Source: an uncultured Allomuricauda sp. (GTDB taxonomy: Bacteria; Bacteroidota; Bacteroidia; Flavobacteriales; Flavobacteriaceae). Taken from it: a stretch of 64,000 bases of DNA. Positions 1 through 64,000 of this stretch are shown here, one piece after another. The DNA is taken from positions 1 through 64,000 of the forward strand of contig NZ_CANMOO010000004.1 in NCBI RefSeq assembly GCF_947499585.1, in the 5' to 3' direction. Positions within the stretch are counted from its first letter, which is position 1. The number at the start of each line of letters is the position of its first letter. Below the pieces are notes generated by a model that made no database searches, was not told where the DNA came from, and saw only the letters and a list, made by a program, of their open reading frames with translations. Both the position numbers and the translations under genes were made by a program.

Positions 1-77
1 GGCGAGACCGGTGATGCGACCTTGGGGGGGCAGACCGCGACTACCTATACGATAAACAATGACGATGTAGCGGCTGT
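1..77 (+). repeat. Exact 77-nt repeat, copy 1 (in Calx-beta array)
   Basis: This segment is identical to bases 373-449 and lies in the same reading frame. Both encode GETGDATLGGQTATTYT and the following TINNDDVAAV. The 372-base spacing equals one 124-residue Calx-beta unit. The array probably continues upstream of the window. Confidence 0.9.
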
Positions 78-2988
78 TGTTACCGTGGAGTTTTCACAGG
101 CAACCGGTTCGGATGCTGAGAACACAGGGGGTAACCTTCCGGTGCTGTTCATCACGGGAACGGTTGCCAACGCGACCACTGTGACCGTTACGGATGCTGG
201 CACTGGCGATGCGACCACTGGTGTTGACTATGCCTTTACGAGCCCACAGGTGATCAACATCCCTGCGGCAGTCTACGACGGCACTTTGGGCACCTCGATA
301 GCGATACCGACATTGTCCATAACGGGCGACACCGATGTTGAGGCTAACGAGACGATAGATTTGACCTTGGGGGGCGAGACCGGTGATGCGACCTTGGGGG
401 GGCAGACCGCGACTACCTATACGATAAACAATGACGATGTAGCGGCTGTCACCATTGCAAATGCAAGCGGAGCTGAGGACGGAGGAGATATAACAGTAAC
501 AGCCACTTTAGATAATGCAGTGGCAGGAGGTTTTACGGTACAGGTTTCTTCTGCTGATGGTTCAGCAACCTTAGCCGATAATGATTATACGGGAATTTTA
601 CAGACTCTTACTTTTGCTGGTACTGCAGGAGAAATTGAGAACTTTGTAATAACACCAACAGCGGATGCTGTTATAGAATTAGATGAAACATTGGCTATTT
701 CAATGAGCAATCTAGGAGCTACTACATTAACAATTGATATATCAGATGGGGCAACTGTAACGATAAACAATGATGATACTTGCGCTGCGGGGAATGCAGA
801 GCCAGTGCTTGACGGTTCGGTACTTACGACTTTTTGTGATGCATTTTCACAAGATCTAGATGTGTATACGATGAGTATTCCACCTGCAGGATCGGATTTG
901 CGTTGGAATGTTAGTGCTGATATTTCCAATAGTGGTACATATTTGCCAACCAGTACGGTAAGTTCAGCGGGCACCTATTTTGGTTTTTTCTATGACGCTT
1001 TAAACGACTGTGCCAGTCCAACTTTTAGTGTTACGCTAACACAAAACACAACACCCTCACCAGGTACAACAACAAACATTGCCACTTGCGATAATTCAGG
1101 TGAGGGGGATAGCGTGGTAGATTTAGATGACCAATTAGCAGGGGCAGATGTAGGTAATTGGTCTTTGACTGGCAGTCCAGGAGGAGCTTCTATTACCATT
1201 AATGCTAGCAATATTGTGAACTTTAATGGACAGCCTTTAGGTGATTATACCTTTACATATACAACATCTGGGGCAACAGCTCCTTGTGTTGACCAAACAG
1301 TTGATTTAACTGTTACCGTAATAGATTGTGCAATTCCTTGTGATGCTGGAACTATAGCACCTAGTTTGGATGTTTCTCAACCTACTGAGTTCTGCGATGT
1401 TGTTGCTGCCGATTTAAATACCTATGTAACCAATGCAGCACCAGCAGGAAGTGTACTTACTTGGAGTACCAATCCTGATCCTTTAGAAATTATTGCACAC
1501 AGAAGCAACATTGTATCGGCTCCAGGATCTTATTTTGGTTTCTTTTTTGATGAAATAAATAATTGTGCTAGTCCCGTATTGACAGTTTCGTTAATTAGAA
1601 ATATTACTCCTGTTGTTGATAGTACCGCGGGAGATACCCGTTGTGGGGACGGAACATTGACTTTAACTGCCTCTGTAAGCGACGGTAGCCTTTTAAGCTG
1701 GTACGCTAGTGCAAGTGGTGGAGCGGTATTAGGAACCGGTCCCTCGTTTGAGACTCCATCAATTTCAGCAACAACCTCCTTTTTTGTGGAAACTACTGCT
1801 AATGGATGTCCTTCACCAAGAGTAGAAGTAGTTGCTACTGTAAACCAAATACCTTCGCCGGGAACACCAAGTAATACTCTGGCATGTAATGCGGCAGGTA
1901 ACGGCGGTCCAACGGTTATAGATTTAGATGATACACTAACGGGTGAAGATTCGGGAACATGGGCAGTAATTACAGATCCATCTAGTGGAGCTCTATCAAT
2001 TGGCACAGATAATAATGTGGATTTTGAAAGTTTACCTTTTGGTAATTACGTATTTGAATACACTACAAATGGAGCTGGGGCACCTTGTGTGAACAGTTCG
2101 GTACAAGTAACAGTTTCAGTAAGCAATTGTATTGTAGATTCTGATAATGACGGCTTAACAGATGGAGAAGAAAATGATTTGGGTACAAACCCGAATAATC
2201 CTGATACGGATGGTGATGGTTTAACAGATGGTGAAGAAGTATTAGTAGTTGATGATCCAAGTACGACAGCGGTTCCGGAGAATGCAACGGATCCCCTTGA
2301 TAGTTGTGATCCTTTTTTGACTCCTGCCTGTAATCCTGAAGCTATTGATTTGGCAATTACAAAAGAAGTTGATAATGATACACCATTATTACAGAGCAAT
2401 ATAACCTTTACTATTACCCTTGAGAACACAACAATGGATAGGGTGTTGGATATTCTTGTCAATGATTTGATTGGTGATGGATTTGAATATGTTTCACATA
2501 CGGCATCAAAAGGGCTTTATGATCAAGTTAGTGGAATGTGGTCCATTGCTGAATTAATACCTGAAGAGAGCGTCACTTTAGAAATTACAGTTACAGTTAC
2601 AATTTCAGGGCAACTTCAAAATACTGCAACCATAGCTTCCTCTTTTCCAACGGATGCTGTGGAATCAAATAATACAGCAACAGTTTCTGTCCAGGTGAAC
2701 CAAAGTCCATGTCAAGATCCAGGAACCTTGTGCAACATCTTTTCACCTAATGGAGATGGTATAAATGATACGTTGGTCTTTATTGACCCCAATAATGAGT
2801 ATCCAAACAATATGTTAGAGGTGTTTGATCGCTATGGAAACAGCGTCTTTGAGATGCAAAGCTATGATAGCTCATGGGATGGAACAGGTAGCAGTGGCGA
2901 TTTACCAAAAGGCACCTACTTTTATATATTGGACCTTGCAGGAGACGGCACTGAAATAGTAAAGGGTTGGATTCAAATAATAAGATAA
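1..2988 (+). CDS. Large secreted Calx-beta/TSP3/DUF11 protein with type B T9SS C-terminal domain (5' end outside window)
   Basis: The reading frame is open from base 1, so this is the last 995 codons of a longer protein. In order I see two Calx-beta-like modules (about residues 1-258, ending in the motif TINNDD), a Cys-containing module pair present twice (about 260-445 and 447-710) with an Ig-like insert near 540-610, thrombospondin type 3 calcium repeats (713-750, DSDNDGLTDGEE), a DUF11-like domain (785-895), and a gliding-motility C-terminal domain (912-995, NIFSPNGDGINDT to KGWIQIIR). The last is a type B type IX secretion signal, so the protein is expected on the surface or outside the cell. 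The next two genes encode PorP/SprF-like and OmpA-like proteins, the usual partners of SprB-like adhesins. An adhesion role is inferred. The first 450 bases are richer in G and C than the rest. Confidence 0.9.
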   Translation, partial: GETGDATLGGQTATTYTINNDDVAAVVTVEFSQATGSDAENTGGNLPVLFITGTVANATTVTVTDAGTGDATTGVDYAFTSPQVINIPAAVYDGTLGTSIAIPTLSITGDTDVEANETIDLTLGGETGDATLGGQTATTYTINNDDVAAVTIANASGAEDGGDITVTATLDNAVAGGFTVQVSSADGSATLADNDYTGILQTLTFAGTAGEIENFVITPTADAVIELDETLAISMSNLGATTLTIDISDGATVTINNDDTCAAGNAEPVLDGSVLTTFCDAFSQDLDVYTMSIPPAGSDLRWNVSADISNSGTYLPTSTVSSAGTYFGFFYDALNDCASPTFSVTLTQNTTPSPGTTTNIATCDNSGEGDSVVDLDDQLAGADVGNWSLTGSPGGASITINASNIVNFNGQPLGDYTFTYTTSGATAPCVDQTVDLTVTVIDCAIPCDAGTIAPSLDVSQPTEFCDVVAADLNTYVTNAAPAGSVLTWSTNPDPLEIIAHRSNIVSAPGSYFGFFFDEINNCASPVLTVSLIRNITPVVDSTAGDTRCGDGTLTLTASVSDGSLLSWYASASGGAVLGTGPSFETPSISATTSFFVETTANGCPSPRVEVVATVNQIPSPGTPSNTLACNAAGNGGPTVIDLDDTLTGEDSGTWAVITDPSSGALSIGTDNNVDFESLPFGNYVFEYTTNGAGAPCVNSSVQVTVSVSNCIVDSDNDGLTDGEENDLGTNPNNPDTDGDGLTDGEEVLVVDDPSTTAVPENATDPLDSCDPFLTPACNPEAIDLAITKEVDNDTPLLQSNITFTITLENTTMDRVLDILVNDLIGDGFEYVSHTASKGLYDQVSGMWSIAELIPEESVTLEITVTVTISGQLQNTATIASSFPTDAVESNNTATVSVQVNQSPCQDPGTLCNIFSPNGDGINDTLVFIDPNNEYPNNMLEVFDRYGNSVFEMQSYDSSWDGTGSSGDLPKGTYFYILDLAGDGTEIVKGWIQIIR
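373..449 (+). repeat. Exact 77-nt repeat, copy 2 (in Calx-beta array)
   Basis: Identical to bases 1-77; identity ends at base 78/450. Just after it the DNA becomes AT-rich and codon use changes, marking the edge of the homogenised repeat block. Confidence 0.9.
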
Positions 2989-2995
2989 ATGAAGC

Positions 2996-3988
2996 ATGCC
3001 AAATAAAGTTGGTTTAAGAACATACGGAATATTGGCTTTAATGCTCATTGGAATCATGAGTGTTGGTATGGCTCAAAAAGAACCTCAGTATACACAGTAC
3101 ATGTATAATATTGGAAGTTTTAATCCAGCCTATGTAGGAACGGTTGAGTCTCCTGAGTTGGCAGGTCTGTACCGAGCGCAATGGGTAGATATTCCTGGAG
3201 CACCTACTACTATGCGGTTCGGTGTAAACGTTCCATTTGCTAATGAAAAAACTGGACTAGGTCTTAATGTGGTACATGATGAGTTGGGACCTTCAAGACA
3301 GACCTTTATCAATCTGGCATATTCTTACCAAATCAACGTTTCTGATATAACAAAACTGTCTTTTGGGCTGTCCGCTGGAGGATCTCTTTTAAGTTTGGAT
3401 TATTCTGAAGGTACTTTTGTAGACCCATCTGACCCAACGATTATTGGTGAAAATTTAAGTGATTTTTACCCAACTGTTGGCGCAGGACTTTTCCTTTATG
3501 AAGAAGATTGGTACATGGGGCTTTCCATCCCCAATTTTTTAACCAATGGATTGTACAATGATGAAGTAGCAACCATAGTTGAGGATAATATGCAGTTCAA
3601 TGTAATTGGAGGATATGTTTTTCAGATATCAGACAGGACCAAGTTTAAGCCAGCATTTTTAGTGAACTACCTTCAAGGATCTCCTGTTAACGTAAATTTA
3701 TCTGCAAATTTTCAGTTTATAGATGCACTCACTATAGGAGCTTCATATAGATTTGATAATGCAGTTAGTGGTTTAGCTGGTATTCAGGTTTCTAACGGAT
3801 TGTTTTTAGGATATTCGTATGATTACAATACAAATGGACTGGGAGAGTTTAGTGGAGGCTCACATGAGGCAATACTGAAATTTTATATTGGACGAGGTGG
3901 TTTTGGAAGCGGAAATTCCAAAGCAAAAAGTAAAGACAAAAAATTAAAAGGTAAACCAAAACAGATAGATTCTCCAAGATTTTTCTAA
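2996..3988 (+). CDS. PorP/SprF family type IX secretion system membrane protein
   Basis: This 330-residue protein has an N-terminal signal peptide ending near GMAQ (residues 24-27). The mature start QKEPQYTQYMYN and the following FNPAYVGT segment are the hallmark of the PorP/SprF family of outer-membrane proteins. The rest is beta-strand rich with a Lys-rich tail. Family members help export or anchor specific T9SS cargo, as SprF does for SprB in Flavobacterium johnsoniae. The gene starts 7 bases after the stop of the CTD-bearing protein and ends 1 base before the OmpA-like gene, so the three are almost certainly co-transcribed and this is probably the dedicated partner of the upstream protein. 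ATG at 2996 is chosen because an ATG at 2989 runs into a stop after five codons. Confidence 0.9.
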   Translation: MPNKVGLRTYGILALMLIGIMSVGMAQKEPQYTQYMYNIGSFNPAYVGTVESPELAGLYRAQWVDIPGAPTTMRFGVNVPFANEKTGLGLNVVHDELGPSRQTFINLAYSYQINVSDITKLSFGLSAGGSLLSLDYSEGTFVDPSDPTIIGENLSDFYPTVGAGLFLYEEDWYMGLSIPNFLTNGLYNDEVATIVEDNMQFNVIGGYVFQISDRTKFKPAFLVNYLQGSPVNVNLSANFQFIDALTIGASYRFDNAVSGLAGIQVSNGLFLGYSYDYNTNGLGEFSGGSHEAILKFYIGRGGFGSGNSKAKSKDKKLKGKPKQIDSPRFF

Positions 3989-3989
3989 T

Positions 3990-5936
3990 ATGGCACTAGC
4001 AAAAAAAATAAACGCTGCACTACTGGTATACTTTTTAGGTATGGTCATTTGTTTTGCCCAAAGTAAAAAATCAAAAGGGGACGATTACTTTTTCCAGTAT
4101 GACTATCAGAAGGCGATAAGTGCTTATGAGCTGGATATAGCAAAAGGCACCTTAACGCAGCAACAATTTCTGAATTTAGCCGATGCTTACTTCAAGACAA
4201 ATAATTTTGAAAAAGCTTCAGACGCTTACCTTTCATTGTACAAGAAAGATACTTTGATGAGCAACCATCATTTCAATAAAATGCTACAGAGCTTATCCAA
4301 AACTGCCAATAAAGAGAAAAAAGAAGCATTTTTAGCTACCATGTCTGCGAGTTTTCAAAAAGAATTTTTACAGAATTTGGAATTTAATACTCAACTGTTG
4401 GAGGATAGTAATGTAGGTGGCGAGATGGATTTTCAAATCTTTAACTTAAACGGCAATAGTCCACAATCAGATTTTTCACCTTCGTTTTATGGAGGGCAAT
4501 TGTTATTTTCAAGCGGTAGATTACAGGATACAAAGAGAAGATATGTTCCAGCTGGCGAAGGATATTTAAACATATATGAAGCAGGGTTGCAAAGCAATGG
4601 TCAAATTTTAGCCGCTAAGCCTTTTACCGGAATTACTAGCTCTAATTATCATAAAGCAACACCTTATTATTCGGAGGGATTGAGAAGTATCTTTTATGTG
4701 TTGTCAAATACCGAGGATGGGGAACTCTCTTTTGATGGCAACGGAAAAAACGCATTGGCGATAGGGATGCAGGTAAAAGATGGTAGGTTTCAATTGTTGC
4801 TTAAAGATTTGAGTACTTCTTTTTATTACCCTTTTTACGATGAAAAGACCGAAAAGCTCTATTTCTCAGCCAATTTTGATGAAGGTTTTGGGGGTACGGA
4901 CATTTACTTTGTGCATACCAATGGGGGTCAGATCATGTCAGCTCCAATAAATTTGGGACCTAGAATAAACTCAGCTGGGAATGAAATTGCCCCGTATATT
5001 TTTGAAGACAGCTTCTATTTTTCCTCAGATGTTTTTTATGGACTTGGAGGAATGGATATTTACAGGTCAAACATTGATGTAGGTGCATTTAGCATTCCCA
5101 TTAATCTTGGAAAAGGTATAAACTCTTCGGATGATGATTTTGGTTTAATCATGAGGAATGAAGGAGACGGGCTTTTAGGGTATTTTTCATCAAACAGACC
5201 TGGAGGAAAAGGGAAGGATGATTTATATGGTTTTAAGGTTGATAAAAAACCTGGTCTTAAAACAATTACGTTGAAAGGAAAAGTTGTAAAACGTAATAGA
5301 AAATCTGAGTTGGTAGATAAGGTAGCGGTCCGTTTACAAGATGTAAATGGTTCTATATTGGCCGAGACCTATTCTGATGAAGAAGGAAATTATAGATTAG
5401 AGATTCCTTGGCGAAAGGAATTGGTTTTGAAGTCATCTAAAGAGCGTTATTCGAACTTCGCAAAACGCTTTACAGAAGAGGATTTACGGGAAGTGGAAAT
5501 CATAAATTATGATGTTGAAATTTCTGAGTATGATGATTTGGTAGAAAAGAAAGAAGGGCAAGCCGTAGTAAAACTTAAAAAATTCTTCTTTGGAAGAAGC
5601 CTATCCCAACTTACCCCAGAAATAGAAACAGAACTTGATAAGGTTGTGGCATTTGTACAGGATTTCCCATCCGTACAGCTTCGAATAGAAACTTATACAG
5701 ATAGCAGAGGCGGCGGCAGCACAAATTTTAGATTGACCCAAAGCCGCTCGGATGCTATTAAAAAATATTTGGTTCAAAATGGAGTACCATCTTCCAATAT
5801 TTTATATTCCATTGGTTATGGTGAGGACAAAATTTTGAATAATTGTACAAACGGGGTTTTCTGTTTGGAAGTATTACACAAGCAAAACCAAAGATCATTG
5901 ATTGTAATTCTTAACGACAATGTTCTTTTTGAATAA
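3990..5936 (+). CDS. OmpA family protein with TPR, PD40 propeller and CarboxypepD_reg-like domains
   Basis: This is a 648-residue envelope protein. A signal peptide (about 1-24, ending CFAQ) is followed by TPR-like helices (25-105), a PD40/WD40-like beta-propeller (about 140-400, with repeats such as GGTDIYFV and GGMDIYRS), a carboxypeptidase-regulatory-like beta domain (about 427-500) and a C-terminal OmpA peptidoglycan-binding domain (about 530-648). The last carries TDSRGGG and RSDAIKKYL, with the Asp and Arg that bind diaminopimelate in the family. This architecture matches the OmpA-like proteins encoded next to PorP/SprF genes in Flavobacteria. It probably ties the surface complex to peptidoglycan. 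Confidence 0.9.
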   Translation: MALAKKINAALLVYFLGMVICFAQSKKSKGDDYFFQYDYQKAISAYELDIAKGTLTQQQFLNLADAYFKTNNFEKASDAYLSLYKKDTLMSNHHFNKMLQSLSKTANKEKKEAFLATMSASFQKEFLQNLEFNTQLLEDSNVGGEMDFQIFNLNGNSPQSDFSPSFYGGQLLFSSGRLQDTKRRYVPAGEGYLNIYEAGLQSNGQILAAKPFTGITSSNYHKATPYYSEGLRSIFYVLSNTEDGELSFDGNGKNALAIGMQVKDGRFQLLLKDLSTSFYYPFYDEKTEKLYFSANFDEGFGGTDIYFVHTNGGQIMSAPINLGPRINSAGNEIAPYIFEDSFYFSSDVFYGLGGMDIYRSNIDVGAFSIPINLGKGINSSDDDFGLIMRNEGDGLLGYFSSNRPGGKGKDDLYGFKVDKKPGLKTITLKGKVVKRNRKSELVDKVAVRLQDVNGSILAETYSDEEGNYRLEIPWRKELVLKSSKERYSNFAKRFTEEDLREVEIINYDVEISEYDDLVEKKEGQAVVKLKKFFFGRSLSQLTPEIETELDKVVAFVQDFPSVQLRIETYTDSRGGGSTNFRLTQSRSDAIKKYLVQNGVPSSNILYSIGYGEDKILNNCTNGVFCLEVLHKQNQRSLIVILNDNVLFE

Positions 5937-5942
5937 ACAACA

Positions 5943-7196
5943 TCAATTTAATACAACCCAACAATAGTATAACGCAAAAAGGGATAAGAAGAATATTCCT
6001 AGATATGTTAATACCTGCAATCCCATTTTAGGCCTATTTTCTTTTGGCACATCTTTACCCATAACTGTTTTAAGGTTCATCCATCCAATGAGCGGGGCCA
6101 TAACAAATGAGACAAATGTGGCCAAGGCTACAAGATTGGCCATATTGGCGCCAAATACAGAAATAACCACCCAATTGATCAAGGCCATTATGATTACGGC
6201 AATAGCAAAAGCATTTTTGCTTTTAAGCTCTTTTTTATGAGGGAAAAGCTTCTCAAGAACATCTATACTTACTCTGGATACAGCATCATGAGCGGTCATA
6301 CAAGTACTTAACATGGTAGCAAAAGCAGCTACTGCAATTAGAATATATGCCCAATTGCCAATATGAACCGTGAACAAGCTTACAACTTGATCGGCAAAAA
6401 CCACAGCACTTCCGCTAAGCTCGGTTCCCGTGCCATATAAGGTCATCCATCCAATAATCAAAAAGAAAATCGCTAACACGGCTGTTAAGATGTATCCCAC
6501 GTTAAATTCTTGAAGCGCAAGCTTTAAAGATGGCTTTTCCTTCATTGTCTTTAAATTTTCCATGCTCCAAAGACTTACCCATCCTGAAGCTTCAACAGCC
6601 GTGGGCATCCAACCCATAAGTCCAATTAAGAAAAGAATCCCCACTTCATTGAAAATCCCCGGTCTTTGGTATTCTTGAATATTAGGTACGGGACCTTTTT
6701 GTAACACTAGAACCGTGGTTATAACCAAAGCAATAAACAGAATAGAAATAACAGCTTTCAAAGAGTTTTCTAAAAATCGATATCTTCCAATGATGAGAAT
6801 TGCACTTATAAAAACAAAGAGGCATAATGCTATTGTGCTTACACCTATTCCTGAAATACTGAACAAATTCATGAAGAGTCCCGCAGTAACTACATACAAA
6901 GCAGCTAATATTGTGAACGTGGAGACAATGGTCACAAAAGCGTAGATCCAAAGATATTTTCTTCCTAAATTTAAGTAACCCTGTACCAAGCTTTTTTCGG
7001 TAACTGAAGTATAACGTATCCCGAACTCAAAAAAAGGGTATTTTAATACATTTGCCAATACTATAGGAATAACCATAACCCAGCCATATTGTGCGCCTGC
7101 TTTGGTTGATAGTACTAAATGAGAAGTGCCTATGGCCATACTTGCAAATAATAACCCTGGCCCTAGGTTTTTAAGAAGAATCTTTAGTTTTGACAT
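5943..7196 (-). CDS. Nramp-family transporter homologue lacking the DPGN motif
   Basis: A 417-residue integral membrane protein with about 11 hydrophobic segments. The N-terminus GPGLLFASMAIGTSHLVLST aligns with the first Nramp helix, but the metal-binding DPGN is replaced by GTSH. The TM6 MPH motif appears as MPTAVEAS. Canonical Mn2+/Fe2+ binding needs the Asp and Asn of TM1 and the Met of TM6, so substrate and mechanism may differ. Bacterial annotations usually call this divergent group 'Nramp family divalent metal transporter'. The gene is convergent with the OmpA-like gene (6-base gap) and divergent from the alpha/beta hydrolase. The fold call is firm; the substrate is unknown. Confidence 0.8.
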   Translation of the reverse strand: MSKLKILLKNLGPGLLFASMAIGTSHLVLSTKAGAQYGWVMVIPIVLANVLKYPFFEFGIRYTSVTEKSLVQGYLNLGRKYLWIYAFVTIVSTFTILAALYVVTAGLFMNLFSISGIGVSTIALCLFVFISAILIIGRYRFLENSLKAVISILFIALVITTVLVLQKGPVPNIQEYQRPGIFNEVGILFLIGLMGWMPTAVEASGWVSLWSMENLKTMKEKPSLKLALQEFNVGYILTAVLAIFFLIIGWMTLYGTGTELSGSAVVFADQVVSLFTVHIGNWAYILIAVAAFATMLSTCMTAHDAVSRVSIDVLEKLFPHKKELKSKNAFAIAVIIMALINWVVISVFGANMANLVALATFVSFVMAPLIGWMNLKTVMGKDVPKENRPKMGLQVLTYLGIFFLSLFALYYCWVVLN

Positions 7197-7289
7197 GAAA
7201 GATAAATGTACATCTGTCTAAAATAGTATATTTATGTTACTCCTTAAAAAATCCATCCTTTGAGGTGTCATTGACATAAAAATATTCAA

Positions 7290-8288
7290 ATGAAAATACT
7301 TTTTAAAACGCTCAAAGGACTAGTCCTTATAGTTTCAGCTGTTGCCGTTGTTTATTTTTTTGGTCCCCAAGTGGAAAAACCAAATTTGGATAAAACACTT
7401 CCTGTTGTAAGTTCGGATTTAGTTCAGTTGGAAAAATGGATCAATTTAAAAGAAGAGGCAATTGCTAACATAAAACCTGAAAACGATGCACAAATTATTT
7501 GGTCTGATAGCATTCCATCAAAAACGGAATATAGCATAGTTTACCTTCACGGATGGTCTGCAAGCAGGATGGAAGGAAACCCGTTGCACATTGAAACCGC
7601 TAAGCGGTATGGCTGTAATTTATATTTACCTCGTTTGGCAGGGCACGGATTAAATGAAGAGGAGCCAATGCTCAATTTAACAGCCAATGAAGTATTGGAT
7701 TCAGCAAAAGAAGCTATTGCTGTAGCAAAGCAATTAGGAAACAAGGTGATTATAATGGCCACTTCAACTGGAGGTACTCTGGCGTTGCATCTTGCCGGAG
7801 GTGATGCGGATATTGCTGGAATCCTTTTGTATTCTCCCAATATTGAGATTTATGACAAAAATGCAAAGTTGCTGGCTGGACCATGGGGAGTAAATTTGGC
7901 CAAAGCGGTTAAAAAGAGTGACTACCATGAATTTGAAGCTAGCGATACGAAGAAAAAATACTGGACAAGCAAATATAGGGTAGAGGCCCTTACACATTTG
8001 CAAGCCTTAGTGGACAATACTATGGTCCCAGAGACTTTTAAAAAAGTGACACAACCGGTCTTTCTGGGATATTTTTATAAAAATGATTCTATACAGGACA
8101 ATGTAGTATCTGTACCTGCCATGTTAAAAATGTATGGGGGACTTGGAACAGCAACCAATTTAAAAAGAAAAATTGCTTTTTCAAATGTTGGAGATCATGT
8201 AATGACCTCTTCTATAACCTCTAAAGATTTGGCTTCGGTTAAAATGGAGACAGAAAAGTTTTTTGAGGAAGTACTTGAAATCCAATAA
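7290..8288 (+). CDS. Alpha/beta hydrolase, N-terminally membrane-anchored or secreted
   Basis: This 332-residue protein starts with a hydrophobic segment (about 7-25) that could be a signal anchor. The hydrolase core has YLHGWSASRMEG (oxyanion region), the nucleophile elbow MATSTGGT with Ser159 (Ala replaces the usual first Gly of GxSxG), a likely acidic residue in FYKNDSI and a catalytic His in VGDHVMTSS. The family covers lipases and carboxylesterases; the substrate cannot be read from sequence. The tetR gene begins 63 bases downstream on the same strand, but a promoter-like sequence lies between them. Confidence 0.8.
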   Translation: MKILFKTLKGLVLIVSAVAVVYFFGPQVEKPNLDKTLPVVSSDLVQLEKWINLKEEAIANIKPENDAQIIWSDSIPSKTEYSIVYLHGWSASRMEGNPLHIETAKRYGCNLYLPRLAGHGLNEEEPMLNLTANEVLDSAKEAIAVAKQLGNKVIIMATSTGGTLALHLAGGDADIAGILLYSPNIEIYDKNAKLLAGPWGVNLAKAVKKSDYHEFEASDTKKKYWTSKYRVEALTHLQALVDNTMVPETFKKVTQPVFLGYFYKNDSIQDNVVSVPAMLKMYGGLGTATNLKRKIAFSNVGDHVMTSSITSKDLASVKMETEKFFEEVLEIQ

Positions 8289-8312
8289 AATTGTTAAAGT
8301 TTGAATAGATTT

Positions 8313-8343
8313 TTGTCAAACTAGACGACTGGTCATATATTTG
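8313..8343 (+). promoter_or_regulatory. Candidate promoter of the tetR gene (Bacteroidota type)
   Basis: TTG at 8313-8315 is followed after 20 bases by TATATTTG at 8336-8343. This matches the Bacteroidota consensus TTG-N17-23-TAnnTTTG. The TetR-type operator at 8322-8339 sits between and over these boxes, as expected for autorepression. The start codon is only 8 bases beyond the -7 box, so the leader would be very short. Confidence 0.5.
8322..8339. promoter_or_regulatory. Putative TetR operator 1 (upstream of tetR)
   Basis: The top strand reads TAGACGACTGGTCATATA. Its reverse complement matches the core of the perfect palindrome downstream of tetR (TAGATGACCAGTCATCTA) at 16 of 18 positions. 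It overlaps the candidate tetR promoter, which suggests autoregulation. Confidence 0.6.
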
Positions 8344-8351
8344 ACCCTTCA

Positions 8352-8951
8352 ATGGAAATTAAAACAATAAAAGGCGAACAGAAGAGTGATGCACTCCTTG
8401 AAAAAGGGATGGAAATCCTCTGGTCAAAAGGGTACAATGCCACCAGTGTAAACGATATTGTTCAGGCAGCCGGAGTTCCTAAGGGTTCTTTTTACTTCTA
8501 TTTTAAAAGTAAAGAGGATTTTACAGTTAAAGCCATTGGTAAGTATTTTGACACTATGTTTCCTCCAGCATTGGAGATTCTTAAGAACAAGGCGGTTTTC
8601 CCTAAACAGCGAATTTTAAACTTCTATGAGCATCGCGCTAAAGTGTTGAAGGAGGAGTTTGACTGTAAAATGGGATGTTTGGGATGTAACATGGTGAATG
8701 AAATGGCAGAACACAACGAAGAAATTCGTTTGGCTGTGCAGGTGAAGACTGAACTTGTGAACTCCTATATAACAGAAGTCGTTATTGAGGGACAAGAAAA
8801 TGGTGAAATTGATTCTGAGATTGAAGCAACTAATTTAGTTGCCTTTATGGAAGATGCAGGAAGAGGGGCCATGATATCCATGAAAGAACTCGATAGTTCG
8901 TATCCTATTGATAATTTCATGAAAATGATACGAACACTTATACTTAAGTAA
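8352..8951 (+). CDS. TetR/AcrR family transcriptional regulator
   Basis: A 199-residue repressor-type protein. The N-terminal HTH is clear: LLEKGMEILWSKGYNATSVN, then DIVQAAGVPKGSFYFYFKSK (about residues 13-60). The ligand-binding C-terminal half contains a cysteine cluster (C-x3-C-x2-C in FDCKMGCLGCNMVNEMAEH, about 105-125), which raises the possibility of sensing reactive or thiol-modifying compounds, as NemR does; this is inference. Related palindromic sites lie just upstream of the gene and between it and the RND transporter gene, so it probably controls itself and the downstream export genes. Confidence 0.9.
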   Translation: MEIKTIKGEQKSDALLEKGMEILWSKGYNATSVNDIVQAAGVPKGSFYFYFKSKEDFTVKAIGKYFDTMFPPALEILKNKAVFPKQRILNFYEHRAKVLKEEFDCKMGCLGCNMVNEMAEHNEEIRLAVQVKTELVNSYITEVVIEGQENGEIDSEIEATNLVAFMEDAGRGAMISMKELDSSYPIDNFMKMIRTLILK

Positions 8952-8962
8952 TTTTTTTTGAA

Positions 8963-8996
8963 ATAATTAATAGATGACCAGTCATCTATTAATTAT
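8963..8996. promoter_or_regulatory. Putative TetR operator 2, perfect palindrome
   Basis: Two 16-base arms (8963-8978 and 8981-8996) are perfect inverted repeats around a CA centre. The core is TAGATGACCAGTCATCTA. It starts 12 bases after the tetR stop and lies about 145 bases upstream of the RND gene. A run of T before it, not after it, argues against a simple terminator for tetR. Confidence 0.65.
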
Positions 8997-9040
8997 AGGC
9001 ATTTAAACAAAAATATGGTATCGTTTACTATATTTTAAAG

Positions 9041-9057
9041 TTGACCAGCCAACTATT
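9041..9057. promoter_or_regulatory. Putative TetR operator 3 (upstream of RND gene)
   Basis: TTGACCAGCCAACTATT matches the second operator (ATGACCAGTCATCTATT) at 14 of 17 positions. It lies 82 bases upstream of the RND transporter start, just after a TATATTTT box (9029-9036) that resembles a -7 element. Confidence 0.5.
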
Positions 9058-9138
9058 AACTAAAAAATGAAAAATAATTGTCCAATTTAAAACAACGTAA
9101 ATCGTCTAAAACAAAACATCTTAATAAACCTTAAATAA

Positions 9139-11517
9139 ATGAACGCAATCCAAAAAACTAAAAATGCGACCAATGCATTTGCTAAGAACTGGGCCAATTT
9201 TGTAATTAAATTCAAATGGCCCGTACTGCTATTGACCATTTTATTGGCCATGGGACTTGGATCTCAAGGAAAAATGGAATTTGATGGTGACTACCATGTT
9301 TTTTTTAGTGAGTCTAATCCAGAACTGGAAGCATTTGATGCACTTCAAGAAAAATACACAAAAGATGATAATATAATTGTTGTCTTGGCACCTAAAAACG
9401 GTAATATTTTTACCAGAGAGAACCTCATTGCCATAGAGGAATTAACCGCAGAAGCCTGGAACACTCCTTACTCTTCTAGAGTAGATGCGGTAACGAACTT
9501 TCAGCATACAAGCGCAAAAGGAGATGACCTTTATGTAGATGATCTTTCCTATGACTCAGCGAGCAAAACAGATGCTGAAATTCTAGAGATTAGAGAAAAG
9601 GCACTTAAGGAACCCTTATTGGTTCATAGAATTATCAATGTAGAAGGCAGTGTTACTGCTATTAATGTAACGGTTCGTCTTCCGGGAGAAAATAGTGCTG
9701 CCGAAATTCCAGAAGTAACTATCGCTACCAGAGAGATGATTTCCAAGTTTCAAGAAAAGCATCCAGAATTCGATGTGTATACCACTGGATTGGTTCCGTT
9801 GAACACGGCATTTTTTGAATCCTCCCAAAAAGATTTAATGCTTACCATGTTAATGTTGCTGATTGTTGTTGTTGTCACATTGGTGTTGACCAGAAATATT
9901 TTCGCTACGCTTGCTACTTTGTTTGTTGTCCTATTCTCTATTATAAGTGCTGTTGGCTTTATTGGTTTAAATGGTATTAAGTTGACACCTCCCTCGGCTG
10001 TTTTTCCAACGATGATATTGACTTTGGCGGTTGCAGACAGTATTCACATCCTAATTACATACTTACAAAAAGTTCGTAAGGAAGGATTGGAAAAGAAAGA
10101 AGCTTTGGTTGAATCCATGCGATTGAACTTTATGCCAGTATTCATTACCAGTTTAACCACCGTTATTGGGTTTCTAACCTTAAACTATGGAGATGTACCT
10201 CCATTTTGGGATCTAGGAAATATAGTCGCTTTTGGTATGTGTATGGCCTTTTTGTTTTCCACTACTACATTGCCCGCATTGATGGCTATTTTTCCAATCT
10301 GGAAATCTAAAAAGGTAAAGGAGCAAAAAGAAGCTAAAATAGGTTGGTACACTAACTTGGGGATGTTCGTGGTTAGACAACCCGTTAAGCTAACGGTGAT
10401 TTCCATAGTGGTCATTGGATTGCTTACTTTTTTGGCAAGGAAAAATGTGTTCAACGATGAGTTTGTGGAATACTTTGATACCACTGTTCAATTTAGACAA
10501 GACAGTGATTTTATCAACGAGAACCTAACGGGGTTCTACAATGTAGAATTCTCTGTGGGTAGTGGAGAAAGTGGAGGAATCAACAATCCTCAATATCTGC
10601 AAAAACTTAATGAATTTGAAGATTGGTTGGAAGACCAACCAGAGGTAGTTCATGTAAATGCATTTAGTGAAGTTGCTAGGAGAGTAAATCGCTCAATGCA
10701 TGGAGACGATCAATCTTTTTACAAAGTTCCTGAGAATAGGGAAGAAGCTGCACAATATCTTTTGCTTTATGAGCTTTCGCTTCCTTTTGGTCTGGATCTG
10801 AACAATCAAATCAATGTAGATAAATCGGAATCTAGAGTTACTGTTACCCTTCAGAACAATTCAAGTGTAGAAATGATTGCTTTTGCGGAGAGATCAGAAA
10901 ATTGGTTGAAGGATAACACGCCTGAATCCATGCACGCGCTTGCTGTAAGTCCAACGCTAATGTTTTCCAAACTAGGGTTCCGTCAGGCGGATAGTATGTT
11001 TAAAGGAAACATTATTGCGCTCATTCTTATTTCCCTGGTATTGATGATTGCCTTAAGGAATTTTAAACTTGGGTTATTAAGTATTATACCCAATGTTGCT
11101 CCGGTGTTGGTAGGTTTTGGATTATGGTACCTGCTCAAAGGAACCATCAATACGGGAATGGTGATTGTTTTTGGTATGACTTTGGGAATTATTGTGGATG
11201 ATACGGTCCATTTTATGAGTAAATTTTTACGTGCTCGTAGGGAGCTTGGCTATGATGCTAAAGCCGCAATCATTTATGCTTTTGAAACTGTAGGTAAAGC
11301 TTTGGTAACGACTACCGTGGTGCTATTGGCAGGTTTTATAGTGTTGTCAACATCCTCTTTTGCATTAAACAGTTATATGGCTAGAATTACGGTAATCATC
11401 ATTATAGCTGCATTGATTATCGATTTTATTCTCTTGCCTTCTTTATTGATTTTGGCCAGTAAAGAAAAAGAAGAAACTATGGAAACATCCAAAGTGCAAG
11501 TGCAGTTGGATAAATAA
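9139..11517 (+). CDS. RND superfamily transporter, MMPL type
   Basis: This 792-residue protein has the MMPL/RND layout. One N-terminal helix (about 25-45) is followed by a periplasmic domain, a block of helices (about 228-395), a helix near 415, a second periplasmic domain (about 440-610) and a second helix block (about 615-780). Charged intramembrane motifs typical of proton-coupled members are ADSIHILITYL in the first block and VDDTVHFMSKFLRARRE in the second. Such 'predicted exporter' RND proteins move lipids or hydrophobic compounds. The next two genes (LolA-like, outer-membrane barrel) complete a likely inner-to-outer membrane path. The gene is probably repressed by the upstream TetR protein. 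Confidence 0.9.
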   Translation: MNAIQKTKNATNAFAKNWANFVIKFKWPVLLLTILLAMGLGSQGKMEFDGDYHVFFSESNPELEAFDALQEKYTKDDNIIVVLAPKNGNIFTRENLIAIEELTAEAWNTPYSSRVDAVTNFQHTSAKGDDLYVDDLSYDSASKTDAEILEIREKALKEPLLVHRIINVEGSVTAINVTVRLPGENSAAEIPEVTIATREMISKFQEKHPEFDVYTTGLVPLNTAFFESSQKDLMLTMLMLLIVVVVTLVLTRNIFATLATLFVVLFSIISAVGFIGLNGIKLTPPSAVFPTMILTLAVADSIHILITYLQKVRKEGLEKKEALVESMRLNFMPVFITSLTTVIGFLTLNYGDVPPFWDLGNIVAFGMCMAFLFSTTTLPALMAIFPIWKSKKVKEQKEAKIGWYTNLGMFVVRQPVKLTVISIVVIGLLTFLARKNVFNDEFVEYFDTTVQFRQDSDFINENLTGFYNVEFSVGSGESGGINNPQYLQKLNEFEDWLEDQPEVVHVNAFSEVARRVNRSMHGDDQSFYKVPENREEAAQYLLLYELSLPFGLDLNNQINVDKSESRVTVTLQNNSSVEMIAFAERSENWLKDNTPESMHALAVSPTLMFSKLGFRQADSMFKGNIIALILISLVLMIALRNFKLGLLSIIPNVAPVLVGFGLWYLLKGTINTGMVIVFGMTLGIIVDDTVHFMSKFLRARRELGYDAKAAIIYAFETVGKALVTTTVVLLAGFIVLSTSSFALNSYMARITVIIIIAALIIDFILLPSLLILASKEKEETMETSKVQVQLDK

Positions 11518-11545
11518 AAATTATAAACACAAACAATTATACAAA

Positions 11546-12328
11546 ATGAATAAAGTAAAGTTTTTTACCCCAATAACAGCTTTAGTACTTGCAATCACAG
11601 GTGTTACTGCACAATCAAATGAAGAACGCGGATTGCAGATCGCAAAAGCAGCTGAAAAAGCGGATGAAGGATTTGGAAGTTCAATTGTGGACTTGAAAAT
11701 GACCCTTAAAAACAAAAATGGACAGACAAGTGAGCGTTTTTTAACCAACCGTACCCTAGAGTTAACTGCGGATGGTGATAAGTCTTTAATTGTTTTTGAA
11801 AGCCCAAAAGATGTAAAAGGAACGGCGACTCTGACGTTTACCCATAAAATAGGGGCAGATGATCAATGGCTGTACTTGCCCTCTATTAAAAGGGTGAAGA
11901 GAATTTCTTCCAACAACAAATCAGGTCCTTTTGTAGGTAGTGAGTTTGCCTACGAAGATTTGTCTTCTCAAGAGATAGAGAAGTACGCATACAAGTTTGT
12001 AAAGGAAGAAGGTGACTTTTTGATGGTAGAACAAGATCCAACGGACCTTAAATCTGGCTACACAAGAAGAATTGTAACCTACAATAAGAACAAGGGCTAT
12101 AGGTTGGAGAAAATTGAATTCTACGACAGAAAAAATGCATTGCTAAAAACATTGACTTACAGTGATTATAAGCTTTACAAGAATAAATTCTGGAGAGCTG
12201 CAACGCTCACTATGGTCAATCACCAAAGTAACAAGGAAACTCTATTAAAATTTGGAGAGTACAATTTTGGTGCGGAACTAGCTGAAGAGGATTTTACAGA
12301 AGTAGCTTTAAAAAGAGCAGGGAGCTAG
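11546..12328 (+). CDS. Outer membrane lipoprotein-sorting protein-like (LolA-like fold)
   Basis: A 260-residue periplasmic protein with a signal peptide (about 1-22, ending VTAQ). The segment DQWLYLPSIKRVKRISSNNK, followed by GSEFAYEDLSSQEIEKYAY, is characteristic of the LolA-like family encoded beside RND exporters. The half-barrel fold carries hydrophobic cargo. It starts 28 bases after the RND gene and is probably co-transcribed with it. I do not call it lolA itself, because the classical chaperone is usually shorter and not linked to an MMPL transporter. Confidence 0.85.
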   Translation: MNKVKFFTPITALVLAITGVTAQSNEERGLQIAKAAEKADEGFGSSIVDLKMTLKNKNGQTSERFLTNRTLELTADGDKSLIVFESPKDVKGTATLTFTHKIGADDQWLYLPSIKRVKRISSNNKSGPFVGSEFAYEDLSSQEIEKYAYKFVKEEGDFLMVEQDPTDLKSGYTRRIVTYNKNKGYRLEKIEFYDRKNALLKTLTYSDYKLYKNKFWRAATLTMVNHQSNKETLLKFGEYNFGAELAEEDFTEVALKRAGS

Positions 12329-12357
12329 TCCGTTCCAAATCAATTGTATTGTAAAGT

Positions 12358-12439
12358 ATCAAAGCCAGGGTATTCTCTTTAAATGAGCTTTAGGGTGTGA
12401 TAGTGTTAAGCTTGTAAATACCTTGGCCTTGATTTTTTT
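12358..12439 (+). terminator. Long branched stem-loop with T-run: attenuator or internal terminator
   Basis: Bases 12358-12374 pair with 12417-12433 over 17 positions, with one A-C mismatch and one G-U pair. The 42-base interior contains a smaller helix (AGCTT with AAGCT). The 3' arm runs into seven T (12433-12439), 24 bases before the next start codon. The structure lies between the LolA-like and barrel genes and could lower or condition expression of the barrel gene. Confidence 0.55.
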
Positions 12440-12463
12440 AACCATGTTTGAACAGGCATAAGA

Positions 12464-13672
12464 ATGAATAAACAGCTGTATATTTTCGCAGTTATACTTT
12501 GTGTAGGCGTATTTACAACCAATGCCCAACAAAAAGAAAAGACCAAGCCAGATCAGGAATTTGAATTGGAACTAGAGGCGGAGTATCGTTATTTTATCAA
12601 CGATGCCCAGTTTGCCGGGCAGTTGGACCATTATCCATCCATTGCTCTTCGCCCAGATTATTCAATAGAATGGAATAAAGGGTATGAAAGCATCAATTTT
12701 ACTGGCTTTTTTAGAGTAGATAGAGATGACGAACGTACCCATTGGGATGTGCGGGAGCTTTACTACCAAAAAGCAAAAAGCAATTGGGAACTTAGTGTGG
12801 GCCTTAAAAAAGTCTATTGGGGTGTAGCGGAAAGCAATCATTTGGTAGATATTATAAACCAAACGGATGCTGTTGAAACCTTTGATGGTGAAGAAAAATT
12901 GGGCCAACCTATGGTTCAGTACAGTTACATTACCAATAAAATGGGAACCTTTGATTTTTTCTATTTGCCCTTTAATAGAAAACGCACTTTTACGGGAGAA
13001 AAAGGAAGATTACGTTTTGGGACGGTCATTAATCAAGATGATATAGGGTATGAAAGTGGGGCTAAAGAATGGAGACAGGATTTTGCCGTGCGCTGGAAAC
13101 ATTATTTTGGAATTTTTGATGTAGGGCTTTCCCATTTTTATGGAACTGGGCGTGAACCGCTCTTTATTTTTGACCCGTTTGGTAACATTGAGTCCTTTTA
13201 TCCAGTAATAAACCAAACAGGGATAGATGTGCAGATTACCCATGATGCTTTTCTATGGAAGATTGAATCCATATATAGGAATGCGGATGCCCAAGATTTT
13301 GTTGCACTGGTAGCAGGATTGGAATATACGTTCAGTAATATTGATGGAAATGGATTGGATATTGGTTTGTTAGGAGAATATCTTTATGATGAAAGAGATG
13401 AACTGTCTTTAAATGCACTGCAAAATGATGTTTTCTTCGGGAGCAGGTTGGCCTTTAATGATATTCAAGACACATCTATATTAATTGGAGCAGTGGCCGA
13501 TTTAGAATCCAGTAGCAAGATTTTTAGCTTGGAGGCCTCTAGACGCTTTGGTTCTAATTGGCGTGCAGAAATAGAAACTAGAATCTTCAGTTCTGTTGCG
13601 GATGACGAATTAATTTTAGGAAACTTTAAGGAAGATAGCTTTTTACGCTTTACTATTTCTCGGTTCTTTTAA
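12464..13672 (+). CDS. Putative outer-membrane beta-barrel protein of the RND/LolA-like unit
   Basis: A 402-residue protein with a signal peptide (about 1-22, ending TNAQ). It then shows amphipathic beta-strand segments rich in aromatic residues and ends in ISRFF, as outer-membrane barrels do. The pattern resembles the DUF1302-like proteins found with MMPL/LolA-like pairs; that family call is from memory and tentative. Position after the RND and LolA-like genes suggests it is the outer-membrane end of the same export or lipid-trafficking path. A long stem-loop separates it from the LolA-like gene, and a terminator follows it. Confidence 0.75.
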   Translation: MNKQLYIFAVILCVGVFTTNAQQKEKTKPDQEFELELEAEYRYFINDAQFAGQLDHYPSIALRPDYSIEWNKGYESINFTGFFRVDRDDERTHWDVRELYYQKAKSNWELSVGLKKVYWGVAESNHLVDIINQTDAVETFDGEEKLGQPMVQYSYITNKMGTFDFFYLPFNRKRTFTGEKGRLRFGTVINQDDIGYESGAKEWRQDFAVRWKHYFGIFDVGLSHFYGTGREPLFIFDPFGNIESFYPVINQTGIDVQITHDAFLWKIESIYRNADAQDFVALVAGLEYTFSNIDGNGLDIGLLGEYLYDERDELSLNALQNDVFFGSRLAFNDIQDTSILIGAVADLESSSKIFSLEASRRFGSNWRAEIETRIFSSVADDELILGNFKEDSFLRFTISRFF

Positions 13673-13706
13673 TGTTACTTTGTTTAGCAGTCAACCATAT
13701 AAAATA

Positions 13707-13740
13707 AAAGCCAAGGTTTTGTCTTGGCCTTTATTTTTTT
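13707..13740 (+). terminator. Terminator after the export unit
   Basis: AAAGCCAAGG pairs with TCTTGGCCTTT, with one bulged base, followed by ATTTTTTT. The A-rich left side would also give a T-run on the opposite strand, so it may also end the convergent collagen-like lipoprotein transcript. Confidence 0.75.
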
Positions 13741-13784
13741 AATCATTAGGTAAGACTATTAAATAGTCTTGGTATGGATGTGTT

Positions 13785-14516
13785 TTATGGGGAAGTTATT
13801 GGTTGCAGAAGAGTCACATCTGCTGTTCCAGATATGGTTAAATCATTACCACTACTATTATTAAGTGCAACAACTGAAACCGAATATGATAAGGTAAGGA
13901 TTTGGGTAGTGGCGTCATAGGCAATATTGGAAAATTCAAAATCGGCCAATTCAGCATTTAGAAATGGAGTGCTTGAAAATCCGTCATTGATTACAAAATA
14001 CATATTGTCATCTCCTATTACGGAGTAATTGACAATACTTATATAGGCAAACTCTATACTCTGCGTAGGTTGCCCTAAATTCTTAACATTTAGAAATAAC
14101 CCTAGGCCGGTATTTTGATAAAAATCGTCTGGAGCACTAAGAAAGCGAGCCATACCAAATTCATGAAAGGTATCTGATCCCTGTTGAGAAAAACGAACTG
14201 AGTTTGTGGGAAAATCAGGTGGAACAACTTGAAGAAAATTTGCGCCAACCGGGAAAAACTTGAATGAAGTAGAATCTGTAAATGCAAGATCATCTGGTCT
14301 TGTGCCCTCCATCTCCATGGTAACATCTCCAAATTTGGTCAGTTCATCAAAACCCACCCCGTTTTCACCATCTATTCCATTGGTGCCATCAACTCCATTG
14401 ACCCCATTAGTTCCATCTTCTCCATTGATTCCATCTCTTCCATCTTCTCCAGAGCAGGAAGCCATACAAATTGTTAAGGCAACTATTGTCAAGGTTATTA
14501 ATCTAAGTGATTTCAT
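13785..14516 (-). CDS. Lipoprotein with short collagen-like Gly-X-Asp/Asn region
   Basis: A 243-residue protein. The signal peptide ends in a lipobox (ICMASC, Cys20), so it is a lipoprotein. About eleven Gly-X-Y triplets follow (from residue 22, GEDGRDGINGEDGTNG onward), with Asp or Asn at nearly every third position instead of Pro. The remaining 190 residues begin with a segment TKFGDVTMEMEGTRPDDLAF that recurs in the next gene and form a beta-rich domain of unknown function. The neighbour at 14647 is a paralogue, so the pair arose by tandem duplication. Function unknown; a surface or matrix role is possible. Confidence 0.8.
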   Translation of the reverse strand: MKSLRLITLTIVALTICMASCSGEDGRDGINGEDGTNGVNGVDGTNGIDGENGVGFDELTKFGDVTMEMEGTRPDDLAFTDSTSFKFFPVGANFLQVVPPDFPTNSVRFSQQGSDTFHEFGMARFLSAPDDFYQNTGLGLFLNVKNLGQPTQSIEFAYISIVNYSVIGDDNMYFVINDGFSSTPFLNAELADFEFSNIAYDATTQILTLSYSVSVVALNNSSGNDLTISGTADVTLLQPITSP

Positions 14517-14646
14517 AAGTATTGTTTTAATAAAGGTTGTACTGTTATTTGTGACAAAAATAATTTGACCTTATATAGAAACTTGAACAGAATTGATGTG
14601 CGACTTGTTTGAATTGATAAATGCTCAATCTTAGGAAAAATCAACC

Positions 14647-15492
14647 TTAATTTATCAGTTCCAAAACAAATACATCTACATTACCGGATATGTTGAGTTC
14701 GTTATTAGAATCGTTGTTTGCAGCATCGACGGTAAACGAGTAGGAAAATTGGAGATTATTCGTGACAGTATCAAAAGATATATCTGAAAGCACAAAATCA
14801 GTGACCCCAGCACCATTATTTTCATACTGATCATCCAAAACAAAGTATTTATTATCACTTCCGATAACTGCATAGTTATTTATCTGTAAAGAAGCTTGAT
14901 TAAAGACTAATGGAAGTTGTTCTGGTTTGGTTATGGATAATGAAATATCAGCAAAGGCAATCTGATACACTTCATCAGGTGTACTTAAAAAACGGCGTAA
15001 TTCAAATTGGTATACAATATCATTCCCTTGATTGTTAGATACTACACTGTTGTATGTGTCTATATCATCTCCATCGACAGGGGTATATCTGAAAGACTCA
15101 TTGTTAGCAAAGGCTACATTATCCGGTCTGATTCCTTGTAATTCTACCTCAATAGATCCGAATCTGAGCATATCTTCAAGACCAACCCCGTCAACTCCGT
15201 TTTCCCCGTTGCTTCCGTTTGTTCCATTTTCCCCGTCAACTCCGTTCGCTCCATCAGCACCATCCATTCCCCTACAATCAAAGGCATTGAACTCACCATC
15301 TTGATTCGTATCCTCTTCCTCATCGTTTGTGCCATTACTATTAGTATCCCAACAATTAATACCGGTTGCACCGGTTTCCCCTATGGTACCAGGGTCGCCT
15401 TTAACTCCATCCAACCCATCTTCTGAGGTGCAAGAAGTTAAACAGACTGTTATCATAACTATTGCTGCAGGAAATAGTCGATTTAATTTCAT
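14647..15492 (-). CDS. Collagen-like lipoprotein with EF-hand-like insert (paralogue of the gene at 13785)
   Basis: A 281-residue protein starting at ATG 15492; the frame is open further upstream but only with a TTG and an unlikely leader. The lipobox is VCLTSC. The Gly-X-Y region is split by a Cys-bounded acidic insert (CWDTNSNGTNDEEED, then TNQDGEFNAFDC) with DxNxNGxxD and DxNxDGxFNxxD patterns like EF-hand/dockerin calcium loops. The C-terminal domain has FGSIEVELQGIRPDNVAFAN, homologous to the neighbour at 13785. The two genes share strand and are separated by about 130 bases. Calcium binding is inferred from the loops only. Confidence 0.8.
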   Translation of the reverse strand: MKLNRLFPAAIVMITVCLTSCTSEDGLDGVKGDPGTIGETGATGINCWDTNSNGTNDEEEDTNQDGEFNAFDCRGMDGADGANGVDGENGTNGSNGENGVDGVGLEDMLRFGSIEVELQGIRPDNVAFANNESFRYTPVDGDDIDTYNSVVSNNQGNDIVYQFELRRFLSTPDEVYQIAFADISLSITKPEQLPLVFNQASLQINNYAVIGSDNKYFVLDDQYENNGAGVTDFVLSDISFDTVTNNLQFSYSFTVDAANNDSNNELNISGNVDVFVLELIN

Positions 15493-15846
15493 ATCCTTTA
15501 AAAGTTTTATTAGAATCAAAAAAGTAGTGTATATGCCCCTTTTAACTTGGAGGAAATTGATGCATGCACGATTTTGATTGATGAATGTATGCTTCGCGTA
15601 AATTTTTTTTGACGAGATGAAGGAGAGTTTGAGGAAAAACCACTAATAATCAAATAATTAAAAGAGTCTACCTACTTAAGACAGAAGTGCTTTTATGTAA
15701 TTTACATAAGAATTTTGCTTCACTCCATCTTAAGGACGTTTCACTCACAATCTTAGACACTTCATTTGAATAACTCGCTTTTACTATTGAAGCTAACCTA
15801 GTTTAGGCTCATAATTAAAGGAAATCCCATAAACAACACCAGACGA
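15493..15846. other. Intergenic region with a 17-bp palindrome
   Basis: I see no convincing gene in this 354-base stretch. It holds the upstream region of the collagen-like gene and a perfect palindrome, TTATGTAA-T-TTACATAA, at 15693-15709, which could be an operator. Confidence 0.5.
15693..15709. promoter_or_regulatory. 17-bp perfect palindrome, possible operator
   Basis: TTATGTAA and TTACATAA are exact inverted repeats around a single T. The site lies about 200 bases upstream of the collagen-like lipoprotein gene and 140 bases upstream of a small HTH gene. The regulator is unknown. Confidence 0.35.
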
Positions 15847-16047
15847 GTGGAAAGGGTGCTTAAACTCATCAAGTTCCTCTCGGAGAGAACCATTAGAGAA
15901 ATAAATAAACACCTCAGCATCCACGAAAAGAGCGTACAAAACTATTTGAACCTAATGGTTCAATTGGGATTTGATGTTGAGATAAGGATGGGCAAGTACC
16001 ATTCTTATCGTATTACCAATACAAAAGAGTTTTTCAAAGTAGCATAG
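15847..16047 (+). CDS. Small HTH-domain protein
   Basis: A 66-residue frame starting at GTG. The sequence ERVLKLIKFLSERTIREINK, then HLSIHEKSVQNYLNLMVQLG, resembles a winged helix-turn-helix of the type found at the N-terminus of WYL or HTH_11 regulators. It ends right after the wing, so it is either a stand-alone DNA-binding protein or a remnant of a longer regulator. The frame is open for another 33 bases upstream without an ATG. Its coding status rests on the HTH resemblance. Confidence 0.45.
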   Translation: MERVLKLIKFLSERTIREINKHLSIHEKSVQNYLNLMVQLGFDVEIRMGKYHSYRITNTKEFFKVA

Positions 16048-16252
16048 TCGAAGTCTTTTCTAACATCACTATGCGCTTGTAGGATTGGAGTTTTGAACGA
16101 ATGTTTGATTAATCAAGTTTTTTCAAGTCTTCAGAAAGTAATTAAAAGTGTAACAATTCTGTGATTGAAGTTAAAAATAGGTTGTTTGAAAGATTTATTT
16201 GCTTTTAAGGTTTAGCATTTGTATTGTTGTTTTGTGTAAACTTAACCCATTT

Positions 16253-17533
16253 ATGAAAGCAGTAAAACTACTATTGATAAGCATAACTTTTTTAGTATTC
16301 TCCTGTAGCGGTGGTGATAGTTCTTCAGATGATTCAGTACCAATAAATCAAACTCCTAATGATAACCCGCCAGTGGGTTTAGTTACTTTTTGTGATGTAA
16401 ATACTCAACTCATGCCTATTATTGGGCAGTATGGAGACAATGGCCTTTCGATAAGTATTGATTTACCTGCAGATGTCTCTATGGCCGAAGTAAATGATTA
16501 TGGCTTTATGTTAAAAAGAACTTATGATTCAAAAGAATTCAAGTATGATCTTTCAGATACGGGTTCTGAGAATTTTGATTCATCTATTGTGGATTTGATA
16601 CATGGTTTTGAATATGAGGTAACAGGTTATGCAATTATTGACGGAAAGATTTGTTACACCAATTCAGAATCTTTTGAGGCGCAGGAGAATTACCCTTTGT
16701 CACCTTGGTCAGTTATGGCTGCGGAATTATTGTATAAAAATAATACATATGGAATTACGGTTGGAGGAGAACCATATGTTCTTCTTGAAAATTTCAATTT
16801 TTACAAAATCAATGAAGATGGTTCTTTAGAACGTAAAGCTAATTACCCGTCAGGTGTGATTGGTTATGGCGATTTCACAATATTCGACTTGGATGGATTC
16901 GCTTATGTAAAACGTACATCGCGTAATGAGATTTATAGATATGATAAAGATTTAGACACATGGGATGAAGTTGGGGTTATTTATAATAATACAGGAAAAT
17001 TTAGTGGACAGTTAGAAGGAATTGGATATACTTTCAGCAATGTTTGGGGTTTTAGCTATGTTCCTGGGGATTGTTGTTTTTTTTTATTAGGAGAGGAATA
17101 TTATACAACAACAGAACTTCGTTCAACTTTTCAAACTAAAACTGATATTTATGCTATCAATAGAGAGTATGAGATACTTCTATTTGATAAATTCGACGGA
17201 ACTTTTAGTGTCATTGCCAACTATCCTGGAGAAAAGTTAGAATATAATAATGATATTGTAACGCTGGTTCAAGGCAATAAGGCTTACATTGGATTGGACG
17301 TAAAATATAACAACCGTGAATCCACCAATTTTCATGACATCTATGAGCTAAATTTGGATACTCTTGAATGGAAAGAACTGGAGCCATTCCCTGTGCCATT
17401 TGTGAGTACTAGAGGAATTGGTCAAGTAAATGGGGAGTTGTACAGCTACATTTTTTTTAGAGACTGGACTGCCGAAAGCAAAGGATATGTCTGGAGGTTC
17501 GACCCCACCAAGGTAGCATATCTTGGCAATTAA
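16253..17533 (+). CDS. Lipoprotein with kelch-like/propeller repeats
   Basis: A 426-residue protein. ATG 16253 is chosen because it gives a clean lipoprotein signal (MKAVKLLLISITFLVFSC, Cys18); an upstream TTG would add an unlikely leader. An Asp/Ser/Pro-rich linker follows, then a fibronectin-like region (about 50-150) and a C-terminal region (about 155-426) with repeated motifs such as YRYDKDLDTWDEV and YELNLDTLEWKELEPFPVP. These are typical of kelch-like beta-propeller blades. Likely a surface or periplasm-facing lipoprotein of unknown function. It sits alone on its strand in an accessory region. Confidence 0.75.
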   Translation: MKAVKLLLISITFLVFSCSGGDSSSDDSVPINQTPNDNPPVGLVTFCDVNTQLMPIIGQYGDNGLSISIDLPADVSMAEVNDYGFMLKRTYDSKEFKYDLSDTGSENFDSSIVDLIHGFEYEVTGYAIIDGKICYTNSESFEAQENYPLSPWSVMAAELLYKNNTYGITVGGEPYVLLENFNFYKINEDGSLERKANYPSGVIGYGDFTIFDLDGFAYVKRTSRNEIYRYDKDLDTWDEVGVIYNNTGKFSGQLEGIGYTFSNVWGFSYVPGDCCFFLLGEEYYTTTELRSTFQTKTDIYAINREYEILLFDKFDGTFSVIANYPGEKLEYNNDIVTLVQGNKAYIGLDVKYNNRESTNFHDIYELNLDTLEWKELEPFPVPFVSTRGIGQVNGELYSYIFFRDWTAESKGYVWRFDPTKVAYLGN

Positions 17534-17660
17534 CTAACTTATAGTCTTATCCAATTATTGCCTCAATACAATATTTTGGAGTTATATAATAGATGGTAAA
17601 TTTGAGATTACTACGCGAGTGTTGGTTAGTTTTTTGATTATTGCAAGGAAACAAAAAATA

Positions 17661-17694
17661 AAAACCCTGCAAATCAATTGATTTGCAGGGTTTT
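17661..17694 (-). terminator. 34-bp perfect palindrome terminating the tRNA transcript
   Basis: AAAACCCTGCAAATCAA is followed directly by its exact reverse complement. On the minus strand it is followed by TTTTTATTTTTTG-like sequence. It lies 2 bases from the 3' end of tRNA-Leu and so ends the mutS-tRNA transcript. Confidence 0.85.
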
Positions 17695-17695
17695 G

Positions 17696-17779
17696 TACTC
17701 GAGGCGGGACTTGAACCCGCACGGGCTAATGCCCACAGGATTTTAAGTCCGGCGTGTCTACCAATTCCACCACTCGAGC
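17696..17779 (-). tRNA. tRNA-Leu (anticodon TAA)
   Basis: The minus strand gives an 84-nt cloverleaf with acceptor GCTCGAG pairing CTCGAGT, anticodon loop CTTAAAA (anticodon TAA), a long variable arm typical of class II tRNAs, and the T-loop GGTTCAAGTCC. CCA is not encoded. Confidence 0.93.
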
Positions 17780-17816
17780 AGGACTTAAATAAAAAACGCT
17801 GTTAACCAGCGTCTTG

Positions 17817-17889
17817 AGCGAAAAACGGGATTCGAACCCGCGACCTCCACCTTGGCAAGGTGATGCTCTACCAGCTGAGCTATTTTCGC
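17817..17889 (-). tRNA. tRNA-Gly (anticodon GCC)
   Basis: The minus strand gives a 73-nt cloverleaf with acceptor GCGAAAA/TTTTCGC, D-arm AGCTCAGCTGGTAGAGC, anticodon loop TTGCCAA (GCC) and T-loop GGTTCGAATCC. CCA is not encoded. It lies 37 bases upstream of tRNA-Leu on the same strand and 83 bases after the mutS stop. Confidence 0.95.
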
Positions 17890-17972
17890 ATTTTAAGGAA
17901 CATTTGCAAACAACATATTTTGCTGATGCGGATGCAAATTTAATACATTTCTATAAAATAGAAAGAACTTTT

Positions 17973-20594
17973 TTAAGAGGATGCTGTTTTCTTTTTGCTC
18001 AACAAACGTTTAATTTCATTAAGCTTCATAAGTGCCTCAACAGGAGTGAGCGTATCAATGTCCAGGTGTAAAATTTCTTCCTTGATTTCTTCCAAAAGAG
18101 GGTCGTCCAAATTAAAAAAGCTCAATTGCATTTCGTTTTGGGAGGCCTGTAATTTATCCGTCATTTCCTCACTGGAATGCGATTTTTCCAGCTTTTGAAG
18201 TATTTTATTGGCTTTTTGAATTACCTGTTGGGGCATTCCGGCCATTTTTGCCACGTGAATACCAAAACTATGTTCACTGCCACCGGGAACCAGTTTCCGA
18301 AGGAAAAGCACATTGTTCTTCAGTTCCCTTACCGAAACATTGTAATTCTTAATTCGACCAAAAGTGGAGGTCATCTCATTAAGTTCGTGATAATGTGTGG
18401 CAAACAAGGTCTTTGCACGAGCAGGATGCTCATGTAGGTATTCTGAGATGGCCCATGCAATGGAAATACCATCATAGGTGCTCGTTCCACGTCCAATTTC
18501 ATCTAACAGTACCAAACTGCGTTCAGAAAGATTGTTTAGGATAGAAGCCGTTTCGTTCATCTCTACCATAAAAGTAGATTCCCCCATAGAAATGTTGTCA
18601 CTGGCACCCACACGGGTAAATATTTTATCCACAACACCAATGCTGGCTGCAGCAGCAGGTACAAAGCTTCCCATTTGCGCTAAAAGCACTATGAGGGCCG
18701 TCTGTCTTAATATGGCAGATTTACCACTCATATTGGGCCCAGTGATCATGATGATCTGTTGTTCATCTCTATTTAGGAGAACATCATTGGCAACATAACT
18801 TTCGCCCAAAGGCAACTGTTTTTCAATTACGGGATGACGCCCATCTTTTATTTCAAGTTTTGTGGAGTCGTTGACTTCAGGAATAACATAATTGTTTTCC
18901 TTCGCCAATTGGGCAAAACCACAAAGACAATCCAATTGGGCTATTAAATAGGCATTTTTTTGAACAGGGGCTATGTATTCCTGCATCCAAACCAAAAGTT
19001 GCTCAAACAATTGCTGTTCCAATTGATAAATACGTTCTTCGGCACCTAAGATTTTGCCTTCGTATTCTTTGAGTTCTTCGGTAATATAGCGTTCCGCATT
19101 GACCAGTGTTTGTTTTCTGATCCAGGTTTCCGGCACTTTATCTTTATGGGTATTGCGTACCTCAATATAGTAGCCAAAAACATTGTTGGATGCAATTTTA
19201 AGAGAAGTAATACCGGTAGATTCTGTTTCTCGTTGTAACATTTTGTCCAGATAATCTTTGCCAGAAAAGGCTAAACCACGAAGTTCATCCAATTCTTCAG
19301 AATACCCTTGGGCTATTGCATTTCCCTTTTGGAGATTTATGGGAGCTTCTTCATTGAGGACTTCTTTAATTTTTGAGCGTAACAGTTCACAAGCATCCAA
19401 TTGCTCCCCAATGGTTTTTAAAGATGCATTGGAGCTTTTCAGGGCTAGTTGTCTAATGGGGGCAACCGCCTCCAAAGAGTTCTTTAATTGAACGACTTCT
19501 TTGGGGTTTATTTTTCCCGTGGCCAGTTTAGAGATCAAGCGCTCCAAATCGCCCATTTGTTTTATCCAGTGTTGTACTTTTTCAAGCTCTTCTTCCTCGG
19601 CTGTTAGATAAGAAACGACTTGATGGCGTTGCTGAATCTTCTCCAGATTTTTTAAAGGAAGTGCCAGCCAACGTTTTAACAGCCTTCCGCCCATTGGGGA
19701 AATGGTCTTGTCAATGATGTCTATAAGCGTAATGGCATTAAGGTTGTTGGATTGATAAAGCTCTAGGTTTCTGATGGTGAACCGATCCATCCAAACGTAT
19801 TCCTCTTCCGCGATCCTTTGTATTTTATTGATGTGCTGTAATTGTCTATGTTGCGTCTCAGACAAATAATGCAATACAGCTCCTGAAGAAATAATACCAC
19901 TATTTAAATGGTTGATACCAAAACCCTGAAGGGTTTTGGTTTTAAAATGAGAGGTTAGACTTTCATTGGCGTAATCTTCTTGAAAAATCCAATCTTCCAA
20001 AAAGAAACTATGAAACCGGGTCCCAAAAAGCTCTAAAAATTCCTTTTTATGGGCTTTGGAGACTAAAACCTCATTTGGCGCAAAATTTTGCAGCAATTTG
20101 TCCATTTGCTCCGCAGACCCTTCGGAGGTTAAAAACTCTCCCGTGGAAATATCCAAAAAAGAAATTCCAAACTTGTTGCGGCCAAAGTGTATGGCACATA
20201 AAAAGTTATTGCTTTTGGCGGATAAAATATCATCATTTAGGGCAACCCCAGGCGTAACCAGCTCAGTAACCCCTCGTTTTACAATACTTTTGGTTAGTTT
20301 AGGGTCTTCTAACTGATCACAGATAGCAACTCGCTGACCCGCTTTTACAAGCTTGGGCAAATAGGTGTTTAAAGAATGATGTGGAAAACCGGCCAACTCC
20401 ATTTTGTCCCCACCGTTGTTTCTGTGCGTTAGAATAATACCTAAAATTTTGGAGGCCTTTATGGCATCTTCTCCAAAAGTTTCATAGAAATCCCCGACCC
20501 TAAAAAGCAATAAAGCATCAGGATGTTTGGTCTTGATAGCATTATATTGCTGCATTAAGGGTGTTACTTTCTTTGTTTTTGTTGTAGCTGCCAA
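17973..20594 (-). CDS. mutS: DNA mismatch repair protein MutS
   Basis: This 873-residue protein recognises mismatches and starts repair with MutL. The N-terminal mismatch-binding motif is in [16 protein letters not shown] (Phe-x-Glu). Connector, lever and clamp regions follow. The ATPase has Walker [15 protein letters not shown], Walker [17 protein letters not shown] and the ATHYHEL motif. Length is normal for MutS1. The start is TTG at 20594: a stop codon lies 15 bases upstream in frame and there is no ATG before the conserved [12 protein letters not shown] segment. Two tRNA genes follow on the same strand. Confidence 0.97.
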
Positions 20595-20706
20595 AGCGAT
20601 ATTATTCCTTTATTTTTGTCAATAATCAGGTTAGAACGAATGTAACGCTTTCCAAATGTTTCAAAAATTTTTGTTGATATTTTGAGGGTTTTAGTTGAAA
20701 AATATG

Positions 20707-21237
20707 ATGCGTAAACTAGAAAACAGCGAATTGCAGCGTCTGGATATAGCAGCTTTCAAGGAAGCTGAAAAATCTCCTATAATTATTATTCTGGATAACA
20801 TCCGTAGTCTTAACAACATTGGTTCTGTATTCAGAACTGCAGATGCTTTTTTGGTGCAAAAGATATATTTATGCGGTATTACCGCAACCCCTCCGCATAA
20901 AGACATTAGGAAAACCGCTCTGGGAGCAACAGATAGTGTGGACTGGGAGTATCGAGAAAGTACCTTGGAACTGGTTGAGGAACTAAAACGCGTTGGCGTA
21001 AAGACAATTGCAGTGGAACAAGCTGAAAATGCTATTATGCTGAATAAGTTTGGAATCAATGAAAACGAAACCTTGGCGCTCATTTTTGGGAATGAGGTAA
21101 AAGGAGTGTCTCAAGAGGTGGTTTCAGCAAGTGATGTGGTATTGGAGATTCCACAATTTGGCACAAAACATTCTTTGAATATCTCTGTAAGTACTGGAGT
21201 CGTAGTATGGGACATCTGGTCAAAAATAACCTCTTAA
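20707..21237 (+). CDS. TrmH/SpoU family RNA 2'-O-methyltransferase
   Basis: A 177-residue SPOUT methyltransferase. Motif 1 is NIRSLNNIGSVFRTADAF, motif 2 LALIFGNEVKGVSQEVV and motif 3 IPQFGTKHSLNISVSTGVVV, which form the trefoil-knot SAM site. It is close to the minimal length of the family and lacks an N-terminal substrate-binding extension, so it may act on tRNA; the target nucleotide is not evident. I chose ATG 20707 (MRKLENSELQRL) over the adjacent ATG 20704 and an upstream TTG because homologues begin with MRKL. It is divergent from mutS. Confidence 0.88.
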   Translation: MRKLENSELQRLDIAAFKEAEKSPIIIILDNIRSLNNIGSVFRTADAFLVQKIYLCGITATPPHKDIRKTALGATDSVDWEYRESTLELVEELKRVGVKTIAVEQAENAIMLNKFGINENETLALIFGNEVKGVSQEVVSASDVVLEIPQFGTKHSLNISVSTGVVVWDIWSKITS

Positions 21238-21247
21238 AAACAAAAAA

Positions 21248-21267
21248 AGCCCTGAAAATTCAGGGCT
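21248..21267 (-). terminator. Terminator of the folK-dNK gene
   Basis: AGCCCTGAA and TTCAGGGCT are exact inverted repeats around AA. The A-run at 21242-21248 becomes a T-run on the minus strand, so it serves the minus-strand gene ending at 21366. Confidence 0.7.
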
Positions 21268-21365
21268 AAACATATAGTTTGAGTTAGTTAGTTTCTCGAT
21301 TAGAGAGGTCTAATAAAATAAAACCATTCGTTATATCCAAACATTTTCCTAAAATTCTCATAAAA

Positions 21366-22505
21366 TTATAACAAAAGAATTCGCTCATCCAGCTGCTCTA
21401 AAATGGATTCATAATCAGATTTATTATTTACAAAGTCTAAATCGCTCATATCCAAAATCATACTATTTTGGTTTGGGTGCCCCTTTATAAAATCCATATA
21501 CCCTTGGTTTATTTTTTCTAAATAGGTCGCATCAATATTTTGCTCGTAATCCCTTCCTCTTTTTTTAATATTTGCTAAAAGTCGTTCGGTATCCTGGTAG
21601 AGATAAAGATAAATCTGTGGCTTTCTTACTTCTTTGTACATGAAATTGAAAACTTTTCTGTACAAGTTAAACTCTTCTTTCTGCAGAGTGATTTTGGCAA
21701 AAATCAAGGATTTGAAAATATCATAGTCACTTACCATAAAACTCTTAAAAAGATCAAATTGAGAAGTGTCATCGGTAAACTGTTGATAGCGATCTGCCAA
21801 AAATGACATTTCCAACGGAAAAGCATATCGTGCTTGATCTTCATAAAATTTAGGAAGAAAGGGATTATCCGCAAAACGCTCCAAGACCAGTTTTGCATTG
21901 AAATCTTCTGCAATCATTTTGCATAAAGTGGTCTTTCCGGCCCCAATATTACCTTCAATGGAAATGAATTGAAGCTTTGAAAACAATTCTAATCGATTTT
22001 TAAATAGTCTATGTTTAGTTTTGCTGAGCTTACTTCGGTCTTTGCACTCCTGTAACAAATTCCGAATGTCCTTATTAAGAAAGGGATGGTAGTATTGCGG
22101 GGCAATATCCGCCAATGGTTTCAAGACAAAATTCCTGCTATCCATTCTAGGGTGCGGAATATCTAATTCTGAAGTATGGATAATTTCGTTTCCATAAAGA
22201 ATAATGTCAATATCCAATGTTCTGGACTGGTAATTGTCTTGAGTGTTTCGTTCTCGGCCAAAATCTCGTTCAATTTGAAGAAGGGTTTTGAGCAATTCGG
22301 TAGGAGGTAGCTCCGTAATGATAACCATACAGGCATTCAAGAAATCTTCACCTTCAAAACCAACTGCTGGATTCTCGTAAACAGATGACAAGGCCAGAAC
22401 CTCTCCTGCTTTCTTTTGGATGCTGAATATTGCTTTTTGTAGGGTCAGATAGCGGTTGCCCAAGTTACTGCCCAAAGAAAGATATGCCTTTTGTTTTTGA
22501 CTCAT
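21366..22505 (-). CDS. folK: Fusion of folK (HPPK) and deoxynucleoside kinase
   Basis: A 379-residue two-domain protein. Residues 1-150 are 6-hydroxymethyl-7,8-dihydropterin pyrophosphokinase (AYLSLGSNLGNR, NACMVIITELPP, RTLDIDIILYGNE, LDIPHPRMDSRNFVLKPL), a folate-synthesis step. Residues about 175-379 are a deoxynucleoside kinase (FISIEGNIGAGKTTLCKMIA P-loop, LADRYQQF, and a lid RGRDYEQ), a nucleotide-salvage step. ATG 22505 is chosen because it gives MSQKQKAYLSLG; the longer frame begins with TTG. The same fusion is common in Flavobacteriia. It links folate and deoxynucleotide supply in one protein. It is divergent from sppA. Confidence 0.93.
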   Translation of the reverse strand: MSQKQKAYLSLGSNLGNRYLTLQKAIFSIQKKAGEVLALSSVYENPAVGFEGEDFLNACMVIITELPPTELLKTLLQIERDFGRERNTQDNYQSRTLDIDIILYGNEIIHTSELDIPHPRMDSRNFVLKPLADIAPQYYHPFLNKDIRNLLQECKDRSKLSKTKHRLFKNRLELFSKLQFISIEGNIGAGKTTLCKMIAEDFNAKLVLERFADNPFLPKFYEDQARYAFPLEMSFLADRYQQFTDDTSQFDLFKSFMVSDYDIFKSLIFAKITLQKEEFNLYRKVFNFMYKEVRKPQIYLYLYQDTERLLANIKKRGRDYEQNIDATYLEKINQGYMDFIKGHPNQNSMILDMSDLDFVNNKSDYESILEQLDERILLL

Positions 22506-22545
22506 AATCAGAGAAACAAAGTAAACAAAACAATACAACAATGGT

Positions 22546-22553
22546 TATATTTG
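22546..22553 (+). promoter_or_regulatory. -7 promoter box upstream of sppA
   Basis: TATATTTG matches the Bacteroidota TAnnTTTG element and lies 23 bases upstream of the sppA start. I see no clear TTG at the expected -33 distance, so the call is weak. Confidence 0.35.
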
Positions 22554-22576
22554 AGCCATAATAAAATTTTTTTTGA

Positions 22577-24337
22577 ATGAATTTTTTGAGAAATCTATTG
22601 GCTGCAATTTTAGGATGTTTGGTAGCGTTCGGAATATTGATGGGAATGTTCTTCATATTCGTGGCTTTGATTGGTAATGCAGAGGACGGGGTGGTTGTAA
22701 AGGATAACACTGTTTTGGAGTTGAGTTTTACAGAACCCATTAAGGATTATGTTGGTAAGGATGAAACAGACCCTTTTGCCGGATTATGGGATGATGAGGT
22801 TGGCCTTGACGATATCTTACACACTATAAAAGTGGCCAAGGCAGATGATAAAATCAAGGGAATTAGCTTAACCACAAGCTTTGTGCAAGCAGGACTTGCA
22901 CAAGTACAAGAGATAAGAAAGGCACTCTTGGATTTTAAATCCAGTGAAAAATTCATCTACGCCCACTCTGATTTTTATACCCAAAAAGATTATTATTTGG
23001 CTACTGTGGCAGATGAATTGTATTTAAACCCAGTTGGTGCCATGGACTTTAAAGGGTTGGCCACAGAGGTCCTTTACTTTAAGGATCTGCAAGAGAAGAC
23101 AGGTGTTAAAATGGAAGTGATTCGTCATGGAAAGTACAAAAGTGCCGTAGAACCATATTTGGCGAACAAAATGAGTGCAGAAAATAGGACTCAGATAAAA
23201 GAGTTGATTACGTCTATTTGGGATGTAATGTTAGGTGAAATTGGAACCTCAAGAGGTATGAGCGGTCAAAGGTTGAATATGATTGCGGATACTTTGGGCG
23301 GTAGAACGCCAGAATATGCAGTTAAGTCTGGTCTTATTGATGGAAAAGTATATTTTGATGAATATGAAGTGCTCCTTAAGAACAGAATGGGAATGGATGA
23401 AAATGGAGAGCTTAATTATGTGGATTTTGAAGATTATATTCAGGTAGCAAGCAAAAAAAGATTGCTAAAAGGGAAGGATAAAATTGCAGTGGTATATGCC
23501 CAAGGAGAAATTTATTACGGGGAAGGTGGCAAAGATTTCATAGGACAGGGGTTGTTAACAAGAGCGCTGCAAAAAGCTGTGGAAAATGAAAGTGTAAAGG
23601 CTATAGTAATGCGGGTAAATTCACCAGGCGGAAGTGCTTTGGTATCTGATATAATTTGGAGAGAGGTTGAATTGGCGAAAAAGGTAAAACCTGTTGTGGT
23701 TTCCTTTGGAAATGTAGCTGCTTCAGGCGGATATTACATTGGAGTTGCTGGAGATAAAATTTTTGCTGAACCAACTACCATCACTGGGTCTATCGGTGTT
23801 TTTGGAACAATTCCCAATATAAATGAATTGGCAAGCGAAATTGGAATAAATGCAGAGCAGGTAGGTACGAACAAGAATTCTATAGACTATTCCCTATTTG
23901 AACCCATGAGCGATTCATTCAGAAGTGTAGTTCAAGAAGGAATAGAAGATACGTACGAAACTTTTCTAGAACGGGTAGCAGCAGGAAGAAATATGACCGT
24001 TGCGGAAGTAGATTCCTTGGCGCAAGGCAGGGTTTGGAGCGGTGTGGATGCCAAAGAAAATGGACTTATTGATGAATTGGGAAGTTTGGATGATGCTATT
24101 GCAGCAGCAGCAGAAATGGTAGATTTAGATTCCTACGGAATTAGAAAATACCCAAAATATAAGTCTGATTTTGCACGCCTCATGGAAGATTTGGGTGGAG
24201 CAAAATCAAAAATAGGAGAAGCTTTGATCCAAGAAGAAATTGGCACGGAAGCCTATCAATTTTTAAAAGAATTCAAGCAGATTACAAAACAAAAGGGAAT
24301 TCAAGCCAAAATGCCTTTCAGTTTAAATATTAAGTAG
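22577..24337 (+). CDS. sppA: Signal peptide peptidase SppA, 67K type
   Basis: This 586-residue membrane-bound serine protease degrades cleaved signal peptides. One N-terminal membrane anchor (about 5-35) is followed by two tandem peptidase S49 domains. The catalytic Lys188 is in HGKYKSAVEPYL of the first domain. The catalytic Ser383 is in GNVAASGGYYIGVAGD of the second, matching the Lys/Ser dyad of the E. coli enzyme. The full length is typical of the long type. The next gene starts 4 bases after the stop. Confidence 0.94.
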   Translation: MNFLRNLLAAILGCLVAFGILMGMFFIFVALIGNAEDGVVVKDNTVLELSFTEPIKDYVGKDETDPFAGLWDDEVGLDDILHTIKVAKADDKIKGISLTTSFVQAGLAQVQEIRKALLDFKSSEKFIYAHSDFYTQKDYYLATVADELYLNPVGAMDFKGLATEVLYFKDLQEKTGVKMEVIRHGKYKSAVEPYLANKMSAENRTQIKELITSIWDVMLGEIGTSRGMSGQRLNMIADTLGGRTPEYAVKSGLIDGKVYFDEYEVLLKNRMGMDENGELNYVDFEDYIQVASKKRLLKGKDKIAVVYAQGEIYYGEGGKDFIGQGLLTRALQKAVENESVKAIVMRVNSPGGSALVSDIIWREVELAKKVKPVVVSFGNVAASGGYYIGVAGDKIFAEPTTITGSIGVFGTIPNINELASEIGINAEQVGTNKNSIDYSLFEPMSDSFRSVVQEGIEDTYETFLERVAAGRNMTVAEVDSLAQGRVWSGVDAKENGLIDELGSLDDAIAAAAEMVDLDSYGIRKYPKYKSDFARLMEDLGGAKSKIGEALIQEEIGTEAYQFLKEFKQITKQKGIQAKMPFSLNIK

Positions 24338-24341
24338 CCGG

Positions 24342-25049
24342 ATGACGCAAAAGGACAAAAGAGTAGCGTTTTCCATTTATCTCTATTTGGGTGCATTGTT
24401 CATCACCTCTTTGGTGGTGTCTAACCTTATTTTTCAAAAGTTTTTCTATTGGGAACCCTTTGGAGATGTTACCATTTTTGGAGCTCCGTTATTTGAATTG
24501 TCCGTTGGTATTCTTCCCTATCCAATCACCTTTTTAATCACCGATTTAATTTCTGAGATCTATGGAAAGAAAAGGGCCAATCAGGTAGTTACGGCTGGTA
24601 TATTTGCCTCAGTATTCTCAATGCTCATTATTTTTGTTGCCAATGAAGTTCCTGCAATAGCGGATTCTGGTATTGATGACAAGACTTTCACCAAAGTCTT
24701 TGGTTTGTCACCACTTGGGGTGTTGGCATCCATGTTGGCATATCTTTTTGCGCAATACATAGACATTTCACTTTATCATTTTTGGAAAAAGCTCACCAAA
24801 GGCAAAATGTTATGGCTCCGAAACAATTTTTCTACCTTCTCATCACAACTTGTGGATACTGTGACAGTAGTAGGCCTGCTGTGCGCTTTTGGAGTACTGC
24901 CATGGGATAAATTCTATGGTTTGGTCATTAGCGGATTCGTCTTTAAAATTTTAATTGCCCTCTTGGACACCCCTTTGCTCTATCTTTTCGTATATCTATT
25001 AAGGAAAAGATTTAACTTAAAAATAGGGGAGGAAATCCGTTTGGATTAA
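24342..25049 (+). CDS. Queuosine precursor transporter (YhhQ/VUT family)
   Basis: A 235-residue membrane protein with six to seven hydrophobic segments. The motifs LVVSNLIFQKFF, PYPITFLITDLISEIYGKKR and LRNNFSTFSSQLVDTV are typical of the YhhQ/VUT family, which imports queuosine precursors such as preQ0 or preQ1. It lies 4 bases after sppA and is probably co-transcribed; the functional link is not obvious. Confidence 0.9.
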   Translation: MTQKDKRVAFSIYLYLGALFITSLVVSNLIFQKFFYWEPFGDVTIFGAPLFELSVGILPYPITFLITDLISEIYGKKRANQVVTAGIFASVFSMLIIFVANEVPAIADSGIDDKTFTKVFGLSPLGVLASMLAYLFAQYIDISLYHFWKKLTKGKMLWLRNNFSTFSSQLVDTVTVVGLLCAFGVLPWDKFYGLVISGFVFKILIALLDTPLLYLFVYLLRKRFNLKIGEEIRLD

Positions 25050-25085
25050 AAGCTTCTTCTTTATTTTGTTTCAAAATATTCAAGT

Positions 25086-27785
25086 ATGAAGAAAAAAGTC
25101 CTAAAGATTACTGGAATAACCCTACTTATTTTTATTGCCTTAATAATTGCTCTTCCATTACTTCTGGAAGGCAAAATCGCAGATATTATAAAGAATAAGG
25201 TCAATAACAGCATTAATGCAACATTGGATTTTGAAGAAGCTAGTTTAAGTCTGCTCAAAAGCTTTCCCAACGCAAATGTTGAACTTACCAACACGTCATT
25301 GGTCAACAAAGCTCCTTTTGAAGGTGATACATTGTTTGCTTCGGGACAGATTGAGTTAAAAATGTCCATTAAAGAACTTTTTAAAACTGCCGAGGAACCA
25401 ATAGCCATTAAAAGCTTAAAACTTGATAAAGCAAAGCTTCATATTAAAGTTGATGAAGCGGAAAATGCTAATTATGATATAGCACAAGAAGATGAGAGTA
25501 ATGCAGAAACTTCATCAGAAGAAACATCCAACAACTTCACCTTGGCATTGGATGCTTACGAAATCACCAATACCGAAATCATTTATGATGACTTTGCTAC
25601 GGGAATGCACTTGTTGATTTCTGAAATGAACCATTCAGGAACGGGTGACCTTTCTTTAGAAAACTCCCAGTTAAAAACCCTTACTGATGCTTTGGTTTCT
25701 TTTGAAATGGACAGCACCAAATATTTGAACAACAACAAACTGTTTTTGGATGCACTCATTGGTATCGATTTAAAAAATAACAAATACTCCTTCTTGGAAA
25801 ATAAGGCCCTGGTAAACCAACTGTCTCTAGTTTTTGATGGATTTATACAAGTGAATGAAGAGAATCAAGAAGTAGATATAACCTTTAAAACCCCATCATC
25901 GGATTTCAAGAATTTTTTAGCGGTGATTCCAGAGGCATATTCAAAGAATATTGAGGACGTTCAAACCACCGGGAATTTTGAGGTTAATGGGCAGTTTAAG
26001 GGAATTGTGGATGATACACATATTCCAACCTTCAACATCAAAATAAATTCTGAAAATGCTTCTTTCAAGTACCCAGATCTTCCAAAATCTGTCCGTAATG
26101 TTTTTATAGATACTGAAATCAACAACACTACAGGGATAACCGAAGATACTTATGTTGATATTAAGAAGTTATCCTTCACCATTGACCAAGACAAATTCAA
26201 TCTAAATTCCAGAATCAGGGATTTATTGGGCAACACCAAAGTGAATGCCCATATGGATGGAAAGATAAACCTTGCAAATATTTCACAAGCGTATCCAATA
26301 CCCGCAGGTTACGATCTTAAAGGAATTTTAAATGCTGATGTCACTACCGCCTTTGATATGGCTTCATTAGAAAAAAAGCAATATCAGAACACAAAGACCA
26401 GTGGCACTATGAAACTCACAGGTTTTGAATACGCTTCTGAAGAATTAAAGAACCCCGTGGTTGTAAATGCTGCAGCGGTGACCTTTAATCCGCAAACTGT
26501 AACCTTAAATTCTTTTGAAGGAAAAACGGGAGGTACAGATTTTAATACTACAGGAACGTTGACCAATTTGCTGGGATTTATGTTCAATGATGAAAATGTG
26601 GAAGGGAATTTTAAACTTAACTCCAATACATTTGCTTTAAATGATTTTATGGTCGAGGAAAATGGCGCCGATGGTGAGGCGGGGGCAGGGGAGACTTCTC
26701 CTTCGGGAGCAGACGAGCGAATCAAGATTCCATCTTTCTTGGATTGTACCATTGATGCCACAGCGAACACAGTGCTATATGATAACTTAACTTTGAAGAA
26801 TGTTGCAGGAAAGCTGATTATTAAGGATGAAACAGCTACCGTAAAAGATTTAAAATCCGACCTGTTTGGTGGTACTTTGGGTGTCACCGGCTCGGTGTCA
26901 ACAAAAGATGAAATCTCTACATTTAATATGGACCTGGGAATGAACAACTTTAATATAAGTGAGTCGTTCTCCTCGTTGGATTTGTTCAAAGTATTGGCGC
27001 CTTTAGCAAATGCGCTTCAAGGAAAGTTGAATTCTGACGTTAAAATTTCAGGAAACTTAAAAGAGGATTTTACGCCGAATTTGGCAACAGTCTCCGGAGG
27101 TTTGCTTGCAGAGTTACTTTCTACAAAAGTAGATGCAAAGAATGCTCCCTTATTATCTGCATTGGACAGTAAACTAAGTTTTTTGAATACTAAAGATTTA
27201 GACTTAAGCGATTTAAAAACGGTACTGAGTTTTGATAATGGTTCCGTAAAAGTGAAGCCATTTACCATAAACTATAAAGATATAGCCGTAAATGTAGATG
27301 GCAGCCATACGTTTGATAAGCAATTACAGTATAAAGCTACTTTAGATGTACCTGCTAAATATTTGGGAAGCGAAGTAAACAATCTTATCGCCCAGATGGA
27401 TGATTCCAGTTTGGAAGAACTGACCATTCCTGTTGTTGCGAATATAGGTGGCAACTATGCAAGCCCAACTGTAAGCACGGATTTAAGTTCTGGAGTTTCT
27501 AAATTGACGAAGCAGTTGGTAGATATTCAAAAACAAAAGTTGTTGAACCAAGGAAAAGATACAGCAAAAGACCTGCTCTCTGATGTGTTCAAGAATGATG
27601 ATAAAGACTCTACCAAAACACAATCATCTGGTGTAAAGGAGGCCCTGGGTTCTTTATTGGGAGGTACAAAGAAAGATAGCACTACGGTTGATTCTTCCGC
27701 AAAAAAAGAAGACCCGACGAAAAAAGCTGTAAACTCTGTTTTGGGCGGGCTTTTTGGTAAAAAGAAAAAGGATACATTGGATTAG
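25086..27785 (+). CDS. AsmA-like envelope protein
   Basis: An 899-residue protein with one N-terminal membrane helix (about 5-27) and the AsmA N-terminal signature LLEGKIADIIKNKVN, then LDFEEASLSLLKSFPNANVE. Long beta-rich DUF748/AsmA-type repeats follow, then a Lys/Asp/Ser-rich low-complexity tail (about 820-899). AsmA-family proteins are membrane-anchored periplasmic beta-structures thought to help phospholipid transport or outer-membrane biogenesis. It starts 36 bases after the queuosine transporter on the same strand. Family is firm; cargo is unknown. Confidence 0.87.
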   Translation: MKKKVLKITGITLLIFIALIIALPLLLEGKIADIIKNKVNNSINATLDFEEASLSLLKSFPNANVELTNTSLVNKAPFEGDTLFASGQIELKMSIKELFKTAEEPIAIKSLKLDKAKLHIKVDEAENANYDIAQEDESNAETSSEETSNNFTLALDAYEITNTEIIYDDFATGMHLLISEMNHSGTGDLSLENSQLKTLTDALVSFEMDSTKYLNNNKLFLDALIGIDLKNNKYSFLENKALVNQLSLVFDGFIQVNEENQEVDITFKTPSSDFKNFLAVIPEAYSKNIEDVQTTGNFEVNGQFKGIVDDTHIPTFNIKINSENASFKYPDLPKSVRNVFIDTEINNTTGITEDTYVDIKKLSFTIDQDKFNLNSRIRDLLGNTKVNAHMDGKINLANISQAYPIPAGYDLKGILNADVTTAFDMASLEKKQYQNTKTSGTMKLTGFEYASEELKNPVVVNAAAVTFNPQTVTLNSFEGKTGGTDFNTTGTLTNLLGFMFNDENVEGNFKLNSNTFALNDFMVEENGADGEAGAGETSPSGADERIKIPSFLDCTIDATANTVLYDNLTLKNVAGKLIIKDETATVKDLKSDLFGGTLGVTGSVSTKDEISTFNMDLGMNNFNISESFSSLDLFKVLAPLANALQGKLNSDVKISGNLKEDFTPNLATVSGGLLAELLSTKVDAKNAPLLSALDSKLSFLNTKDLDLSDLKTVLSFDNGSVKVKPFTINYKDIAVNVDGSHTFDKQLQYKATLDVPAKYLGSEVNNLIAQMDDSSLEELTIPVVANIGGNYASPTVSTDLSSGVSKLTKQLVDIQKQKLLNQGKDTAKDLLSDVFKNDDKDSTKTQSSGVKEALGSLLGGTKKDSTTVDSSAKKEDPTKKAVNSVLGGLFGKKKKDTLD

Positions 27786-27845
27786 TTTAAAATATTTAGC
27801 AACAATTTGTTTTGACCATGAAGTTCTGTTAAATGCTAGAAAGCA

Positions 27846-28121
27846 CTATTTGCTCTTGGATAAATTTAAGGAGTCAATCAATATTATAATTAAGAAAACG
27901 AGCAATAGCAACCCTGCAATGGGCAATGTAATTATGGTTAGCCATGAAAGCGTCAACCACTCACAACCTCCTCCATGACAAGGTTGGCCTGTTTTGAGTT
28001 TGGTGATCCAAGCTCCTAATAGCCCAATAAGTGTAGGTGAAAAGCCAATTAATACAATTATGACCAACCATATTGGGAGTCTGGTCAAATAATGTTTTTT
28101 TTCTTTAATAATCAGTCCCAT
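27846..28121 (-). CDS. Small two-helix membrane protein, unknown function
   Basis: A 91-residue protein with two hydrophobic segments (about 17-40 and 58-83) separated by a loop containing HGGGCEW with Cys residues. I do not recognise a family. It ends close to the AsmA-like gene (convergent) and starts 3 bases after the stop of the PD40 gene at 28125, so the two are probably one transcript. Confidence 0.7.
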   Translation of the reverse strand: MGLIIKEKKHYLTRLPIWLVIIVLIGFSPTLIGLLGAWITKLKTGQPCHGGGCEWLTLSWLTIITLPIAGLLLLVFLIIILIDSLNLSKSK

Positions 28122-28124
28122 AAA

Positions 28125-29036
28125 TTAATGGTTTAAGGCTCCTTTTTGATATTTCTTAAGAATAGGAGTGAAATCTGTAAAGTAAATATTGGTATCCGTA
28201 CTTTTTAAGCTATCACTACTTGTAAAATATAACGACTTCAAATCGTCTGTCAGAAATGGATATAGGTCGCTTCCAGAAGTATTCAATTCCGCTATATTTT
28301 GTGGAATGCTCCAGGAATTATCCTTTTTAAAACTGATATACAGATCACCATAGGCAGAGACATTCTGTTTTCTTTGTGATGCTTCAAAAATTAAGGTGTT
28401 ACCGTCGGCACTCACTCCCAAATTCCATTCTCCAGTATCAGAATTTAAAACACTGCCAAGATTGACAGGTGCTTTAAGTTTATCATCCTCATTAGGAGCC
28501 ATATACAAATCCCCCTGTCCATATCCGCCAGGCCTATTTGAAGCAAAGTACAGATTACCTTTGAAATCCGTACAAGGGCTATACTCGCTTTTTTCTGAAT
28601 TTATTGGGTTGGGCATGCGCTCTGGTTCTGTCCAGTTATCACTGGATGTTCTTTTTACTATCCAAATGTCTGATGAAATTGTGTTTTCTGAAGATGGCCT
28701 TTTTGAAATAAAATAGATGGTTTTACCATCAGAGGTAATGTGAGGGTCACTGTCATCATATGTTCCGGAAAAGGAAGCAATTTGAGGTACGGACCACTTT
28801 TCTCCATCAAAAAAAGAATGATAAATGCTACTTTTCATATCTCCTTTGGCCCATTCTTGCATGCTGCGGGCAAAGTACATTTCGGTACCATCATGGGTAA
28901 AAGTGGCACCATATTCAACATGTTTGGTTGATATGTTACCTGGGTCAAAAAGAACTTTACTAGGGTTTGTTTTTTCTTGTGCGTATGTTAAGAAACTAAT
29001 GAAAAGTAAAATATAAAGAGCGGTATTTGTTTTCAC
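28125..29036 (-). CDS. Exported PD40/TolB-like beta-propeller protein
   Basis: A 303-residue protein with a signal peptide (about 1-20, LLFISFLTYAQ). It is followed by repeated WD40-like PD40 blades: GTEMYFARSMQEWA, GKTIYFISKRPSSENT, GNLYFASNRPGGYGQGDLYM and KSLYFTSSDSLKSTDTNIYF. The repeat FASNRPGGxGxxDLY is typical of propellers in Bacteroidota envelope proteins. The start is GTG: an in-frame stop lies just upstream and there is no ATG. The small membrane protein gene follows after 3 bases. Function unknown. Confidence 0.82.
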   Translation of the reverse strand: MKTNTALYILLFISFLTYAQEKTNPSKVLFDPGNISTKHVEYGATFTHDGTEMYFARSMQEWAKGDMKSSIYHSFFDGEKWSVPQIASFSGTYDDSDPHITSDGKTIYFISKRPSSENTISSDIWIVKRTSSDNWTEPERMPNPINSEKSEYSPCTDFKGNLYFASNRPGGYGQGDLYMAPNEDDKLKAPVNLGSVLNSDTGEWNLGVSADGNTLIFEASQRKQNVSAYGDLYISFKKDNSWSIPQNIAELNTSGSDLYPFLTDDLKSLYFTSSDSLKSTDTNIYFTDFTPILKKYQKGALNH

Positions 29037-29064
29037 GGTTTCAATTTAGTTTTTCACATTATAT

Positions 29065-29859
29065 TCAGCTAACTCCTAATCCAACATAATACCCCTCATT
29101 CCCACGTATATTAAAAACAGTGCTGTCTTCGAAAATGAGGTATTGGCCTTTAATGCCTTTTAATACTCCTTTATAGGATGGAGTTTTATCCAGATTTAAG
29201 CTTTTTACTTTTTCTGGGTAGTGTAACACGGGAAAATCTAGGTGCGTCTCGGTATTTTCGCCCAAAAAATATTCAGAAGCTTCTTCAGGAATATTGGATT
29301 TTAATTTATCACGCCATTCCACCAAATCCACATCTTCAATACGGTTGGTAAGCATCTTTTGCCAACTGGTTTTATCGCTTACAAAATCTTTTAAAGCCAC
29401 TTCTGTAATTCCGGCTAAATACCTATTGGGAACTTCCACAATTTCAATGGCTTCATGCGCTCCTTGGTCTATCCAACGGGTGGGCACCTGGGTTTTTCTG
29501 GTAACACCGACTTTAACATTGCTAGAATTGGCCAAGTAAACAATATGTGGTTGAAGCTGCACCTTTTTTTCATATTCCAAATCACGATCTTCTTTGTCCA
29601 AATGGGCAGTGCTCAATTCTGGTTTCATGATCCAGTCTCCTGCCAAGGGTGTTTCGTAAAAGCAGGATTTACAGAACCCCATACGGTAAATGGGTCTTTC
29701 CTTACCGCAATTAAGACATTGAAATTTTATAAAATCAATTTGTATTTCTTTATTCAATAATTGATTCATGTTTAGAAAATCATTTTTAAAAACCAAAAAG
29801 TATTGAATTGGATTTCCTATCTCGGTTTGCATTTTGCGCAGAACTCCTTCGTAAAGCAT
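29065..29859 (-). CDS. DUF2797 family protein
   Basis: A 264-residue soluble protein with a four-Cys zinc-type site, CLNCGKERPIYRMGFCKSCF (about residues 48-67). The conserved segments VGVTRKTQVPTRWIDQGA and VPNRYLAGITEVALKDFVSD follow, which mark the DUF2797 family. The second region resembles the GIY-YIG nuclease layout, but I cannot confirm activity. It is divergent from the GH3-family gene. Confidence 0.82.
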   Translation of the reverse strand: MLYEGVLRKMQTEIGNPIQYFLVFKNDFLNMNQLLNKEIQIDFIKFQCLNCGKERPIYRMGFCKSCFYETPLAGDWIMKPELSTAHLDKEDRDLEYEKKVQLQPHIVYLANSSNVKVGVTRKTQVPTRWIDQGAHEAIEIVEVPNRYLAGITEVALKDFVSDKTSWQKMLTNRIEDVDLVEWRDKLKSNIPEEASEYFLGENTETHLDFPVLHYPEKVKSLNLDKTPSYKGVLKGIKGQYLIFEDSTVFNIRGNEGYYVGLGVS

Positions 29860-29959
29860 GGTGGAACAGATATGTTTTTAAGCTGATTTGAAAATGAAAG
29901 TTAGATAGCCTATTTTAGCTAATACGCCTAACAATATTCTAGGTTAAAGATACCTAAAA

Positions 29960-31480
29960 ATGCCAATACCTTTGTTTAATTCCATCGCTTCTTGGCTACT
30001 TAAGAAGCGTTACCACCAAATAGAGCTTTTTCTAAAGTACCCTTTGGACGTTCAAGATGAGGTGCTTAGGCATTTAGTGGACTATTCCAAAGATACCATG
30101 TTGGGTAAGCAATATGGTTTTACGGATATAGACAAGTATGAAGACTTTGCAAATAGAGTTCCCATTGTAAGTTATGAAGAAGTGGCGGGAATGATTGAAA
30201 GAACACGTAAGGGTGAGCAAAATCTGTTTTGGCCCACGACTATAAAATGGTTTGCCAAAAGCAGTGGTACCACTAATGCAAAAAGTAAGTTTATTCCAGT
30301 AAGCGCGGAGGCTTTAGAAGACTGCCATTACAAATCAGGTAAAGATTTACTTTGTCTGTACCTAAATAATAATGAGAATTCCCAATTGTTTAATGGTAAA
30401 AGCCTTAGACTGGGCGGCAGTAAGGAGCTTTATGAGGATAATGGAACTTTTTTTGGAGACCTTTCGGCCATTTTAATTGATAATATGCCTTTATGGGCAG
30501 AGTACAGTAGCACACCAAGTAGTAAGGTTTCTTTAATGAGCGAATGGGAATCCAAATTAGAAGCCATTATTGAAGAAAGTATACATGAGAACGTCACCAG
30601 CTTGGTAGGAGTTCCCTCTTGGATGTTGGTATTATTGAATGAGGTCTTGGAAAAGACGGGAAAGAATCACTTGTTTGAAATCTGGGAAAATCTGGAAGTT
30701 TATTTTCATGGTGGTGTGAGTTTTGCACCATATAAAGATCAATACCGAAAATTATTACCACGGAAGAATTTTAACTACTATGAAACCTATAATGCCTCTG
30801 AAGGTTTTTTTGGCATTCAGGATAGGAACAACTCTGAGGATTTGTTGTTGATGTTGGACTACGGTATTTTTTATGAGTTCATTCCAATGGATTCCTATGG
30901 GAATAAAGAGAAAGCGATTCCGCTTTGGGATGTTAAGGAAGGTGTAAACTATGCGGTGGTTATTACTACAAATGGAGGGTTATGGAGATACAAGATTGGA
31001 GATACGGTCCGGTTTACTTCCACAAGTCCCTACAGAATTAGAATCACTGGGAGAACCAAGCACCATATCAATGCTTTTGGTGAAGAACTTATTATAGAAA
31101 ACGCAGAAGAGGCTCTAAGGCAAATATGCCAAAAGACAGATTCGGAAATTATGGATTATACAGCAGCTCCTATTTTTATGATTGGAAATGAAAAAGGTGC
31201 ACATGAATGGATCATAGAGTTTAGAAAACCACCCAAAGACGTTAATTATTTTACAGAGTTTTTAGATAACGCCCTTAAATCTTTGAACTCGGATTATGAG
31301 GCAAAACGATACAATAACATTACCCTAAAAATGCCCAAAGTACATATAGCCAGACAGAATTTGTTTCATGATTGGCTTAAATCCAAAAATAAATTGGGCG
31401 GGCAACATAAGATTCCAAGGTTATCCAATGAACGAGCATACATTGAAGAACTCCTTCAGATGAATTTGCAAACCAAATAA
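29960..31480 (+). CDS. GH3 auxin-responsive promoter family protein (adenylating enzyme)
   Basis: A 506-residue member of the GH3 family, which belongs to the acyl-adenylate superfamily and in plants joins amino acids to hormones. Seen here are the ATP-binding loop KWFAKSSGTTNAKSKFIPVS, YYETYNASEGFFGIQD and the C-terminal GLWRYKIGDTVRFT and RITGRTKHHINAFGEELI. Bacterial substrates are not established. The gene is monocistronic; a strong palindrome lies just beyond its stop. Confidence 0.9.
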   Translation: MPIPLFNSIASWLLKKRYHQIELFLKYPLDVQDEVLRHLVDYSKDTMLGKQYGFTDIDKYEDFANRVPIVSYEEVAGMIERTRKGEQNLFWPTTIKWFAKSSGTTNAKSKFIPVSAEALEDCHYKSGKDLLCLYLNNNENSQLFNGKSLRLGGSKELYEDNGTFFGDLSAILIDNMPLWAEYSSTPSSKVSLMSEWESKLEAIIEESIHENVTSLVGVPSWMLVLLNEVLEKTGKNHLFEIWENLEVYFHGGVSFAPYKDQYRKLLPRKNFNYYETYNASEGFFGIQDRNNSEDLLLMLDYGIFYEFIPMDSYGNKEKAIPLWDVKEGVNYAVVITTNGGLWRYKIGDTVRFTSTSPYRIRITGRTKHHINAFGEELIIENAEEALRQICQKTDSEIMDYTAAPIFMIGNEKGAHEWIIEFRKPPKDVNYFTEFLDNALKSLNSDYEAKRYNNITLKMPKVHIARQNLFHDWLKSKNKLGGQHKIPRLSNERAYIEELLQMNLQTK

Positions 31481-31492
31481 CTATCGCTTAAA

Positions 31493-31516
31493 TTTTACGA
31501 AAACGTTTTCGTAAAA
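31493..31516. promoter_or_regulatory. 24-bp perfect palindrome, LacI-type operator-like
   Basis: The 12-base arm TTTTACGAAAAC at 31493-31504 is followed at once by its exact reverse complement. The central ACGAAAACGTTTTCGT resembles LacI/GalR-family operators with a central CG. There is no T-run after it, which argues against a terminator. It lies 136 bases upstream of the hydrolase gene at 31652; no LacI gene is in the window. Confidence 0.45.
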
Positions 31517-31651
31517 CTTCACCGTTCGTCGAACAAATTTTTCTTTTGGACAAATAAATATGGATTTTACCCGTTAATGATTGAAGTTTGATTCAGAAAT
31601 TTTGAGTTCCCCAGATCTTAATATAAACTGATAACCAAACAAAATAAAGTT

Positions 31652-32191
31652 ATGGCAGAAAAATTAGTTGTCTTATCAGACATGTGGGGCGTAAAAAAAG
31701 GCCTTTGGATTACCTCTTATTTTGGATACTTGCAACAATACTATGACATTGTTTTTTACGATTGTCAGCAGTTAGGAAATATAGATGTTCCAGTTACTAC
31801 AGAAGAAAATATTCATAAAGCGTTTGTTGGTGGAGGCATTGATACCGCTGTTGCCCATCTACTTAGAAAAGAAACGGAAGCTAGTCACTATCTAGCGTTT
31901 AGCACTGGTGGAACAATAGCTTGGAAAGCTGCTTTAAAGGGGCTGCCCATGAAGTCTCTAACAGCCATATCACCTACAAGAATAAGATTGGAAGATGAAA
32001 AACCAGATGCTCCATTACATCTAATTTTTGGAGAGCGAGATGAATTTAGACCTGATTCTTCTTGGGAAAAGGAAGTTGGAATGGATTTAAATGTGATACC
32101 AAATTTTGGTCACCAATTGTATTCTGACGAAAAAATAATTTCACAAGTTTGTTTAGATCTTCTAGAAAAAGTAACCAAAAAAGCAGTCTAA
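31652..32191 (+). CDS. Small alpha/beta hydrolase
   Basis: A 179-residue protein with a compact alpha/beta-hydrolase pattern: strand VVLSDMWG at the N-terminus, nucleophile elbow [15 protein letters not shown], acidic residue in [12 protein letters not shown] and His in [11 protein letters not shown]. It lacks a lid domain. Its stop codon overlaps the clpX stop codon on the other strand, inside a terminator hairpin. Substrate unknown. Confidence 0.75.
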
Positions 32192-32203
32192 GAGACTGCT
32201 TTT
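32179..32203. terminator. Bidirectional terminator overlapping both stop codons
   Basis: AAAAGCAGTCT and AGACTGCTTTT are exact inverted repeats around AAG. T-rich sequence follows on both strands. The hairpin contains the last codons and stops of the small hydrolase (+) and of clpX (-). Confidence 0.85.
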
Positions 32204-33423
32204 AATTTTTTAATGGTTTCGTAGGAGAGTTTTTCCTCAGCGTAGGCTTTTGTAACCTTAAATTCTTTTTCATCACTACTTGGTAATGTAAACATGGCAT
32301 CTGTGAATACTGCTTCGCATAAAGAACGAAGACCTCTTGCACCTAATTTGTACTCTACGGCCTTTTCTACAATATAAGTCAATGCTTGCTCAGTGATGCT
32401 AAATGTAATTCCATCCATTCCAAACAATTTTTCATATTGCTTTATGATGGCATTCCTTGGCTCAGTAAGAATAGCTCGTAACGTTTTTGTATCTAAAGGA
32501 TTCATGTGAGTAAGCACTGGAAGTCTTCCTATTATTTCGGGAATAAGTCCAAAATCTTTTAAATCTTTTGGGATGATGTATTGAAGGATATTCTCATTGT
32601 CCAATCTGTCTTCAGCTTTGGATGCACTATAACCAACAGCTTGCATGTTCAATCGCTTAGTGATGATGCGTTCAATACCATCAAAAGCGCCTCCAGCAAT
32701 AAAAAGAATGTTTTCAGTATTTACTTCTATAAATTTTTGATCAGGGTGCTTACGCCCTCCTTTTGGCGGAACATTTACAACAGTTCCTTCAAGAAGCTTT
32801 AAAAGCCCTTGTTGTACCCCTTCTCCAGAAACATCTCTGGTAATTGATGGATTGTCGCTCTTACGGGCAATTTTATCGATTTCATCAATAAAGACAATGC
32901 CTCTTTCTGCTTTCTCCAAATTGTAATCAGCGGCTTGTAGCAATCGTGTTAAGATGCTTTCCACATCCTCACCTACGTATCCAGCCTCTGTTAGTACGGT
33001 AGCATCTACAATGGCTAAGGGGACATTGAGCATTCTTGCTATAGTTTTGGCAATTAGGGTTTTACCTGTCCCTGTTTGTCCTACCATAACAATATTACTC
33101 TTCTGAATTTCTACATCTTCATCCTTGCCTTTGGCTTGTAAAAGTCTTTTGTAATGATTATAAACCGCAACGGACATTACCTTTTTGGTACGTTCTTGTC
33201 CAATTACAAAAGTGTTCAAGAAATCCCTGATTTCCATGGGTTTCTTTAATACCAATTCAGATGAAAGATCTTGATTTTTAGATTGTTTAGACTCCTCCGC
33301 AACGATACTATGGGCCTGTTCTATACATCTATCGCATATGTGAGCATCAAGACCAGCTATTAAAAGATTGGTCTCCGGCTTCTTTCTTCCACAAAATGAA
33401 CATTCCAAATTTTCCTTTGCCAT
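32188..33423 (-). CDS. clpX: ATP-dependent Clp protease ATP-binding subunit ClpX
   Basis: A 411-residue AAA+ unfoldase that feeds ClpP. The N-terminal zinc domain has CSFCGRKK and HICDRC (four Cys). The AAA+ core has Walker [14 protein letters not shown], pore loop [10 protein letters not shown], Walker [11 protein letters not shown] and the RKH loop in [10 protein letters not shown]. The ClpP-docking IGF position appears as VGY in MQAVGYSAS. It follows clpP on the same strand with about 95 bases between. The gene end overlaps a convergent hydrolase gene by 4 bases. Confidence 0.97.
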
Positions 33424-33517
33424 ATATAATCAACACATAAAGTTGAACCACTAATAACGTAAAAAAACATGTTTTGGTTTATGCTAAAACATTGTTTTTT
33501 AACTTCTTTGTTCGGAA

Positions 33518-34198
33518 TTAGGACTTATCCCTTACCAAAATTTCATCAATCATACCATATTTCTTGGCCTCTTCCGCCTTCATCCAGTAATCACGATCAC
33601 TGTCTTCATATACCTTATCAAAGGTTTGTCCTGAGTGATTTGATATGATTTGATACAATTCATCCTTTATCTTAAGGACTTCTTTTGCTGCGATTTCAAT
33701 ATCACTTGCTTGGCCTTGAGCTCCAGATAGGGGTTGATGAATCATAACCCTAGAGTGGGTCAATCCACTTCTCTTTCCAGCTTGTCCTGCACAAAGAAGT
33801 ACAGCTGCCATAGATGCTGCAATACCTGTGCAAATGGTAGCTACATCTGGTTTAATAAATTGCATGGTATCATAGATTCCCAATCCGGCATAAACACTTC
33901 CTCCTGGGGAATTAATATAAATTTGGATGTCCTTGACGGCATCTGCACTTTCTAAAAAGAGTAGTTGCGCTTGGACTATGTTGGCAACTTGGTCGTTGAT
34001 GCCAGTTCCTAAAAATATAATACGATCCATCATCAATCTAGAAAAAACATCCATTGCAATAGCATTAAGTTGTCTTTCCTCAATAATATTGGGTGTCATG
34101 TTCATGGGGTACATACTGCTCATGATTTGATCGTAGTACATACTGTTTATTCCATGGTGCTGGGTAGCGTATTTTTTGAATTCTGTTCCGTAATCCAT
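33518..34198 (-). CDS. clpP: ATP-dependent Clp protease proteolytic subunit ClpP
   Basis: A 226-residue serine protease subunit. The catalytic Ser is in GIAASMAAVLLCAG, the His in SRVMIHQPLSG and the Asp in DSDRDYWM; INSPGGSVYAGLGIYD is the family signature. ATG 34198 (MDYGTEFKKYATQHHG) is chosen because homologues begin here; the longer frame would use GTG inside an upstream hairpin. It lies between tig and clpX in the common tig-clpP-clpX order. A hairpin with a T-run ends 22 bases before the start codon. Confidence 0.96.
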   Translation of the reverse strand: MDYGTEFKKYATQHHGINSMYYDQIMSSMYPMNMTPNIIEERQLNAIAMDVFSRLMMDRIIFLGTGINDQVANIVQAQLLFLESADAVKDIQIYINSPGGSVYAGLGIYDTMQFIKPDVATICTGIAASMAAVLLCAGQAGKRSGLTHSRVMIHQPLSGAQGQASDIEIAAKEVLKIKDELYQIISNHSGQTFDKVYEDSDRDYWMKAEEAKKYGMIDEILVRDKS

Positions 34199-34220
34199 AG
34201 GATTTTCTTCGATTTTGCTT

Positions 34221-34256
34221 AAAAAAAAGGTGCCGAAAATTAAACTTTTCGGCACC
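34221..34256 (-). terminator. Hairpin with T-run between tig and clpP
   Basis: GGTGCCGAAAA (34229-34239) and TTTTCGGCACC (34246-34256) are exact inverted repeats with a 6-base loop. On the minus strand the stem is followed by eight T. It could end the tig transcript or act as an attenuator, because clpP starts only 22 bases beyond the T-run. Confidence 0.75.
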
Positions 34257-34288
34257 GTAAAGATACTTAAATTTCTTTTAGCTCAAGA

Positions 34289-35611
34289 TTAGCTATAGGC
34301 CTCTTTAACAAAGTCGTCATAGGTTACCTCTTTTACTTTTAGGTTTGCCTTTTCTTTGTAGAAGTCCAATAACTTCTGGCTCATCAGCTGTTCTGAAAGC
34401 CTTTTTACCTCGTCTTGGTTGCTCATTACACGCATGGCAATGTTTTCCAATTCCTCTTCTTGAGGGTCTAAATGACCATACTGTGCCATTTGAGATTTGA
34501 TGAAACCTTTTGAAAATTCCTTCAACTCATCCATTTGAACTTGAAGATTGTTTTCTTGAATTATCTTACCTTCAATAAGTTGATAACGAAGCCCTTTTTC
34601 TGATTTATCAAACTCTTCTTTGGCCTCATCATCTGATAGTGGGTTTTCACCACTTACTTGAATCCACTTTCGTAGAAATTCAGCTGGCAAATCAAATTTG
34701 GTGTTATCTATCAGCTTTTCGGTAATATCGTTCAATAGTTTTTGATCGGATTGTTGCTCAAACTGCTTTTCGGAATCTTCTTTGATTTTCTCTTTTAATT
34801 CTTTTTCAGTCTTTACATTGTCTTTTCCAAACAACTTATCAAACAATTCTTGGTCAAGTACGGCAGGTTCACGTTCATTGATTTCCTCAATGTTTAAGGA
34901 AACCTCAATATTTAGCTTCTCTGCTTTTTCCTTGTCCATTCCAAGAGCACTTGAAAGTAAATAATCCTCTTTAAAAAGACCCTTTGTCTTAAGTGAGACA
35001 GTCTCTCCAACTTTTTTACCTACAAGGGCATCAATAGCTTTTTTGCTTTTGATTTTATCTAGTTCAACAGTGGTCTTGTGTTCTATTTCCTCTGTCTCAT
35101 TTATAAAAGTTCCAGTTACTTCATCTGATTTTCCAACTTCAGTTTTTGAAACTAGTTTACCATATTGTTTTTGGATGCGATCTACTTGCTCTTCGATCAT
35201 CTTTTTATCCGCAACGATCTTATATTGTGTAACCGCTTTTTTAGTTTTTACCTGCACATCAAAACTAGGAGCTAAACCTAGTTCAAATTCAAAGTCAAGG
35301 TTGTCATTTTCCCAATCAAAATTGTCCTGCTGTTTTGGTAAAGGATTACCTAGAACATCCAATTTTTCTTCGGTTAGATATTTGTTTAGATTGTCTTGAA
35401 GTAATTTATTTACTTCATCCACCAAAACGGCTTTACCGTATTGCTTTTTTATAAGGCCCATGGGAACTTGACCTTTGCGAAAACCAGGAATATTGGCCTG
35501 CTTTCTATAATCTCTTAGGATTTTCTCTACTTTATCTTGATAATCATCCTTACTTATGGCAACTTTTACAACCGCATTAAGCTCGTCAATCTGCTCTTTT
35601 GTGATATTCAT
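34289..35611 (-). CDS. tig: Trigger factor, ribosome-associated chaperone
   Basis: A 440-residue chaperone. The N-terminal ribosome-binding domain has NIPGFRKGQVPMGLIKKQYG, the family signature around GFRxGxxP. A divergent FKBP-like middle domain (about 150-230) and a long helical C-terminal arm domain follow. It binds nascent chains at the ribosome exit tunnel. It is upstream of clpP and clpX on the same strand. A good promoter match lies 35 bases upstream of the start. Confidence 0.93.
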   Translation of the reverse strand: MNITKEQIDELNAVVKVAISKDDYQDKVEKILRDYRKQANIPGFRKGQVPMGLIKKQYGKAVLVDEVNKLLQDNLNKYLTEEKLDVLGNPLPKQQDNFDWENDNLDFEFELGLAPSFDVQVKTKKAVTQYKIVADKKMIEEQVDRIQKQYGKLVSKTEVGKSDEVTGTFINETEEIEHKTTVELDKIKSKKAIDALVGKKVGETVSLKTKGLFKEDYLLSSALGMDKEKAEKLNIEVSLNIEEINEREPAVLDQELFDKLFGKDNVKTEKELKEKIKEDSEKQFEQQSDQKLLNDITEKLIDNTKFDLPAEFLRKWIQVSGENPLSDDEAKEEFDKSEKGLRYQLIEGKIIQENNLQVQMDELKEFSKGFIKSQMAQYGHLDPQEEELENIAMRVMSNQDEVKRLSEQLMSQKLLDFYKEKANLKVKEVTYDDFVKEAYS

Positions 35612-35645
35612 CTCCTACTTAATTTTCCTATTCAAAAATGGGTGG

Positions 35646-35676
35646 CAAAAGTAATGCATTTTCTGCATGACAACAA
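35646..35676 (-). promoter_or_regulatory. Candidate promoter of tig
   Basis: On the minus strand, TTG (35676-35674 or 35673-35671) is followed after 17-20 bases by TACTTTTG (35653-35646). This fits TTG-N17-23-TAnnTTTG. The start codon is 35 bases downstream of the -7 box. Confidence 0.55.
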
Positions 35677-35706
35677 CTTTTTTAAAGTGTTGGTCACCGA
35701 ACACAA

Positions 35707-36057
35707 TCATTTCTTTTTATCTTCTTTTATAATTGAGTGTAGAATAGACTGCAAAAAGGAAAGTAAAAGGCTGAAAATGATGGCCCACCATATACTGGAA
35801 ACTTGAAACCCAGAGATGAAATCAGCAGCAATAAGAATGATAATTGCATTAATGACAAGCAGGAAAAGACCTAATGTAACTATGGTAATAGGCAAGGTAA
35901 GAATAACCAGTATGGGCTTTACCACAACGTTAAGTATACTTAGTACTAAAGCAACAATGAGGGCAGTAGTTAAAGAGTCTACGCCTATGCCAGGTAGAAC
36001 ATACGAAAGTATAACTACGGCTAGCGCATTTAAGAGCAGTTTTAAAATTAGTTTCAT
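35707..36057 (-). CDS. Phage holin family 4-like small membrane protein
   Basis: A 116-residue very hydrophobic protein with about four membrane segments (LLNALAVVILSYVLPGIGVD, then ALIVALVLSILNVVVKPIL, TIVTLGLFLLVINAIIIL and the C-terminal WWAIIFSLLLSFLQSIL). The pattern matches the 'phage holin family 4' group, which is widespread on bacterial chromosomes and not tied to prophages. No phage genes are nearby. Function unknown. Confidence 0.8.
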   Translation of the reverse strand: MKLILKLLLNALAVVILSYVLPGIGVDSLTTALIVALVLSILNVVVKPILVILTLPITIVTLGLFLLVINAIIILIAADFISGFQVSSIWWAIIFSLLLSFLQSILHSIIKEDKKK

Positions 36058-36081
36058 ATGAGATGATTTGTTATAATGAAA

Positions 36082-36108
36082 AAGGGCACCGCTTGTTACG
36101 GTGCCCTT
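36082..36108 (-). terminator. Terminator of the SGNH hydrolase gene
   Basis: AAGGGCACCG and CGGTGCCCTT are exact inverted repeats with a 7-base loop, and a short T-run follows on the minus strand. It lies 24 bases beyond the stop at 36132. Confidence 0.75.
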
Positions 36109-36131
36109 AATATAATGAAATTAAGTGTGGT

Positions 36132-37682
36132 TTAATCAATATATAGCCCGGTATAATCCAATGGATTTACACCTGGTAAATTGGAACCGTATTTTTCGTT
36201 AATAGCTGCAACAAACGCATTGGCCAGTATAGCATACCCTCTTGGTGCAGGATGAACCCCATCTAAAGAGAAGCCTCCTCCTGTTCCAAAGGTGGATGTG
36301 ACCACACTGCCATCTGCCTGTGGGAAACCGTTGGCTTTTAACTCTGCTAAGAGCGCGTTTGCATCAACAAAAGCCAAGTCATATTGGGTGGCCAATGCTA
36401 AAATTGTTGCATTATATGCGGTCAATGCATCAGCAACTGCTGTTTGTTCCTCAGGGGTTAAAACCCATTTGTCTTCCAAGGGTATAGCCACGCCATTTAT
36501 AGATGTGGGGTCAGCAGGGTTGGCCAAAGTACCAATGAACGACCTTGAAGTCAATACCATTAAATCATCAGCTGTAGCCTGGCGCATATTAATAAGAGCT
36601 GCATTGATGCCAGTTAAATCGGTTAAATCTTCATCTATCAGCACAACTGCGTTGGTATCTCCTGCGGCAAAAGAAATAGTTCTTTTGGCTATTTCAAGGT
36701 CAGCGTTTTCCTGCGAGATGGCCGATTGACCAACAAGAAAAGCAAAAGCTCCAACAATACCTCCATTGTAAGCTGCATATGCACCATTTAAAAGTGCTGC
36801 GGTTGCCTCATCCAATGGAACAGGATTGTGCGGTACTGTGGTAAAAAATGGAATATCAGTAACACTTGGAATATTGGCAATCACCCCATTTGCCCCACCC
36901 GCTGTGAGTGCTTGTAACATTCCATCTAAAGCTCCAGTCAAAACCAGAGGATTTGTAATATCGTTCCTTGCATACAATGCCGGGCTAACCGTTGGGTCTA
37001 ATTGATTAGTTCCGGAACCACCACTGGTTGCATATAGCAGAATATCATTTGACCCTGCCCATAGTGAAAAGAAAGATGGAGCTTGGGCAGCTGCGTCTCC
37101 AATTACAGATGCATCTTCAGCAGAAGAAAAACGAACAAAATAAGGATTAGCTGCTCCTACGGCCAAACCTGCCAAACTACCATACCCTGGAGCTAAAAGC
37201 TCATAGCTCTTGGCACCTGGAATTCCCATATTATTAAAAGGTCCAGATAATTTAGTTGTGATTTCTGTTGTGCCCGTTCCTTCCTTTGGAGTTGGGGCAG
37301 GTCCATCTGCGGTGAATTGCAAAATTAATCTATTGCCAATATCAGGTGAACCATCCATGTTGGCATCTGTTTGTCCATTTATCGTAGCACCTCCTAAATT
37401 ATCCGCCATAAGTGGAATTTCAAAGGCTCCGCCTCCTGCTAAAGCAAAATTTGATGCTAGCATATTTGGAAATGAAGCTTCTTGGCCTGCCGTAAAAAGG
37501 GCATTGTCTGAGAATCCCGCTGTAAGTGAATTTCCTACGGATACATATTTTGTAAAATCTGCAGATCCAGAAGTATAAACTACCGGGTCTGGTGTTGGCG
37601 TCATTGTAAGAGGGGCGTCATCATCTGAACATGCTATCAAGAATAAGCCTAAGAAGGGGAGCAGGGCATAAAACTTTTTCAT
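36132..37682 (-). CDS. SGNH/GDSL hydrolase lipoprotein
   Basis: A 516-residue protein with a lipobox (FLIACSDDD, Cys18). The SGNH block I nucleophile is in YVSVGNSLTAGFSD, block III in LWAGSNDILLYATSGG and the C-terminal catalytic Asp/His in SLDGVHPAPRGYAILANAF. The family includes esterases and lipases, and in Bacteroidota many are surface lipoproteins. The inserts between the blocks are long for the fold. Substrate unknown. Confidence 0.88.
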   Translation of the reverse strand: MKKFYALLPFLGLFLIACSDDDAPLTMTPTPDPVVYTSGSADFTKYVSVGNSLTAGFSDNALFTAGQEASFPNMLASNFALAGGGAFEIPLMADNLGGATINGQTDANMDGSPDIGNRLILQFTADGPAPTPKEGTGTTEITTKLSGPFNNMGIPGAKSYELLAPGYGSLAGLAVGAANPYFVRFSSAEDASVIGDAAAQAPSFFSLWAGSNDILLYATSGGSGTNQLDPTVSPALYARNDITNPLVLTGALDGMLQALTAGGANGVIANIPSVTDIPFFTTVPHNPVPLDEATAALLNGAYAAYNGGIVGAFAFLVGQSAISQENADLEIAKRTISFAAGDTNAVVLIDEDLTDLTGINAALINMRQATADDLMVLTSRSFIGTLANPADPTSINGVAIPLEDKWVLTPEEQTAVADALTAYNATILALATQYDLAFVDANALLAELKANGFPQADGSVVTSTFGTGGGFSLDGVHPAPRGYAILANAFVAAINEKYGSNLPGVNPLDYTGLYID

Positions 37683-37783
37683 CTTTAAAATCTGTTAGAG
37701 TTAGTTTAGGTTAAATTTTAGTTAAACCTGTATTACCAAAACTATGTCAAATTTGTTATACAGACAATTAAATGGATAAAAAA

Positions 37784-37799
37784 ATTATGCATGCATAAT
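37784..37799. promoter_or_regulatory. 16-bp perfect palindrome upstream of the SGNH gene
   Basis: ATTATGCATGCATAAT is self-complementary. It lies about 100 bases upstream of the SGNH hydrolase start and just past the end of the esterase gene. It may be an operator; no regulator can be assigned. Confidence 0.3.
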
Positions 37800-37814
37800 A
37801 AAAAGGGTTGAATT

Positions 37815-38585
37815 TTATGAATTTAGGAAGCGAAGCGTCTTTTCAAAAAATTGTTTTGGGTTCTCTGCATGGAGCCAATGACCAGCATTGTCAACAGTTT
37901 CAATGTCAGCATTTGGGAAATGTCTTTTTATTTCAGGAAAGTCATTGGGCATAATATATTCTGAACGATCTCCTCTTAAAAATAGGGTAGGACCTTCATA
38001 GTTTGCGGTGGCACTTATATTTTCTCCAATTTCATCCATTTTATTTTTGAGCACCTCATAGTTGAAACGTAAACCCAATTTCCCTGGCTCCACCCAATGG
38101 AGGTTTTTTAAAAGGAATTGACGTATTCCAAAATCGGTCAAATAATTGGAAAGTTCCTGATCGGCTTCTTTTCTGCTTGAAATTTTAGCAAAATCCAGTT
38201 TTCCCAGAGCATCAATAATAGGTTGATGATGTGGAGGATAGTATTTTGGGGAAATATCCGCTACAATCAATTTAGTTACAAGTTTTGGATGTGAGGTGGC
38301 TAGCTGCATTACAGTTTTGCCTCCCATGGAGTGCCCAATAAAATCACCATTGTCAATTTTATGTGAGTCCATATAGAATAAAACATCCTCACTCATTAAT
38401 TCATAATCAAAATCAGTTGAGTGAAAACTCTTTCCATGATTGCGTTGATCCACCAAATGAACTTGATAGCCATTTTCAGCAAATTGATTTCCTAAAGTTT
38501 TCCAGTTATCAGACATCCCCAAAAAACCATGAAGAATTAATAACGGCTTCCCTTCTCCCAAAATTTTTGAATGTAGTAGTTCCAT
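37815..38585 (-). CDS. Alpha/beta hydrolase, YbfF-like esterase
   Basis: A 256-residue esterase. It has LLILHGFLGMSDNWKTLG (oxyanion His-Gly), VDQRNHGKSFHS, nucleophile elbow DFIGHSMGGKTVMQLA and catalytic His in VDNAGHWLHAENP, matching the YbfF/acyl-CoA esterase group. ATG 38585 overlaps the pdxJ stop by one base (TAATG), which suggests translational coupling; a longer frame inside pdxJ is unlikely. Substrate not known. Confidence 0.9.
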   Translation of the reverse strand: MELLHSKILGEGKPLLILHGFLGMSDNWKTLGNQFAENGYQVHLVDQRNHGKSFHSTDFDYELMSEDVLFYMDSHKIDNGDFIGHSMGGKTVMQLATSHPKLVTKLIVADISPKYYPPHHQPIIDALGKLDFAKISSRKEADQELSNYLTDFGIRQFLLKNLHWVEPGKLGLRFNYEVLKNKMDEIGENISATANYEGPTLFLRGDRSEYIMPNDFPEIKRHFPNADIETVDNAGHWLHAENPKQFFEKTLRFLNS

Positions 38586-39301
38586 TATTTTAATCTGTGT
38601 AGGTACATGTTGACTACGTTTTCCAGTCCCAAATAAAGGGATTCGCAAATAAGTGCATGACCAATGGAAACTTCCAATAGATTAGGAATATGTTCCTTGA
38701 AAAATTTGATGTTATCCAAACTTAAATCATGACCGGCATTGATGCCCAAATTCATTTCATTGGCCATTTTGGCCGCATCAATAAAAGATTGAATGCTTTC
38801 TGTTTTTTTTCCTTCTGAAAATCCTTTAGCAAAACTTTCTGTGTATAGTTCAATTCTATCTGTACCTGTTTGGGCTGCTCCTTTAACCATTTTCACATCT
38901 GCATCAACAAAGATAGAAGTACGGATTCTGTTAACTTTAAAGGTTTTGATTACATCTGCCAAAAAATCTTTGTGTTTAATGGTATCCCATCCAGCGTTGG
39001 AAGTAATTGCATCTTCGGCATCTGGCACCAAGGTGACCTGCGTTGGTTTTATATCAAGAACCATATCCACAAACTTTGGAATTGGGTTGCCTTCTATATT
39101 GTATTCCGTGGTGACAATATCTTTTAGGTAATAAGCATCTTTATAACGGATATGCCGCTCATCTGGTCTTGGGTGAATGGTTATCCCTTGTGCCCCAAAA
39201 GACTCAATATCCTTGGCAGATTTAATCAAATTGGGCATGTTACCACCCCTTGAGTTTCTTAATGTTGCCAGTTTATTGATGTTGACGCTTAATTTTGTCA
39301 T
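38585..39301 (-). CDS. pdxJ: Pyridoxine 5'-phosphate synthase
   Basis: This 238-residue TIM-barrel enzyme condenses 3-amino-2-oxopropyl phosphate with deoxyxylulose 5-phosphate to form pyridoxine 5'-phosphate. Family motifs are VNINKLATLRNSRGG, GITIHPRPDERHIRYKD, TLVPDAEDAITSNAGWD, GTDRIELYTESFAKGF and GINAGHDLSLDNI. Length is normal. The esterase gene overlaps its stop. Confidence 0.95.
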   Translation of the reverse strand: MTKLSVNINKLATLRNSRGGNMPNLIKSAKDIESFGAQGITIHPRPDERHIRYKDAYYLKDIVTTEYNIEGNPIPKFVDMVLDIKPTQVTLVPDAEDAITSNAGWDTIKHKDFLADVIKTFKVNRIRTSIFVDADVKMVKGAAQTGTDRIELYTESFAKGFSEGKKTESIQSFIDAAKMANEMNLGINAGHDLSLDNIKFFKEHIPNLLEVSIGHALICESLYLGLENVVNMYLHRLK

Positions 39302-39388
39302 AGGATTCTATTTTTTGAATGTCAAAAATAAGAATTAGGCACGCCTTTTGCGATTTAAAAGTAGTATTTTGCGCCTAATAGAAATGTA

Positions 39389-40045
39389 ATGCAAATCCAA
39401 AATCAAATAATCACTACTGTACCCATTTTTGAGGTGTCTGAGACCTTAAAGGAGGTTATCCAGTTTTTTGAGGAAACCACTTTTTCCCATGTTGCGGTTA
39501 CTGAAAATGGAATTTACATTGGTTTGTTATCTGAAAACGATCTTGCATGTTTTGAGCCAGCTAAAAAGATAGAAGATTGGCGATTGGAGCTGGAAACTTT
39601 TTCGGTAACAAAAGATACCGCTTGGTTAGATTTGTTGGAAATGTTTTCTAGAAACGAGGCAAACGTACTTCCTGTATTAGATGAAAATCAAGTAATAATT
39701 GGTTATTATGATTTGGAGGATATTGTCGCTTTTTTTATAAATACTCCTTTTTTTAAAGAACCGGGGGGAATTCTTGTCATTGCAACAGGAATAAAGGACT
39801 ATTCTTTTAGTGAAATAGCTCAAATAGTGGAAAGTAACAATGCCCGTTTACTGGGTGCATTTATTACCGATTCCCAAAATGATGTAGTGCAAATAACTTT
39901 AAAGGTAGGGACGCTAAATCTTAATGAAGTGGCGCAAACTTTTAGAAGGTACAACTACACAATAGTTTATGGAAATAGTGATGACCAGTTTTTGGAAGAT
40001 TTAAAGCAACGGTCAGATTATTTAGAAAAATACCTTAACGTTTAA
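39389..40045 (+). CDS. CBS-domain protein
   Basis: A 218-residue protein with a pair of CBS motifs (about 15-125; HVAVTENGIYIGLLSENDL and VLPVLDENQVIIGYYDLEDI), which commonly bind adenine nucleotides. An ACT-like C-terminal region follows (about 130-205; GILVIATGIKDYSFSEIAQI). It lies 1 base before nadK and is surely co-transcribed with it, so it may sense nucleotides in connection with NADP synthesis; that link is inference. Confidence 0.85.
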   Translation: MQIQNQIITTVPIFEVSETLKEVIQFFEETTFSHVAVTENGIYIGLLSENDLACFEPAKKIEDWRLELETFSVTKDTAWLDLLEMFSRNEANVLPVLDENQVIIGYYDLEDIVAFFINTPFFKEPGGILVIATGIKDYSFSEIAQIVESNNARLLGAFITDSQNDVVQITLKVGTLNLNEVAQTFRRYNYTIVYGNSDDQFLEDLKQRSDYLEKYLNV

Positions 40046-40046
40046 G

Positions 40047-40928
40047 ATGAAAGTCGCTGTTTACGGTCAAGCTTTTCAAGAGCAGGATAAAACCTTCGTC
40101 ATGGAACTTTTGGAGGAACTTCAAAAGATAAATGCTTCTGTTTATGTTGTAGAAGAGTTTATTGGACTTTTTTCTGAATACAATTTAAATTTTGACTACG
40201 GAATATTTTCCCAGACTTCTGGCTTAGACAGCTCTTTTGATATGTTTATAAGCTTTGGTGGTGACGGTACTATGCTCAGGGCTGTAACTTACGTAAAAGA
40301 CATGGGGATTCCCATAGTAGGGGTTAATACCGGTAGATTAGGATTTTTATCCACATTTAAAAAAGAGGATGTCAGAAAAATAGTAACTGAATTTGTTGCG
40401 GGACATTACAAGATAGAGGAGAGAAGTTTGGTGGAGGTTGGTTTAAATTCTGATTTGGATGAATTTGGAAATATCAATTTTGCTTTAAACGAGATTACGG
40501 TTAGCCGAAAGGACACCACTTCTATGATAACGGTAGAAACCTATTTGAACGATGAGTATTTAACATCTTACTGGGCAGATGGATTAATAGTTTCTACACC
40601 AACTGGTTCCACAGGATATTCACTGAGTTGTGGAGGTCCGGTGATAGCCCCAACGGCAAAATCATTGGTTCTAACCCCAATTGCTCCGCATAACCTTAAT
40701 GCACGGCCTTTAGTAATCTCAGATGATACCTATATAAGATTAAAAGTGTCTGGACGAGAAGAAAATCATTTGGTTTCCTTGGATTCTAGGATTGCAAGTA
40801 TCCCCAACGGCAAGGAAATTATTGTTAAAAAATCAGATTTTACAATTAAAATGATAGAGTACAATTCGGAAAGCTTTTTTAAAACACTTCGCAATAAATT
40901 GCTTTGGGGACAAGATAAACGTAATTGA
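40047..40928 (+). CDS. nadK: NAD kinase
   Basis: This 293-residue enzyme phosphorylates NAD to NADP. It carries the GGDGTML motif (FISFGGDGTMLRAVTYVKD), GVNTGRLGFLSTF, the NE/D motif in FALNEITVSRKDT and DGLIVSTPTGSTGYSLSCGG. Length is normal. It follows the CBS gene by 1 base. Confidence 0.96.
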   Translation: MKVAVYGQAFQEQDKTFVMELLEELQKINASVYVVEEFIGLFSEYNLNFDYGIFSQTSGLDSSFDMFISFGGDGTMLRAVTYVKDMGIPIVGVNTGRLGFLSTFKKEDVRKIVTEFVAGHYKIEERSLVEVGLNSDLDEFGNINFALNEITVSRKDTTSMITVETYLNDEYLTSYWADGLIVSTPTGSTGYSLSCGGPVIAPTAKSLVLTPIAPHNLNARPLVISDDTYIRLKVSGREENHLVSLDSRIASIPNGKEIIVKKSDFTIKMIEYNSESFFKTLRNKLLWGQDKRN

Positions 40929-41040
40929 ACCTATCAAAAACAATAAAAGAAGCTAAAAACTGTTTAACAAAAGAGAACATTTATAACAGTATACCCTATA
41001 GACCTTCCTTTACCTCTAACATGTATAACTTTTAGATAGT

Positions 41041-41724
41041 ATGCGAATAGTTTTGGCTATTTTTTTGTGCTTTGTGGTTAAGGTGAATGCCCAGACCTAT
41101 GAGATCGGTGTTTTTGCCGGCGGAGCCAATGTAATTGGTGATGTAGGTAGAACAAACTACATACTTCCCTCCGGACCAGCTTTTGGAGGTATTTTTAAGT
41201 GGAATAAAAGTAAAAGATATGCATGGCGTGCAAGTGTAATGTACGGAAGCTTTACAGCTGATGACTCCAAATCCAGCAAATCTTCAAGAGAACAACGCGG
41301 ATATGTAATAGATAATTCTGTTCTGGAGGCCTCCGCAGGCATTGAATTTAACTTTGTTGAATACAATCTTCACAAGCTTGGACCGGCCTTTACCCCTTAT
41401 CTTTACACAGGTCTTACCTACTTTAGGTATGATTTTAATTATTTTGATGCCCTCCAAGTGCAGGATATTAACCAAAAAGAAGGTAGTTTTGCAATTCCTA
41501 TGACGGTAGGGGCAAAGTATCGATTAAATCAATTCTTGATTCTTGGTGCTGAAATTGGGGCTAGGTACACGTTTACAGACAATTTGGATGGAAGCAATCC
41601 TGAAGGTTCTAATTTTGAGCAATTTAGATTTGGAAATATTTTAAGCGATGACTGGTATGTCTTTTCAGGTTTTACGTTAACGTATACCTTTGGGCGTAAA
41701 CCCTGCCAGGATTGTTTTGAATAA
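41041..41724 (+). CDS. DUF6089-type outer-membrane beta-barrel protein
   Basis: A 227-residue protein with a signal peptide (about 1-18, ending VNAQ) and the start TYEIGVFAGGANVIGDVGR. This, with RYAWRASVMYGSF and LGAEIGARYTFTDNLDG, matches the DUF6089 proteins encoded upstream of uppS in Flavobacteria. It probably forms an eight-strand outer-membrane barrel. It is 2 bases from uppS. Function unknown; the context is envelope assembly. Confidence 0.82.
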   Translation: MRIVLAIFLCFVVKVNAQTYEIGVFAGGANVIGDVGRTNYILPSGPAFGGIFKWNKSKRYAWRASVMYGSFTADDSKSSKSSREQRGYVIDNSVLEASAGIEFNFVEYNLHKLGPAFTPYLYTGLTYFRYDFNYFDALQVQDINQKEGSFAIPMTVGAKYRLNQFLILGAEIGARYTFTDNLDGSNPEGSNFEQFRFGNILSDDWYVFSGFTLTYTFGRKPCQDCFE

Positions 41725-41726
41725 AA

Positions 41727-42467
41727 ATGCACACATTAGAGGACGTAAACACGGATAAGCTTCCAAAACATGTTGCCATTATCATGGATGGTAATGGTAG
41801 GTGGGCCAAACAACGCGGTAAACTCAGAATTTTTGGTCACGAGAATGGAGTGGAGGCGGTAAGAAAAACCGTTGAGAACTGCGCAAAACTTCAAATACAA
41901 TTTTTAACACTTTACGCTTTTTCCACGGAAAACTGGAATCGTCCCAAACTAGAAGTAGAAACCTTAATGAAACTTTTAGTGGCTTCTTTACGTAAAGAAC
42001 TAAAGACACTCAATAAAAATAATATTAGGCTAAATGCAATTGGTAATATAGATTCTTTGCCTTCTAAAGCCCAAAAACAACTTGCGGAAGTTATTTCAAA
42101 AACATCTGACAATACTGGCATGATGCTTACTTTGGCCCTTAGCTATGGCTCTAGGGAAGAAATAAAAACAGCCATAAAAGAGATAAGCATCAAAGTTAAA
42201 AATAATATAATTTCACCCGAAAATATTGACGAAACCGTTATAAATACTCATCTTTACTCGCATTTTTTACCAGATGTAGATTTACTCATACGTACCAGTG
42301 GGGAACGCAGAATAAGTAATTTTTTACTTTGGCAAATTGCATACGCTGAATTATATTTTATTGATGTATTTTGGCCTGATTTTAGTGAGCATCATTTGGT
42401 AGAAGCAATATTAAGTTACCAAAATAGAGAACGACGATTTGGAAAAACTAGCGAACAACTCAATTAA
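41727..42467 (+). CDS. uppS: Isoprenyl transferase (undecaprenyl diphosphate synthase)
   Basis: A 246-residue cis-prenyltransferase that makes the C55 lipid carrier for peptidoglycan and O-antigen. Motifs are AIIMDGNGRWAKQRGKLRIF (catalytic Asp), TLYAFSTENWNRP and LLIRTSGERRISNFLLWQIA. Its 3' end overlaps the bamA start by 29 bases. Confidence 0.96.
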   Translation: MHTLEDVNTDKLPKHVAIIMDGNGRWAKQRGKLRIFGHENGVEAVRKTVENCAKLQIQFLTLYAFSTENWNRPKLEVETLMKLLVASLRKELKTLNKNNIRLNAIGNIDSLPSKAQKQLAEVISKTSDNTGMMLTLALSYGSREEIKTAIKEISIKVKNNIISPENIDETVINTHLYSHFLPDVDLLIRTSGERRISNFLLWQIAYAELYFIDVFWPDFSEHHLVEAILSYQNRERRFGKTSEQLN

Positions 42468-45108
42468 GGATATAAAAAATTCCACCCAACTATACCTAAA
42501 ACTACTCCTTCTACTACTCTTCACCAATCAAAGCTTTTCTCAGGATACTTCCTTTGAAGATGGGAAGAGTTATATTTTAGGCGGGTTGTCGGTTACTGGT
42601 CTACAAAGCTATAATGAACAAACGGTTAAAACCTATACCGGTCTTCGGGTGGGACAAGCAATTACCATTCCTGGAGATGAGATTAGCGCTGTTATAAAAA
42701 AGTTATGGAGCTTAGAGTTGTTCAGCAACGTTGAAATCTACTACACCAAAATAGAAGGTGACAAAATCTTTTTGGAGTTAAATATTTTAGAACGACCAAC
42801 ACTTTCAAACGTAACGGTATATGGCGTTAAAAAACGAAAGGTAGAAGACATTATAAATGATACAGACCTTAAAAAGGGGAAAAAAATCACTGAGAGTCTA
42901 ATTGCAAACACTAAAAATTACCTTCAAAACAAATACAAAAAGCAAGGCTTTTTAAATGCTAAAGTAAATATAGCCACGGCTGCGGATACATCTGGTACCA
43001 ATACACAAAGTATGGTCATCAATGTAAAAAAGGGTGACAAGGTTAAAATTCGGAAAATAGTATTTGAAGGAAATGAAAAGCTTACGGACAAAAGACTTGC
43101 AAAGTCATTAAAGAAAACGAAGAAGAAAAAGATTTACCGCTTTTGGAAGAAATCCAAATATATAGAAGCTGATTACAAAGAAGATCTTTCCAGTCTGGTG
43201 GATGCATATGCCGAGAGGGGGTATAGAGATGCACGAATTTTATCCGACACTTTTGTGAAAGTTGATGAAAACAACATCGATTTAAAAATAAGCGTTGAAG
43301 AAGGGGATAAATATTATTTTGGGGATATCAACTTTGTTGGTAATTCAGTGTATACGGACAGGCAGTTGAGTCAGGTCTTGGGTATTCGTAAAGGAGCTAC
43401 GTATAATGGAGTATTGCTTAAAAAACGAATAGCCGATGATACAAAACCCGATGGTGAGGATTTAACCAACCTCTATCAAAACAATGGGTACTTGTTTTCA
43501 AGTATTAACCCAGTTGAAGTATCTGCAATAAATGATACGATCAATTTTGAGATACGTATTATAGAAGGTAAAGAAACCTTCTTAGATCACGTTACCGTAT
43601 CTGGAAATGATAAAACCAATGACCACGTAATTTTTAGGGAACTACGTACTAGACCCGGACAGAAATACAGCAAGGATAATATTGTACGTAGTATTAGGGA
43701 ATTAGGACAATTAGGATTTTTTGATGCTGAGCAAATAGTGCCAGACATTCAAAACCCTGACCCCAATGCCGGTACGGTAGATATAAAATATAGTTTGGTG
43801 GAATCTGGTTCTAGCCAAATAGAATTGCAAGGCGGTTTCGGCGGTGGCGGATTTATTGGAACTTTGGGTCTGTCTTTTAGTAATTTTTCATTAAGAAATA
43901 TCTTTAATGGTGAGGCCTACAAACCAGTTCCTATGGGAGATGGTCAGACGTTTGCACTCCGTTTACAAGCGAGTAGAACATTCCGTGTATATAGTTTGAA
44001 TTTTGCAGAACCATGGTTAGGTGGCAGAAAACCTGTTAGGTTTAACTTTTCATTGTCAAGAACTCAGCAATTCGCCACCAATTTTAACAATCAAGGTAGA
44101 TTGGATGTTGATAGGGATAGAGGATTTTCAATAACAGGGATTTCAGCGGGGCTTGCTAAAAGAGTACAATGGCCAGATGATTTCTTTACAATTTCCCATT
44201 CTTTGAGCTACCAGTTATATGATTTCAACGACTTTAATAATGGACTTTTCAATTTTGGTAATGGTAGTTCCAACTCTTTAAGTTATACTTTCGGAATATC
44301 AAGAAGTTCACAAGGTCCCAGTAGAATATTTCCGTTGACAGGATCAAATTTTGAACTTACAGCAAAGTTTACTCCGCCATATTCACTTTTTAGTGGCAAG
44401 AACTTTAAAGAAATAAGGACTACTATCGACGAGACCACAGAAAGGCTTTTTGAGATTGGTGCAACCCCGGCGAACATTGAAGAACAGCTAGAATTTGAAG
44501 AGTTAAGTGATGAGTTGGAAAGATTGGAAGAAGAACGCTTTAAACTATTGGAATTCTACAAAATAAAATTTAAAGGTGACTGGTACACAAGATTGGTTGA
44601 TAAGCTGGTATTGCGTTCCAATGCAGAATTTGGCTTTTTGGGGAGCTACAATAATGATATAGGTAATGTGCCATTTGAACGTTTCTTCGTTGGTGGAGAT
44701 GGTCTAGGGAACTTTACTCTGGATGGAAGAGATGTAGTTCAATTAAGAGGATATGAAAACAGTTCTTTGACTCCTTTTATTACAAATCCAATAACAAACA
44801 GACAGGAGCAAGATGGTGGTACTATTTATAACAAATTCTCTTTAGAATTACGTTACCCTCTTACATTGAAACCTTCAGCTTCCATTTATGCGCTTTCTTT
44901 TTTGGAAGCAGGAAACGCATTTAACAATTTTAATGAGTATAATCCGTTTGAATTAAAAAGATCTGCCGGAGTGGGGCTACGTATTTTTATGCCGGCATTT
45001 GGTCTCTTGGGTATTGATTTTGGGTATGGCTTTGATACAGATGCCAGACCAGGATCGGTTGGACCAAGCGGCTGGCAAACGCACTTCATCATCGGGCAAC
45101 AGTTTTAA
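42439..45108 (+). CDS. bamA: Outer membrane protein assembly factor BamA
   Basis: An 889-residue Omp85 protein that inserts beta-barrels into the outer membrane. A signal peptide (ending FSQ near residue 35) is followed by five POTRA domains (about 45-455) and a 16-strand barrel. A long acidic loop (TTERLFEIGATPANIEEQLE) is inserted in the barrel. The C-terminus HFIIGQQF is the typical barrel end. The only plausible start is TTG 42439, inside the end of uppS: no ATG occurs before the first POTRA domain, and the resulting leader is a normal signal peptide. Confidence 0.94.
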   Translation: MEKLANNSIKDIKNSTQLYLKLLLLLLFTNQSFSQDTSFEDGKSYILGGLSVTGLQSYNEQTVKTYTGLRVGQAITIPGDEISAVIKKLWSLELFSNVEIYYTKIEGDKIFLELNILERPTLSNVTVYGVKKRKVEDIINDTDLKKGKKITESLIANTKNYLQNKYKKQGFLNAKVNIATAADTSGTNTQSMVINVKKGDKVKIRKIVFEGNEKLTDKRLAKSLKKTKKKKIYRFWKKSKYIEADYKEDLSSLVDAYAERGYRDARILSDTFVKVDENNIDLKISVEEGDKYYFGDINFVGNSVYTDRQLSQVLGIRKGATYNGVLLKKRIADDTKPDGEDLTNLYQNNGYLFSSINPVEVSAINDTINFEIRIIEGKETFLDHVTVSGNDKTNDHVIFRELRTRPGQKYSKDNIVRSIRELGQLGFFDAEQIVPDIQNPDPNAGTVDIKYSLVESGSSQIELQGGFGGGGFIGTLGLSFSNFSLRNIFNGEAYKPVPMGDGQTFALRLQASRTFRVYSLNFAEPWLGGRKPVRFNFSLSRTQQFATNFNNQGRLDVDRDRGFSITGISAGLAKRVQWPDDFFTISHSLSYQLYDFNDFNNGLFNFGNGSSNSLSYTFGISRSSQGPSRIFPLTGSNFELTAKFTPPYSLFSGKNFKEIRTTIDETTERLFEIGATPANIEEQLEFEELSDELERLEEERFKLLEFYKIKFKGDWYTRLVDKLVLRSNAEFGFLGSYNNDIGNVPFERFFVGGDGLGNFTLDGRDVVQLRGYENSSLTPFITNPITNRQEQDGGTIYNKFSLELRYPLTLKPSASIYALSFLEAGNAFNNFNEYNPFELKRSAGVGLRIFMPAFGLLGIDFGYGFDTDARPGSVGPSGWQTHFIIGQQF

Positions 45109-45207
45109 CCAGAAGAAAAATACTGTTTTTGCAATTTCTAAATAGCTCATTTTAAATTATTTAGTTATTTTGGCACGATATTTTCTTAGTAAAAAGCGGA
45201 ATCAAAA

Positions 45208-46044
45208 ATGAATACCAAAGTTCTTTTATCATTAATTGTTTTGATGTCTTCCTTTTATGGCTTCTCGCAAAGAGGAGTACGAATTGGGTATGTGGATATG
45301 GAGTATATCCTTGAAAATGTTGAGGAATATAGGGACGCAACAGAACAATTAAATACCAAGGCCCAGAAATGGAAGCAGGAAATTGAGCTTAAACAAAGTG
45401 TTGTTGAGCAGATAAAGAAGGATTTAATGGCGGAGAAAGTGCTTTTAACAGATGAGTTAATTGCTGAACGTGAAGAGGAAATCCAGATTTTGGAGAAAGA
45501 AATGCTGGACTATCAACAGGATCGTTTTGGTCCACAAGGAGATTTGGTGTTGCAGAAACAACTTTTGATTCAGCCAATACAAGACCAAGTTTTTAACGAG
45601 GTCCAAAAAATTGGTGGAAATAAAAGATACGATTTTATTTTTGATAAATCGGCAGATGTTGTAATGTTGTACTCCGAAAAAAGACACGATATCAGTGACT
45701 TGGTTTTAAGGGAGATAGCTCGGACCAGAAAGGTGAGCAAATCCAATAAAAAGGAACAGCAAAAGAGCCGCTTAGATAAGTTTAAAGAAGAAGAGGTTGA
45801 AGCTGATAAAGAAGTGAGCGAGGCGTTAAAAGAACGGCAAGCAAAAGCAGAAGAAGCAAGAGATTCTAAAACTAAAGAAATTGAAGATAGGAGAACTGAG
45901 CAATTAAGGCTTAGAGAAGAGCGGAAGAAAGCATACGAAGAAAGAAGAAAAAAATTATTGGAAGAGCGCGAAGCCAAGCGAAAAGGCAAATTAGAAGAAA
46001 GGAAAAAAGCGCAAGAACAACAAAAGGATTCAATACAACAATAA
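45208..46044 (+). CDS. OmpH/Skp family periplasmic chaperone with long charged coiled-coil tail
   Basis: A 278-residue protein. The signal peptide (about 1-20, ending GFSQ) is followed by an OmpH/Skp domain (RIGYVDMEYILENVEEYRDA, to about 165) and about 110 residues of Lys/Glu/Arg-rich coiled coil (residues 170-278). Skp holds unfolded outer-membrane proteins for BamA. The tail is extra compared with E. coli Skp. It is directly followed by a second, shorter ompH gene. Confidence 0.9.
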   Translation: MNTKVLLSLIVLMSSFYGFSQRGVRIGYVDMEYILENVEEYRDATEQLNTKAQKWKQEIELKQSVVEQIKKDLMAEKVLLTDELIAEREEEIQILEKEMLDYQQDRFGPQGDLVLQKQLLIQPIQDQVFNEVQKIGGNKRYDFIFDKSADVVMLYSEKRHDISDLVLREIARTRKVSKSNKKEQQKSRLDKFKEEEVEADKEVSEALKERQAKAEEARDSKTKEIEDRRTEQLRLREERKKAYEERRKKLLEEREAKRKGKLEERKKAQEQQKDSIQQ

Positions 46045-46088
46045 ATATTGAAACACTAAAATTAACATTCAAATAGTAACTTAGAATC

Positions 46089-46598
46089 ATGAAAAATGTA
46101 AAGAAGATTGCTGTAGCCCTAGTCTTATTTGTGGCGGCTACTGGTTTTGTAAATGCGCAGAGCAAGGTTGCCCACATCAATGTGCAGCAATTATTGTCTG
46201 AAATGCCGGAGATGAAAGCAGCACAAGGCGAACTAAAAAAATTACAAGAAACGTATAGAGCGGATATAGAGAGTTCTATGACTGAGCTTCAAAATAAATA
46301 TACCCAATACTCTAACGAGGCTACTTCAAAATCTGAAGAAGAAAACCAAAAAAGAGCAGTTGAGCTTCAGGGGTTTGAGAAAAACATTAAAGAAGCAGAG
46401 CAAGCTGCAGTTCAAGAGATGCAAAAGAAGCAACAAGAATTGTTTGCTCCTATTTCAGACAGAGCAAAAACTGCTATTGAAAAAGTTGCTGCTGCACAAG
46501 GTTTTGACTATGTAGTAGATGCTAGCCCTGGACTTAGTCTTATCGTAGCCAAAGGAAAAGATTTATTACCAGCAGTAAAACAAGAATTAGGCTTCTAA
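46089..46598 (+). CDS. OmpH/Skp family periplasmic chaperone
   Basis: A 169-residue Skp-type protein. It has a signal peptide (about 1-23, ending VNAQ), then KVAHINVQQLLSEMPEMKAA, a coiled-coil arm region with many Gln/Glu/Lys residues and a C-terminal strand GLSLIVAKGKDLLPAVKQEL. Length matches classical OmpH. It is 44 bases after the longer paralogue and is followed by a terminator. Confidence 0.93.
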   Translation: MKNVKKIAVALVLFVAATGFVNAQSKVAHINVQQLLSEMPEMKAAQGELKKLQETYRADIESSMTELQNKYTQYSNEATSKSEEENQKRAVELQGFEKNIKEAEQAAVQEMQKKQQELFAPISDRAKTAIEKVAAAQGFDYVVDASPGLSLIVAKGKDLLPAVKQELGF

Positions 46599-46621
46599 CA
46601 CTTTTACTCTTACAATATTAT

Positions 46622-46655
46622 AACCGCTTTCTCTACTAGATAAAGCGGTTTTTTA
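46622..46655 (+). terminator. Terminator after the ompH pair
   Basis: AACCGCTTT and AAAGCGGTT pair around an 11-base loop, followed by TTTTATTTT. It closes the bamA-ompH-ompH transcript before murI. Confidence 0.85.
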
Positions 46656-46684
46656 TTTTCTAATATTAGTGTCTATTTTTGAAC

Positions 46685-47464
46685 ATGCAACAACCCATTG
46701 GGATTTTTGATTCAGGTGTTGGAGGAACATCCATTTGGAAGGAAATACAAAAGTTACTTCCCACTGAAAACACCATCTACCTTGCAGATAGCAAGAATGC
46801 ACCATACGGTGCTAAATCAAAAGAGGAGATTCTAGAGCTTAGCATAAAAAACACGGAGCTTTTACTTCAAAAAAAATGCAAGTTAATTGTAGTTGCTTGC
46901 AACACTGCTACCACAAACGCTATTGATTATTTGCGTGCAACGTATAAAGTTCCGTTCATAGGAATAGAGCCTGCTATAAAGCCGGCGGCGCTTCATACAA
47001 AGACCAAGAAAGTAGGTATTTTGGCAACCAAGGGCACCCTGTCTAGTAGTTTGTTCCATAGTACCTCAAAAATCTTTGCCGAAGGAATTACGGTGCTGGA
47101 ACAAGAAGGTACAGGCTTGGTCGAATTGATTGAAGCAGGGGAGGTCTATTCAAGAACAACAACAGAACTTTTAAAGAAGTATATGGATCCAATGTTGGAG
47201 GAAGACATTGATTGCCTTGTTTTAGGTTGTACACATTACCCTTACCTGATACCTATTCTTAAGGGCCTACTTCCCCAAAAGGTGACAATAATAGATTCTG
47301 GAGAGGCTGTGGCACGACAAACAAATACCATATTGATTAAAAATCAGCTATCCTCCAAAATAGGGAATAATACAAAACACATATTTTTCTCCAATTCAAA
47401 TGTGAAGGTCCTTAAAAACTTGGTAGATGGTGCTAATGTTGAGGTTTCCCATCTAGACTTCTAA
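46685..47464 (+). CDS. murI: Glutamate racemase
   Basis: A 259-residue enzyme that makes D-glutamate for peptidoglycan. Motifs are IGIFDSGVGGTSIWKEI, the catalytic Cys in VVACNTATTNAIDYLR and the second catalytic Cys in DCLVLGCTHYPYL. ATG 46685 is chosen over a TTG two codons earlier. It is convergent with folA, with 3 bases between the stops. Confidence 0.95.
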   Translation: MQQPIGIFDSGVGGTSIWKEIQKLLPTENTIYLADSKNAPYGAKSKEEILELSIKNTELLLQKKCKLIVVACNTATTNAIDYLRATYKVPFIGIEPAIKPAALHTKTKKVGILATKGTLSSSLFHSTSKIFAEGITVLEQEGTGLVELIEAGEVYSRTTTELLKKYMDPMLEEDIDCLVLGCTHYPYLIPILKGLLPQKVTIIDSGEAVARQTNTILIKNQLSSKIGNNTKHIFFSNSNVKVLKNLVDGANVEVSHLDF

Positions 47465-47467
47465 TTT

Positions 47468-47959
47468 TCACTTTCTGCGATAGGTGAGATACGTAAAATC
47501 GTGTTGGTGTTTCTCGTCTTTAGGATGATACGCTTCGTTAACTAGCTCCCACTCATTTGCATCAATAGATGGGAAAAAAGTATCTGCTTCAAAAGAATCA
47601 TGGATTCTGGTTAACTCGATATCCGTGGCAAATTCCATTGCCTGTTTATAAATTTCACCTCCCCCAATAATAAATGCAGATTCTTCATCAGTTATCAATT
47701 CTATGGCATTTTCTATAGAATGAGCCATGGTACAGGGAAATTTAGGGGTATAGTTCTTATCCCGTGTAATTACAATATGTTCTCTATTTGGGAGCGCCTT
47801 TGGGAAACTTTCTAAAGTTTTACGGCCCATAATTATTTTATGTCCAGTGGTCAAGGTCTTAAAACGCTTAAAATCATCAGGCAGGTGCCAGGGAAGATCG
47901 TTGTTTATGCCAAGGGCGTTGTTTTCTCCTGCTGCCGCAATAATAATCAATTGCCTCAC
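47468..47959 (-). CDS. folA: Dihydrofolate reductase
   Basis: This 163-residue enzyme reduces dihydrofolate to tetrahydrofolate. Motifs are IAAAGENNALGINNDLPWHL, PDDFKRFKTLTTG (catalytic acidic residue in the LPDD segment), IIMGRKTLESFPKALPNR and FIIGGGEIYKQAM. The start is GTG and overlaps the stop of the upstream 2TM gene (GTGA), a coupled arrangement. It supports the thyA reaction encoded 15 kb away. Confidence 0.95.
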   Translation of the reverse strand: MRQLIIIAAAGENNALGINNDLPWHLPDDFKRFKTLTTGHKIIMGRKTLESFPKALPNREHIVITRDKNYTPKFPCTMAHSIENAIELITDEESAFIIGGGEIYKQAMEFATDIELTRIHDSFEADTFFPSIDANEWELVNEAYHPKDEKHQHDFTYLTYRRK

Positions 47960-48345
47960 AAATCTTTTTTTTTATTGATTTTGGAAAGTGGAAAATCAGT
48001 ATCAATTTCCTTTTGAATTTCTGCAATACGTTTCTTTTGTTTGCTTACCAACTTTTCTCGTTGTTGTCGCTCCCATTTCTGCCCCATAAATTTATGGGTA
48101 ACAAAAACATTGAATGCATGTATTAGGAACAAAAAGGCCCATAAAAGAATGGCCCAAATAAACCAATCATAGGCTTCACCGTACTTTAGGATTTTATTGA
48201 TGAGGACAAGAAAAATACTGCCTATTAGAAAAATTACAAAATGGGAAAACAGTCTTTTTTTTTGACGAATTCGCTTTTGGGCATTTTCCAAAAGTTCATG
48301 CTGTTCTATATCAACTGGGTTTTGTTCCTTCTTTCTTGATAACAT
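47956..48345 (-). CDS. 2TM domain-containing protein
   Basis: A 129-residue membrane protein. An N-terminal charged helix is followed by two membrane segments (LFSHFVIFLIGSIFLVLI and WFIWAILLWAFLFLIHAFNV), a short KFMGQKWE motif and a C-terminal basic coiled coil. This is the '2TM domain' family, common in Flavobacteria, often fused to or near histidine kinases. It overlaps folA by 4 bases. Function unknown. Confidence 0.85.
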   Translation of the reverse strand: MLSRKKEQNPVDIEQHELLENAQKRIRQKKRLFSHFVIFLIGSIFLVLINKILKYGEAYDWFIWAILLWAFLFLIHAFNVFVTHKFMGQKWERQQREKLVSKQKKRIAEIQKEIDTDFPLSKINKKKDL

Positions 48346-48365
48346 TGAATGGCTATCTTTATAGG

Positions 48366-48373
48366 CAAATATA
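48366..48373 (-). promoter_or_regulatory. -7 promoter box for the 2TM-folA transcript
   Basis: The minus strand reads TATATTTG here, matching TAnnTTTG, 20 bases upstream of the 2TM gene. A TTG lies 24 bases further upstream, one more than the usual spacing range. Confidence 0.4.
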
Positions 48374-48399
48374 ATTGAATTACATCCAAAATTTTATCA

Positions 48400-49479
48400 A
48401 TGCAAAACTTAAGAAAGAAATTCCCTGTTTTAAAGCAATGCATATATGCCAATACTGCGGCAACTGGCCTGTTGTATGAAGACTTGTTAGAATGGAGACA
48501 AGAACATGATTTGGATTATCTGATAGGGGGGAGCGAGATGAAAATGAAGAGTTTTCACAATATGTCAAATGTAAGAGACGCTGTGGGTAAATTTTTTAGT
48601 TGTAAAACGGAAAATGTAGCATTGGTGCCCAACTTTACCCTAGGCCTTAATATGCTTTTAGAGGGATTAACAAAGAAGCAAAATATACTCCTTTTAAAGG
48701 ACGATTATCCCTCTTTAAATTGGCCTTTTGAGACGAGGGATTTTAATAGGGAATATATTGAAATTGATGAAAAACTAGAGGAGAGAATCTACGAAAAAGT
48801 GCAAACTGGAAAAATTGATGTTCTTGCCCTAAGTATTGTACAATGGGTGAACGGTGTCAAGATAGATTTAGATTTTCTGAAGAAGTTAAAAAACGATTTT
48901 AAAAACCTATTGATTATCGTGGATGGCACTCAATTTTGTGGTACTCAAGAATTCAATTTTCAAGATTCTGGTATAGATGTTTTGGGAGCAAGTGCATACA
49001 AGTGGTTGTTGTCCGGTTATGGAAATGGTTTTGTTTTGGTCAAAGAAGAAGCCAAAGAACGTTTTGATCTTAAATTTATTGGTAATGGCTCTGTAGATAG
49101 AGAAATTGACAAAAGAAATGATATCCCTTTCTGTAAATATTTAGAACCAGGACATTTGGATTCATTCAATTTTGGAAGTCTGCAATTTTCGTTGAATTTT
49201 TTAGAAAACATTGGTATGAATCATATTTCAGCCCAAATGGAAAAATTATCATCCAAAGCCAAAGCAGAATTTTCAGCATTGAATCTTTTAGAGGAAAATG
49301 TGGTGGATAGAAATCTGCATAGCACCATCTTTAATATAAAGGGAGATAAGCAGCTTTTTAATAAGCTTGAGAGCCAAAATGTTGTTTGTGCGCTTCGCGG
49401 TGATGGTATTCGTTTAAGTTTTCACTTCTACAATACAGAAAACGAGATTGATGCAATTGCGGATATGCTCAAATCCTAA
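48400..49479 (+). CDS. Aminotransferase class V-fold PLP enzyme
   Basis: A 359-residue fold-type I PLP enzyme. Seen are the N-terminal IYANTAATGLLYEDLLEW, the cofactor Asp in LLIIVDGTQFCGTQEF and the Schiff-base Lys in VLGASAYKWLLSGYGNGFVL. This fits the class V group (cysteine desulfurase, kynureninase, EgtE and relatives). There is no Cys loop typical of a NifS/IscS desulfurase. Nearby egtB/egtD genes on the other strand raise the option of a C-S lyase, but this is not shown by sequence. Monocistronic. Confidence 0.85.
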   Translation: MQNLRKKFPVLKQCIYANTAATGLLYEDLLEWRQEHDLDYLIGGSEMKMKSFHNMSNVRDAVGKFFSCKTENVALVPNFTLGLNMLLEGLTKKQNILLLKDDYPSLNWPFETRDFNREYIEIDEKLEERIYEKVQTGKIDVLALSIVQWVNGVKIDLDFLKKLKNDFKNLLIIVDGTQFCGTQEFNFQDSGIDVLGASAYKWLLSGYGNGFVLVKEEAKERFDLKFIGNGSVDREIDKRNDIPFCKYLEPGHLDSFNFGSLQFSLNFLENIGMNHISAQMEKLSSKAKAEFSALNLLEENVVDRNLHSTIFNIKGDKQLFNKLESQNVVCALRGDGIRLSFHFYNTENEIDAIADMLKS

Positions 49480-49637
49480 GTGATAAATATCATTTTTTTT
49501 GAAAAATCAAACACTAATTTTGTAGATGTAACCCTATTGTTAGGCGCATTTTATCAATATGATAAATCGAACGTAACTTATTGTAAGTAAGCTGTTTTAT
49601 GTATTGTTTTGTGTCTGATTTTAAAAAGAAAAATACC

Positions 49638-49934
49638 ATGGCAATAAAAAAACAATACCTTAAGAGCAAGCCTGTTTGTAAAGTTACATTCACTGTGCCT
49701 GCAGAAGAAGCAAAGAAAGTAGCTGTAGTTGGCGATTTCAATAATTGGAACCCAAAGGGAAGTACTTTAAGAAAGCTAAAAAACGGAACTTTTAAAGGAA
49801 CGTTTGAACTTCCAAAAGAAAACACTTACGAGTTTAGATACTTGGTAGACGGATCATATATTAATGATACCGAAGCTGATCGTTTTCAATGGAACGATTA
49901 TGCTGGGACAGAAAATGCTGTTTTAGAACTATAA
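49638..49934 (+). CDS. Isoamylase early-set/CBM48-type glycogen-binding domain protein
   Basis: A 98-residue protein consisting only of a CBM48/AMPK-beta-like domain: VCKVTFTVPAEEAKKVAVVG, DFNNWNPKGSTLRKL, GTFKGTFELPKENTYEFRYL and VDGSYINDTEADRF. Such domains bind alpha-glucans. The frame is open upstream, but ATG 49638 gives the form usual in Flavobacteria. A stand-alone copy may have a regulatory role; this is inference. Confidence 0.88.
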   Translation: MAIKKQYLKSKPVCKVTFTVPAEEAKKVAVVGDFNNWNPKGSTLRKLKNGTFKGTFELPKENTYEFRYLVDGSYINDTEADRFQWNDYAGTENAVLEL

Positions 49935-49944
49935 AACTTTTAAA

Positions 49945-49976
49945 GTCGCCATTGAAGTTTAGGCTTCAATGGTGAC
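49945..49976. terminator. Stem-loop between convergent genes, overlapping the DUF427 end
   Basis: GTCGCCATTGAAG pairs with CTTCAATGGTGAC (one G-T pair) around a 6-base loop. The 3' arm on the plus strand lies inside the last codons of the DUF427 gene. AT-rich sequence flanks it on the minus side. Confidence 0.6.
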
Positions 49977-50240
49977 TCCTTTCCAAAAAGCGACCTTTCC
50001 TTTAATGGGTTTTGCGAGTTCGCTTGTTTCTGGGTAGTACCAAGCAGCATCAGTATTTTGATTTCCATCTACCTCTATTGAGTAATAAGAAGCAACACCT
50101 TTCCACGGGCATGTTGTGTGAGTTTCACTAGGTTTAAAAAACTCCTTTTTAATACTCTCCTCAGGAAAGTAATGATTATTTTCTATAACCACAGTGTCAT
50201 CACTTTCTGCTATTACGATGTTATTCCAAATTGCTTTCAT
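49959..50240 (-). CDS. DUF427 family protein
   Basis: A 93-residue protein with the DUF427 signature: KAIWNNIVIAESDDTVVIEN, YFPEESIKKEFF, TTCPWKGVASYYSIEVDG and AAWYYPETSELAKPIKGKVA. The family is a small beta-fold of unknown biochemical role. It starts 3 bases after egtD and is the last gene of the egtB-egtD run, suggesting a role linked to thiol-histidine metabolism; this is inference. Confidence 0.9.
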   Translation of the reverse strand: MKAIWNNIVIAESDDTVVIENNHYFPEESIKKEFFKPSETHTTCPWKGVASYYSIEVDGNQNTDAAWYYPETSELAKPIKGKVAFWKGVTIEA

Positions 50241-50243
50241 AAA

Positions 50244-51212
50244 TTATTTTTTAAAAACGTAATTTTTATACTGTTGTTCAGAATCTGTGAATTCCGTTAC
50301 TATTTTGAGGTCCGCTTTTTCCGCCAACCATTCTACAATAGCATCATCGTATTTTTGAGAAATTTCGGTATGGATGGTTTCCCAAGCTTTAAGACGTATT
50401 TCCAACTCCAAACTTTCAATCCAAACGTTTTGTTCTTCTTTTGATACCAAATAACTTTTGGCCGTTCCGGTCTCTGGATCATAAACCTCCCAATGTGAAA
50501 ACTTGTCCAGATTAAAACTCCCGCCCATTTCTTTATTGATGCGGGCTAGAATGTTTTTGTTGAAAGCTTCGGTAATACCAGTTTTGTCATTATAGGCATC
50601 CAATATGGTCTGTGGGTTTTTTTTCTGGTCAAATCCCATAAAAATTAGGTCCCCATCATTTATGGAATCCTTCATATTTCTTAAGAATTCCAAAGCTTGT
50701 GGATGTAATAGATTACCAATATTGGAACCAAGAAATAGGATTACTTTTTTTCGTTCGTTAGCATCTCCAATATCCCTTAAAGTATCAAAATACGTGCCTT
50801 GTAATGTGTTTATCTCTACTTCTGGAATTTCTTGCCCCAAGGACTCTTCCAATTGATCAAGTGCATTTTGGCTAATGTCTATAGGCCTATAATCAAAAGA
50901 AATATTTTTTTCTGTAAAATGGCGAAGCAAGATTTTAGTCTTTTTTCCATCTCCCGCGCCTAATTCAAACAGACTAAAAGGTTCATCATTTTTTCCAAAA
51001 AGTTCTGCGATTTCGGTCTTGTTTTCTTCAAGAATGTTGAACTCACAATCCGTGAGATAATATTCGGGCATAGCCATAATATCTTGAAATAATTTATCGC
51101 CTATTTCATCATAAAAATATTTGGAAGACAAATGTTTGGGATATGTGGTCAACCCTTCATAAACCTCTTGCTCAAAAGTTGAGGTAAAGGTTGTGACTTC
51201 ATTGTTTTGCAT
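50244..51212 (-). CDS. egtD: L-histidine N-alpha-methyltransferase
   Basis: A 322-residue SAM enzyme that trimethylates histidine to hercynine, the first step of ergothioneine synthesis. Motifs are LSSKYFYDEIGDKLFQDIMA, MPEYYLTDCEFNIL, the SAM site FSLFELGAGDGKKTKILL, VILFLGSNIGNLLHPQALEF and the C-terminal QNVWIESLELEIRLKAWETI. Length is normal for EgtD. It follows egtB by 16 bases. Confidence 0.94.
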   Translation of the reverse strand: MQNNEVTTFTSTFEQEVYEGLTTYPKHLSSKYFYDEIGDKLFQDIMAMPEYYLTDCEFNILEENKTEIAELFGKNDEPFSLFELGAGDGKKTKILLRHFTEKNISFDYRPIDISQNALDQLEESLGQEIPEVEINTLQGTYFDTLRDIGDANERKKVILFLGSNIGNLLHPQALEFLRNMKDSINDGDLIFMGFDQKKNPQTILDAYNDKTGITEAFNKNILARINKEMGGSFNLDKFSHWEVYDPETGTAKSYLVSKEEQNVWIESLELEIRLKAWETIHTEISQKYDDAIVEWLAEKADLKIVTEFTDSEQQYKNYVFKK

Positions 51213-51228
51213 AGTGGTTATGTCGTAA

Positions 51229-52389
51229 TTACTTGGCTAACCTTAAACCGGTAAATTGCCATCTTAATTGGGGGTGAAAAAAATTTCTATAGGTATGTCT
51301 TGTATGCTTTGTGGGTGTTGCTACGGAGCCTCCTCTCAATACTTTTTGGTTAACCATAAACTTGCCGTTGTATTCACCCAATGCACCATCTGCTTTTTGA
51401 TAATTGGGGTAGGGAAGGTAAGCGCTTTCTGTCCACTCCCAACGTTTGCCCCACGGAAAAAATGCTTGTCCGGCTTCCCATTCAAACTCAGTGGGTAACC
51501 TAAGTCCTTTCCATTGTGCATAGGCAAAAGCCTCAAAATAGGAGATATGCGTTAACGAAGCATCCACTTTTACTTTTTGAAGGCCTTGAGCTGTGTAGTT
51601 GTACCAATCTCCATCAATGTTATGCCAATAGAACGGTGCAATAATTTGATTCTGACTCACCCAATCCCATCCTTCGGCATGCCAAATATCAAAACGTTGG
51701 TAGCCTCCTGCTTCAATGAATTCTATGAACTCTCCATTGGTGACCAATTTATTGGAAATTTCATATGAATGTAGGTACACTTTGTGTTTTCCCAATTCAT
51801 TATCGTAGCAAAAATCAGATGAATTATGTCCAATCTCATAAACACCCTCTTCTACAGCAATCCAGTCTTGTCGATGGTTTTCTATTGGATGGTCTTCAAA
51901 TTCTTTGGAATATTCAGGCAAAAGAGGGTTGTTTCCAAGAATATATTTGATGTCTGTCAATAATAATTCTTGATGTTGCTTTTCATGATGGATTCCTATT
52001 TCTAATACCGCATTGATCTCTTCGTTTTGATCAGTTGCTAAAAACTTTTTAATGCCCTCTGTAACATACTTCCTATATTCATAGACTTTTTTCACAGATG
52101 GCCTGGATAAGTTTCCCCTATCTGATCGGACCACTCTTTTTCCTACAGTCTCATAATAACTATTAAAAACAAAAGAAAAATCTTCATCAAATAGGGTGTA
52201 ATCCTTGGCATGGGGCTTCAGAATAAATTCTTCAAAAAACCACGTGGTGTGGCCCAAGTGCCATTTTGGTGGACTTACATCTATTACCGGTTGAACCACG
52301 TAATCTTCAATTTCTAAAGGTTGACAGATATCTTCGGAATGTTTTCTGGTTTCCAAAAAGAAATCCAAAAGGGAATCGGTAAGAATCAT
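51229..52389 (-). CDS. egtB: Ergothioneine biosynthesis sulfoxide synthase EgtB
   Basis: A 386-residue iron enzyme that joins a thiol donor to hercynine. The N-terminal DinB-like domain supplies the iron ligands: likely His47 (KWHLGHTTWFFEEF) with His135 and His139 (GIHHEKQHQELLL). The substrate-binding motif is RSDRGNLSRPSV (residues 88-99). The C-terminal FGE-sulfatase/lectin-like domain ends with RNFFHPQLRWQFTGLRLAK. Whether the thiol is cysteine or gamma-glutamylcysteine is not decidable here; no egtA or egtC is in the window. It lies 36 bases after the histidine kinase gene on the same strand. Confidence 0.93.
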   Translation of the reverse strand: MILTDSLLDFFLETRKHSEDICQPLEIEDYVVQPVIDVSPPKWHLGHTTWFFEEFILKPHAKDYTLFDEDFSFVFNSYYETVGKRVVRSDRGNLSRPSVKKVYEYRKYVTEGIKKFLATDQNEEINAVLEIGIHHEKQHQELLLTDIKYILGNNPLLPEYSKEFEDHPIENHRQDWIAVEEGVYEIGHNSSDFCYDNELGKHKVYLHSYEISNKLVTNGEFIEFIEAGGYQRFDIWHAEGWDWVSQNQIIAPFYWHNIDGDWYNYTAQGLQKVKVDASLTHISYFEAFAYAQWKGLRLPTEFEWEAGQAFFPWGKRWEWTESAYLPYPNYQKADGALGEYNGKFMVNQKVLRGGSVATPTKHTRHTYRNFFHPQLRWQFTGLRLAK

Positions 52390-52425
52390 AAAAATGTTTT
52401 ACACCTTAAAGATAAAAAATAAGGT

Positions 52426-53919
52426 CTAGTTTACCGCATAAACTGGAAGACTAAAACTAAAGGAAGTACCTTCATTTGGTTTACTGAACACCTTAATCTT
52501 ACTATCGTGTATCTCCATTATTTTCTTTACAATAGCGAGGCCTAGACCTGTGCCCTCCTTTTCCTGACCAACTTTGGTCTGTCTGTAACGCTCAAAGATC
52601 AGGGCTTGGTTATCCTTTTTAATTCCTGGACCAGAATCTTGAATTATAACTTCTACATGGTCATTCTCTGCTTCAATTTTTACGGTAACCTCTCCGCCTT
52701 TTGGGGTGAATTTTAACGCATTGTCCATCAAGTTTTGGATAGCTCTTTCTACAAGAGAGATATCAGCAAAAACCAATGGAACACTCTTTGCCATGGACAG
52801 TTTTAAATCAATGTTTTTCTGTTCTGCCAATAAAGAATAATTTCTGTGAATATCATTGGCCAATTCACTAATTAAAAAAGGTTCTTTTTCTGGCTGAATT
52901 TGGTTGGCCTCCAGCTTTGAGTATTCAAAAAGCTGGGAGACCAACTTGGAAAGACGTTCACTACTGCGGGTAACGGTTTTTAGGTATTCGGCCCGTTCCT
53001 CAGCAGAAAGCTCATCGTTTTTCATGTGAAGTGTTTCAATATAGCCTTGTATTATGGATAGTGGTGTTCGCAAATCGTGGGAAATATTGGCAATTAATTC
53101 TTGTCTCAATTGCTCAACGGACTTTATTTTTTCAATATCAGATAAAATGGTATCAGCCATGCTATTATAGGTGCTAGCTACATTGGCCAGATCTGTTTTT
53201 TCAGCATTTTCTATCCGATACTCTAAATCGCCTTGTTGAAACCGCTTGGCGGCATAGATAATCTTCCTTAAGCTTCTGGTGAGGTACCAAATAGCAAGTA
53301 TGCCCAAGAGGGTGGCAAAAACTAACGTTAATACAGACCCGCCAAGGCCCAAACGCATAAAATAACTGTTGAACAAATCGCTTCGGGTAGCTAAAAAATC
53401 CTCTCCAGCAAGAATAATGTATACATAGCCTTCATGGCCATCCTTGTTAAAATGGGCTGCTGAAAAAATGGTTTGTTTGGATAAATCCTTAGGATCATCA
53501 CCTATTGTATAACTACTCCCTTTTTCATTGATGAACCTTTTTATTGGTTCTAGATTCACTTTTTTCTGCTTGGTCTCAGGAGCGTCATGGTCAAGGACAA
53601 CAGAGTACTGTACATTTCCAGAATTATCCAATAGATACACTTCAATGGCGCGGTTCACGGCCATCATATCATGCATGATGTCTCCAAAAAGGGCTTTGTT
53701 TACCGTTCCAGTAGAATCAAAAGGGTGCGTATCCTTAAATTTCTCCTCAATAAGATCTTGAGCAAGATTGGCATGTAAGCGCTGGGTGGTCTCATAAAAA
53801 TATTTGTTAGATAGATATATGGACGTAATGGTGTACCCAATACCTGCAAGCAATAGAATAGCAAGGAATGAGAGGGTGAGTTTTAGGATAAATCTAACGG
53901 AAAGTATATTGTTTTTCAT
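52426..53919 (-). CDS. Membrane sensor histidine kinase
   Basis: A 497-residue sensor. Two membrane helices (about 12-34 and 192-215) flank a periplasmic domain of about 155 residues. HAMP (about 215-265), the phospho-acceptor His in LIANISHDLRTPLSIIQGYI and the ATPase boxes follow (NLMDNALKFTPKGGEV, IIQDSGPGIKKDNQ, GTGLGLAIVKKIM). It is 14 bases after its partner response regulator and 36 bases before egtB, so these genes may share one transcript. Confidence 0.93.
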   Translation of the reverse strand: MKNNILSVRFILKLTLSFLAILLLAGIGYTITSIYLSNKYFYETTQRLHANLAQDLIEEKFKDTHPFDSTGTVNKALFGDIMHDMMAVNRAIEVYLLDNSGNVQYSVVLDHDAPETKQKKVNLEPIKRFINEKGSSYTIGDDPKDLSKQTIFSAAHFNKDGHEGYVYIILAGEDFLATRSDLFNSYFMRLGLGGSVLTLVFATLLGILAIWYLTRSLRKIIYAAKRFQQGDLEYRIENAEKTDLANVASTYNSMADTILSDIEKIKSVEQLRQELIANISHDLRTPLSIIQGYIETLHMKNDELSAEERAEYLKTVTRSSERLSKLVSQLFEYSKLEANQIQPEKEPFLISELANDIHRNYSLLAEQKNIDLKLSMAKSVPLVFADISLVERAIQNLMDNALKFTPKGGEVTVKIEAENDHVEVIIQDSGPGIKKDNQALIFERYRQTKVGQEKEGTGLGLAIVKKIMEIHDSKIKVFSKPNEGTSFSFSLPVYAVN

Positions 53920-53933
53920 CTGTAGCGGTTTGG

Positions 53934-54647
53934 TTAGGCCTCCATAAGTTCTTCATTGAATTTATATCCTACCCCCCATGTGGTCAAAATAAATTTAGGA
54001 TTGCTCATGTCTGGTTCAATTTTAGAGCGTAGACGGTTAATATGGGAATTCACAGTATGCTCATACCCTTTAAAATCATACCCCCAAATCATGTTCAATA
54101 ATTTTGAACGATCATAGCTTTTTCCTGGATTCGAGGATAAAAGCACCAAGAGCTCAAATTCTTTAGGAGAAAGCTCTATTTTTTTACCATCTAAAAGCAC
54201 TTTGCGCATATCAATGTCTATGGATAGCATATCAAATTCCATCAACTTTGGATTTTTCTCTGAAGATGGTTCCACAATATCCATTTTCTGTCTTCTAAAA
54301 ATGGCTTTTACCCGGGCAATAAATTCACGAACGCTAAAGGGCTTGGTTAAATAATCATCAGCGCCCACTTCTAATCCCAATACTTTATCAATTTCCTCAG
54401 AACGAGCGGTAAGCATCATTATGGGGGATTTAATATTATTTGCTCTAATCTTCTGACAGATTTCAATACCGTCCATTTCTGGAAGCATTACATCTAGAAT
54501 AATAAGATCTGGATTTTCGTTGATGGCCTTTCGTAATCCAACATCTCCTCTATCAGCCGTCAAAACTTGACAACCCAAATCTTTAAGATGTATTTCCAAA
54601 AGACGAACGATTTCAATATCGTCTTCAACGATCAGTACTTTTTTCAT
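53934..54647 (-). CDS. OmpR/PhoB family response regulator
   Basis: A 237-residue regulator. The receiver domain has KKVLIVEDD, the phospho-Asp in DLIILDVMLPEMDG and the Lys in ADDYLTKPFSVREF. The C-terminal winged helix has ELSPKEFELLVLLSSNPGKS, YDRSKLLNMIWGYDFKGYEH and TWGVGYKF. ATG 54647 (MKKVLIVEDD) is chosen over an upstream start. It is the first gene of the run continuing into the histidine kinase and egtB. It is divergent from the five-repeat lipoprotein, which it may also control. Confidence 0.94.
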   Translation of the reverse strand: MKKVLIVEDDIEIVRLLEIHLKDLGCQVLTADRGDVGLRKAINENPDLIILDVMLPEMDGIEICQKIRANNIKSPIMMLTARSEEIDKVLGLEVGADDYLTKPFSVREFIARVKAIFRRQKMDIVEPSSEKNPKLMEFDMLSIDIDMRKVLLDGKKIELSPKEFELLVLLSSNPGKSYDRSKLLNMIWGYDFKGYEHTVNSHINRLRSKIEPDMSNPKFILTTWGVGYKFNEELMEA

Positions 54648-54873
54648 GATGCAACGAATTAAAAGGTAAAGTATCACGGAAAGTTCACCGTTTTCTACAA
54701 TTTTTTGATCGGATACTCCTTAAGAAGTCTGTTTTTGGCGCAAATCTTTACAAAAAGACTATGTTTTTATATTAACTATCTGATAATCAAAATGTAATGA
54801 ATTTTGATTTTTATGTGATACTTCTGCAACATCTTCCCCCTTCATTTGTGGAACAATTTAAAAACACACGAAA

Positions 54874-56625
54874 ATGAGCAACTTAAAATCATTATTGATG
54901 CTAATGGGCATTGCAATACTGTTGGTTTCCTGTAAAGGAGATACCGATGATGATAATCCTATTGTACTGGATGCAGGTACACTATCTGGTGGCCCTTTTA
55001 CCTTTACTGTTGATGGAATTCCGGATATGGTAAGCGGAATTACTTTAGATGCCAATGACCTTGTTGGTAGCAACAGAGGTTATGTTATTACAGATGAGTC
55101 TGGAAATATTTTAGGACTTCCACTAACATTGGAAGCTGTAGAAGGCGTAAATTTCGATGAAGCCGGAGCTGGGATATGTCTTATTTGGCATATTGTTTAT
55201 GAAGATGGCCTTCAAGGTTTGGAAGCAGGCTTAAATACAAGTGGCCTAGCTGGCGACTATGACCTTTCTAATTCGTTGACCGTTACCAGAAATGGTTTAA
55301 ATGCGGGAATGCTGTCTGGCGGCCCATACAATTTTGTTGTAGATGGTATACCGGATATGGTGAGCACTGTTGCCTTGGATGATTCAATGCTTACCGGTGA
55401 TGCACAGACCTACGTGATTACGGACGATTCTAAAAATATTTTGGGAATACCTCCGACTTTGGAAGCTGTGATGGGTGTTGACTTTGATGGAGCTGGTGTA
55501 GGATCTTGCTATATCTTTCATTTGACCTATTCAGGAGAATTATCTGGATTGGAAGGTGGACAGAACCTGAACGACCTGTCTGGTAATTTTGCCCTTTCTA
55601 ACTTTGTAGTGGTCAACCGAAACCCATTGAATGCGGGAACTTTATCTGGAGGTCCGTACAACTTTGTTGTAGATGGCACCCCAGATATGGTAAGCGTTAT
55701 TGCCTTGGATGACTCTGGAATTACCGGTGATGCACAAACTTATGTAATCACTGATGATTCTAAAAATATTTTGGGAATTCCTCCAACTTTAGAAGCTGTA
55801 AAAGGAGTCAATTTTGATGCTGCTGGTGTGGGTTCTTGCTACATATTCCATTTAACCTATTCTGGTGAATTGGCCGGATTGGAAGGTGGACAGAACTTAA
55901 ATGACCTGACCGGTAATTTTGCACTTTCCAACTTTGTAACGGTCAACAGAAATGCATTGAATGCTGGCACCCTCTCTGGAGGACCGTATAACTTTGTTGT
56001 GGATGGTACACCGGATATGGTAAGTGCCATTGCTTTGGATGACTTAGAAGTTAACGGGGCCGTACAGACCTATGTGATTACGGACGATTCCAAAAATATT
56101 TTGGGAGTGCCCCCAACTTTGGATGCTGTAAAAGGAGTAGATTTTGATGGAGCAGGCGTAGGTTCTTGTTACATATTCCATTTGACCTACTCTGGTGAAT
56201 TGTCCGGATTGGAAGGTGGACAGAACTTGAACGACCTGTCAGGTAATTTTGCGCTTTCCAACTTTGTAACGGTGAACAGAAATGCATTAAATGCAGGGTA
56301 TATTGGCGGAGGTCCATTTTTATTTAAAGTGGATGGTACTCCAGATATGGTAAGTGGAATTTATTTAGATGACTCCAATTTGACTGGATCAAAACAAGGC
56401 TGGGTGATCACAGATGAATACAATAATATTCTAGGTTTACCACCAACAATTGATGCAGTTGAAGGTGTAGATTTTGATGCTGCGGGTGTTGGAATATGCT
56501 TTATCTGGCATATTACCTATGAGGAAGGACTAACAGGATTGGAAGCTGGAATGAACGTTGCTGACTTGGATGGCTTTTATGACCTTTCTAACTCCATAAA
56601 AGTGGCTAGGGAACTTCCACATTAA
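54874..56625 (+). CDS. Lipoprotein made of five tandem 110-residue repeats
   Basis: A 583-residue protein with a lipobox (LLVSCKGD, Cys20) and a short Asp-rich linker. Five repeats of exactly 110 residues follow without any insertion or deletion, from residue 32 to 581. Each repeat has the order GGP(F/Y)xFxVDGxPDMV, then YVITDxxxNILGxPPT, VDFDxAGVGxC and a final DLSxxFxLSN. Each carries one Cys in the AGVGxC motif. Repeats 2-4 are nearly identical (CYIFHLTYSGEL), while 1 and 5 share IWHI-Y-GL-GLEAG and act as caps. From memory, similar modules occur in large Bacteroidota surface proteins; I know no function. It is divergent from a response regulator gene. Confidence 0.88.
   Translation: MSNLKSLLMLMGIAILLVSCKGDTDDDNPIVLDAGTLSGGPFTFTVDGIPDMVSGITLDANDLVGSNRGYVITDESGNILGLPLTLEAVEGVNFDEAGAGICLIWHIVYEDGLQGLEAGLNTSGLAGDYDLSNSLTVTRNGLNAGMLSGGPYNFVVDGIPDMVSTVALDDSMLTGDAQTYVITDDSKNILGIPPTLEAVMGVDFDGAGVGSCYIFHLTYSGELSGLEGGQNLNDLSGNFALSNFVVVNRNPLNAGTLSGGPYNFVVDGTPDMVSVIALDDSGITGDAQTYVITDDSKNILGIPPTLEAVKGVNFDAAGVGSCYIFHLTYSGELAGLEGGQNLNDLTGNFALSNFVTVNRNALNAGTLSGGPYNFVVDGTPDMVSAIALDDLEVNGAVQTYVITDDSKNILGVPPTLDAVKGVDFDGAGVGSCYIFHLTYSGELSGLEGGQNLNDLSGNFALSNFVTVNRNALNAGYIGGGPFLFKVDGTPDMVSGIYLDDSNLTGSKQGWVITDEYNNILGLPPTIDAVEGVDFDAAGVGICFIWHITYEEGLTGLEAGMNVADLDGFYDLSNSIKVARELPH
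54967..55296 (+). repeat. 330-bp repeat 1 (N-terminal cap type)
   Basis: First unit, beginning at the LDAGTLSGGPF codons. It resembles unit 5 in the IWHIVYEDGL and GLEAG segments more than the inner units. Confidence 0.88.
55297..55626 (+). repeat. 330-bp repeat 2
   Basis: Inner unit beginning LNAGMLSGGPY; close in DNA sequence to units 3 and 4. Confidence 0.9.
55627..55956 (+). repeat. 330-bp repeat 3
   Basis: Inner unit beginning LNAGTLSGGPY; same length as the neighbours. Confidence 0.9.
55957..56286 (+). repeat. 330-bp repeat 4
   Basis: Inner unit; differs from unit 3 mainly in the DLEVNGAV segment. Confidence 0.9.
56287..56616 (+). repeat. 330-bp repeat 5 (C-terminal cap type)
   Basis: Last unit beginning LNAGYIGGGPF; ends three codons before the stop (KVARELPH tail). 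Confidence 0.88.
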
Positions 56626-56673
56626 ACAAACATGAAAAAGAAAATAAGTGACTTTGTTTAATTGTTTGTTAAG

Positions 56674-56702
56674 CACCCAAGTGAAAGCTTGGGTGTTTTT
56701 TT
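56674..56702 (+). terminator. Terminator of the five-repeat lipoprotein gene
   Basis: CACCCAAG and CTTGGGTG pair around a 6-base loop, followed by seven T. Confidence 0.9.
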
Positions 56703-56746
56703 ACAGTAATAGCTGTTCTGTTAAGGACTTTTAAGGGTTTTGATAA

Positions 56747-57556
56747 TTATCGTTCAAAAAGAATGGGGTTTAGATGAGAATCTATAATAGTACCAATTTT
56801 CACGCCTGGACACCATGTTTCCCAATCATTAATTTGGCCATCATTTTCCGGTTGTTTTAAGATCATATCCTTGTCCATATAAATGGCCGTCATCACCTTT
56901 CTGGTTTGATTGGTGGTGTTTGCGCCCGCCCGATGGAAAATCCACCCGGAATGAAAGCTGATTTCTCCAATATCAAAAGGCTCAGATATCTTAGTGCAAT
57001 CCGTCAATCGTAATTTTTCACCAATTAAGGTTTCGCTTTCATCGCTGATAGATAAATCTCTTCCGGTTAAAATGTTTTGACTACCAGCGGCAAATTCAAG
57101 TGGCCCCATTTCCATTGGTACTCCTTGCAAGGGAATCCAAGCGGTAATGACTTTTTCGGTGGACAATGGCCAATAATACTGATCGGCATGCCAAGGGGTT
57201 ATGCCTCCGCCACCTTCCTTAAAAAGGGCTTGATCATGGTACATGCGCACGCCATCCACTTCCATAAGGTCAGAAGCTAGTTGTGCCAACCGTTTACTAA
57301 ACATGATTTCCTTAATCTGCTCATCTTGGGTCCATAAATTAAAAATCTGCAAAAAAGCCTTGCCATAAGTGTCGCGCTCTTTAAGATCAGTGGTTTGTGT
57401 GTTCAGCTCGTTCACTTTGGCAGATATTACGGTATTGATATGGGCAACCACCTTTGGTGGCAGTACTTCTTTAATCTTTATAAAGGCATTTTCCTTGTAA
57501 AAATCGATTTGTGCCTTACTTAAAGAAAAGGGTTGTTGGAGTATGTCTAGGTTCAT
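56747..57556 (-). CDS. Phytanoyl-CoA dioxygenase family protein
   Basis: A 269-residue Fe(II)/2-oxoglutarate oxygenase. The iron triad is visible as H-x-D in TPWHADQYYWPL and the distal His in ISFHSGWIFHRAGANTT, with the 2-oxoglutarate Arg likely in NQTRKVMTAIYMD. The start ATG 57556 (MNLDILQQPFSLSKAQ) is chosen; an upstream extension starts with TTG and has an unusual composition. Substrate unknown. It stands alone between the repeat lipoprotein and the cassette-like region. Confidence 0.87.
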   Translation of the reverse strand: MNLDILQQPFSLSKAQIDFYKENAFIKIKEVLPPKVVAHINTVISAKVNELNTQTTDLKERDTYGKAFLQIFNLWTQDEQIKEIMFSKRLAQLASDLMEVDGVRMYHDQALFKEGGGGITPWHADQYYWPLSTEKVITAWIPLQGVPMEMGPLEFAAGSQNILTGRDLSISDESETLIGEKLRLTDCTKISEPFDIGEISFHSGWIFHRAGANTTNQTRKVMTAIYMDKDMILKQPENDGQINDWETWCPGVKIGTIIDSHLNPILFER

Positions 57557-57721
57557 GCTAAAATTTCTAGTAGAACAAGTTAAGCAAAAGACATAATTTA
57601 TTACAACCCAAAACAAAAGATGAATATATATAGGATTTGGGCGCGGAACTGTTGTTTTATTTAGAGAAGATACTTTTCCCAAAAAAGGGAAATCCAAAAT
57701 TTGGTTTTATGGCAATTCGGT

Positions 57722-58228
57722 TTACCGCTTCTGATCGACTGTATTTTCTTTCAGATATTTTATGATTATTCCAAGTTGTCCTAAATGATAAAGATCGTGA
57801 TGTAGCATTCCGTTAATTACAAAACTATACTTATAATTTCCCTTAAAATCGGTATCAAAATATTCCTCATTTAGAAATTTGTCGTCTTTTGATTTTAATA
57901 AATCAATCAATTTAGTCAGAGTTTTATCATATTCAGATTTGATGTGTTGCCAACCCAATAATTCGAGTTTGTCATTGGGCAACCAGTTTTCCTCGCAATC
58001 ATCTGTTTTGCTTCCCCTTCCAGTTTGAATTTTCAAGATTGTCTCTTTTCTCCACAATGTCAAATGGGAAATTATTTCTGCAATACTGTGCAAGCCTGTA
58101 ATTGGTCTTGTAAAAACTATGCTTTCATCAACTTGATTCAATTTGCTGGTAAATGTGCTGCCTATCCATAATTTTCCATTTTGTACTTCTTGATATTGCT
58201 GAATAATATTTTCAATTAGGGATTTCAT
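57722..58228 (-). CDS. DinB-like metalloenzyme superfamily protein
   Basis: A 168-residue four-helix protein. The three His expected for the DinB metal site are in GLHSIAEIISHLTLWRK and GMLHHDLYHLGQLGIIIKYL. ATG 58228 is chosen because the domain starts there (MKSLIENIIQQYQEV). Members include thiol-dependent transferases and many proteins of unknown role. A 19-bp repeat lies 10 bases upstream of the start, shared with the next small gene. Confidence 0.82.
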   Translation of the reverse strand: MKSLIENIIQQYQEVQNGKLWIGSTFTSKLNQVDESIVFTRPITGLHSIAEIISHLTLWRKETILKIQTGRGSKTDDCEENWLPNDKLELLGWQHIKSEYDKTLTKLIDLLKSKDDKFLNEEYFDTDFKGNYKYSFVINGMLHHDLYHLGQLGIIIKYLKENTVDQKR

Positions 58229-58237
58229 TCTAATAAA

Positions 58238-58256
58238 TGCTAATGGTCTAGTATAA
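58238..58256. repeat. Cassette-border-like repeat, copy 1
   Basis: TGCTAATGGTCTAGTATAA is repeated at 58739-58756 with one base missing. It lies just upstream of the DinB-like gene on the minus strand. Confidence 0.6.
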
Positions 58257-58354
58257 AAAATTAGGCAGTTGTCTGCGATATTTTCAGGTGAAACTAAAGC
58301 CAAATTTAAAAATTTGTCGGTCTTTGCGAATAAGACTGAACTTTTGTTAACCAC

Positions 58355-58381
58355 AACGCCCTATTTGCTATATAGGATGTT
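58355..58381. repeat. Imperfect hairpin between the two small genes
   Basis: AACGCCCTAT pairs with ATAGGATGTT at 9 of 10 positions (one G-T) around a 7-base loop. It lies just beyond the stop of the DUF1272 gene, and the following GTTAGCAATTG is an inverted relative of CAATTGTTGCTAA at 58732. Confidence 0.5.
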
Positions 58382-58390
58382 AGCAATTGT

Positions 58391-58696
58391 TTATCTTTTT
58401 CTAGGCTCTAAATAGACAAATTCGTCATAAATTCTTTTAAAGTTTTCTTTGTCAATTGGTTTGTAAATTTCTTTTGTGCTAACGGGATGGTTTTTGACAC
58501 AATTCTGCGTAATACATTTTGTTGGTCTAGTAGGTCTATTGGTAAAGCCACCGCCACAATTAGGACAAACATCTTCTAAAATATTTTCTACACAATCTTT
58601 GCAGAAAGTGCATTCATAAGTACAGATCATTGCCTCATCACTTTCATTAGGAAGTGATTTTCTGCAATTTTCACAAATAGGACGCATTTCTAACAT
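58391..58696 (-). CDS. DUF1272 family small zinc-ribbon-like protein
   Basis: A 101-residue protein with the DUF1272 start MLEMRPICENCRKSLPNES, then ICTYECTFCKDCVENILEDV and CPNCGGGF. The paired Cys motifs (CxxC, CxxCxxC, CPxC) suggest zinc binding. A C-terminal extension of about 35 residues with two more Cys is beyond the usual domain. It is flanked by short inverted sequences, in a region that looks like a gene cassette. Confidence 0.88.
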   Translation of the reverse strand: MLEMRPICENCRKSLPNESDEAMICTYECTFCKDCVENILEDVCPNCGGGFTNRPTRPTKCITQNCVKNHPVSTKEIYKPIDKENFKRIYDEFVYLEPRKR

Positions 58697-58738
58697 ATCC
58701 TTAAAAATTTAGGTTTTGAATTCTATTCTTTCAATTGT

Positions 58739-58756
58739 TGCTAATGGCTAGTATAA
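58739..58756. repeat. Cassette-border-like repeat, copy 2
   Basis: TGCTAATGGCTAGTATAA, the same as copy 1 at 58238 apart from one missing T. It lies 43 bases upstream of the DUF1272 gene on the minus strand. Confidence 0.6.
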
Positions 58757-58856
58757 GAATGGTAGCCCGATTGCATTGCACTTTACTATCAAGACAATAG
58801 AACGTAGTAGCGAGCAAAAAACCTTCAATCTACTTAGATTCGGTTATAATTTTTGT

Positions 58857-58881
58857 AAAATGTAACTGAAGGTTACATTTT
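58857..58881 (-). terminator. Terminator of the first sulfatase gene
   Basis: AAAATGTAAC and GTTACATTTT are exact inverted repeats with a 5-base loop, 41 bases beyond the stop at 58923. AT-rich sequence follows on the minus strand. Confidence 0.65.
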
Positions 58882-58922
58882 AGCTTGCTTGTAATACATT
58901 ACTATTTCTACAGCTTGGTTTT

Positions 58923-60587
58923 TTAGTGTTTCGGTTTTTTTAATTCTGACTCACTGATATTTGAGTTGGTGTTTTTGGTCATGTCCAAATATTTTTGCTG
59001 CAACTCATCTGAATCTCCGTATTTGACCCTTAGTTTAGCTAGTCTTTTTTTTAGTTCCACAACCACATCTTTATATTCAGGATCTCCGTAAACATTCTTC
59101 ATTTCATGCACGTCTTTTTTGCGATCGTATAATTCCCATTCATCTATATCGTAATAAAAGTGTGCTAACTTATAATCCTTAGTAACGATGCCATAGTGCC
59201 TTTTTACGGAGTGCCACCCGGGATATTCATAATAGTGGTAATAAACAGCCTCACGATTCCACCCCTGAGAGTCTCCTTTTAAAAGGGGCATTAAAGATTC
59301 ACCCTGCATGTCAGCTGGTGCTTTTACTTGGGCAGCTTCCAAAAACGTTTGGGCAAAATCCAAGTTTTGCACCATTTCTTCATTGGTGATACCAGCTTTG
59401 ATTTGGTTAGGCCACCTAATCAACAATGGTGTTTTAAAAGATTCATCATAAATAAAACGTTTATCGAACCATCCGTGTTCACCAAGATAAAAGCCCTGAT
59501 CGGAGGTGTAAACGACCATAGTATTGTTAGTCAAATCATTTTCATCAAGGTAGTTCAAAACCCGACCTACATTATCATCTACAGATGATATACACGCCAA
59601 ATAATCCTGCATGTATCGTTGGTATTTCCAACTCATTTTCTCCTTATTGGTCATCCCTTTCCAATTGGCTTTGAAATCGGCATTGATGGCATCCAATAGA
59701 GGGTCGTATAGGGCTTTTTGTTCTTTTGTCATTCTATTACGAGATTGTTTTAGCGCATATTCCCCGTTAAATATAATTGGTGGAATAACCGGCTCAACAA
59801 CCCCCATCTCTTCGATGGTCTCAGGCATAATTTTAGAATCCTGTGTATAGTCCATATGATAAAGTAGATTCATTTCCGCTGTTTTAGCGGCAGTGCCTCT
59901 GTTTGTGTAATCATCAAAAAGCGTTTCTGGTTCAGGGAAGGATTTCTTAGAAAACTCCTTCATTTTTTCAGCACTTGGCCACCAAGCCCTGTGGGGTGCT
60001 TTGTGCATGTACATCAACATAAAGGGCTTGGTTGCATCTCGTTTTTTATCCAACCATTCCAAAGTAATATCGGTGATAATATCGGTCACATATCCAATTA
60101 TGGTAGTGTCGCCTTTCTGAGTAATAAATTCTGGGTTGATGTAACTTCCTTGCCCTGGTAAAATCATAAAGTCATCAACTCCTTTAGGATTATTTCCAAA
60201 ATGTAGTTTGCCAAACATCGCTGTTTGGTAACCTGCCTTTTGAAACAACTGTGGGAAAGTAATTTGGGTAGTGTCAAATGGCATGATGTTATTGATTTTG
60301 CCATTGAGGTGGGTATGTTTTCCCGTTAGTATAGTGGCACGTGAAGGTGCACAAATAGAATTGGTCACACTTGCATTTGTAAAGAGCATCCCTTCTTTTG
60401 CGAGACGGTCAATATTTGGTGTTTGTATGAGTTGGTCAGAATAGGCACTGATGGCCTGATAGGCATGGTCATCTGACATGATGAACAGAATATTTGGGGG
60501 GACTGTTGGCTCTTGTTCATTCCCTTTACAGGATAACAGAATAGACATTACAATCAGGACAAGAAAATATGTAAATGTTCGATACAT
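58923..60587 (-). CDS. Sulfatase (S1 family) lipoprotein
   Basis: A 554-residue sulfatase. The signal peptide ends in a lipobox (ILLSCKGN, Cys20). The formylglycine motif is C-A-P-S-R in TNSICAPSRATILTGKHTHL. Metal ligands are in NILFIMSDDHAY and VVYTSDQGFYLGEHGWFDKR. The family removes sulfate esters, mostly from algal or host polysaccharides in marine Bacteroidota. No SusC/SusD pair or sulfatase-maturing enzyme is in the window. A second sulfatase lies upstream, about 150 bases away on the same strand. Confidence 0.93.
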   Translation of the reverse strand: MYRTFTYFLVLIVMSILLSCKGNEQEPTVPPNILFIMSDDHAYQAISAYSDQLIQTPNIDRLAKEGMLFTNASVTNSICAPSRATILTGKHTHLNGKINNIMPFDTTQITFPQLFQKAGYQTAMFGKLHFGNNPKGVDDFMILPGQGSYINPEFITQKGDTTIIGYVTDIITDITLEWLDKKRDATKPFMLMYMHKAPHRAWWPSAEKMKEFSKKSFPEPETLFDDYTNRGTAAKTAEMNLLYHMDYTQDSKIMPETIEEMGVVEPVIPPIIFNGEYALKQSRNRMTKEQKALYDPLLDAINADFKANWKGMTNKEKMSWKYQRYMQDYLACISSVDDNVGRVLNYLDENDLTNNTMVVYTSDQGFYLGEHGWFDKRFIYDESFKTPLLIRWPNQIKAGITNEEMVQNLDFAQTFLEAAQVKAPADMQGESLMPLLKGDSQGWNREAVYYHYYEYPGWHSVKRHYGIVTKDYKLAHFYYDIDEWELYDRKKDVHEMKNVYGDPEYKDVVVELKKRLAKLRVKYGDSDELQQKYLDMTKNTNSNISESELKKPKH

Positions 60588-60733
60588 GGTTAGTTTAATT
60601 TTCGGGTATGGGTTGCAGTTGTTTAACTTAAAATCTTCAGAGGAGAAATCAGTTTGATATTTTGTTTATTGCATGTGTTCCTAAAGTACTACTTTCCGCT
60701 CGATTATCTATAGTTGTTTTTACAGGAAGGGGT

Positions 60734-62500
60734 TTAATCTATCTTTTTCATTTCAATCCAAAATGGGAATATTCTTTTTGAGTTGATAGCATAGAAGGGT
60801 ATCAAGTCGCAGTCCATTTTAGGAAAGAAGACGTTCTTCATCTCAATAATGTCAGTATCCTCTTTTTTGTTTACCATTTGTTTGACCAAGGTATTGGCTT
60901 CTATATACATCCTGCCATTTGCTTTAACGGGCTTAATGAACTTAATTTTTATGTTATAATGCCCTTTTTCCATGCTGACCCTCCACTTGCCATATATTTC
61001 TTCTTGATCCCAAATTCCGCGTTGTCCACCAGCATCGTTCCTATTCAGAATTGTGGGTTTTTCCTGTTCGCTTCCAACAATAATACGGGGTTGATTAATT
61101 AGATTTTCGGAAGTTATCAATTCATTATAGATTCCATCAAGTTCTGCTTTTAGCTCTTTTGCCAGATTTTTATTTTCCGATATAATATTATTTTGTTCGT
61201 AAGGATCTTTTACAAGGTTGAACAGTTCAAAGTCCTTGGTTGGAGCATTATAATTTGTCTTTCCGACCAGTTTATAATTTCCCTTTTGTAACGCCATATT
61301 AAAATAAGGTTCTGGAAAACGTCTTGTCCAATAAAAAAACAATGGTCGGTTTACCCAATCAATGTCTTTGTTCATAATTAATGGCAGCAGACTTTTACCG
61401 TCAATTGTTCTTTCTTTGGGTAAATCAACATTGCAAACCTGCGCTATTGTTGGTAAAACATCAATATGGGAAGTCATGGTTTCAATATCAATATCCTTCT
61501 CAAAAGATGAAGGATATTTAACATAAAATGGTACCCGGACCCCACCTTGGTAAACACTTCCTTTGCGACCACGCATACCACCCACATATCTGGTTTGTTG
61601 CGGGCCATTGTCAGTCATAAAAATAATGAGGGTATTATCCGAAATATCTAAATCATCCAGTTTTTTAAAGAGTTTGTCCAAATTGTCATCAATGTTTGAT
61701 ACCATGGCATACACTTTTCGGGCATCCTCTTTATCTTTTTCTGTCATTTTTGAAAAGGGCCTGCTATCATCCTCAAAGTTAGATGCCGGGTCAATGTCCT
61801 TATATTTTTGATAATAATTTTCCGGCACTTGTAAAGGTGTGTGTGGAGCATTAAAAGAGAGATAACAGAAAAAGGGCGAATCTTTATTTTTTTCTACAAA
61901 CGCTATGGCTTCTTCTGTAAAAATATCCGAGCAATAACCGTTATAGGCTTCTTTATTGTTATTGTGCCACAGTACGGGATCAAAATAACTCTTATCACCT
62001 TTAAAATACGTTGTGATATCACCAACTTGTCCCATTCCACCAGAAAGATGGATCAAGGATTCATCAAAACCTTGATCATTTGGTCTACTTGGGTAATTAT
62101 CACCCAAATGCCATTTGCCAAAAACCCCTGTTTTGTAACCTTCTTGTTTTAGCATTTCGGCAATGGTAACCTCGCTTGATGCCATTATTGCACCGCCATT
62201 GTAGGTATCCCTTATACCTGTGCGCAAGGAATAGCGCCCTGTCAAAAGACTTGAACGGGTTGGGGCGCATACCGGGGAGACATAAAAGTTGTTGAAACGA
62301 ACACTTTCGGTAGCAAATTTATCTATCACCGGGGTTTGTACATGTGGGTTTCCTGTAATACCAAGGTCACCATAGCCCTGATCATCAGTCATGATTAGTA
62401 TAACGTTCGGATGTAGTTTTTCCTGAGCGAAAGCTTTAACGGAACACAATGACAAACAAGAGCATATCAGTACAAAGATGTTTCCAATTTTTAATTTCAT
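60734..62500 (-). CDS. Arylsulfatase-type sulfatase (S1 family)
   Basis: A 588-residue sulfatase with a cleavable signal peptide (about 1-25, ending AFAQ) and not a lipobox at the cleavage site. The formylglycine motif is C-A-P-T-R in SPVCAPTRSSLLTGRYSLRT. Metal ligands are in NVILIMTDDQGYGDLG and LIIFMTDNGPQQTR. A C-terminal region (about 470-588) with beta-strand character is probably the small domain. It belongs to a different subgroup from the downstream sulfatase, so the two may act on different linkages of one polysaccharide; that is inference. Confidence 0.93.
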   Translation of the reverse strand: MKLKIGNIFVLICSCLSLCSVKAFAQEKLHPNVILIMTDDQGYGDLGITGNPHVQTPVIDKFATESVRFNNFYVSPVCAPTRSSLLTGRYSLRTGIRDTYNGGAIMASSEVTIAEMLKQEGYKTGVFGKWHLGDNYPSRPNDQGFDESLIHLSGGMGQVGDITTYFKGDKSYFDPVLWHNNNKEAYNGYCSDIFTEEAIAFVEKNKDSPFFCYLSFNAPHTPLQVPENYYQKYKDIDPASNFEDDSRPFSKMTEKDKEDARKVYAMVSNIDDNLDKLFKKLDDLDISDNTLIIFMTDNGPQQTRYVGGMRGRKGSVYQGGVRVPFYVKYPSSFEKDIDIETMTSHIDVLPTIAQVCNVDLPKERTIDGKSLLPLIMNKDIDWVNRPLFFYWTRRFPEPYFNMALQKGNYKLVGKTNYNAPTKDFELFNLVKDPYEQNNIISENKNLAKELKAELDGIYNELITSENLINQPRIIVGSEQEKPTILNRNDAGGQRGIWDQEEIYGKWRVSMEKGHYNIKIKFIKPVKANGRMYIEANTLVKQMVNKKEDTDIIEMKNVFFPKMDCDLIPFYAINSKRIFPFWIEMKKID

Positions 62501-62589
62501 TGGTAGGTTTGCTTTTAACGTATTTAATTAGCTATAATATACACCTTTATACTACCCAATAAAACCAAAAGTGAAGGATATTAAAATCC

Positions 62590-63414
62590 TTATACAGCCA
62601 CAATCCCTTTAATATGCGGGTGCGGATTATAGTTCACCAACTCAAAATCATCAAAAGTAAATTCGAAAATATCCTTTACAGCAGGATTAATGCGCATTTT
62701 GGGCAATGGTCTTTGGTCTCGACTTAACTGGAGTTCCACTTGCTCCATATGGTTATTGTAAATATGGGCATCACCAAAGGTGTGGATGAAATCCCCAGGC
62801 TCATATCCGCAAACTTGAGCCATCATCATGGTAAACAAGGCATAGGAGGCAATATTAAAGGGCACGCCCAAAAAGATATCCGCACTACGTTGGTACAATT
62901 GGCAAGACAATTTACCATCCGCCACATAAAACTGAAAAAACGCATGGCAAGGTGGTAAAGCTGCTTTACCATTGGAAACATTTTTGGAAAAGGACACCGA
63001 AGTATCTGGCAACACACTGGGGTTCCAAGCGGATACTAGCATACGCCTGCTATTGGGATTGCTTTTTAAGGTTGCAATAACCTCTTTTATTTGGTCAATC
63101 TCTTCACTGTTCCAATTGCGCCATTGATGTCCGTACACAGGGCCCAAATCTCCATTTTCATCTGCCCACTCGTTCCAAATACGTACACCGTTTTCTTGCA
63201 GATAACCAATATTGGTATCTCCCTTTAAAAACCAGAGGAGCTCATGTACAATAGATTTTAAATGCAACTTTTTGGTGGTCACCATAGGAAAGCCTTCGGA
63301 AAGGTCAAATCGCATTTGGTAGCCAAAGACACTTTTTGTTCCTGTTCCGGTACGGTCGCCCTTTTGGTTCCCCTGTTCCAATACATGTTTTAGTAAGTCG
63401 TGGTATTGCTTCAT
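62590..63414 (-). CDS. thyA: Thymidylate synthase
   Basis: A 274-residue enzyme that converts dUMP to dTMP using methylenetetrahydrofolate. Motifs are [20 protein letters not shown], the nucleophile Cys in [33 protein letters not shown] and [17 protein letters not shown]. Length is normal. folA and the folK-dNK fusion elsewhere in the window serve the same pathway. Confidence 0.97.
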
Positions 63415-63433
63415 ATTCTTTCGTTCTACAAAT

Positions 63434-63480
63434 CGTCATTTCGAGTGATTTCAGCATACTGAAATTGTATCGAGAAAAAG
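63434..63480. repeat. Intergenic repeat of the GTCATTTCGAG type, copy 1
   Basis: CGTCATTTCGAGTGATTTC followed by ATCGAGAAAAAG. This is a known style of short interspersed repeat in flavobacterial intergenic DNA (from memory). Confidence 0.5.
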
Positions 63481-63574
63481 GTTTTGGTAAAAGACTTGTT
63501 TTCGATGCAAAATCCTTTTAGGATTTCACTCAAACTGTCATCTTTTTATTCTAAAAATCAATCCGTTAAATTCT

Positions 63575-63642
63575 TGTCATTTCGAACAAGTACAACATGG
63601 AGAAATCTTTAAAAGACATCTCGACTGCGCTCGATGCGACAG
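63575..63642. repeat. Intergenic imperfect inverted repeat, GTCATTTCGA type
   Basis: TGTCATTTCGA at the left end and TCGATGCGACA at the right end are imperfect inverted repeats. GGAGAAATCTTT and AGACATCTCGACTGCGCTC fill the interior. It can fold as a long hairpin and resembles interspersed elements seen many times in flavobacterial genomes. Confidence 0.6.
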
Positions 63643-63735
63643 AAAAATTAAATCTGTCTAAAATACTTCAAGAATAAAGTTATGTAAAAAGAATGTTGAT
63701 TGACTTATAAAGATTTTATCAACGGATTGGAATAC

Positions 63736-64000
63736 TTACCCTAGAATCATTCCTGCAATGGTTGCGGATAGGAGGGAGGCCAATGAACCGCCCAAAACAG
63801 CTTTCATACCAAACTCAGACAAAGTTTTACGTTGACCTGGCGCCAACGAACCTATTCCACCAATTTGAATACCAATTGAAGCAAAATTGGCAAAACCACA
63901 AAGCATATAAGTGGCCATAATTACGGACTTGTTATAGGTAAAGTGTAAATTATTGGTCATGGTTTTCAACTCTGCCAACTGAACATAACCCACAAACTCG
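63736..64000 (-). CDS. Concentrative nucleoside transporter (NupC/CNT family), C-terminal part
   Basis: The frame is open to the window edge, so only the last 88 or so codons are present. The sequence YMLCGFANFASIGIQIGGIG, then SLAPGQRKTLSEFGMKAVLG, is the C-terminal signature of Na+ or H+-coupled nucleoside transporters. It is followed by a final membrane helix. Its position just upstream of thyA on the same strand would fit pyrimidine salvage. Confidence 0.88.
   Translation of the reverse strand, partial: EFVGYVQLAELKTMTNNLHFTYNKSVIMATYMLCGFANFASIGIQIGGIGSLAPGQRKTLSEFGMKAVLGGSLASLLSATIAGMILG

Follow-up and report, generated by a model that had tools for sequence, protein, structure and literature searches.

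The window (the whole stretch of 64,000 nucleotides that was analysed, from an uncultured Allomuricauda sp.) encodes a lipoprotein built of five tandem units, which we explain with moderate confidence as an inducible, acidic rod of surface beads and as one output of a small two-component envelope regulon. According to this explanation, a lipid anchor and a short acidic linker would carry a row of five immunoglobulin (Ig)-like beta-sandwich beads on the cell surface; the two end beads would be specialised, and the core beads would be exchangeable and set the length of the rod. The regulator would bind a direct-repeat box that precedes its own operon, the lipoprotein gene, and an ECF sigma gene, so that envelope stress would induce the rod together with the sigma factor and the kinase. 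The role of the rod would be mechanical, that of a spacer, coat, or adhesive stalk. For an unnamed Flavobacteriaceae family, this supplies a predicted fold and a rule of architecture, along with a likely regulator and a candidate operator. Judged from sequence, what appears to be new here is the link to the regulator and kinase with their shared box, together with a cysteine rule that predicts disulfides at the bead joints. Coordinates of the features are provided in Table 1.

Table 1. Location of the repeat lipoprotein gene, its units, the conserved boxes, and the adjoining genes in the window
Feature	Position	Strand	Basis and remarks
Repeat lipoprotein gene, 583 aa	54874..56625	+	Signal peptide MSNLKSLLMLMGIAILLVSC, lipid Cys20, then acidic KGDTDDD
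Unit 1, first type	54952..55281	+	Unit alignment, cross-species unit similarity
Unit 2, core	55282..55611	+	Unit alignment
Unit 3, core	55612..55941	+	Unit alignment
Unit 4, core	55942..56271	+	Unit alignment
Unit 5, last type	56272..56601	+	Unit alignment, cross-species unit similarity
Conserved box GTGATACTTCTGCAACA, 42 bp before lipoprotein ATG	54815..54831	+	Intergenic alignment
Box of same kind GTGAACTTTCCGTGATA, 24 bp before likely regulator ATG (54647)	54672..54688	-	Intergenic alignment
OmpR-family response regulator (Response_reg and Trans_reg_C)	53934..54677	-	Pfam; likely ATG 54647
Sensor kinase (HAMP/HisKA/HATPase)	52426..53919	-	Pfam
egtB, ergothioneine synthase, perhaps third gene of the regulator operon	51229..52389	-	TIGR03440, 535 vs 360 bits
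egtD-like histidine methyltransferase, perhaps fourth operon gene	50244..51212	-	Just under NCBIfam cut-off, 285.9 vs 290.9

The repeat region (54952-56601) consists of five in-register units of 330 nucleotides (110 codons each, zero indels), as stated in the preliminary description, and the 330-bp period was scored at 1328 by TRF. Seven residues trail unit 5. When unit 2 was used as the query, all four other units were matched (E ≤ 8.7e-33), so the repeat is not due to chance. Invariant residues occupy 52 of the 110 columns across the five units, and each unit contains the single conserved Cys that had been reported for it. The core units (2-4) share 85-87% pairwise amino acid identity and 79-83% nucleotide identity; the outer units (1 and 5) are 65% identical to one another and 55-62% identical to the core units at the amino acid level, so their reported resemblance was borne out. 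The inner units had also been called nearly identical, which is too strong for these values, above all at the nucleotide level. Between 48 and 56 codons differ in each pair of core units, 34-40 of them synonymously. Given this nucleotide identity and the mostly synonymous codon differences, the core units are regarded as old copies kept alike as protein, with the sequence of the unit probably held by selection. A recent or slipping duplication in the window array was excluded by the 17-21% of bases that separate the core units, for the most part through synonymous changes. No second copy of the gene is present in its own genome (the sole other match was at chance level, E 0.55), and its product is acidic (pI 4.05). 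A mobile-element protein was likewise excluded by zero matches in plasmids or phages at E ≤ 1e-5.

The window protein begins with a signal peptide and a lipobox (LVSC, Cys20), which class it as a predicted bacterial lipoprotein. All but three of the 77 relatives matched the lipobox pattern (74 of 77); the sequences of L081 and L106 begin within the gene, and L104 is without a lipobox. All 74 lipobox relatives have three to six acidic residues in the seven positions after the lipid Cys, and in 60 of them the Cys is followed by S, K, Q, N, D, or G and then by at least two acidic residues. These starts resemble the surface-export signals of Bacteroidota, which place polar or acidic residues directly after the Cys, SDDDD and SDDFE being among the examples (PMC5080379). 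The window's KGDTDDD is a loose match to such published signals, and the repeat protein is probably an outer-membrane, surface-exposed protein.

The structure of a single 112-residue unit was predicted with AlphaFold2 from an alignment of 48 units. The resulting model (pLDDT 95.5, pTM 0.88) is almost all beta, with strands and one short helix, and places the unit among Ig-like beta-sandwiches, which are self-contained folds of two sheets and about 100 residues. The whole array was modelled as five confident beads (pLDDT 88.5) whose relative placement is uncertain (pTM 0.58). The units of a solenoid repeat do not fold individually; by stacking they form a single continuous core. Since a lone unit was modelled confidently as a beta-sandwich, the protein is predicted to be a string of beads and not a solenoid, the latter being excluded by the same unit model together with the uncertain placement between units. 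The preliminary description had offered either a capped solenoid or a bead array and had called for structure prediction of both the unit and the array; of its two options, the bead array stood and the solenoid fell.

Searches of Pfam, NCBIfam, and PDB sequences with the window protein returned nothing above cut-off, and a profile search of the PDB gave a best E of 0.54. The repeat protein appears to belong to a so far unnamed family (no Pfam or NCBIfam score above a curated cut-off). Searches of open-access papers returned nothing that was recognised, from titles and the starts of abstracts, as a description of it. A Foldseek search of the PDB with the single unit found no confident match (best E 0.33), and a viral fold library gave a best E of 0.066. 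With VIA-align, single-unit matches reached Z ≤ 7.3, a level that the tool calls common; the top Z belonged to chitinase A (residues 18-124, which we take to be its Ig-like N-terminal domain), many neighbours were Ig-like domains, and the distant ones included domains of chitinase A and GbpA. Fold matches of the array were found to a cadherin ectodomain, the Sap S-layer, and contactin 2 (E 1.8e-9 to 8.7e-7), with TM-scores by query length of at most 0.20 among the 50 matches listed. Cadherin, contactin, and Sap rods are likewise strings of beta-sandwich domains with short linkers, but the window protein has no PDB sequence match to them and the matches of its unit are weak (Foldseek E ≥ 0.33, Z ≤ 7.3). 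Cadherin-like rods are defined by sequence membership and by linkers that bind calcium; the comparison with them here is one of fold-search likeness of the array only, and the likeness to beta-sandwich rods is one of kind, not descent.

In order to obtain relatives, a unit profile was searched against named genomes, where 161 encoding stretches were matched, and the best 80 of these 161 were resolved into 77 loci. These were mostly from Flagellimonas/Allomuricauda, Croceitalea, Croceivirga, Maribacter, Aquimarina, and Psychroserpens; three were titled Cyclobacteriaceae or Flammeovirgaceae. In an even draw of the phylum, repeat matches were found in 8 of 395 genomes (own genome included), two of them with 13-unit proteins, and a second remote-profile search returned the same 8 of 395. 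Among the 72 ORFs uncut by contig ends, the number of units per protein was 1 (4 proteins), 2 (3), 3 (8), 4 (21), 5 (22), 6 (11), 7 (2), or 8 (1), so that five units are not a constant of the family, and the constancy that had been named earlier as a refutation does not hold. The start-to-start spacing of profile matches in the 77 relatives ranged from 104 to 115 aa, with 110 the commonest value (86 of 249), and the exact 110-codon length is therefore local.

Unit similarity was compared across 27 selected proteins (135 units). Of the 27 first units, 26 had a first unit from a different species as their nearest other unit, and 22 of the 27 last units were likewise nearest to a last unit from a different species. 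For core units, the nearest unit of another species was a core unit in 79 of 81 cases, and 25 of 81 were nearest to a unit of their own protein. This pattern supports a capped array with core turnover, as judged from unit sequences, and agrees with the cap and core types first proposed. As for the proposal that the array grows by copying core units, the turnover across relatives speaks for it and the 79-83% nucleotide identity in the window speaks against recent copying there.

Some short arrays run into spondin or RskA_C domains. Among the spondin/RskA_C lipoproteins of Bacteroidota (PF06468, PF10099; NF038123), L041, L047, and L090 carry one to three of the same units ahead of these domains and lie beside the same kinase/regulator pair as the window protein; the window protein, in contrast, has neither domain, and beads make up approximately its whole mature length. 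Many-unit proteins of the T9SS type (the 13-unit L163 and L164, and L104 from Zobellia) share with it the motifs WVITD..LNILGLP, GAG.G.C.IW, and LSN as well as tandem arrays. A T9SS sorting tail was found in L163 and L104 (the two scanned) in place of the lipid anchor.

The conserved bead cysteine (Cys b) was present in 325 of 326 units from the 77 proteins, the exception being a unit cut by a contig end. Extra cysteines occurred in 20 proteins, at position a in 37 units (19 proteins) and at position c in 40 units. An a-unit stood directly before a c-unit in 37 of 37 cases, three c-units (in L073, L074, and L080) were without a preceding a-unit, and a and c were never found together in one unit (0 of 326). 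When c was shuffled within proteins, the mean number of such pairs was 18 and 37 was never reached in 2000 trials; because the proteins are related, the pairs are not 37 independent events. By the strand order of the unit model (DSSP), a falls at the end of an early strand and c at the beginning of the final one, positions that would lie at opposite ends of a bead and so come together at a joint. Disulfides between a of one unit and c of the next are therefore predicted to staple the bead joints where a and c are present. A disulfide between a and c within one unit was disfavoured in the lipoprotein relatives, in which the two never share a unit and lie at opposite ends by DSSP order.

The two 13-unit proteins (L163 and L164) differ from the window protein in having three cysteines in each of units 2-13. 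In their unit 1, a and b are present and c is missing; each of units 2-13 has the full set, and a single Cys lies behind unit 13. Cys a in unit 2 stands as ICIDG. The cysteine numbers close if each a pairs with the c of the next unit and the last a pairs with the tail Cys. Since a and c occur together in units 2-13 here, it is the absence of c from unit 1 and the additional Cys in the tail that carry the case for inter-unit pairing in these proteins. This three-cysteine pattern would predict disulfides that link the domains in a daisy chain. The beads of the window protein contain Cys b alone and would lack staples. If the staple prediction is true, the cysteine pattern alone would be a simple sequence code for rod stiffening.

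The lipoprotein gene was confirmed to be divergent from a response regulator, as first described. No Pfam model matched the N-terminal input region of the adjoining kinase at E ≤ 0.01, and no curated cut-off was reached by kinase or regulator among the best 25 NCBIfam matches of each. The kinase/regulator pair was found in 51 of the 77 loci, with L064 the only one in which it is not encoded on the opposite strand from the lipoprotein, and this adjacency spans from Flavobacteriaceae to loci titled Cyclobacteriaceae (L090 and L113). Of 36 genomes of the genus, 17 have the repeat protein; a kinase orthologue was found in these 17 and in G026, which leaves 18 with neither. In G026 (88% complete), where the kinase is present and the repeat protein is missing, neither the regulator nor the ECF sigma gene has a box. 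Separately, L175 and Zobellia (L104, L181) have the regulator divergent from a repeat protein that lacks a lipobox, the repeat protein of L175 being known by the start of its first unit only.

The 26 loci without the pair comprise three cut by contig ends (L051, L081, L106), 11 beside a Crp/Fnr-type regulator, L072 (unplaced), and 11 with neither neighbour. In this last set the kinase was found elsewhere in the genome in 9 of 9 searched (L085 was left out), and in L101 the pair adjoins a second repeat copy (L077). The kinase was absent (E ≤ 1e-60) from 11 of 11 other genomes searched, namely 10 of the Crp/Fnr group (L103 was left out) and that of L072. As kinase-free relatives adjoin a Crp/Fnr-type regulator, this kinase is not needed for the repeat family. 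The Crp/Fnr group constitutes a second repeat-lipoprotein lineage (L066, L073, L074, L078, L080, L084, L087, L098, L103, L109, L111), its regulator label coming from one member identified by Pfam. A thioredoxin-like gene lies downstream in 10 of these 11 loci, and the one member scanned was ResA-like, below cut-off.

Both boxes of the window were conserved in an alignment of 35 intergenic regions. Each is 17 bp long, with halves that start 11 bp apart; an 11-bp direct repeat is typical of OmpR/PhoB-type regulators. A joint pattern drawn from the window's own two sites matched exactly at these two sites only in the 3.77-Mb genome. With up to two mismatches, 112 matches were found in the genome against 143 for a reversed-pattern control, and thus there is no sign of a wider regulon. 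Eight one-mismatch boxes were listed for the genome; seven of them are within ORFs, and the eighth precedes an ECF sigma gene. A scan for sigma-70 promoters and terminators found fewer sites than in shuffled sequence and nothing useful.

Boxes were counted within 330 bp before the lipoprotein at ≤ 2 mismatches, leaving out L104, which has no lipobox. Where the pair is adjacent, a box was present in 50 of 50 loci (base-shuffled, 27 of 2500), and in 46 of these 50 it lies on the gene's strand within 120 bp. Where the pair is elsewhere or beside a second copy, the count was 8 of 11 (base-shuffled, 8 of 550), and in the group without the pair it was 0 of 12 (base-shuffled, 3 of 600). A one-mismatch box was also found before the regulator at five of nine fetched loci with an unlinked pair (L173, L174, L177, L179, L180). 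The pattern derives from the window's two sites and most loci are related, so these counts are not independent events. The conserved direct-repeat candidate operator places the lipoprotein gene in a putative OmpR-family regulon, and its predicted regulation by the divergent regulator is well supported by the sequence comparisons. An OmpR-type regulator and a 17-bp direct-repeat box are shared with OmpR/PhoB-type two-component regulons, but few targets are visible here (the regulator itself, the lipoprotein, and the ECF sigma gene). Counterpoints to the circuit are the box missing before the lipoprotein at 3 of 11 unlinked-pair loci, the one-mismatch box missing at 4 of 9 unlinked regulators, and the box missing before the sigma gene in 8 of 17 kinase-positive genomes of other genera.

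The ECF sigma gene (TIGR02943-like, below cut-off) follows the only one of these eight one-mismatch boxes outside ORFs of at least 80 aa, and it was found in 34 of 36 genomes of the genus. From 30 loci fetched within the genus, a box (≤ 2 mismatches) was present 91-97 bp before the gene in 15 of the 16 genomes with the kinase and in none of the 14 without it, the sole kinase-positive exception being G026. In other genera, a box within 200 bp at the same mismatch limit was found in 9 of 17 kinase-positive and 0 of 10 kinase-negative genomes, at varying distances; the kinase-positive genome of L090 has no such ECF sigma gene. Common descent partly explains these counts. Within the genus and beyond it, the genomes that lack the kinase also lack this box. 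Behind the sigma gene lies a small Cys-bearing ORF that is anti-sigma-like below the NCBIfam cut-off (40.6 vs 50 bits). In G026, a one-mismatch box was also observed approximately 50 bp before a small DM13 lipoprotein with a similar acidic start (L162, 2172-2672, minus strand).

In 40 of 51 loci, egtB and egtD lie behind the kinase on its strand, separated by small gaps. In the window, the genes from the regulator and kinase to egtB and egtD (50244-54677, minus strand) may be co-transcribed as a four-gene operon, an order that would link the two-component system to ergothioneine synthesis. The idea that ergothioneine is part of the core system was weakened, as egtB was found without the kinase and the kinase without egtB.

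Three other explanations were weighed against the surface rod. The near-perfect co-occurrence with one kinase in the genus, and an adjacency kept as far as the loci titled Cyclobacteriaceae, would be expected if the lipoprotein were not only an output but also a sensing partner that reports surface strain, a ligand, or redox state to the divergent kinase. We consider this unlikely: the kinase persists in G026 without the lipoprotein, the repeat protein occurs without this kinase in all 11 genomes searched from the other group, and an outward-facing protein could reach an inner-membrane kinase only through a relay. A redox or thiol-stress protein, which would belong to a thiol regulon and use the invariant bead Cys to react with oxidants or metals at the surface, would account for the near-universal Cys b and would fit the egtB and egtD genes behind the kinase, the Cys-bearing anti-sigma-like ORF, the thioredoxin-like gene of the Crp/Fnr-group loci, and the box before the DM13 lipoprotein. 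All of these gene links rest on neighbourhood, however, and egtB occurs in kinase-free genomes and is missing from some kinase-bearing ones. Cys b itself lies in a long strand (70-84), two residues ahead of a nearly invariant Ile, where a buried core residue would be expected, and this explanation is also held to be improbable.

Even less credence is given to a ligand-binding surface protein for glycan or metal capture, with the conserved Asp motifs forming one site per bead. Asp residues do occupy alignment columns 20, 24, 48, and 69 in at least 97% of the 326 units, the protein is acidic, and the distant fold neighbours include the chitinase A and GbpA domains; those matches, however, fall in the Z range that the tool calls common, and none of six Pfam-scanned window neighbours is a SusC/SusD protein or a transporter. 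For the favoured reading, a surface rod under two-component control, a broader form was entertained tentatively and is held to be a possibility short of even chances: a surface armour whose length is tuned by gain and loss of core beads, whose joints are stapled by disulfides in some lineages, and which is run across families by a dedicated envelope-stress circuit of one sensor kinase.

Other genes of the window were observed in passing. An ORF at 60734-62500 (minus strand) is sulfatase-like by Pfam, and one at 58923-60587 (minus strand) is presumably sulfatase-like from the look of its sequence; both lie near the repeat lipoprotein. Two neighbouring and similar lipoprotein-like ORFs at 13785-14516 and 14647-15519 (both minus strand) contain short collagen-like Gly-X-Y stretches and 27-bp tandem repeats.
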